Positions 1-25,649 of a stretch of 25,649 nucleotides of DNA are shown here, piece by piece; position 1 is the first letter of the stretch; every line of letters starts with the position of its first letter. The notes under the pieces were generated by a model, which saw only the letters and a list, made by a program, of their open reading frames with translations, did no database searches and had not been told where the DNA came from. The stretch is taken from IMG/VR virus record IMGVR_UViG_3300021957_000267, positions 1 to 25,649 of that record; one strand, given 5' to 3'. The position numbers and the translations under genes were made by a program. The DNA is from a virus.

Positions 1-1763
1 TTCTCTGACCCATACTCACCGGTCTCTTCTTGTTTAGCTTCAACATCATCTTGTGCATCTTGTAAGTTCTGGGCTATGACATTGGCTACAGTTTGTTCAG
101 CTTCTGTGGCTGATGCATCTGTAGAGACTGACACATCTATTTGACTTTGTAAAGTTTGAGTAGTTGTTGTATCAACTGCGACACTCGTTGTCTCAACTGT
201 CTCAGCTTCAACACTTGTAGAGCTTGTAACACTAGCACTCATATCTAACACTTGATTGTTTTGTGCAGTAGAAGATGCAAATTGTTCTGATATACTAGGT
301 GAGTTACTAGTACTTACACCCCCACCAGAATTAGACGATGATACGCTAGAAGCTCCTGTCGTTCCACCTGTAGCGTGTATAGAGTTTCCTGATGTAGTTC
401 CACTAACACTAGACTTAGCTGTGCTTAGAGTAGAGGAGACAACACGTAACGCTGTTTCTTTACTTATTGAACTTTCACTTTCTGAAACTTCAGCAACCAG
501 TTCTTCTTCTATCTCTTCTTCTATAACCTCATCTTCTTCTTCAACCAGCTCCTCAATAAGCTCTTCTTCCGGCTCTTCTGCATACGCAAGTTCTTCTTCC
601 ATTGTTGTCTCTTCCTCAAACCACTCCTCCACTTCTTCAATAAATGTTTCTTGAAATACAAACTCCTCAATCATCAACTCTTCAATCGGTATAAAGGCTT
701 CTTCTTCACGCATAAACGGAAGAGGTTCTACAAATTCTTCAAGTGGTTGTAGCTGTTCAAAGATTATATCTTCTTCAAATACAAACTCAGGCTCTTCAAA
801 GATGTCATACTCAGGTTCAAAGATGTACTCTTCAAAGATTTCTGGCTCTTCAAAAGTGTCATACATGTCATACTCTTCGTAACCATAGTCAAATAGTTCT
901 TCTTCATATCCGTAGTCAAAGTATTCTTCTTCTTGATAGTATCCTATATCTTCTTCTTGTCGATAGCCTTGACAAAATGGTCCATACTGTGGGTCTAGGT
1001 CACATTGAAAATCATCATAGGCTTCCCAGTACCCTGCACAGCTTACATCATTTAAAGGATTACTACAGTCAATGGTCTCGCTTGTACCATACAACGAACC
1101 ACCAGCTTCTAATAAAGTATTTGATGTAGTGCTGTTCCAGTCCTTACTTACACAAGAGCTAGTATTGGTTGTTCCTGTATTACATTCATCGTGAAACAAG
1201 TATTGATAGTAAGTATCTGAATCTTTCTGTTGTCCAATAAGAACATCGTGCTGTATAATATTTAAGTCACCATACCTAAAATCAAAAGTAGAGTTAGTCC
1301 AAAGTATTACTTCAAAACTGTTATCAGTATTACTACGATTATACTCACGCATGTCGTACCAACCAAAGACTGTCTTATCACTAAAGTTCTTGGCTAACAT
1401 TTTAGAGTTGTTATCTCTTATCAAGTCAGTCCAGAACGGAAACAGTGTGTAGTTGTATTGTGGTAGTGGGTCAGGTGTGTAATCACCACAGTAATTATTA
1501 TAGTTTACATTGCCTGTACCTAACCCAAAGTGAAGACAACCATTCGTAGCCATACGAGCAGATGTAAATTGTTTATCGTAAAAAATAAATGTAAAATCTA
1601 AATTAAAAGCAGACGAAAGCTGGTCGTCTCCTGAGTTTAGACTGGTTGTATTTGATTCGTTTGTAAGGTCTACTAAAGACTGATTGCCTTCGTAGATATA
1701 CTGACTAAAGACATTAAGACTTAAGAGACACGCTACTGCGTAGCATAGAATTCTTTTCTGCAT
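1..1763 (-). CDS. Partial exported protein with nidogen-like (NIDO) domain and acidic repeat tract
   Basis: The frame opening with ATG at 1763 stays open for 587 codons and leaves the window, so the C terminus is missing. Residues 1-21 look like a Sec signal peptide (basic MQKR, then a hydrophobic stretch ending VFSQ). Residues about 50-190 resemble the extracellular NIDO domain: a beta-rich segment with 'FTFIFYDKQF', 'RMATNGCLHFG' and 'LFPFWTDL', matching the 'sNG.i.Fg ... PFW.D' pattern of that family. Eight cysteines lie between residues 76 and 264, suggesting disulfides outside the cytoplasm. Residues about 268-425 are extremely Glu-rich with Tyr/Phe repeats (two copies of an 'FDYGYEE' unit, several 'FEEPE' units), then a Ser/Thr-rich tail to the edge. 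The start overlaps the preceding gene by 31 bases, with only a weak ribosome site. The role is unknown; export to the envelope of the infected cell or a virion surface role are inferences. Confidence 0.8.
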   Translation of the reverse strand, partial: MQKRILCYAVACLLSLNVFSQYIYEGNQSLVDLTNESNTTSLNSGDDQLSSAFNLDFTFIFYDKQFTSARMATNGCLHFGLGTGNVNYNNYCGDYTPDPLPQYNYTLFPFWTDLIRDNNSKMLAKNFSDKTVFGWYDMREYNRSNTDNSFEVILWTNSTFDFRYGDLNIIQHDVLIGQQKDSDTYYQYLFHDECNTGTTNTSSCVSKDWNSTTSNTLLEAGGSLYGTSETIDCSNPLNDVSCAGYWEAYDDFQCDLDPQYGPFCQGYRQEEDIGYYQEEEYFDYGYEEELFDYGYEEYDMYDTFEEPEIFEEYIFEPEYDIFEEPEFVFEEDIIFEQLQPLEEFVEPLPFMREEEAFIPIEELMIEEFVFQETFIEEVEEWFEEETTMEEELAYAEEPEEELIEELVEEEDEVIEEEIEEELVAEVSESESSISKETALRVVSSTLSTAKSSVSGTTSGNSIHATGGTTGASSVSSSNSGGGVSTSNSPSISEQFASSTAQNNQVLDMSASVTSSTSVEAETVETTSVAVDTTTTQTLQSQIDVSVSTDASATEAEQTVANVIAQNLQDAQDDVEAKQEETGEYGSE

Positions 1764-2812
1764 TGCCTTTTTGTTTTAGTTTTAGTTGTATAAATAACTT
1801 TGACTGCCCCAACAACATCTTTGTTTATCTTGTCTCTGTTAGGATTTCTGTCGTGTGTGCATTGCTGTATAAAAAGTTTTTCTTGTTCTTTAGCATCAGG
1901 TCTTTTAGATTTGTTTTCTGCCCAAGCTTTAGTTGCTTCTTTACCTATCTGACCTTGATAAGGGCAAGGAGTACCAGCCATTTCCATAGCCTTAAATACT
2001 CTTGGGTCTTGACAAAGTATAGATACTGAAGCCACTTTCATACCGGTATCGTACAGATACTTGGAAAGTTTTAAGCGTTCACAGTTCTCGTCAGTCACAG
2101 TAGCTCCTGTAGAGAACCCAAATACTTGCCCTTGAAAGGCACCAGAACGACCTACAGTACAGAGGTCTTGAGAGTAAGACATAATACTAGGTGCTATAGC
2201 AGAAGCAGGAGGTGCTTTGCTTTTTACGTTCTGATTAATAGTCTGAGTAGAGTTAGACTCGTTAATATTTCTATTAGTATTATCAGACTTTGTATTGTTA
2301 TTATTGGTATTAGTATTGTCAGTAGTAACATTAGAATCTGAAGTCGATGTATTAACGTTAGTATTGTTATTAGTATTTGTATTATTACTAGTAGAATTAC
2401 TGTTGTTATTTACGTTCTGATTGACTGTAGAGTTTACAGTAGAGTTAGATGTAGACGTAGAAGTATTAACGTTGTTGTTATTGTTTGTATTTGTTGAAGT
2501 GTTATTTGATGTCGAGGTATTTACGTTAGTATTATTTGAAGTATTAACATTAGTATTATTATTAGTGTTAGTATTTACATTTGTATTGTTATTAGTATTG
2601 GTGTTTGTATTGGTATTACTATTCGTATTATTGTTGGTGTTGGTATTAGTAGTCACTGTAGTATTAATGGTAGTTAATCCATTGTCTTCACAATACTGTG
2701 TACCCGAAGTACAGTCGCCTGTTTGGTCTGAACTTACAGCAAATGACATTGTTAATAAACCTAATATAAATAATGGTCCAAAAAATCCTCTATTTAAATC
2801 ACCTCTTGACAC
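1733..2812 (-). CDS. Exported Asn/Thr-rich protein with Cys-containing C-terminal domain
   Basis: The 359-residue product begins with a signal-peptide-like segment (charged residues 1-9, hydrophobic 10-26). The start is GTG, chosen because an AGGAG site lies 5 bases upstream and because the next ATG would remove most of the signal peptide. Residues about 47-196 are almost only Asn, Thr, Ser and Val in short repeats, probably a flexible extended spacer. Residues about 197-359 form a conventional domain with 'MSYSQDLCTVG', 'DENCERLKLSKYLYD', 'ILCQDPRVF' and 'AGTPCPYQG', which I remember as a recurrent family of unknown function in uncultured marine phages. Eight cysteines in total fit an exported, disulfide-bonded protein. 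It sits just after two membrane proteins and overlaps the next exported protein gene, so the two may act together at the cell envelope. No enzymatic function is assigned. Confidence 0.8.
   Translation of the reverse strand: MSRGDLNRGFFGPLFILGLLTMSFAVSSDQTGDCTSGTQYCEDNGLTTINTTVTTNTNTNNNTNSNTNTNTNTNNNTNVNTNTNNNTNVNTSNNTNVNTSTSNNTSTNTNNNNNVNTSTSTSNSTVNSTVNQNVNNNSNSTSNNTNTNNNTNVNTSTSDSNVTTDNTNTNNNNTKSDNTNRNINESNSTQTINQNVKSKAPPASAIAPSIMSYSQDLCTVGRSGAFQGQVFGFSTGATVTDENCERLKLSKYLYDTGMKVASVSILCQDPRVFKAMEMAGTPCPYQGQIGKEATKAWAENKSKRPDAKEQEKLFIQQCTHDRNPNRDKINKDVVGAVKVIYTTKTKTKRQCRKEFYATQ
2225..2674 (-). repeat. Asn/Thr codon-repeat tract within the exported protein gene
   Basis: The coding strand here is a degenerate run of AAT/AAC and ACT/ACA/ACC codons with occasional GTT and AGT, encoding residues about 47-196 of the exported protein. 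The repeats are imperfect and the codons vary, so the amino-acid composition seems selected rather than the DNA sequence itself. Confidence 0.75.
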
Positions 2813-2817
2813 TTTAT

Positions 2818-2822
2818 CTCCT
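2818..2822 (-). promoter_or_regulatory. Ribosome binding site deciding a GTG start
   Basis: On the minus strand AGGAG lies five bases before the GTG at 2812 and overlaps the TAG stop of the preceding gene. It supports GTG rather than a downstream ATG as the start of the 359-residue exported protein. Confidence 0.7.
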
Positions 2823-3186
2823 ATTTAGTTTTTGATGTTGATGTATATAATCCAAACCATGCAGCACCTGCTCCGACTACTACTGATATGAACCCTGATT
2901 GTTCCATTGTTGGGTCACTAATTTCCATAAACCAAAACGTGGTATAGTATAATAAGAACATATACACACTTAAAAAAGCTCTAGGTATTATTCTCCAACT
3001 ATCCACAGCTTGTGCTACAAATATTAATTTTTGATAAGGGTTATCGTTCTTGATATCCTCTAACTCTCTTATCCTATCTTTAAGTGCTGACTTTTCTTGC
3101 AGCAACTCCATAAACTTATTAAGGTCAATCTCTACCTCATTTCTATCCATGTCGCCACTGAAGCCACCCATATTATTCTGTTGCAT
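2821..3186 (-). CDS. Small membrane protein, holin or lysis-accessory candidate
   Basis: The 121-residue product has a polar N-terminal half with a likely coiled coil (about 20-48, 'EIDLNKFMELLQEKSALKDR') followed by two hydrophobic helices at about 68-90 ('AFLSVYMFLLYYTTFWFM') and 98-115 ('GFISVVVGAGAAWFGLY'), ending in a basic tail. A GAGGG ribosome site precedes the ATG. It follows a three-helix membrane protein by 9 bases and precedes an exported protein, a place typical of lysis genes in small phages. The topology allows a holin or holin-regulating role, but no family is recognised with certainty. Confidence 0.75.
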   Translation of the reverse strand: MQQNNMGGFSGDMDRNEVEIDLNKFMELLQEKSALKDRIRELEDIKNDNPYQKLIFVAQAVDSWRIIPRAFLSVYMFLLYYTTFWFMEISDPTMEQSGFISVVVGAGAAWFGLYTSTSKTK

Positions 3187-3195
3187 AATGCCCTC

Positions 3196-3630
3196 TTATT
3201 TTTTAACTAGGCTGCCACCAAAGTACATACCTATGATTGCTGATACAAGGTTTGTATCTAATTGTGTTATTACCAAGCCTTGAAAAGTTATCCATTCAAA
3301 TACTTCTCTACCATCTGAAAAGAATAAAAAGCCCGGTTGAAATAATGTATATCCTACTGTTACATCTACACTCGGATAATATACTGCTACCAGTTTAGGT
3401 AGTATAACAATTGCAAAGATAGATGATAACGCAATGATACGTCTTGTCCATTGGAATCCTTTATCTTGTACGTTACGTGCAGACTCTACAGCTTTAAGTT
3501 GAAACTCACCTCTTGTAATCAACATCTTTTGCTCATCTTGTTTAGCCTTCATACGTTGAGACCACAGACTTAACACACTACTCAATAGAGTAGAACCTAA
3601 CATAGTTATAATTTCAAATGGGAACATCAT
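3196..3630 (-). CDS. Three-helix membrane protein, probable holin
   Basis: The 144-residue product shows a hydrophobic N terminus (about 4-24, 'FEIITMLGSTLLSSVLS'), a charged region rich in Lys/Arg/Glu, a second helix preceded by Arg-Arg (about 64-88, 'IIALSSIFAIVILPKLVAVYY') and a third hydrophobic segment close to the C terminus, ending Lys-Lys. This layout resembles the '3TM' holin family known from gene transfer agents and many marine phages; the assignment rests on topology and general resemblance. It overlaps the preceding small gene by 17 bases. An AGAGGTG ribosome site precedes a doubled ATG, so the true start could be either ATG. It would release the virion or another muralytic enzyme at lysis. 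Confidence 0.75.
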   Translation of the reverse strand: MMFPFEIITMLGSTLLSSVLSLWSQRMKAKQDEQKMLITRGEFQLKAVESARNVQDKGFQWTRRIIALSSIFAIVILPKLVAVYYPSVDVTVGYTLFQPGFLFFSDGREVFEWITFQGLVITQLDTNLVSAIIGMYFGGSLVKK

Positions 3631-3763
3631 ACACCTCTTCTAATAGTTCTTCGTAAAGTCTTCTAAAGTTTTCTAATTCCATAAAGCCTAATCCCTGTCC
3701 AATCTGGTGCATTCTATAAATGTTATAGGCTGTGTTTAATTGTTTCTCTGTGTAAAGTAGCAT
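3614..3763 (-). CDS. Conserved-looking 49-residue protein before the holin candidate
   Basis: I place the start at the ATG one base after the stop of the 1723-residue gene, giving 49 residues beginning MLLYTEKQLNTAYNIYRMHQ. An in-frame TTG at 3802 would add 13 residues inside the upstream gene, but it has no ribosome site and would break the tight operon spacing. The protein is largely helical with alternating charged and aromatic residues ('FRRLYEELLEEVYD') and no membrane segment. I remember similar short proteins next to lysis genes in marine phages, but the function is unknown. Its 3' end overlaps the holin candidate, suggesting translational coupling. Confidence 0.65.
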   Translation of the reverse strand: MLLYTEKQLNTAYNIYRMHQIGQGLGFMELENFRRLYEELLEEVYDVPI

Positions 3764-3764
3764 A

Positions 3765-6700
3765 TTATTCAGGGCTGTTCCAAAGTTTATTAGTTCTATC
3801 AATTGTTGCTTGATTATATTCAGGAACCTTTGAAGCTAATGTATGATGCTGGTATAAGTATACATTCTTACCAGCTTGTTCATCACCTAAAAAGTAAGGA
3901 ATCAAATGTTTGTCACTTCCTTTTTTTTCAAATATATCTCCATAAAATAATAACTGTTGAGCTTCATCATTTAATTTACTTGTATCTTTACTCTCTCGTA
4001 TACCATCAAATATATTTTTATCTTTAGGGTCGAGTCTTCTCAATGTTCTATTAATTGCTGGTTCTACACTATCTCTTAAAAATTGATACTTACCTGTAGC
4101 AGAACTTCCCAATAAATTAGAACCTAAAGGTGCATTTCTATTATTACTTTCAATCTTTCTTACGTTGGCTGCTAATCTTTGTGCAGAGTCTTTAAATTGT
4201 TCAAAAGATACATCTGACATTTCAGGATATTGTGTTTTAAATCTATCATAGTGTTTGGCAAGAAAATTATTTACTCGTTGTGTATCTTCAGGACTAGGTT
4301 CTTGCCTTTCTGTTTTTAATTTATCTACAGTATCGGAAGCAACTCTCGATGCTTTTTCAAGAGTATCTTTTATTGTTCCAAAAATAGTACCTTGGTTTAA
4401 ACCTAACCTATCCATTTGTTCGTCAGATGAAACATTACCACTTCGAGCTTCATCATCTACTTTCTTTAGTAGTGCTGCTGCAGCCGGTATAGCGATACCA
4501 TATTTTTTTGATATCTCAATAATTCGTGCATCAAATATAACATAGTTTTTATTTTTTTTACCTTTTCTTTTTCTAGTAAAACCATCATTATATTTAATTC
4601 CCATAACACCAGATTTTTCTAAAATATCTTCTACATATTTTTTATCTGAAGTATTACCTTTATTTAATAGTTTATTAATACTACTAATAAAATCTTCACC
4701 AGTTAAATCTCCCATTGTTACCCAAGCATCTGACACTAATTGTTCTCTATCTATGTCAATAGAATCTTTAGTCCAGCTAGGGTATCTACTATATAAATCA
4801 ATAAACTCGGTAAGCTGTCTATTATCTAAACGTTCTACCGCAGTTTCAGCAGCACTAATAACTCCTCCTGATTGATTACTCATTTTTGCATCCCAATCTA
4901 ATAGATGTTTGTCTGTTGTTTTTAAATTTACTTTGTAAAGATTTCCAACATTATCTGGCAAAGGTGTAGTTTTAAATGTTTCTAACTCTTTATCTTTGTC
5001 TATAGCTTTTAAAAGGAAGGCTTGTTTTTCTTTATTGTTTCCAGCTTTTTTAGCTTTTTCTGCTTGATCTAATAAGTCTTGGTATTCTTCATTTAATTTT
5101 TTAATACCTTGACTTTTACTAATATTTTTTTTGTATCCTTTTGCAATCTCTTCAGTAGTTGTAAAGTATAGTCCTTTACCAAATGCCATAGCACCTTCAC
5201 CAGACATTAAAAATTCTGTAGAAAACTTATCAAAATCACTAGGTGTTCCGTGCATTGCTTCAATACCTTTAAAGCTTTCATCTTCTAATATTTTTTTCTG
5301 GCTATATGGCAAAGGTAATATGTCAAGTTCTGTCGCTGAATAACGTGGTTTTGGTTTACTAATGTTTTCAACAATCTCTTTACCAACAAGTTTACCTAAT
5401 CCTCCAAATGCAAACTCTTTTCGATACGCTTTATTAAATTTATCTGTTTTCCAACCACCATCAGCATACGCTTCAGCTTCTTCTTTAGTATCAAAAGCTT
5501 TAAAGTTTCCACTCTTCTTCATTAACTTCATTGTTTCTGTATTATTGTCATACTGCACAAGTTTACCATCTTGCTCTATGATAGTAGGGTATGCTATAAA
5601 TTGACCTTCAATATCACCCCAAGCCATTCGATGAGTTTGAGGATTACCAGATTCAGGGTCTCTAATAAACATTTTAGGGTCTGGTCTAGCTATTCGTTTT
5701 TCAAATTTAGGAGGTCCTGATGCTTCACCTCCATTATCAAACCCCAACCTATCCATTTGTTCTTGGTAAGGTTCACCAGTGTATGGATTAATTCTATCTG
5801 CTGGGTTTTCTTTTGTGTAAGGTACTTTGTTTTCTCCTTCAACTATACCACCTGTAACATAATTACTTCTATAAAAGTCAGTATAGTTACGAGTATATTT
5901 TCTATCTTTAGGTCTATCTTTTATACCTAGAGCATAGGCTGCTTCTTTGTCTATTTCTTTTGCAAATATATTTAAATCATCGTAAGGATTAGCACCAATA
6001 TATTTATTCATAAGACCTTTAGTTCCTATGAATGGAGTTTTACCTGCTGCTGTTTCAACCAATCCTTTTCTTCCTAGAAGTAAACCAAGAGTATCAGTTA
6101 CTGTTGGTCCTCCTAAACTTAAGACTGAAACTGCAGGATTTTTTGTATATTGAATAGAGTTTTTAAAACGTAACCCATATTCAAGTGGACCAAACAGTCC
6201 AACCCTTTGAAAAGCTTTTATAAAGTCTTCATCTTCAAAACCTTCTTCTACTATTCGATCTCTGTTATCTTCATTAGACCTCCAGTAGTTTGTTCCTAAT
6301 GCTAAACTTGTAGCCATTAAAGCAAAAGCTCCTAGCTTTGCCCCATTAACGGTAGGATTATTAACTGCTGATCGAATATAATTTTTTAAAACTGTATTAC
6401 TAAACACGGTTGGGTATCTTAAAAACTGTGTTAAAATATCTACTTTTGGATTTGTCATAAAGATAGGTATTCTTGCTCTATCTCTACCTACAGGCATGAT
6501 AACTTCATTTACAAATCTACCTGCTCCTTGAAGAACTGATTTATAAAAATCATCTTCATATTTAAGCTGACCTGTTAAAACACCATCTTTTCTTTCGGCT
6601 CCAAACCCTGTCTTAGCTCCACTATTTAACCATCTAAGTCCATCGTCTATGTCTATTCCTAGATCAAACACTTCACTTTTTAATAGTTGAATATTACGTA

Positions 6701-8936
6701 CTTCTTTTCTACTTAACTCTTTGGTTGCTGTCTCATTAAATATATCAACACCTTCTTTAGAAAGCTTATTTAATTTTTCTAAGTTTTCTTTTATTAAGTT
6801 TTTTGCAATATTAAACGAAGCTAACTGTACAGATTTTGTCCAAGGAGTAAGTAAGTTAAGTCTAAAGAATCCTCGTGCTTGTTTTTTTAACCATTCATTT
6901 TGTAGTCCTTCACCGGTTAAACGATTGGTAGATTCTGCTAACGATTCATCCATTGCCATAAATACTTGATTCATTTCTTTTTGTATTTGTGAATCTGGCA
7001 TGTCATATTTTTTTCTTAACAAAATAGGAATATCTTGTACAAAAATTTTATGTCCTTCTTTTACTCCACTTAGTGCATCTTGAATTGGTTTAGTAACAGA
7101 ACCACTAGTTTTTGTTAGTGGAATCATTGCTTCTGTTAATGATGATACTGTAGCTAACGGTAGATATGCTAATGAGTTAGCAAGTTTCATTGTATCATAT
7201 GCACCTTGTATTCTTTGGCTATCAAAATAATTTACTTGTCCAGTTATAGATTCATATAACTTAGTAATTCTTTTTCTATCTCCTCTAGATAATCCTCTTC
7301 CTCCTCTAGCTTCTCTTAACTCTCTATCCATTGGGTCTAGCCATCTAGCAGCAAATTGATTTGCATTAGATTTTGTGCTAAATCCCGGTAGTAAAAAACT
7401 TTTCTTATGCTGTATAGCATTAGCAGCATTCATGTAGTAAGTTACCACAGTGTTTAAATCATTGGTTAAAAACTTTTCAAAAGCGTTATCGTTTAAATCT
7501 TGAAATGCTCTTGACTGTGTTAATAAAATAGAATGTGAAGAAAACAACTCGTTGTTCTTATTAAGCATATCATTAATAAGATCAGAAGCATCAGCTTTAT
7601 CTTTAACAACGTTTTCACTAATTAATAAATCTGTAAATGTTTCTCTGTTTTCTTCAATTGCTTTTCTGTCCCAGCTTCTTGTAAAATAATTTGGAAGTTT
7701 TCTTTCTTCTTTTATAAGACCTGCTTCAATAGCATCATCAAATATTTTATTAAAAAACCCTCTTAAGTCTTTTGCAACTTGTTGAACATCTTCGCTGTAA
7801 CCTTCAGGTTTATCTCCTCTTAAAATTCTAATAACACCTAATTCGTCTGCTTCTTTAAATGCACCAGCTTTACGTAGTGGGGCAGTAGCTTCATCAAATA
7901 CGCTATGATATTCACCTCTAAGATTTTCTAGTAGTTCACCGTGTCCTAATGCTACACGTTCTCGGGTTAGTCCACCAAAGCCACGACTAAAATCTTCTCG
8001 CATTAAATTACCAAGCTCTCTGGTAATAGGAGAAAATTTTGCTTTTGTATCTAGTATAGACGTAGCCGAACCAATTGTATTTGCTTTTAAAATGTCCCCA
8101 GCTTCTAAAGTTTTTGAAACTTTATCTTGGAAACTTCCCGGCTCAAGTGTTAAATAACCATCTTCTGAATAAAGTCTATTCATTTTACTATAGAAAAGAT
8201 TACCTTTTTGTAAAGCTCCACCAAGTAATCCACCTGTTAAAGTTCCTAACGCAGCAGTTCCTGCTAACTCTGGTGTAGAATATAGTTTTCTTATACCAGT
8301 ATTTAGTTCAGTTGTTTGTCTAAAGTGATTGTCTAGTCCTGTCCATGCTCCTACTTCTGCACCTGTGACTAGAGCTGCTTTCTTAACAGCTTCTTTTCCT
8401 TCTTTTTTAAGTTGACCTGCTATAATACTTTTAGGAATGGTAGGACCTACAAAGTTTTTAGCTACTTGTAACCCTGCTGTTGCAACCCCTTGTCTTGCAG
8501 CTAATGATGCTCCACCTGTTACAGGAGTAAGTAATGCTGCTGTTATAGCAGTGGGGTCAGTGGTAATATCAATAGCTGCATCTTTAACTAACCCAAAGAA
8601 TTGTTTCATGCTTCCTAAATCAGCATTATCAAATTCTTTTCTTAGATAATTATAATCTTGTTTTTGTTGATCGGTAAAGTTAGCACTTTGTGCAGCTCGT
8701 CTCATACCAGAGTATAGATTAAAATCAGAGTCTCTTAGATATTCAAACACATCATCAGAGTTTTCGCCCACAGATTGTAAAAACCTTTCAGAGACTTCTA
8801 AAAACTGTTCATCTTTTTCTAACTCGTCTAAGGTTTTTTTACGACCAGCATAACTTGAACCGATTGTCAAGTTATTTTTAAGAGTGGGAAGACTTCCTTT
8901 AAGAATGCCTACACCTGTTAAAGAAGTTAATGCCAT
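3765..8936 (-). CDS. Giant internal virion protein with ADP-ribosyltransferase-like and transglycosylase domains
   Basis: The 1723-residue product corresponds in position and size class to T7 gp16, the ejected protein that spans the envelope and cuts peptidoglycan. Residues 1-1040 are mostly helical with hydrophobic Gly/Ala stretches (about 125-160 and 220-245). At about 1043-1067 is a 'NPADRINPYTGEPY' / 'EQMDRLGF' linker. Residues 1099-1175 hold a small domain ('YPTIIEQDGKLV' ... 'FDTKEEAEAYADGGW') common in phage polyvalent proteins. Residues about 1220-1480 look like an ADP-ribosyltransferase fold: His-Gly-Thr at 1229-1231, Tyr1257 and Tyr1268 spaced Y-X10-Y, and a terminal strand 'NYVIFDARIIEI' at 1464, where Asn replaces the usual Glu. 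A second 'EQMDRLG' lies at about 1503. Residues 1594-1723 resemble a lysozyme-like transglycosylase, with Glu1596 in 'KIES' and 'GSSATGKYQF' following. Activity of the ADP-ribosyltransferase part is unproven. Confidence 0.85.
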   Translation of the reverse strand: MALTSLTGVGILKGSLPTLKNNLTIGSSYAGRKKTLDELEKDEQFLEVSERFLQSVGENSDDVFEYLRDSDFNLYSGMRRAAQSANFTDQQKQDYNYLRKEFDNADLGSMKQFFGLVKDAAIDITTDPTAITAALLTPVTGGASLAARQGVATAGLQVAKNFVGPTIPKSIIAGQLKKEGKEAVKKAALVTGAEVGAWTGLDNHFRQTTELNTGIRKLYSTPELAGTAALGTLTGGLLGGALQKGNLFYSKMNRLYSEDGYLTLEPGSFQDKVSKTLEAGDILKANTIGSATSILDTKAKFSPITRELGNLMREDFSRGFGGLTRERVALGHGELLENLRGEYHSVFDEATAPLRKAGAFKEADELGVIRILRGDKPEGYSEDVQQVAKDLRGFFNKIFDDAIEAGLIKEERKLPNYFTRSWDRKAIEENRETFTDLLISENVVKDKADASDLINDMLNKNNELFSSHSILLTQSRAFQDLNDNAFEKFLTNDLNTVVTYYMNAANAIQHKKSFLLPGFSTKSNANQFAARWLDPMDRELREARGGRGLSRGDRKRITKLYESITGQVNYFDSQRIQGAYDTMKLANSLAYLPLATVSSLTEAMIPLTKTSGSVTKPIQDALSGVKEGHKIFVQDIPILLRKKYDMPDSQIQKEMNQVFMAMDESLAESTNRLTGEGLQNEWLKKQARGFFRLNLLTPWTKSVQLASFNIAKNLIKENLEKLNKLSKEGVDIFNETATKELSRKEVRNIQLLKSEVFDLGIDIDDGLRWLNSGAKTGFGAERKDGVLTGQLKYEDDFYKSVLQGAGRFVNEVIMPVGRDRARIPIFMTNPKVDILTQFLRYPTVFSNTVLKNYIRSAVNNPTVNGAKLGAFALMATSLALGTNYWRSNEDNRDRIVEEGFEDEDFIKAFQRVGLFGPLEYGLRFKNSIQYTKNPAVSVLSLGGPTVTDTLGLLLGRKGLVETAAGKTPFIGTKGLMNKYIGANPYDDLNIFAKEIDKEAAYALGIKDRPKDRKYTRNYTDFYRSNYVTGGIVEGENKVPYTKENPADRINPYTGEPYQEQMDRLGFDNGGEASGPPKFEKRIARPDPKMFIRDPESGNPQTHRMAWGDIEGQFIAYPTIIEQDGKLVQYDNNTETMKLMKKSGNFKAFDTKEEAEAYADGGWKTDKFNKAYRKEFAFGGLGKLVGKEIVENISKPKPRYSATELDILPLPYSQKKILEDESFKGIEAMHGTPSDFDKFSTEFLMSGEGAMAFGKGLYFTTTEEIAKGYKKNISKSQGIKKLNEEYQDLLDQAEKAKKAGNNKEKQAFLLKAIDKDKELETFKTTPLPDNVGNLYKVNLKTTDKHLLDWDAKMSNQSGGVISAAETAVERLDNRQLTEFIDLYSRYPSWTKDSIDIDREQLVSDAWVTMGDLTGEDFISSINKLLNKGNTSDKKYVEDILEKSGVMGIKYNDGFTRKRKGKKNKNYVIFDARIIEISKKYGIAIPAAAALLKKVDDEARSGNVSSDEQMDRLGLNQGTIFGTIKDTLEKASRVASDTVDKLKTERQEPSPEDTQRVNNFLAKHYDRFKTQYPEMSDVSFEQFKDSAQRLAANVRKIESNNRNAPLGSNLLGSSATGKYQFLRDSVEPAINRTLRRLDPKDKNIFDGIRESKDTSKLNDEAQQLLFYGDIFEKKGSDKHLIPYFLGDEQAGKNVYLYQHHTLASKVPEYNQATIDRTNKLWNSPE

Positions 8937-8939
8937 TAA

Positions 8940-11165
8940 CTATCCTTGAGTATTATATTTTGAACCACGTGTTAATCCTCTGGTGTTTACCACACCTCTT
9001 GGATTTTCAATTCTATATCTATCCCACCATGTTTCAGGAATAACTTCAAAGTCTTCTCTTTTTGCCATTAGAATTGGTCCAGAGTATTGTCTTTTGTTAA
9101 GTTCATTTTCAATTCTATTTCTTAATTGTACACGAACTTTAGGTGTTGCAAATATGTCACTTATTCCCGGTAAAGGAGTTAAGCCAGATGTTCTTCTAGA
9201 ATCTAAAGAAATGTCTGATGGTAGTCCTAACTTAAATGGTAATTGACTGTTACGTCCTACATTTCCCGGCATAGTATTTAATCTTAATGTTAAAAGTTGA
9301 CCATTAGATAAACTTTCTAAATCCATTTGAGATACAAGTTTGTTGGCATTTTTTAAATAGTAACCACCATCTAAAGGCATAGGATTAAAATCTACATCAC
9401 CAATAGAAGGTTCTAGAGTTGTAAGATTTGCACCACTATAAATAGCACCAGATGTAATATCTTCTTCATTTAAACTGATGCCAGAGTCTATAAAAATAGA
9501 ATCAATTTTTGTTTTAAGTTCTTCTCGTTCATCTAAATCTAATTCAAGTTTGTTGCTTGTATCATTAACAACATCTATATATCTATTTCTTAAGGTTACA
9601 ATGTCTTCTTCTCTATTAGCTTTTCTTAATTCATTAATCATTTTTGGAGTATCATCTAATATAGATTCATCAAAGCTTGTGCTTCTATCTGTTAATCTTA
9701 AGTCTATTAAATCTGCTTCTGTCATTCGTGTGGTTGTCATATTATTTTGATCTAAAAATGACAAGACAGCTATTTGAAATTGAATAGGATCATATTTGTT
9801 TTCCCAACCTTTATTATTTTTTGTAAAATAATTTTCTGTCATTGAAGCATATGTACCCATATTTGCTTGATAATTAACATCTGCTAACGCAGCTTTATTT
9901 GCTTTTTTATCTTGAGACAATATTCCACGAAATACTTCAATATAAGTTTGTTTTTGTTGAGATGTTCCAGCAAGAGATTTGTTCTCCTCAAAAATATCTT
10001 TATATGTTATACCAAGACCTTTTGCTTGATTAGGTTGATTATCATTGTCATAAGCATCTGCAACTTTAAATAATCTTGACGGGTCTTCTTCAAAATATTT
10101 TCTTTTGTCATCTGAACTTAAATTTTCATATAAAGTAATTAAGTTTCTTCCAGCATTTTCTTTAAGTTTATCTCGTGTTTGATATTCTTCAGGATTAAAT
10201 TGACCGTCTACAATCATCATATAAGTTCTATTAAGAGCTTGGTCTGATGTTAGTCCGGGATTTTCATCAAGAACTATATTTAAAGCTTCGTGATAAAAAC
10301 CATCTTTTAAACCTCCATACTCTGGAATATTTTTAACAGCATCTCGAAGCAGTGGAGTCCCTTTAAAGTAAAGACCACTTCTATCAATGTCTTTATTTTT
10401 AAATTCTAAAGGAGTATATAAACCTTCAATAACTTGTTGATTTTCAATACTGTCTCTAAAGGTTGATCGGTTTTCTTTAGCTAGTTTTAAATCATTTTGA
10501 AGTTTTAATAAACTTTCATTAGTTGTAACAAGTTCTCCATCCGGAGTTCTTTTAGTTTTAAAGGCTCTGTTCCAAAGATTTCTTAATAATCCCTTTTTAG
10601 TGGGGTCGTCTTTTACAAGGCTTAACGCAGCTTCATATTCAGCTCTTGCTCGTTCATTATATTTTGGAAAAGTTCGTATAGTTGCTCTAGGGTCTACTGA
10701 CAAACGTTCCATGTCTCTTTGTATTTTTTCTCTTTCATCATTAAATGCTGCATACATAGAATTTCTAATTGGCTCTGGCTGCTCGTCTACTTCAGACCAA
10801 GTAACTCGTGCTGCTATAGCTTCATCAGTATTATTAATGACTTTTGCAGCTTCTTCATTTAAAAATGTTTCTGGATTTTCGTTATATCTTTTTAGCCTGT
10901 CTCTTTCATTTTCAAAAGATTTATACTCAGCTTCGTTAATTTGAAAAATTTCATTATATTTTTCTTGCACTTCTGCAGCTCCATCAATAACACTTTGCTT
11001 AAGACTAGTACCAGCTCCCTTTAAACCATCTGCAATAACTTGTATTCCTAGTCCTTTGTATACATCTTTTTTATATGAGTCACCGGTACTAGATAGCAAA
11101 CTTTTGGCTACTTTACTAAAAGTTTCTGACATAGGTTTAAATGGACTTTGTTTAAAATCTGCCAT
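8940..11165 (-). CDS. Internal virion (ejection) protein, T7 gp15-like by position and size
   Basis: The 741-residue product is rich in Glu, Lys, Asn and Asp and predominantly helical, with long charged stretches (for example about 85-120 and 155-180) and no membrane segment or enzymatic motif that I can see. Length (T7 gp15 is 747 residues), helical character and place directly before the transglycosylase-bearing giant protein match T7 gp15, which lines the periplasmic ejection tunnel. This is an analogy, not detected homology. The ATG overlaps the TAA of the preceding gene (TAATG) and has a GGAGAAAGC ribosome site; the next gene starts three bases after its stop. Confidence 0.8.
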   Translation of the reverse strand: MADFKQSPFKPMSETFSKVAKSLLSSTGDSYKKDVYKGLGIQVIADGLKGAGTSLKQSVIDGAAEVQEKYNEIFQINEAEYKSFENERDRLKRYNENPETFLNEEAAKVINNTDEAIAARVTWSEVDEQPEPIRNSMYAAFNDEREKIQRDMERLSVDPRATIRTFPKYNERARAEYEAALSLVKDDPTKKGLLRNLWNRAFKTKRTPDGELVTTNESLLKLQNDLKLAKENRSTFRDSIENQQVIEGLYTPLEFKNKDIDRSGLYFKGTPLLRDAVKNIPEYGGLKDGFYHEALNIVLDENPGLTSDQALNRTYMMIVDGQFNPEEYQTRDKLKENAGRNLITLYENLSSDDKRKYFEEDPSRLFKVADAYDNDNQPNQAKGLGITYKDIFEENKSLAGTSQQKQTYIEVFRGILSQDKKANKAALADVNYQANMGTYASMTENYFTKNNKGWENKYDPIQFQIAVLSFLDQNNMTTTRMTEADLIDLRLTDRSTSFDESILDDTPKMINELRKANREEDIVTLRNRYIDVVNDTSNKLELDLDEREELKTKIDSIFIDSGISLNEEDITSGAIYSGANLTTLEPSIGDVDFNPMPLDGGYYLKNANKLVSQMDLESLSNGQLLTLRLNTMPGNVGRNSQLPFKLGLPSDISLDSRRTSGLTPLPGISDIFATPKVRVQLRNRIENELNKRQYSGPILMAKREDFEVIPETWWDRYRIENPRGVVNTRGLTRGSKYNTQG

Positions 11166-11899
11166 TAGCTTTCTCCTTGACTTAATAAACTTCTAATTTC
11201 TGGACCTTGTTCTTTAACTTTGTCTAGAATGTTTTGTGGTACAACACCACTTTTAATTTTTTCAGGTTCTATTTTTTGTTTCATAGTTCCGTTTTTAATA
11301 TCTTCAAAGACAGTTCTAAATTCATTTACTTGTTGATTAAACTCTTCTTCGTAATCTTCATCATCTAGTTCATCTAAATCATTACTATCTTCAATGTTAT
11401 ATTTAATATTAGCTTCTTCACCAATTGCCATAATAATATACATAACAGGTTCGGCTAACAACATTAAAACATCAGGGTTAAATTTACCCTCTGTAAATTT
11501 TGCATAGAGTGAAACCATTGCGATGTCTGCAACCGGTGCACCGTTAGCTAAAGCCTGTACAATATTTTTCATTGCTTCTGGTTGAAATATTAAACCAACC
11601 ATGTAATCTAATGCATGTTTAGGATTAGCAAACTCTGCAGGTCTTTCCCAAGGATAAGGTTGTTCAGGGTCATTGACTAAACTTTGTCCGGGAATTGCAC
11701 CACCTTGTGAAGATAGATCAACAATTTCATCTAACGCTTCTTGATTAAACCTAGACTCTCCTCTTATTTTTGGTCCAGTATCTGGAGCCATTTCGTCAAT
11801 TGTAAATCCAGCATCTAACCCGTCTACAATAATTTGTCCAGCAGCATCACTAATACTGTCTGAAATAATTGGTCTTGGACCTCTGTTAGGTTTTGCCAT
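11165..11899 (-). CDS. Virion-block protein of unknown function
   Basis: The 244-residue product lies between two likely ejection proteins, coupled to both by TAATG-type overlaps. Residues 1-85 are rich in Gly, Pro and Asp and probably extended. Residues about 88-165 are helical with a hydrophobic stretch ('DVLMLLAEPVMYIIMAIGEE') too interrupted to be a clear membrane helix. Residues 172-190 are strongly acidic ('DLDELDDEDYEEE'), followed by a charged helical tail. No family is recognised with confidence. From its context it may be a virion or ejection-complex component, or an assembly chaperone for the neighbouring proteins. Confidence 0.75.
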   Translation of the reverse strand: MAKPNRGPRPIISDSISDAAGQIIVDGLDAGFTIDEMAPDTGPKIRGESRFNQEALDEIVDLSSQGGAIPGQSLVNDPEQPYPWERPAEFANPKHALDYMVGLIFQPEAMKNIVQALANGAPVADIAMVSLYAKFTEGKFNPDVLMLLAEPVMYIIMAIGEEANIKYNIEDSNDLDELDDEDYEEEFNQQVNEFRTVFEDIKNGTMKQKIEPEKIKSGVVPQNILDKVKEQGPEIRSLLSQGES

Positions 11900-12981
11900 T
11901 ATGTTACCTCTATAGTTTGTTGTTGAAACAGTGGCATGTTACCTGCTTCTGGAGTGTTACTGAATGTAAAATATTTTGAGTAATCATCTGGATTAATATT
12001 TAACTCATTACTATATATACTAATAGGGTCTTTTCGTGCTCCACCTTCTTCTCCAATTCCAGCACCTCCTCTTCCTGTTGGGTCTCCTGCCATTAATGAT
12101 TGAGCATAACCATTTAACATTGTGTTAGCAACTGAAGTTCCGGCTGCTGTTACAAACCCTGTAGTTTTAGGATATTTTTCTGCAAAACTTTGGTTAGCTG
12201 CTGCTTCTGGAAACCCTGCACTGACAATATCTGCACTTGGAACACCATAAGCTGTAGCTGTTTGAGCACTTTGCTGTCTTAAATATGCCATAGTTTCCGG
12301 ACTAGCTCCTGCACTTTTTGCTGCTGCCATTGCAGCTTGTTCTTGACCTAATAATGTAGTTGGAGTTGTTGTAATTGATGCTTGTTGTATAATAGCTTCT
12401 TTTGTTGTTAAGCCACTATCAATAGCACTTTTTATATCAGCTACACTACCTCCTCCAGCATCAGAAACTCTTTGAATTGATTGTTCTAAGTTTAAGTTAT
12501 CTGGGCTTAATTGAACACCTGCTTTAACTTGTGCTTCTGCCATTGCAGTTTGCATTTCTGGAGTGACTCCCATTCTACCGGCTTCAGTTGTAAGACCTGT
12601 AAAGTCTGTAACTGTTGCAGCAGCACTTCCTAATGCTGTACCAACAGCTTTAAAAGGAGTTGCAATAAATTTAGCTGCTGTTCCTGCTGCTCTAGCTACT
12701 GCAGTAGATGTACCAAATAAAGTACCACCTGTAACTGCTTGACTAGCATTCATCATCCATCCAGCAAATGTGCCACTGGCTGCTGTACCTCCAGTAAAAG
12801 CTGCCACAGCAGCACCTCCCGTCACTACGACTGCAGCAGCAATAGCTAATGCTTTAAGTATTTTACTAGAGCTAATCTTTTTAACTACTTTTTTAACTCC
12901 TTTAACAACACCTTTAACTGCTTTTTTAATACCACGTGTTACTTTTTTAAAAGCTTTTTTAATTGATTTAAATAATCCCAT
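11899..12981 (-). CDS. Cationic amphipathic plus hydrophobic internal virion protein, gp14-like candidate
   Basis: The 360-residue product opens with about 40 residues of Lys-rich amphipathic repeats ('MGLFKSIKKAFKKV', 'GIKKAVKGVVKGVKKVVKK'), then an Ala/Val/Gly-rich hydrophobic segment (about 43-72) and further Ala/Gly-rich weakly hydrophobic stretches to about 125. The remainder is Ala/Gln/Ser-rich and helical. A cationic amphipathic N terminus next to hydrophobic helices is what would be expected from a virion protein that inserts into the host envelope during DNA ejection, as T7 gp14 does in the outer membrane. It lies upstream of the gp15- and gp16-like genes, in the same relative order as in T7. 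An AGGATAG ribosome site precedes the ATG. The role is inferred. Confidence 0.8.
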   Translation of the reverse strand: MGLFKSIKKAFKKVTRGIKKAVKGVVKGVKKVVKKISSSKILKALAIAAAVVVTGGAAVAAFTGGTAASGTFAGWMMNASQAVTGGTLFGTSTAVARAAGTAAKFIATPFKAVGTALGSAAATVTDFTGLTTEAGRMGVTPEMQTAMAEAQVKAGVQLSPDNLNLEQSIQRVSDAGGGSVADIKSAIDSGLTTKEAIIQQASITTTPTTLLGQEQAAMAAAKSAGASPETMAYLRQQSAQTATAYGVPSADIVSAGFPEAAANQSFAEKYPKTTGFVTAAGTSVANTMLNGYAQSLMAGDPTGRGGAGIGEEGGARKDPISIYSNELNINPDDYSKYFTFSNTPEAGNMPLFQQQTIEVT

Positions 12982-12985
12982 TATA

Positions 12986-15199
12986 CTATCCTATTATATC
13001 CTCTGTTATAACACCTATTAAATTTTTTAAGTTTCCTAAACTTGAACTATATTTAGAGGGGTCTGAAGCTAGTGCAGTATTTACAAGTTGTGCAATTCTG
13101 CTTCGTTCATTTTCACCAGCTCTAAAATCAAAATCAGCTTGATCTCTTAGTTCCTGCCATAAAAAAGATTGTGCAGTTTGTGACATTGAAAAAGCATTCT
13201 GTGCGTTCTGCATGTTGACTGCGTTCTGAGCAGCAGTGTTAGCTACGTTTGTTTGTCTTCTCCACTGTACGTTAGAAGCTTCAACAGCAGCAACGTTTTG
13301 TGCGTTCCATTGATTCCTTGCAAAGTCTTGATTAGCATTAAACTGATCTACTTGTGTTGCTAACTGAGCATTAAATTTATTTACATCAGCTTCTCTTTGT
13401 GCATCTCTAGCTTCAGCAGCGTTAGCTTGTGTAGCATTAAATTGTGCTGTAGCATTTTGTTGACCTGCGTTAAACTGATTAATCTGAGCATTTAAACTAG
13501 ACATAAACTGATTGGTTTGATTTTCACTTGCAGCATTAAACTGAGCTGCAGCATTTTGAGCAGATTGATTACTTAACAAACGTTGTTGAGTTTGTTGAGA
13601 TTTTAATACGTTAGCTTGTTGCTGATTACTTAGATTAGTTAAATCCATTTGTAAAAAGGCTTGAGCATTTTGTATCTGGGTACGCTGATTAAAGTCTGCT
13701 TCAGCTAAATTAGCTTGAGACATTATTACAGCATCTTGCATAATACCTTGTTGTTCCATACTAGCATCTGTTAATCCTACAGTTTGTAAAAACTTACTGT
13801 TTGCTAATGCTGTTTGTTGGTCAGCACTAAACTGAGCCATGTTAAGCTGGAAGACATTACTTGCATTTGTTAATGCTGTCTGTTGTCCTCTAGCTGCGTT
13901 AGCTTCAGCTTCTTGTGCTTCTATTGTTTTTTGTTGTCCTACACTTTGCTGTATTGCTTGTGCATTAGACTGAGCAATAGGCATTGCTGATTGTATAATA
14001 GCATTGAGCAAAGCATCTCTTCCGACTGTGGATGCGGACATACCACGTTGAGCTAATACAGACTCTACTGCTGCTACAGCAGGTCTAGCCCATGTAGGAA
14101 TCTCACCTTCTTCAATACCTTTTAATAAGCTATCTATTTGATTAGATACTAAAGCTTCTTCTGGTAATCCTTCAATAATACCTCTTTCAGCTTCACTAAA
14201 GTCTGCTAGTCTAGCTTCTAAAGCTTCTGGGTCGTTACCAAGCTCTATAATATCTGCATCACTTAGTCCAGCATTTGCTAATTGTTTCTTAGCCCTTGTA
14301 ACTCTCGCTAAAGAACTACCAACGTTCATTACAGCAGTTGATTGAGCTTCAGGACTTAACGTACCTACAACTCTTTCAGTTAAAGCACCTTCTGGTATTT
14401 CTACATCTGCAGCTTCAATAGTAGGTACACGTTCAACACCTGCAGCTTGTGCAATAGCATCGTCTGATACATCTCCTGTTGCAGCTTCTACTTGTGCATC
14501 TGTGCCAACTGTAGTTGCTGCCATTTGTGCAGCTTGTATTTGTTCTGGTGTTTGAGCTTGTGCAGTTTGGTCTACTGTAGTTACTTGTTCTGGTGCAACA
14601 CGCGGTGCAGGTTGTGCAGTCACTGTAGTAGGTGCTGCCATAGTAGTAACTTTTTGTTCTGGTAAAGGTTGTCCAGTTACAGGGTCAATTCCTGCTTGAA
14701 CAGGAGTTCCTATAACTGCAGCTTCTGGAACTTTACCAGCAGCAGCATCGTCAATAGATTGTCTTAGTGCAAGGTCTTCTGGAGAAGGTGTAGGTGCAGG
14801 TGTAGGTGCTGGGGTTGGCTGTGTAGCCGGTTTAGTTTCTATGTCAAGTCCGGGTCCACCAAATCCGGGACCTCCGGGAGCATTAGGTACTTTAGTAGGC
14901 AGGTCAGGATTATATCCGGGAGTACCGGGAATATTCATATCAAATTTAATATTTCGATTATCCTCTTCTCTTAAAACTTGTGGACTATTATCTTTACTTG
15001 AAAAAGAATCTACAGGATCAGAAGTAATACCTCTGAGTTCTTCTCTAGTTGGTTCATATAACGTATTTCTTACTCCTTGAGGATTTTTAAATACATCTAT
15101 TTGACCGGGAGTTCCTTTTGCATAACCAACCCTACCACCTTGAGTATAGTCTTCTCTAGCTATTCCACCACTTCTTTTTCTATTTCTTCTTTTTGCCAT
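12986..15199 (-). CDS. Large Ala/Gln/Asn-rich virion protein
   Basis: The 737-residue product has a very basic start (MAKRRNRKRSGG), a short 'QGGRVGYAKGT' motif, a Pro/Thr-rich linker with an Ala-Pro-Thr repeat (about 100-150), then a long Ala/Gln-rich region. From about residue 420 to 690 it is nearly all Ala, Gln, Asn, Phe and Thr with a repeated 'QFNA' core (for example 'INQFNAGQQNATAQFNATQ'), which suggests a long polar helical rod or bundle. A motif 'RGMSASTVGRDALLNAII' precedes it. I remember this type of protein as frequent in marine podovirus genomes, usually annotated only as structural. Its place at the head of the ejection-protein block suggests an internal virion or tail component. 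It is followed after 4 bases by the amphipathic protein gene. Confidence 0.8.
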   Translation of the reverse strand: MAKRRNRKRSGGIAREDYTQGGRVGYAKGTPGQIDVFKNPQGVRNTLYEPTREELRGITSDPVDSFSSKDNSPQVLREEDNRNIKFDMNIPGTPGYNPDLPTKVPNAPGGPGFGGPGLDIETKPATQPTPAPTPAPTPSPEDLALRQSIDDAAAGKVPEAAVIGTPVQAGIDPVTGQPLPEQKVTTMAAPTTVTAQPAPRVAPEQVTTVDQTAQAQTPEQIQAAQMAATTVGTDAQVEAATGDVSDDAIAQAAGVERVPTIEAADVEIPEGALTERVVGTLSPEAQSTAVMNVGSSLARVTRAKKQLANAGLSDADIIELGNDPEALEARLADFSEAERGIIEGLPEEALVSNQIDSLLKGIEEGEIPTWARPAVAAVESVLAQRGMSASTVGRDALLNAIIQSAMPIAQSNAQAIQQSVGQQKTIEAQEAEANAARGQQTALTNASNVFQLNMAQFSADQQTALANSKFLQTVGLTDASMEQQGIMQDAVIMSQANLAEADFNQRTQIQNAQAFLQMDLTNLSNQQQANVLKSQQTQQRLLSNQSAQNAAAQFNAASENQTNQFMSSLNAQINQFNAGQQNATAQFNATQANAAEARDAQREADVNKFNAQLATQVDQFNANQDFARNQWNAQNVAAVEASNVQWRRQTNVANTAAQNAVNMQNAQNAFSMSQTAQSFLWQELRDQADFDFRAGENERSRIAQLVNTALASDPSKYSSSLGNLKNLIGVITEDIIG

Positions 15200-15221
15200 T
15201 ATTAAATCCTATATACCTATT

Positions 15222-15467
15222 TTACTTAACTTCAAAGAGTTTGTCAACCTTTTCATGTAACTTTTCCATTCTTTCCATTAAGAGATTAAAATCATCTTTT
15301 AGTTCTAGTTTTGTGACATACTCTTTCGCAATCTCTTCACGTGTTTTATTGATGAGTATGTCTTGTCTTTTAAGCTCTGAAGAGTTTTGTCTAATCTGAA
15401 ACCAGATTGGAGCAAGTATCAAAGTTATGAGAACATTCCAAACAATGTAAGGTGACACCATTTCCAT
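15222..15467 (-). CDS. Small protein with N-terminal membrane helix and coiled coil
   Basis: The 81-residue product has one hydrophobic helix at about 6-24 ('YIVWNVLITLILAPIWF') and a charged coiled coil from about 28 to 79 with a heptad-like pattern ('LMERMEKLHEKVDKL'). The topology is that of an inner-membrane spanin (Rz-like) or a small membrane-anchored trimer. A motif close to 'TREEIAKEYVTK' occurs, in my memory, in many phage proteins of this size with unknown function. No outer-membrane spanin partner with a lipobox is seen beside it, and it lies far from the holin candidates, so the spanin idea is weak. Confidence 0.7.
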   Translation of the reverse strand: MEMVSPYIVWNVLITLILAPIWFQIRQNSSELKRQDILINKTREEIAKEYVTKLELKDDFNLLMERMEKLHEKVDKLFEVK

Positions 15468-15477
15468 GTTATATTAT

Positions 15478-15774
15478 CTATTCAGGAGTCACAGGTACAA
15501 AGTTACCTGTAATGGTTAAGCCTTCTTTGTCTGCTGCTAGTTTAATTGCATAGTCACTTAAACTTGTGTAAGTGCTATCGTCATAATTTGGACCAGCACC
15601 AATACGACCTTCTTTAGCTTCTTCCCAAGTTCCGGGATTTGTGCTTGATTCATTTACAAGTCTGCCACAAGTATACTTACCTGCCATAGTTCCACCTGCT
15701 TCTTCAGACTCTTTAATATAAATCATATTAACGGTTTTACCATTAATTGTTGTTTCTGTTACTGTCTTTGCCAT
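15478..15774 (-). CDS. Small unknown protein downstream of the adhesin paralogues
   Basis: The 98-residue product begins MAKTVTETTINGKTVNMIYI and appears beta-rich in the first half with a short helix later ('SLSDYAIKLAADKEG'). One Cys is present and no membrane segment. A good AGGAG ribosome site overlaps the end of the preceding adhesin-like gene region. It could be a minor tail protein or a chaperone of the adhesins in view of its place, but no family is recognised. Confidence 0.65.
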   Translation of the reverse strand: MAKTVTETTINGKTVNMIYIKESEEAGGTMAGKYTCGRLVNESSTNPGTWEEAKEGRIGAGPNYDDSTYTSLSDYAIKLAADKEGLTITGNFVPVTPE

Positions 15775-15783
15775 ATTTTTCTC

Positions 15784-16350
15784 CTATTCACTCCATGCTT
15801 GAGTTAAATCATAATTATAAGTTGGGTGGTCTGCACCTACTCCTATCATTGGTGTTTCTGCAGAACCTCCTAAGTAATACATTTCTAGATTGTTACTATT
15901 CCAATAGTCTCCACCAATTCTACATCTAATTTGTAAAGTATCTGCATCTTGAACAGTCAGTGTAGGGTAAGTTCCATCTCCTGAACCACCACCATTAAAA
16001 CTTGGGTGTCCTCTGTGAATGACTTCTCGTATTTTTGTAGCAGTTGCATGTATCCCACTACTAGCATTATCGTATCTTCTTTGGATAACCCACTCTTTCC
16101 AGTTATTACCCCAATAGTAAGTGCCCCAATTATGAGTAGCTATATAGTGAGTTGTAAATCTAGTATCAAAATTGCTTCTTACATCTGCTGTGCTACTAGG
16201 TACAGTTACCGTATCTTGAACATCTACAGGTAGATAAAAATCAAACTGCATAGCTCCACCATTAGAACCATCATGTCCACCATTACTAGCATATGTGTTT
16301 GTTTGAGCACATGCTATCATTATCCCACCATTTCCACCTATTAAAGCCAT
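15784..16350 (-). CDS. Tail adhesin-like paralogue 3
   Basis: The 188-residue product is the third of three related proteins encoded one after another downstream of the tail fibre. Shared traits are an N terminus 'MALIGGNGG', a central 'GTYYWG' motif (paralogues have GSYYYG and GTYYEG), a 'YPTLTVQDA' stretch, then 'YWNSNNLEMYYLGG' and a Gly-rich end containing 'MIGVG'. The proteins are beta-rich, Asn/Gly/Tyr-rich and lack signal peptides, as expected for virion surface proteins. Aromatic and Gly-rich loops suggest receptor or glycan binding, by analogy with small adhesins placed after long fibres. No clear ribosome site precedes this ATG, so it may be translated by coupling to the gene before it. 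Function is inferred from context. Confidence 0.75.
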   Translation of the reverse strand: MALIGGNGGIMIACAQTNTYASNGGHDGSNGGAMQFDFYLPVDVQDTVTVPSSTADVRSNFDTRFTTHYIATHNWGTYYWGNNWKEWVIQRRYDNASSGIHATATKIREVIHRGHPSFNGGGSGDGTYPTLTVQDADTLQIRCRIGGDYWNSNNLEMYYLGGSAETPMIGVGADHPTYNYDLTQAWSE

Positions 16351-16356
16351 ATTAAT

Positions 16357-16938
16357 TTACACCCAAAAAGTTTGATAATATCTATCGTCATAATCTGCAC
16401 CTCTACTACCAAGTCCTGAAGGTGCTCCTGAATTTCTACCAACAAAAGTAACATCAGTACCACCACCTAAATAATATACTTTAACTTCGTTTGCTGTAAA
16501 ATAATCTTTGTCTTGTCTGACTCTTAATTTACCTGTTGCATTATCTTGAACTGTTAAAGTAAAATCATTTGATGAATCAAAACTACTATAGTTATCTCCA
16601 ACTTGCTCACTTAACTGCATAATATATCCACTTGAACTAGCATTTGGATTTCTAAAATAAATATACTCTCTATATACTTGTCCGTAATAATAAGAACCTA
16701 CAGCATGTATTCCTAGTTTTATAGCACACCCAGAAGTTGAATTTGGGTGTGTGGCTGCATGTAAATACACAGGGTCTTGAGTGTAGTTAGTTCCACTTGT
16801 AGGTTTGGATGTTTGTAATGAATCAATATTAGTTATTATAGGAACTACAAAGTCCATTTGTTTTGCAACGTTATCAGTATTTTCTGCTGAACTAAAAGCT
16901 GCTATAATTGGTCCTTTAAATCCACCTATTAATGCCAT
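16357..16938 (-). CDS. Tail adhesin-like paralogue 2
   Basis: The 193-residue middle member of the trio starts 'MALIGGFKGPIIAAF' and contains 'GSYYYGQVYREY', 'FTLTVQDNATGKLRVR', 'YFTANEVKVYYLGG' and 'TFVGRNSG', each aligning with equivalents in its two neighbours while the sequence in between differs strongly. The 'TLTVQD' segment is shared with paralogue 3, and 'ATG' plus 'R' positions in the following strand with paralogue 1. A clear AGGAG ribosome site precedes the start. The pattern of conserved framework and divergent loops suggests duplication followed by diversification of a binding surface. Confidence 0.75.
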   Translation of the reverse strand: MALIGGFKGPIIAAFSSAENTDNVAKQMDFVVPIITNIDSLQTSKPTSGTNYTQDPVYLHAATHPNSTSGCAIKLGIHAVGSYYYGQVYREYIYFRNPNASSSGYIMQLSEQVGDNYSSFDSSNDFTLTVQDNATGKLRVRQDKDYFTANEVKVYYLGGGTDVTFVGRNSGAPSGLGSRGADYDDRYYQTFWV

Positions 16939-16947
16939 GCTATACTC

Positions 16948-17538
16948 CTATTTCCAATCATCGTCTTGTCCATATCTAGAATCATAAGTTAAGTTTCCAA
17001 TGTATGGAACTCCACCACCACCATTAATAATATGCATTTCAAAGTGGTTACTGTTCCAATAATCAGGTTCTCCACCACCACCAACATTTAATCTAAATTC
17101 TCCTGTTGCAGTATCGGAAGAAGTAATTGCAGGATATGTATCTCCTGTGTTCCAGCCCGAATGTACTCTTGTATGTACAGACCAGACTGTTGTAATTTTT
17201 ACTCTATTGGCTGGACTTGCTTCTCCGGTGTAATGACTTTGAATATTAAACAGTCTAGCAGTTTTACCTTCGTAGTAAGTACCGTACTCAGCAACTAAAA
17301 TTTGACATGCATTGGCTAAGTTACTTGAATTATAAATAGTATCATCAGCATCTTTACCTGATTGAGCTGCTGTTAGTGTAGCATTAGGCATTACTGAACT
17401 TGCATTAGAAAAACAAGGTATTTTAAAATTTACATAAATTTCTCCAGCACTATTTATAACAGTAACCTCACTTGCAGTCTGATTGGTTTGACCATAGCCT
17501 ACCATTTGCCCATTATTACCACCACCGTAAAGCGACAT
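16948..17538 (-). CDS. Tail adhesin-like paralogue 1
   Basis: The 196-residue first member of the trio begins one base after the tail fibre stop. Its ribosome site (AGAGGAAG) lies inside the fibre's last codons, so the two are translationally linked. It starts 'MSLYGGGNNGQMVGYGQTNQ' and shares 'GTYYEGK', 'TYPAITSSDTATGEFRL', 'YWNSNHFEMHIINGGGG' and 'YIGNLTYDSRYG' with the two genes that follow. The acidic, Asp/Tyr-rich C terminus resembles that of paralogue 2 ('DYDDRYYQ'). Position suggests a fibre-tip or fibre-associated receptor-binding protein. Confidence 0.75.
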   Translation of the reverse strand: MSLYGGGNNGQMVGYGQTNQTASEVTVINSAGEIYVNFKIPCFSNASSVMPNATLTAAQSGKDADDTIYNSSNLANACQILVAEYGTYYEGKTARLFNIQSHYTGEASPANRVKITTVWSVHTRVHSGWNTGDTYPAITSSDTATGEFRLNVGGGGEPDYWNSNHFEMHIINGGGGVPYIGNLTYDSRYGQDDDWK

Positions 17539-17539
17539 A

Positions 17540-20500
17540 TTAAACTTCCTCTAATTTAAACTTGTATTGTTTGCCTGTTTTTCTATTTATAATAAATAAA
17601 TCTTCAGAACCCTCTTGAATTGTCCAAGAGCCTTTAGTGTTGTCTACTTCGTTAGCATCGCCTTGTTCATTAGATAACTGTAAGTCATTGGTGTAAATGT
17701 TTCTCCAACGAGTTGCTGTAGCTCCTAAGTCATAAGTATTGTTTGCACCCGGAAGTAAGTGTCCGTTGTTATCCAGAACAAGTCTTTCTGTTCCAGCAGT
17801 ATCAAATCTAATTTTATCCTCATCACTGCTTTCTTCTACTTGAATTTTTGTATCTCCATCGGCATCGGCTGTAGACCCACCTCCAGCATCTTCCCAAGCT
17901 ACTCCACTTCCTGTTGAAGTAAGTACTTGTCCATCTGAACCTTGAGCACCATTAACTTTAAAGTTTTCACCGTCTATGGTTGTTGCATCAACTAGCCCTG
18001 CTACAGTTACTGTGTTAGCAGTTAAAGTTATTAAGTCTGTATCAGATGTATGACCAATGGTAGTACCATTAATAATTACATTATCAACTGTAAGAGTTGT
18101 AAGTGTACCAAGACTTGTAATGTTTGATTGAGCTGCACCTGTTACTGTTGCTGCAGTTCCTGATACATTACCTGTTACATTTGCTATAAGTGTACCGACT
18201 GCGTAGCCTGTTGCTCCTGTATTAACTGTAGTACTTGGTGCTGTTTGAGAATCTACAAATAATGCAAATGTATTATCAGTAGATGCATCAAAATACAAAC
18301 CAGCATATTTAGTTGTGCTAGATTCTACATATTTACCATAGAACCCAAAGTCTGTAGAGTTACCACTGTTATTTTGTGATAAAGCTTGGAAGTTAGAATT
18401 AGATAGTAACGAACCTGTTTGTGTTGTACTACCTGTAACTACTAAGTTTCCACTAACTGTTAAATCGTTAGCAATGGTCACATCATTAGATAGTTTATCA
18501 CCTGTAACTTGGTCGTTTGCAATATGAGCTGTATCAATACTACCGTCTGCTATTTGAGCAGAATCAATAGCATCGTCTGCTATCATAGAATTTACAATAA
18601 CATCACTACCAATTACAAAGTCTAGAGTATTATCACTATCATCATAGGTTACTGATATACCTGTTTCTGTATTAGAACCAACCATAGCACCAACTGTATC
18701 TGAAATAGTTTCAGCTAGAGTTGTACCATTAACTGTTATAGCATCTGCTTCTAACGTACCATCAATATCAACATCACCTGAAATATCTAAAGTTGCTGCT
18801 ACTAGTTGACCACCAATAGTTAAATTACCAGAACTAGGATTATAAGTAAATCCTGTATCAGTTTCTAAACCTTGTGTTCCTGTAGCTCCATCAACAAACA
18901 CAGGGAATATATTTTCATCTGTACTATTATTAGCTGTTATAGTTGATGCTGTAGCTATTGCTGCTGTACCTGTAATGTCACTTGAAGTTAATGCAAGTGT
19001 ACCTGTTGTTGTAGGTAAAGTTACAGTAACATTTCCACTATAAGCTGCGTGAGCTGCTGCTTCTATTCTAGTATAATGAGCATTAGATGATTCACAATAT
19101 AAATCAATTCTTGACTTAGAACCACCATTTTTAATTGCTATAGCACCTTGAGATATTGCTACTCCATTTGTAGAACCACCAGCAATACCTAATGTTCCTG
19201 CAACGTCTCCATTACCTGAAATATCTAATGTAGCAGCATCAAGTTCTCCAGAAATTGTAATGTTTCTACCACCAGTAATATCTTTATTAGAGTCTGTAAT
19301 AATAGCTTTACTAGCTATAACAGTTCCGTTAGTTATGCCATCTATAAGGTTTATATCTGCTGCACTTGCTGTTACACCATCTAATATGTTTAACTCAGCA
19401 GCAGTACTTGTAACACCATCAAGGATATTAAGTTCTGCAGCAGTAGATGTTACACCATCTAAAATATTTAGTTCTGCTGCAGTTGATGTAACTGCTGTAC
19501 TGTTAATAGATAAAGCATCTGTTTCTAGTGTTCCGTCTATATCTACATTTCCAGATATATCTAAACTAGGAGCAACAATTTCATGTGAAAATACAAAGTT
19601 ATCATTAGAAGCACTCCAAGCTATTGATGCATCGTTTGAAGCATCTACTGCATCTTGTATAGTAATACCAGCACCATCTGCTGAAGCTGATGTATCTCCT
19701 GAACCTTTGTTAAGTGTTATATTTTTGTCTTCAACATCTAACGTTGCTGTAGATAAAGTAGTTGTACTACCGTTTACTGTTAAGTTTCCTGTAACTGTAA
19801 CATTACCACCAACTGCTAAATTACTAGCCATGTCAACAGCACCATCAATATCTACAACATCAAGGTTTGTAGTTCCGTCTACATCAATATCACCACTTAC
19901 ATCTAAAGAACCTGCATCAAGTTCACCTGTAAGTGTAATGTTTCTAAAGCTTCCAATGTCTTTATTAGAATCTACTACAACTGCTTTAGAAGCTGCTACA
20001 GTTCCTGCAGTAACTCCATCAATTGTTTCTAATTCTGCTTCAGATATATCAGCACTACCAATAACAAAGCTTGTACCTGTAATAGCTGTACCTGTAATTG
20101 CAGCAGCACTAGAGCCACCAATTATAGCACCATCAACTGTACCACCATTAATGTCTGCAGTATCAGCTACAAGACTATCTATGTTAGCAGTACCATCAAT
20201 ATACAAGTTTCTCCATTGTTGTGAAGAACTTCCTAAGTCATAAGTATCATCATCATCAGGTATAATATTAGAATCAACATCAGCACCAAAGACTACGTTA
20301 TCAGTAGCTGCATCACCCATAGTGATTGTACCACCGTTAAAAGTTGTTGTACCTGTAACTGTAAGATTACCACCTATACCAACATTACCAGTAGTAGTAA
20401 TAGAATCTATGTATGCATCTTTAAAATATAAAGAACTGGTACCTATATCAATATCACTGTCTGTAACAGGTACAATAGCACCATCGGCTATGTATAACTG

Positions 20501-20758
20501 TTGTACAGGACTACTAGATACTTGTACATAAAACTCAATGTAGTTATTTGTTGTATCAATTAATACTTTGTTATTGGGAGCTGTTTCTCCTGCATCTCCA
20601 ATCAATCCTATAACTGGACCTTCAGCAGTAGTACCGTCATGTTTATGACCACCTGTATTGCTAAATGCACTTAAAAGTTGATTGTATTCATCATTGAATA
20701 GTGCAGCAGTTATCGTGTCTCCATCTACGAATGAACTCTGTCTTATGTAACCTGCCAT
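17540..20758 (-). CDS. Repetitive tail fibre protein
   Basis: The 1072-residue product begins 'MAGYIRQSSFVDGDTITAAL' followed by a 'GGHKHDG' motif (His38, His40), an arrangement frequent at the N termini of podovirus fibres. The body is beta-rich and Asp/Gly/Thr/Ser-rich, with repeated 'TLDISGDVDIDGT'-type units, four 13-residue 'TSTAAELNILDGV' units at 424-475 and a duplicated segment of about 38 residues (about 250-287 and 477-514). The strand motif 'TYDLGSSSQQWRNLYIDG' appears near 180 and again near the C terminus ('TYDLGATATRWRNIYTND'). It ends 'IINRKTGKQYKFKLEEV' without an intramolecular chaperone protease, so host binding may be carried by the downstream adhesin-like proteins. A strong GGAG ribosome site precedes the ATG. 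Confidence 0.85.
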   Translation of the reverse strand: MAGYIRQSSFVDGDTITAALFNDEYNQLLSAFSNTGGHKHDGTTAEGPVIGLIGDAGETAPNNKVLIDTTNNYIEFYVQVSSSPVQQLYIADGAIVPVTDSDIDIGTSSLYFKDAYIDSITTTGNVGIGGNLTVTGTTTFNGGTITMGDAATDNVVFGADVDSNIIPDDDDTYDLGSSSQQWRNLYIDGTANIDSLVADTADINGGTVDGAIIGGSSAAAITGTAITGTSFVIGSADISEAELETIDGVTAGTVAASKAVVVDSNKDIGSFRNITLTGELDAGSLDVSGDIDVDGTTNLDVVDIDGAVDMASNLAVGGNVTVTGNLTVNGSTTTLSTATLDVEDKNITLNKGSGDTSASADGAGITIQDAVDASNDASIAWSASNDNFVFSHEIVAPSLDISGNVDIDGTLETDALSINSTAVTSTAAELNILDGVTSTAAELNILDGVTSTAAELNILDGVTASAADINLIDGITNGTVIASKAIITDSNKDITGGRNITISGELDAATLDISGNGDVAGTLGIAGGSTNGVAISQGAIAIKNGGSKSRIDLYCESSNAHYTRIEAAAHAAYSGNVTVTLPTTTGTLALTSSDITGTAAIATASTITANNSTDENIFPVFVDGATGTQGLETDTGFTYNPSSGNLTIGGQLVAATLDISGDVDIDGTLEADAITVNGTTLAETISDTVGAMVGSNTETGISVTYDDSDNTLDFVIGSDVIVNSMIADDAIDSAQIADGSIDTAHIANDQVTGDKLSNDVTIANDLTVSGNLVVTGSTTQTGSLLSNSNFQALSQNNSGNSTDFGFYGKYVESSTTKYAGLYFDASTDNTFALFVDSQTAPSTTVNTGATGYAVGTLIANVTGNVSGTAATVTGAAQSNITSLGTLTTLTVDNVIINGTTIGHTSDTDLITLTANTVTVAGLVDATTIDGENFKVNGAQGSDGQVLTSTGSGVAWEDAGGGSTADADGDTKIQVEESSDEDKIRFDTAGTERLVLDNNGHLLPGANNTYDLGATATRWRNIYTNDLQLSNEQGDANEVDNTKGSWTIQEGSEDLFIINRKTGKQYKFKLEEV
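19334..19489 (-). repeat. Four tandem 39-bp units in the tail fibre gene
   Basis: Four back-to-back 39-base units encode three near-identical copies of TSTAAELNILDGV and a diverged fourth (ASAADINLIDGIT in register). The DNA copies differ at many third codon positions while the protein is constant, so the repeat is held by protein-level selection and not by recent duplication. Confidence 0.85.
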
Positions 20759-20762
20759 TTGT

Positions 20763-22367
20763 TTATCTCCTACCTGAAGGTATAAAATCTATATATAAAC
20801 CATTTATTATATACGGTGCTTTTGTATCGTCTGAAATTACTGTAAAGTTATTACTTGTTCCACTTCCTTGTAATGGTATTCTTATCATTGGGGCTGCTGT
20901 ACCTCCGAATACCGTTGCATTAAAAACAGCTTCTGCAAATATTGCAGGTGGATTAACTGTTCCAAAAGAAAAATCACTTGCTGGTTGTGGAATATCTTGA
21001 CTATTAAAATCATATTTAACTTGAAGTGCTGGAGTTACAATTCCTTCTGCTCTAACAGATACTCTAACATAGTGTAAAGTTTTTAAAGTTCCTAAGTCTC
21101 CGTAGTCATAGTCTGGTGTGGCATATCTAGCAAGTATGTTAGACCCATTAAAGTTGTTACCTGAATCGTGTACAAGCACATAGCCATCAGTATCACCGTG
21201 AAAATATTTTTCAACACCATTGTTATCAAATCCAGCTCCTATACTGGTTACTTCTATTCCTCTTGTTTCTGACCACTCAAACCCGTTTGGTCTAAGTGTT
21301 CCTATAATTCCTTGTTGTTGTGCGTTAATAACTGTAGTGTCAGTATAAAATAATCTATACTGAGACTTTTCTCTAATAACGGTACTTGAAATTACATACT
21401 TATCAATGTTTTCTGCTAACTGTGTAATAATAGGTTGTATAGCTTTACTAACTGTACCTAACTCAACGTCTCCAATCCTTGCAGTACCAGCAACCGTTCT
21501 TAGTCCATCGGGTGCTAAGAATATAAGGTCACCACCTATTTCTTGAATACTGTAGCCTGATAGACAACCAATGTTTTTTGCCACTGGAATTACTACTGGT
21601 GTACCGTTTATATCTTGTAGCTTAAATATACTGTTTCTACAAAATATAAAAAGTTCATTACGGAAACTTTTAATTCCTACTATCTGGTCTGATAAGGTTA
21701 TAGAACCTGACTTATTACCATCAAAAGTTGTAGGGTCTAATAGTGTGCTATAAAATACTGTACTAAGATTATCCTCAACACCTGCTACAACTAAATGTTT
21801 ATCGTGTATTTCAGAGTGTGTTGCAAACTTTGTACCTGTTACAGTTATCTCACCACTAAAGTATGTTCTACTATTAATGTTAGAACCTGTACCTTCCATT
21901 CTAAAATAATAAGGCTTGTTAGCTCCATCACAAATAATTAACAGTCCATAATCAAACGTAGCACCTTCAAACAATGAAAAGCTAATCTTGCCTTGTCCTG
22001 TCCTAGTTAGTGTACTACGACCTGTAAAGGCTGAGTAGTTATCTCCACTAGCATCTACAGAACTTCTACTAACATTTAACCAACTTGTACCATCTTGACT
22101 AAAAAATATTCCTGTCGATGCACAAGCTATAACACCATCTCCATAAGGTATAACCCCATGAATTGTATCTGTGCTTCCACTTACTTGTGCAGCACTACCA
22201 GCTCCTAATCTACTAAAACCACTAATACGTCTATAACCACCTTTAATAGAAACTTCAAAGTTTCTAAGTTCTGTAGCTACACCGGGAGTCTTAAGCAAAT
22301 CAATTTGGTTAGTTGCTTTGACTAAACCACCGGCACATGCAACTGTATAGGGTTGTGATGTTGCCAT
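20763..22367 (-). CDS. Tail nozzle / DNA stabilisation protein (T7 gp12- or P22 gp10-like)
   Basis: The 534-residue product begins with 'GGLVKATNQIDLLKTPGVATELRNFEVSIKGGYRRISG', broken here by its pieces 'DLLKTPGVATELRNFE' and 'KGGYRRISGF', a pattern seen in phage packaged-DNA stabilisation and tubular tail proteins, which fold as beta-propellers. Repeated beta-strand segments ('HGVIPYGDGVIACAS', 'IVGIKSFRNELFIFCR', 'LIFLAPDGLRTVAG') fit propeller blades. It follows the adaptor gene by three bases and precedes the fibre gene by four, the usual order for a short tail. It would form the distal nozzle that closes the DNA channel and carries fibres. The ribosome site is weak, suggesting coupling to the gene before. 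Assignment is by pattern and context. Confidence 0.8.
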   Translation of the reverse strand: MATSQPYTVACAGGLVKATNQIDLLKTPGVATELRNFEVSIKGGYRRISGFSRLGAGSAAQVSGSTDTIHGVIPYGDGVIACASTGIFFSQDGTSWLNVSRSSVDASGDNYSAFTGRSTLTRTGQGKISFSLFEGATFDYGLLIICDGANKPYYFRMEGTGSNINSRTYFSGEITVTGTKFATHSEIHDKHLVVAGVEDNLSTVFYSTLLDPTTFDGNKSGSITLSDQIVGIKSFRNELFIFCRNSIFKLQDINGTPVVIPVAKNIGCLSGYSIQEIGGDLIFLAPDGLRTVAGTARIGDVELGTVSKAIQPIITQLAENIDKYVISSTVIREKSQYRLFYTDTTVINAQQQGIIGTLRPNGFEWSETRGIEVTSIGAGFDNNGVEKYFHGDTDGYVLVHDSGNNFNGSNILARYATPDYDYGDLGTLKTLHYVRVSVRAEGIVTPALQVKYDFNSQDIPQPASDFSFGTVNPPAIFAEAVFNATVFGGTAAPMIRIPLQGSGTSNNFTVISDDTKAPYIINGLYIDFIPSGRR

Positions 22368-22370
22368 AAA

Positions 22371-23138
22371 TTAAAAGTATTTTCTATCGTCTGTCATAGT
22401 ACGAGGAGTAGGATTAATCAAATTAGATTTCATGCTCCTCAATGCTTTTTTGTAATCGTCCATAGCAAACGCTGCTTGTTGTGGAGATTCTTTAAACTGC
22501 CATACATAGTATCTGCTTTTAGCAGTTATGACATTCGTGTATTGTTCTGGGAATACAACTGTATCTCCATGAGCTGAAAGCTTTGTAGGCTTTTCAAACG
22601 CATAGAAGTGCACGTTGTAAACTTTATCAGGGATTGGGCTTAAGCCAAACTTCCTGCCATCTGGTGATTTAATAACTCTGCAAGGCTCACCATAAGCCTG
22701 TGAATCTGCATCGTCTATGTTTTCGTTGTCTCTGTAATATCTTTTCCAATCAGCTAAGTTTAAAAACTGTAGTCCTCTTGAGACAAAAGGAGCTGATTCA
22801 CCACTCACGTTAATGGTGGTTAAATAAAAATCATCCCAGTCTATCGAAGCGTAATCGTCTTGAACGCTTGAGCTACTAGCTTTTAACTCGTACCATCTAG
22901 TACCAGCCACTGTAGCCACTGTCACGTTTCCATAGAATGGGTCAGTTCCACCACTTTCACCTACTGCAAAAAATGGTAACTGTGGTTCTTCATTTGCTAT
23001 ATCGAATATAGACTTGTTGATGGCATCCTTAGTAAACTGCTGAAGTCCTACAGCACTTGAAAAGTTTGCAGACGTAAGAGGTATCTCATTGAGTTCTCTT
23101 AGTACTTCGTTAGTTAAATCTAAATATGTTGTTGCCAT
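22371..23138 (-). CDS. Head-to-tail adaptor protein (T7 gp11- or P22 gp4-like)
   Basis: The 255-residue product starts 'MATTYLDLTNEVLRELNEIP', then alternates helices and strands, with an aromatic-rich stretch around 95-130 ('SIDWDDFYLTTINV', 'FLNLADWKRYYRDN'), and a C-terminal helical part ('NVITAKSRYYVWQFKE', 'FAMDDYKKALRSMKS'). These are typical for tail adaptors that dock under the portal ring: an N-terminal helical bundle, a beta domain with 'KFGLSPIP' and a long C-terminal helix. It stands immediately before the nozzle-like gene. Its ATG overlaps the TAA of the 48-residue gene upstream (TAATG), so translation is likely coupled. Confidence 0.8.
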   Translation of the reverse strand: MATTYLDLTNEVLRELNEIPLTSANFSSAVGLQQFTKDAINKSIFDIANEEPQLPFFAVGESGGTDPFYGNVTVATVAGTRWYELKASSSSVQDDYASIDWDDFYLTTINVSGESAPFVSRGLQFLNLADWKRYYRDNENIDDADSQAYGEPCRVIKSPDGRKFGLSPIPDKVYNVHFYAFEKPTKLSAHGDTVVFPEQYTNVITAKSRYYVWQFKESPQQAAFAMDDYKKALRSMKSNLINPTPRTMTDDRKYF

Positions 23139-23284
23139 TATTTTTTATGAACCTTTTGAATTGGAAAGTTTGCTTCTAAAGTAGCACCTTTATGCTTGAC
23201 AAACTTGCCAGTGTGTTTCATTAATTTATAACTACCATTTTTCTGTTTCATCCAATGGTGTCCTTTTGGAGCTTTAACTTTCAT
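23138..23284 (-). CDS. Tiny basic protein, 48 residues
   Basis: The frame from ATG at 23284 to TAA at 23138 encodes a 48-residue protein starting MKVKAPKGHHWMKQKNGSYK. It is rich in Lys and His with no acidic residues except one Glu near 'ATLEANFP', and ends 'QKVHKK'. The high positive charge could allow contact with DNA or with acidic virion surfaces. Its TAA shares one base with the ATG of the adaptor gene, so it lies in the same transcript and is probably translated. I have a memory of similar 'KAPKGxHWMK' proteins beside adaptor genes in marine phages. Function unknown. Confidence 0.7.
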   Translation of the reverse strand: MKVKAPKGHHWMKQKNGSYKLMKHTGKFVKHKGATLEANFPIQKVHKK

Positions 23285-23287
23285 GTT

Positions 23288-23443
23288 TTAAAGTTCTTTT
23301 GCTTTTGGCATTTCACCATTGCTATAATGAGGTTGTCCACCTTTGTTATACATTGAACGACCCATATTAGCTTTTACTCGTTCAGGTTTTTTAGAACCGT
23401 AAGAACGTTGTTCTCTTTTAGGCATCATTTTATCTTTGTACAT
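23288..23443 (-). CDS. Tiny basic protein, 51 residues
   Basis: The frame from ATG at 23443 to TAA at 23288 encodes 51 residues beginning MYKDKMMPKREQRSYGSKKP and ending 'SNGEMPKAKEL'. It is Lys/Arg/Met-rich and probably disordered. It is fully enclosed in a chain: its ATG overlaps the stop of the 54-residue gene (TAATG), and the 48-residue gene starts three bases after its own stop. A GGAG ribosome site lies 9-12 bases before the start. No family is recognised; virion-associated or DNA-binding roles are possible from charge and context. Confidence 0.65.
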   Translation of the reverse strand: MYKDKMMPKREQRSYGSKKPERVKANMGRSMYNKGGQPHYSNGEMPKAKEL

Positions 23444-23607
23444 TATTTTTTTTCTCCAATTTTTTTAATTTTATCTTGTTGATAATTTACTGTTAAACTT
23501 TCGTTATAACCTGCCATGTCTTTACACATCTCTTCTTTTTCTTCGATAGAGTTATAATCAGATATGTTGCCACTTGGTTTTGGATTTCCTGTTAATCTTT
23601 CTTCCAT
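23443..23607 (-). CDS. Small acidic/basic protein, 54 residues
   Basis: The frame from ATG at 23607 to TAA at 23443 encodes 54 residues, MEERLTGNPKPSGNISDYNS at the start, with 'EEKEEMCKDMAGY' in the middle and a Lys-rich end ('DKIKKIGEKK'). A clear AAGGA ribosome site lies 6 bases before the ATG and directly abuts the hairpin upstream. It is the first gene of the tightly coupled small-gene cluster leading into the adaptor gene. No family is recognised and there is no membrane segment. Confidence 0.7.
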   Translation of the reverse strand: MEERLTGNPKPSGNISDYNSIEEKEEMCKDMAGYNESLTVNYQQDKIKKIGEKK

Positions 23608-23619
23608 TTTTATTCCTTT

Positions 23620-23647
23620 AAAAGTGGAGGAGTCCGGAAACTCCCCC
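23620..23647 (-). terminator. Hairpin attenuator or weak intrinsic terminator after the decoration gene
   Basis: On the minus strand GGGGGAGT and ACTCCTCC can pair over 8 positions (one G-U) around a 6-base loop, followed by AC and only four T. The U tract is short, so termination may be partial. The stem is nearly the same as that of the hairpin after the capsid gene. The ribosome site of the next gene follows directly. Confidence 0.65.
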
Positions 23648-23681
23648 GTTAGACTGTTTCGTCAATACCGTGACTGTATTA

Positions 23682-24158
23682 TTAACCCGCTTGAGTTGTA
23701 GTAATACCGTCTTGAACTTTACACTGACCATTTAGATACCAGTTTGTACCATCAGACCATACATGAACAAAATCTCCATGTACTGCCTTGTTAGCTACAA
23801 ACGAAATAGTATCTGCATCAGTAACTGTAGCGACTGAACCTGCTGCATCTTCCGGAGAAGATACGTTACCCACAATAATATTAGCACTTGATGCTGTTAC
23901 TACTGTATGAGTACCTGTTGGTTCTGTTGCTCCAACGTAAAACCAATACTCTAAACCTGCTGCTGGAGTAGGAAGAGTTTGAATTTTCGCTGCTGCTACG
24001 TTTAAAACGTAACGTGTGCCTGATTCGGCTGCTGTTATTGTATTCGCTGCGGTGATTGCTTCTGTGTCAGAAGGTTTCTGGACTTTAGTCGCTAACTCAC
24101 GAACATCATTTGTTCTTGCTGAGTTACGTCCAGTATCTCTTATATTTACAATTGCCAT
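23682..24158 (-). CDS. Capsid decoration / head-associated beta protein candidate
   Basis: The 158-residue product has a short basic N terminus (MAIVNIRDTGRNSARTNDVR) and then a beta-rich body ('YVLNVAAAKIQTLPTPAAG', 'EYWFYVGA', 'VVTASSANIIVG', 'FVHVWSDGTNWYLNGQCK'). The final 'SDGTNWY' pattern is common in small phage decoration or head-fibre beta-sandwich domains. It follows the capsid gene directly and is bounded on both sides by hairpins, as expected for a protein made in fixed ratio to capsid. An AGAGGT ribosome site sits 8 bases before the ATG. No space is left for an independent promoter after the upstream hairpin, so it likely depends on read-through. The role is inferred from fold-like pattern and location. 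Confidence 0.7.
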   Translation of the reverse strand: MAIVNIRDTGRNSARTNDVRELATKVQKPSDTEAITAANTITAAESGTRYVLNVAAAKIQTLPTPAAGLEYWFYVGATEPTGTHTVVTASSANIIVGNVSSPEDAAGSVATVTDADTISFVANKAVHGDFVHVWSDGTNWYLNGQCKVQDGITTTQAG

Positions 24159-24187
24159 GTTATTTACCTCTTAGTAAAATTATGCGT

Positions 24188-24219
24188 TAAAAAAAGAGGA
24201 GGAGTCCGAAGACTCCCCC
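24188..24219 (-). terminator. Intrinsic terminator after the major capsid gene
   Basis: On the minus strand GGGGGAGTC-TTCG-GACTCCTCC forms a 9-bp stem (one G-U) with a stable TTCG tetraloop, followed by TC and seven T. It begins ten bases after the capsid stop. This is a textbook rho-independent terminator; partial read-through is needed for the genes beyond it unless another promoter exists. Confidence 0.9.
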
Positions 24220-24229
24220 AAGTTTGGTA

Positions 24230-25210
24230 TTAATCAATACCGTAGAAAGCACCTACAATTGCTTCGTCTCTTAGTACTTTCGCACCATAGACATGCAATC
24301 CTCTCACAATATCACCAAAAGATGTTGGGTCTCTAAGGACCTCAGTTGATGTTATCGATTGAGCAGTAGCTGTAGATGAAATATGTCCAGCCAAACATTT
24401 ACCAGCAGCATTAGATGTTGCAGCAATGTTGTTTGATTTGTACATGCTAAATCCACGTAGTTTTCCACTTGATACTAAACCATTTCTGATTGAGCCTTGT
24501 CCACCATTGTAGTCTACAGACAACAATTTAGAACTAGATTGTCCTAGAACTTCATAGAAATCAGGACTTGCAACAAACCAACGACCTTCTTCAGGTACGT
24601 TCTGTTCGTCTAATAGTCTTGACATTCTACCCATAAGGTCTAGAGGGTCATGTTCGTTAGAATCAAAACCGATGTCTATATTACCTGTACCGTCAAAAGT
24701 TCCAGCAGCTAAATCAGTAGCGTTGTCAGAACCTAAGACATGGTTAGGTGATGAAGCAGACAATCCTGCAAACATTACAGCTAAAACAGCAGCATCATAT
24801 GAATCTTTCAATGCATATGCAGCAGAGCTTGAAGCTACTTCTTTGAAGTTGACGTGTGACATTTTACTCTCAATATCATCTACGATGAATTTAAAAGCTT
24901 TAGCACTGTCAACAACCAAAGATGTTTCAGCATCTGTTAGTAATGTAGCAGTTGTATCGCTACCTCTTGTGTAATCTGACACAGAGATAACGGGTTCTTT
25001 GATAATTTTTACAGAGTCTCCGTAAGCAGTAATCTCACCAGCATAGTCGGTGTTAGTAATAGCTTCAATAACAGACGATTTTCTAAAAAAGTTTAAAACC
25101 TTTTTAGAGTAAACCGAAGGTAAAAAGAAACTATTTGCCTGTGTTGCAGGTCCTGCATCAAAGTTACTCGTTGCGGAATTATCACTTCCCGCTTGGAAAT
25201 ATTGAGCCAT
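24230..25210 (-). CDS. Major capsid protein
   Basis: The 326-residue product follows the scaffolding gene, the normal order for podovirus head genes, and is preceded by a strong AGGAG site. Features of HK97-fold capsid proteins of short-tailed phages are visible: an N-terminal arm (about 1-30), 'FLPSVYSKKVLNFFRKSSVI' near 28-47, 'YGDSVKIIKEP' near 63-73, a long spine-helix region around 105-150 ('FIVDDIESKMSHVNFKEVA', 'ALKDSYDAAVLAVM'), 'EEGRWFVASPDFYEVLG' near 205-220, and a C-terminal strand region ending 'EAIVGAFYGID'. The protein assembles the icosahedral shell around the scaffold. A strong terminator follows, fitting high, separately controlled expression. Confidence 0.85.
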   Translation of the reverse strand: MAQYFQAGSDNSATSNFDAGPATQANSFFLPSVYSKKVLNFFRKSSVIEAITNTDYAGEITAYGDSVKIIKEPVISVSDYTRGSDTTATLLTDAETSLVVDSAKAFKFIVDDIESKMSHVNFKEVASSSAAYALKDSYDAAVLAVMFAGLSASSPNHVLGSDNATDLAAGTFDGTGNIDIGFDSNEHDPLDLMGRMSRLLDEQNVPEEGRWFVASPDFYEVLGQSSSKLLSVDYNGGQGSIRNGLVSSGKLRGFSMYKSNNIAATSNAAGKCLAGHISSTATAQSITSTEVLRDPTSFGDIVRGLHVYGAKVLRDEAIVGAFYGID

Positions 25211-25244
25211 TTGATATTCTCCTAAGTTTTTAGTTAATAGTTAA

Positions 25245-25649
25245 TTATTTTGCAATTCTGCCTTCTTGCATAGCTTCACTTATTTCAGCTTCGTGCTTAT
25301 CAAATTCAGCCATAGACATTTTTGCAATTTCCCTTTCAGTCCAAACTTTCTCTTGCTTTGGCTCTACACTAGTTGTTTTAGTGGAAACCATATCAGCAGC
25401 AGATTTCTTGGACTGTTTAGAATTTGACTTCTTCGGTGCAACATCCATACCAATATCTTTCTTAAATAAATCTAAAGCTCTTGAAGCTAGATCAGCATCG
25501 TCAGCATTGTTGTATACCCAATCTTGGATAGACTTTGGCTGCTCTTTAGCCCAACCATGAAAATCATCGCTGTTGCGAATATCTTCAAAATCAGGATGCT
25601 TATCCATCAATCGCTTTTCAGCATCTTTACGAATTAGTTCTTGCTCACG
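25245..25649 (-). CDS. Scaffolding protein, C-terminal part (cut by window edge)
   Basis: The frame is open to the right edge, so the N terminus is missing; a possible TTG at 25610 is not needed as a start because 13 more in-frame codons (REQELIRKDAEKR) precede it. The visible 134 residues are highly charged and helical, with 'DFEDIRNSDDFHGWAKEQPK', 'DDADLASRALDLFKKDIG', a Lys/Ser-rich linker ('KKSNSKQSKKSAADM') and a charged C-terminal helix pair ('EREIAKMSMAEFDKHEAEIS') ending in Lys. Scaffolding proteins bind the capsid protein by such a charged helical C terminus. Its place just before the capsid gene supports this. Confidence 0.8.
   Translation of the reverse strand, partial: REQELIRKDAEKRLMDKHPDFEDIRNSDDFHGWAKEQPKSIQDWVYNNADDADLASRALDLFKKDIGMDVAPKKSNSKQSKKSAADMVSTKTTSVEPKQEKVWTEREIAKMSMAEFDKHEAEISEAMQEGRIAK

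Follow-up and report, generated by a model that had tools for sequence, protein, structure and literature searches.

The virions of tailed phages are assembled in the cytoplasm, and phage-encoded exported proteins that block receptors, such as Llp of T5, are an established kind. In marine phages, genes for a 'putative carbohydrate binding domain containing protein' were found to be the commonest identifiable genes (14) in hypervariable islands, and the function of carbohydrate-binding genes of marine phages was inferred to be host recognition (Mizuno et al., 2014; PMC3909814). The gp25 protein of phage Mu is small, has an N-terminal transmembrane segment, is encoded near the endolysin and is required for endolysin release (PMC9239132). 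For NIDO domains in phages, no paper was found in the open-access literature, and the section examined of the HTVC027P transcriptome paper does not name the gene cassette described below.

The window, i.e., the whole stretch of DNA that was analysed, is a viral record of 25,649 bases. With a match of the major head protein to phrog_267 and a tail protein whose nearest relatives are found in the Pelagibacter phages HTVC115P, HTVC104P and HTVC103P (46-49% identity), followed at greater distance by others such as HMO-2011, the phage can be classified as an HMO-2011/HTVC103P-like podovirus, and we infer that its host is probably SAR11 or a relative. The preliminary description had reported an open frame of 587 codons at the left end, and this frame was confirmed (gene B; Table 1). 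The remainder of the gene was recovered from contig L001, whose protein is identical across the overlap and adds 67 residues and a stop to give 654 amino acids in total; the tail fibre and tail-tube genes of L001 are 100% identical to those of the window. As the end of gene B is a conserved domain, the earlier concern that a stop just past the edge might leave no coherent domain did not materialise. The frame is also not a chance one, because 249 and 263 stretches in IMG/VR carry relatives and the complete members mostly have 641-802 codons; of each of the large IMG/VR scans the best 80 were used, and the loci are in part fragments. Neither gene B nor the head of a divergent member matched in tblastn searches of INPHARED, and the head had no relative in the bacterial genomes searched. 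Judged by their sequences, the relatives of gene B form a marine phage protein family with hundreds of members. An exported NIDO protein of a phage had been called unusual; export and a NIDO-like character are both supported, but with such a family and a cassette of its own the protein is no lone oddity. In L037 (5995-6990; ending at 331 codons) and L237, gene B has an early stop or frame change, which is either a true break or an assembly error.

Table 1. Features of gene B and its upstream neighbours, in window coordinates.
Feature	Position	Strand	Basis or remark
Gene B, predicted exported NIDO-like protein (654 residues, of which 587 lie in the window)	3..1763	-	ATG start; left window edge open
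Predicted signal peptide, residues 1-20	1704..1763	-	small-x-small motif kept in family
NIDO-like beta-rich head, residues 22-225 (204 residues), exchanged module	1089..1700	-	sub-threshold PF06119 match and AF2 model
Cys-rich motif, residues 226-270	954..1088	-	sequence pattern
Glu-rich tract, residues 271-430	474..953	-	composition
Ser/Thr-rich stretch, residues 431-560	84..473	-	composition
Start of conserved C-terminal module, continues beyond window	3..83	-	family conservation, L001
Gene A (phrog_20531), predicted exported, Asn/Thr repeats, conserved four-Cys C-terminal domain	1733..2812	-	profile match
Small gene (phrog_10198) upstream of A, with a hydrophobic stretch	2821..3186	-	profile match
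Small neighbour gene (phrog_38283), hydrophobic stretch, holin-like by appearance only	3196..3630	-	phrog match

At the N-terminus of the protein, a signal-peptidase-like small-x-small motif lies 0-1 residue before a conserved YxYE in all 91 distinct N-termini of the family. The signal peptide was called from motif conservation, and it is supported because the motif is conserved although these N-termini otherwise vary widely in sequence. In the head that follows, 18 of 35 diverse members match the NIDO profile PF06119 (best E 7e-4), and the window protein does so in two collinear pieces. With 18.8 bits against a curated cut-off of 25 bits, however, the window, like in each of its other scores, stays below the threshold, and the head is called NIDO-like here rather than assigned as a PF06119 member. 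A confident AlphaFold (AF2) model of a beta domain (pLDDT 86.4, pTM 0.88) was obtained with the alignment of 35 diverse rows, whereas 15 sequences gave a pLDDT of only 45. The NIDO-like domain of the preliminary description is supported by this model, by the sub-threshold match and by conservation in the family. The head shares with NIDO domains the collinear match, the all-beta architecture and the location in an exported protein; it differs in that the protein has no other nidogen domains and in that Foldseek and VIA-align returned no usable structural relative from the PDB, an absence that is no proof. The best relative of the head in BFVD (Foldseek) is an uncultured phage protein (E 4.8e-9, TM 0.69). 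In profile searches of PDB sequences, the Cys part had no more than marginal matches to cathepsin L and the C-terminus no useful match, and the CBM_4_9 profile did not match the window protein.

Behind the head, relatives carry an inserted Cys repeat of ~21 residues in 0-3 copies (strict pattern). The Glu-rich tract comprises 39% Glu, with 71 acidic, 1 basic and 29 aromatic residues among 160; the aromatic residues noticed before are indeed frequent, but at spacings of 1-12 they are not strictly regular. The Ser/Thr tail is borne out by its composition (26% Ser, 18% Thr). For the acidic arm, a role as a chelator of LPS-bridging cations was rejected, since Ca and Mg are abundant in seawater.

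Gene B is very probably the middle member of a conserved three-gene cassette, A-B-C, which is widespread in marine phages and involves export. Gene A, which in the window shares its last 31 nt with the start of gene B, was found directly upstream of B in all 178 NIDO-type loci with enough flank (E<=1.8e-40) by means of an HMM derived solely from phage isolates with other B types. Downstream of B, 161 of 170 NIDO-type loci carry gene C, an ORF with a hydrophobic N-terminus, a coiled coil and an '...NPLxx' end. Gene A also occurs in other kinds of pelagiphages and in roseophages, and the order in pelagiphages is A, then a protein of 430-610 residues with a predicted signal peptide, a head and an acidic arm, and finally gene C with ~75-130 residues, again with hydrophobic N-terminus and coiled coil and in most cases with the NPLxx end; two pelagiphages have an extra small gene within the cassette. 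The C proteins of NIDO-type and CBM-type loci can be aligned over their full length (hhalign 98%, E 1e-13). In bacterial genomes, gene A was found on no more than 20 contigs. Almost all of them come from MAGs whose taxa are too diverse to be plausible, and they are most likely mis-binned phage contigs; the bins of the contigs concerned (L403-L422) include Flavobacteria, SAR86, Woesearchaeota, Actinomycetota, Trichodesmium and others. Within gene A of the window, a tandem repeat array coding for Asn and Thr (2358-2651; units of 6, 12 and 30 bases) forms a low-complexity exported stretch. In some relatives (L005:7979-8577), B and C are separated by a small gene and by a gene for a NifU-like Fe-S scaffold (PF01592, E 4.6e-37). 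For the phrog_38283 gene, no profile support for a holin was obtained.

The middle gene of the cassette can have other heads, which are CBM-like in HTVC033P and of a third type in HTVC115P; further types occur on phage-like contigs binned into MAGs (several of L403-L422). Middle genes of the HTVC115P type were found in at least 498 stretches, with gene A present in 68 of 68 and a following ORF in 69 of 72, the profile of which matches gene C (E 7e-8); for the CBM type, A was found in 28 and C in all of 33. The C-terminal modules of the NIDO and HTVC115P types match each other with an E-value of 2.5e-5, a score reached by none of 300 column shuffles. An HMM of NIDO-type tails further detected the module in L413, L416, L411 and L412 (E 2e-7 to 2e-4 in a 26-sequence set; reversed decoys 1.4 or worse), the heads of which look different; in L413 the Cys motif CSNPLNDPSCAGY is also present, in the same order. 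Gp53 of HTVC115P and its relatives share with gene B the cassette position, a predicted signal peptide, an acidic arm and a homologous C-terminal module, whereas their head looks unrelated and their arm contains 5% instead of 17% aromatic residues. The putative carbohydrate-binding proteins of marine phages (HTVC033P gp45, BAQ94057 of AP013540 and those of the islands of Mizuno et al., 2014) likewise lie between A and C, are hypervariable and combine a predicted signal peptide, a beta-rich head and an acidic arm. They differ in the head; the gene at the cassette position of AP013540 matches CBM_4_9 below the cut-off (E 0.009). The C-terminal kinship of the two types is weak and no more than suggestive, as 5 of 300 shuffles attain the score.

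Across 88 loci, the identity of the head is not tracked by that of A, C or the neighbouring genes. Between L106 and L001, the A domain and the tail are 100% and C is 99% identical while the heads share 48%, and the nucleotide identity falls from ~95% to ~57% over the head-coding part only; in L019 and L274, a head identity of 58% stands against 99% for A and 100% for the tail. Heads below 80% identity were found in 22 of 85 close pairs, which are not independent of each other. That cassettes which are otherwise near-identical carry heads of only 48-58% identity marks the head as an exchanged module. A covariation of head and tail fibre, as expected if the head masked the phage's own receptor, was not found in the cases examined: head and fibre appear uncoupled in these, since L003 and L037 combine nearly the head of the window with different tail fibres.

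From our point of view, the locus is best explained by a late envelope complex that acts at virion release, although we hold this explanation at slightly less than an even chance. In such a complex, A and B would be exported late in infection via the host Sec system, the C-terminal module of B would dock on A and/or C, and C would tether the assembly at the inner membrane. The disordered acidic arm could then let the head reach and bind a variable outer-envelope component, be it a glycan, LPS or a surface protein, and the complex would assist virion release by opening or detaching the outer envelope, resembling the bridging by spanins but without canonical spanin parts. An action of gene B on the envelope or the surface of the host, the latter as suggested earlier, agrees with the data, and binding of the envelope by the head is likely. 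A role of the cassette in lysis or release is a more tentative proposal, for which we see a chance somewhat short of even; a generic membrane disruptor would have no need of a variable, exchanged head, and the better fit of a specific binding target counts against the release role. Yet more tentatively, A-B-C could represent an undescribed class of envelope machine in phages, namely a secreted, membrane-tethered adhesin with cartridge-like head exchange that is found in podo- and myovirus-type marine phages and acts from inside the infected cell, not on the virion.

The neighbourhood of the cassette is that of lysis genes in several phages. A Phage_lysozyme gene lies upstream of the cassette in L017; in L042 such a gene is located one gene after C. 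HTVC033P has an amidase near it and HTVC023P an endolysin directly after C, and in CRP-207 and CRP-810 a lysozyme is found near A, which is present there with differing other neighbours; no annotated lysis gene stands beside the cassette in HTVC115P and Mosig. This neighbourhood, as well as the N-terminal hydrophobic segment and the coiled coil of gene C, recalls the two-component Rz/Rz1 spanins, and C of L001 matches the Rz-like spanin phrog_739 (E 2e-4), although this match is weak, concerns a coiled coil and calls for caution. Unlike these systems, the cassette is accompanied by no o-spanin lipoprotein that could be found (no credible lipobox ORF near it in 13 loci, by a home-made lipobox scan), and the partner B is an exported protein of 650 residues with a binding head; a recognised spanin pair was absent from the cassette regions examined.

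The main rival to the release role is a masking of the cell surface, serving to exclude superinfecting phages or to protect the progeny, in which the exported head would bind the host receptor and keep rival phages, or the virions released by the phage itself, from adsorbing to the infected cell or its debris. The predicted export of B and the position of the cassette in the late region agree with it, head alleles swapped between near-identical cassettes would suit a strain-variable surface target, and T5 Llp provides the precedent. B, however, lacks a lipobox and by far exceeds the known exclusion lipoproteins in size, the type of its head is independent of the phage's own tail fibre in L003 and L037, and the lysis genes nearby in several phages would be left unexplained; we consider masking unlikely. 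Rather improbable is a B protein on virions or debris that aids host recognition or the attachment to marine particles. The head is exchangeable, and the reading of island genes as host recognition (PMC3909814) could be extended to AP013540, which has a gene annotated in the same words at the cassette position. Against this, the predicted signal peptides of A and B imply Sec export and argue against an ordinary virion protein, which would be assembled in the cytoplasm; a receptor-binding protein of the virion would be cytoplasmic and without the signal peptide motif that all of the N-termini carry, and the head is uncoupled from the tail fibre in the cases examined.

It is also conceivable, if very improbable, that gene C is a regulator of endolysin similar to the releasin Mu gp25 (DUF2730), with A and B as accessory envelope proteins. 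The C gene of AP013540 was labelled DUF2730 by its depositors, and like Mu gp25, which is needed for endolysin release (PMC9239132), C is small and charged helical with an N-terminal hydrophobic segment; it is encoded near an endolysin in L017, L042, HTVC033P and HTVC023P, though not in all cassettes. The match of C from L001 to PF10805 (DUF2730; E 0.065) is, however, far under the cut-off (13.8 against 24.9 bits), the lysozyme of L017 has no hydrophobic N-terminal SAR segment, and C belongs to a three-gene set with exported partners. Its topology is likely opposite, too: Mu-type proteins are N-out/C-in, whereas in the C proteins of the CBM and HTVC115P types basic residues are more numerous ahead of the hydrophobic segment than behind it, which suggests N-in.

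The host-recognition reading is at odds with the predicted signal peptides, at least for those carbohydrate-binding genes that lie in an A-B-C cassette, and published host-recognition genes of a similar kind may, judged by sequence, act from inside the infected cell. If the cassette genes encode exported envelope proteins, part of the island variation would reflect the surface or the lysis of infected cells and not adsorption. The cassette is further a source of candidates for the outer-membrane release step in phages of SAR11 and of Roseobacter relatives. Elsewhere in the window, three consecutive paralogous genes of ~190 aa (15784-17538), which are probably fibre-associated, lie downstream of the long tail-fibre gene, and the adjacent region (17540-20758) encodes a fibre-like protein of 1072 aa with exact internal repeats (TSTAAELNILDGV), the middle and C-terminal parts of which diverge strongly among relatives.

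What the first reader, a model, noticed from the sequence alone, without database searches (positions are those of the whole stretch)
4500..5290. ADP-ribosyltransferase-like module with Y-X10-Y signature inside an ejected virion protein
Residues about 1220-1480 of the 1723-residue protein show His-Gly-Thr (H1229), 'GKGLYF' with Tyr1257, Tyr1268 exactly 11 positions later, and a closing strand 'NYVIFDARIIEI'. In the diphtheria-toxin/PARP class the catalytic set is His, Y-X10-Y and Glu, and in PARP1 the Glu stands just before the Tyr of the matching 'EYIVYD' strand. Here that place is Asn1464. Since the neighbouring transglycosylase domain marks the protein as ejected into the host, the module could act on a host target immediately at infection, or be a degenerate binding domain.
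Basis: partly seen in the sequence, partly recalled or inferred. Interest (0 to 1): 0.75.

Follow-up and report, generated by a model that had tools for sequence, protein, structure and literature searches.

The report
Phage-injected ADP-ribosyltransferase-like cassette

Summary
In detail: H1229, GKGLYF with Y1257, Y1268 and NYVIFD with N1464 lie at the stated places. The module belongs with the phage 'ART in polyvalent proteins' family (Pfam ART-PolyVal, PF18760; sub-threshold for this protein alone, matched at E<=0.01 by 68 of 71 relatives). A structure model of this module matches viral ART-PolyVal models. A model of a compact relative matches PARPs, diphtheria toxin and ParT weakly and, best of all, the cryo-EM chain of a cyanophage ejection protein (PDB 9k3a). 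Across about 90 diverse homologues H, Y and Y are invariant and N1464 is Asn in 84 of 85. The Asn is therefore a conserved feature of a long-insert H-Y-Y-N subfamily, not decay in this protein. The domain is under purifying selection (dN/dS 0.13-0.48). It is also an exchangeable cassette: 12 of 21 relatives with the same backbone carry it, and one contig (L098) lacks it, joined inside a linker repeat that flanks it here. Most likely it is an active mono-ADP-ribosyltransferase (or NADase) delivered at infection, like T4 Alt in logic but not in family. Activity, target and ejection are inferred. New member of a known kind.

The parts
3765..8936 (-). 1723-aa large internal virion / polyvalent protein that carries the module
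   Evidence: Single ORF; residues 390-975 match phrog_7348 (3.5e-58), and parts match virion structural families phrog_6958 and phrog_684.
6012..7769 (-). Conserved backbone region (residues 390-975), shared by relatives with and without the ART
   Evidence: PHROG matches; 23 related loci; dN/dS about 0.04-0.18.
5412..5738 (-). About 109-aa exchangeable module (residues about 1067-1175), function unknown
   Evidence: Present or absent as a clean indel among relatives; 37-47% identical stretch in 73-75 kb phages of Pseudomonas and Erwinia.
4491..5267 (-). ADP-ribosyltransferase-like domain (residues about 1224-1482): H1229 (5250-5252), Y1257 (5166-5168), Y1268 (5133-5135), N1464 (4545-4547); subfamily-specific E1247 (5196-5198), D1451 (4584-4586), R1455 (4572-4574)
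   Evidence: Pfam PF18760; conservation over 90 homologues; model with mean pLDDT 84.9, pTM 0.79; matches to viral ART-PolyVal models.
4452..4508 (-). Conserved KYGIA-plus-hydrophobic segment right after the ART (residues about 1477-1495)
   Evidence: Recurs after the ART in most phage-borne homologues examined; 40 of 61 exceed a hydropathy cut-off of 1.2.
3768..4397 (-). C-terminal domain (residues about 1514-1723), transglycosylase-like by motif only, present or absent among relatives
   Evidence: Indel among relatives; no Pfam, PHROG or PDB sequence match.
5740..5762 (-). Linker repeat copy 1 (codes EQMDRLGF, residues 1059-1066), upstream edge of the cassettes
   Evidence: 23-nt direct repeat, 91% identical to copy 2; occurs at the same site in relatives.
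4399..4421 (-). Linker repeat copy 2 (codes EQMDRLGL, residues 1506-1513), downstream edge of the ART cassette
   Evidence: in L098 the upstream and downstream sequences join within this repeat, without the ART.

Best explanation
Residues about 1224-1482 form an ADP-ribosyltransferase-fold domain of the phage polyvalent-protein ART family (ART-PolyVal), in a long-insert subfamily whose conserved set is His-Tyr-Tyr-Asn. It is one exchangeable cargo cassette on the C-terminal part of a large internal virion protein. Most likely the protein is packed in the head and ejected into the host with the DNA. There the domain binds NAD+ (His and the two Tyr, as in PARPs) and transfers a single ADP-ribose to a host molecule, or hydrolyses NAD+, without the usual catalytic Glu at the end strand, much as the Glu-less human mono-ARTs work by substrate-assisted catalysis. 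Shown here: sequence family, fold, conservation, purifying selection, cassette behaviour. Inferred: ejection, catalysis, target.
For: Family: Pfam ART-PolyVal matches this protein and 68 of 71 homologues. Fold: the model of this very module matches 25 viral models at E<=1e-3, the best at 4e-14, several named ART-PolyVal. A compact subfamily member (L147, model pLDDT 86.7) matches PDB 9k3a_B (E=2.4e-7, probability 1.00), then tankyrase-2, PARP15, diphtheria toxin, ParT and PARP14 at E 0.05-0.3, almost all ARTs among the first 35 ranks. Chain 9k3a_B is gp27 of Anabaena phage A-4L, 1717 aa, in a pre-ejectosome structure, with HGT...GSGTYF at about residue 1427. Conservation: H1229, Y1257 and Y1268 89/89, N1464 84/85, D1451 82/83, R1455 85/87; viral plus cellular unique sequences N 86, C 8, G 1. 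Selection: dN/dS 0.13-0.48. Delivery: virion-protein PHROGs; ARTs are described as the most common protein-modifying domains of virion-embedded polyvalent proteins (PMC5512222, PMC9503650). Glu-less activity precedent: the H-Y-I/L/Y mono-ART PARPs (PMC9189837).
Against: No Glu, Asp or Gln at the usual strand position, whereas the published clade signature is H-Y-[EDQ], with D in strand 5 for polyvalent ARTs. The Pfam hit of this protein is below the gathering score and covers only the first half of the domain. The PDB search with the model of this exact domain found no ART, so the solved-structure link runs through a relative. No coordinates were available to show that the residues share a pocket. 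No virion proteomics, no activity data, and host unknown.
Confidence: 0.6

Rival explanations
1. Catalytically dead ART-fold domain: it binds NAD+, ADP-ribose or a host protein but transfers nothing, for example as a decoy or sensor against host NAD-dependent defences.
For: No acidic or Gln residue at the end strand; some ART-fold families are pseudoenzymes (PMC7955679).
Against: The NAD-binding residues H, Y, Y are invariant. Inactive human PARP9 and PARP13 lack the His (Q-Y-T and Y-Y-V), whereas Glu-less PARPs with intact H-Y are listed as active mono-ARTs (PMC9189837). A uniform Asn is not the pattern of relaxed constraint.
Confidence: 0.2
2. Structural or assembly domain: the ART fold now serves packing in the head core or ejectosome, as one of several interchangeable appendages.
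For: The ART-like fold is seen inside a cyanophage pre-ejectosome structure; a conserved hydrophobic segment follows the domain.
Against: The cassette is dispensable: 9 of 21 relatives with complete tails lack it, including L098 at about 94-96% identity. The same domain occurs in proteins of very different size and context, 300-3700 aa. Conservation is highest at the active-site positions.
Confidence: 0.1
3. NADase rather than transferase: it depletes NAD+ or makes ADP-ribose, acting as an injected metabolic poison or as interference with NAD-based defence.
For: ART-fold RES/ParT-type toxins are among the PDB matches and RES matches one homologue.
Against: A lytic phage gains little from early NAD+ loss (inference); nothing in the sequence distinguishes the two activities.
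Confidence: 0.1

Closest known systems
ART-PolyVal (Pfam PF18760; Tox-ART-HYD2-related ARTs of phage polyvalent proteins, Iyer et al. 2017, PMC5512222)
   Same: HGT/S...G.GLYF...Y motifs, location in very large multidomain phage proteins, several named ART-PolyVal models among the structural matches.
   Different: About 250 aa instead of the 140-position Pfam core, with two helical inserts. It has GEGA, YLDxxSR and NYVVF motifs. The compact Pfam-type domains found beside it in the same giant proteins show GyDGv and xYVAFxPTQIKSA instead.
gp27 of Anabaena phage A-4L (PDB 9k3a chain B, pre-ejectosome)
   Same: Best solved-structure match of the subfamily model; a 1717-aa ejection-apparatus protein with an HGT...GSGTYF motif in its C-terminal part.
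   Different: No sequence similarity detectable by profile; Thr-rich end strand instead of Asn (by eye); the rest of the protein is different.
phage T4 Alt
   Same: Head-packaged ADP-ribosyltransferase injected with the DNA (as described in PMC5512222): the same proposed logic.
   Different: Alt is of the R-S-E clade, not H-Y; it is a separate injected protein, not a cassette on a large internal virion protein.
PARP / ARTD family, especially Glu-less mono-ARTs (PARP10, 14, 15)
   Same: HG[ST], GKG[IL]YF and the second Tyr in register; fold matches; no Glu at the end strand.
   Different: Profile similarity is weak and limited to the first half; Asn instead of Ile/Leu/Tyr at the Glu position.
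Sulfitobacter phage phiGT1 gp5 and relatives
   Same: Same subfamily (28-32% identity to this module), encoded among head genes beside the portal and scaffold genes.
   Different: A 387-aa near-standalone protein rather than a cassette on a 1.7-kaa protein.

Membership tests
ADP-ribosyltransferase fold superfamily | ART fold (split beta-sheet) by structure comparison | tested here: met
   The model of a compact subfamily member matches PARPs, diphtheria toxin, ParT and RES, mostly at E 0.05-1, and 9k3a_B at 2.4e-7. The direct model of this domain matches viral ART-PolyVal models but no PDB ART.
ART-PolyVal (PF18760) | Pfam profile match | tested here: inconclusive
   E=2.2e-4 (whole protein) and 8.9e-5 (module), 22.5-23.7 bits against a gathering score of 31.2. 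Most homologues match the family at E<=0.01; of five family-member phage records searched, 2 exceed the gathering score.
ART-PolyVal (PF18760) | Embedded in a large multidomain (polyvalent) phage protein | tested here: met
   1723-aa protein with at least three exchangeable C-terminal modules.
H-Y-[EDQ] ART clade | His in strand 1 (HG[ST]) | tested here: met
   H1229, 89/89 homologues, in register with PARP1 H862.
H-Y-[EDQ] ART clade | Tyr in strand 2 and second Tyr 11 residues on | tested here: met
   Y1257 and Y1268, 89/89 each.
H-Y-[EDQ] ART clade | Glu, Asp or Gln in strand 5 | tested here: not met
   The residue before the closing YVVF strand is Asn in 84/85 viral members (one Gln); N 86, C 8, G 1 in the wider set. 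Placement against PARP1 E988 is by motif and strand order, not by automatic alignment. D1469, five residues on, is Asp in 74/86.
Head-packaged, injected phage ARTs (T4 Alt logic) | Present in the virion and delivered to the host | not testable with these tools
   Only indirect: virion-protein PHROGs, published predictions, cyanophage pre-ejectosome structure.
ADP-ribosyltransferase enzyme | NAD+-dependent ADP-ribosyl transfer | not testable with these tools
   Needs a biochemical assay.

The most novel reading that the evidence does not exclude
The conserved H-Y-Y-N set (with subfamily-specific E1247, D1451 and R1455) is a working ART active site different from the published H-Y-[EDQ] scheme, in a very common class of phage-delivered enzymes. 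Marine podoviruses swap such enzymes on and off a conserved ejection-type protein by recombination at a repeated linker, giving natural near-isogenic phages with and without the injected enzyme.
Probability: 0.3. Interest if true: 0.65.

Novelty: new member of a known kind. Interest (0 to 1): 0.45.

Why it matters
ARTs are described as the commonest protein-modifying domain in phage polyvalent proteins, yet in the papers read here they are discussed as predictions. This subfamily is abundant (574 confirmed candidates in one capped scan) and has a uniform Asn where the described ARTs carry Glu, Asp or Gln, so one biochemical test would inform a large class. The on/off cassette pattern on a nearly identical backbone offers a clean comparison for asking what an injected ART does at the start of infection.

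Tried and rejected
Direct Foldseek search of the window domain's own model against the PDB gave only helical-bundle noise, because two long helical inserts dominate. It was replaced by a compact subfamily member. Sequence searches of the PDB with the single domain and with two family profiles gave nothing relevant. The idea that N1464 is a loss specific to this protein was rejected by the family-wide count. The idea that D1469 is the replacement acid is disfavoured, as it is less conserved than N1464. The transglycosylase claim found no profile support. The 109-aa module matched no named family above cut-off. An automatic alignment of the end strand with PARP1 E988 failed, so that equivalence is by motif only. 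No paper on the cyanophage A-4L ejectosome was found in the held library. Pelagiphage HTVC115P, nearest by capsid protein (60%), has no comparable long protein in the stretch shown and no ART-PolyVal match in its genome.

Full report
1. Observation. The window is a 25,649-base virus record with phage morphogenesis genes on the minus strand. Its major capsid protein is 60% identical to that of Pelagibacter phage HTVC115P, and Puniceispirillum phage HMO-2011 is further off, so a marine alphaproteobacterial host is plausible but unproven. ORF 8936-3765 encodes 1723 aa. The resemblance is more than chance: Pfam ART-PolyVal matches residues 1229-1288 at E=2.2e-4 (below that family's gathering score), and 68 of 71 homologues match the same family.

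2. Family and conservation. A viral scan found close relatives (81-100% identity). Over 90 aligned members, H1229, Y1257 and Y1268 are 89/89; E1247 of GEGA is also 89/89, although that motif was one of the two search patterns and so is biased, as is H1229. N1464 is 84/85 (one Gln), D1451 82/83, R1455 85/87 and D1469 74/86; these, and both Tyr, were not part of the search patterns. A further scan of cellular genomes gave 87 candidates in many phyla; among 95 unique end strands the residue is Asn in 86, Cys in 8 and Gly in 1. The Asn is therefore a hallmark of this subfamily. Compact, full-length Pfam-type domains occur in the same giant proteins. They have a GyDGv motif and an xYVAFxPTQIKSA strand, and lack GEGA and YLDxxSR, so the present subfamily is a sister form rather than the Pfam core. 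The literature assigns polyvalent ARTs an H-Y-D active site with D in strand 5 (PMC5512222); I did not find an Asp as conserved as the Asn on the closing strand here.

3. Fold. AlphaFold2 with 71 homologues gives mean pLDDT 84.9 and pTM 0.79, with strands around H1229, Y1257, YKVNL, GIKYN, NYVIF and IIEIS and long helical inserts. Against viral models the best match is 4e-14, and several hits are named ART-PolyVal or polyvalent-protein associated. Against the PDB this model finds nothing useful. A compact member (L147; model pLDDT 86.7) finds 9k3a_B at E=2.4e-7, then tankyrase-2, PARP15, diphtheria toxin, ParT, PARP14, PARP1 and RES toxins at weaker E-values. That such a list is almost purely ARTs is itself informative. 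Chain 9k3a_B matches A-4L gp27 over its whole 1717 aa and comes from a pre-ejectosome structure; gp27 has HGTRVKG...GSGTYFS at about residue 1427. I could not see which residues of the chain were matched; that this C-terminal stretch is the matched one is inference. Profile comparison with PARP1 and tankyrase-2 puts His, Tyr and Tyr in register. The end strand was not aligned automatically, so N1464 = PARP1 E988 rests on the motif NYVIFD / EYIVYD and strand order.

4. Cassette behaviour. Relatives share a backbone (residues about 560-975; 23 loci). Of 21 with complete C-termini, 12 carry the ART and 9 do not, by reading the tails (the script's ART flag missed divergent HGTA versions in L097, L107, L111 and L112); some of the 21 are near-duplicates. 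Tails combine a 109-aa module, the ART, a C-terminal domain and other modules in different sets. In the window a 23-nt direct repeat coding EQMDRLG lies at 5740-5762 and 4399-4421, and the motif recurs at module edges in relatives. L098 is 95.7% identical to L095 over 7.5 kb (93.8% to the window over 6.4 kb) and then continues directly with the C-terminal domain; the join lies inside the repeat and the ART is missing. L097 has a backbone dS of 0.12 from the window but an ART dS of 0.79, which points to allele replacement. A single contig supports the L098 join, so assembly collapse is not excluded. dN/dS is 0.13-0.48 for the ART and 0.04-0.18 for the backbone: constrained, but evolving faster.

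5. Mechanism. The most likely account is delivery with the ejection proteins, NAD+ binding by His and the two Tyr, and mono-ADP-ribosylation of a host molecule without a strand-5 Glu. Precedent: Glu-less H-Y-I/L/Y human PARPs are listed as mono-ARTs, with substrate-assisted catalysis described for PARP10, whereas inactive PARP9 and PARP13 lack the His (PMC9189837). E1247 in the donor-loop-like GEGA segment and D1451 are candidate acids that might serve instead; this is untested inference. Virion location is supported by PHROG families, by published predictions for polyvalent proteins (PMC5512222, PMC9503650) and by the cyanophage structure, not by direct data for this phage.

6. Novelty. ARTs in virion-embedded polyvalent proteins are known as predictions, and phiGT1 gp5, a member of this subfamily, is annotated as closest to BAR32501, a protein that Iyer et al. 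already discuss in connection with ART neighbours. So this is a new member of a known kind. What I did not find described in the papers read is the uniform Asn subfamily signature and the repeat-edged on/off cassette pattern on a podovirus ejection-type protein; absence from these few papers is not proof of novelty.

Noticed in passing
window 5740-5762 and 4399-4421; L098 around 7496-7521: A short linker repeat (EQMDRLG) brackets C-terminal modules of the 1723-aa protein, and one relative is joined across it without the ART: possible recombination-driven exchange of ejected cargo.
   Followed up: partly
window 4399-5762 and L097, L107: ART alleles are far more diverged than the backbone around them (L097: ART dS 0.79, backbone dS 0.12), suggesting allele replacement.
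   Followed up: partly
window 5412-5738 (residues about 1067-1175): 109-aa module shared (37-47% identity) with proteins of 73-75 kb Pseudomonas and Erwinia phages; function unknown.
   Followed up: partly
L099/L100 and L101/L102 tails; L107 first module: Other short modules occupy the ART site in relatives; they match no Pfam family and at best very weak PHROG hits (E 0.06-0.2).
   Followed up: partly
window 4452-4508 and homologues: A conserved KYG(I/V)A plus Ala/Gly-rich hydrophobic segment follows the ART in most phage-borne members, possibly a membrane or packing element.
   Followed up: partly
L188 / L195, L165 / L196 and similar giant proteins: Giant cellular or prophage proteins (2-3.5 kaa) carry both the compact Pfam-type ART and the long Asn- or Cys-type ART in one polypeptide.
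   Followed up: partly
L162, L167, L172, L174, L175, L178, L181, L188, L192: A subclass has Cys (or Gly in L172) instead of Asn before the closing strand (DGRCYVVFD), mostly in gut-type bacteria.
   Followed up: no
window 15784-17538: Three tandem ORFs of 188, 193 and 196 aa with similar starts (MALIGG/MSLYGG) and similar endings look like paralogues, perhaps fibre-tip proteins.
   Followed up: no
window 1733-2812: 359-aa ORF with a long Asn/Thr-repeat stretch (NTNTNNNTN...), and next to it (3-1763) a very Glu-rich ORF.
   Followed up: no
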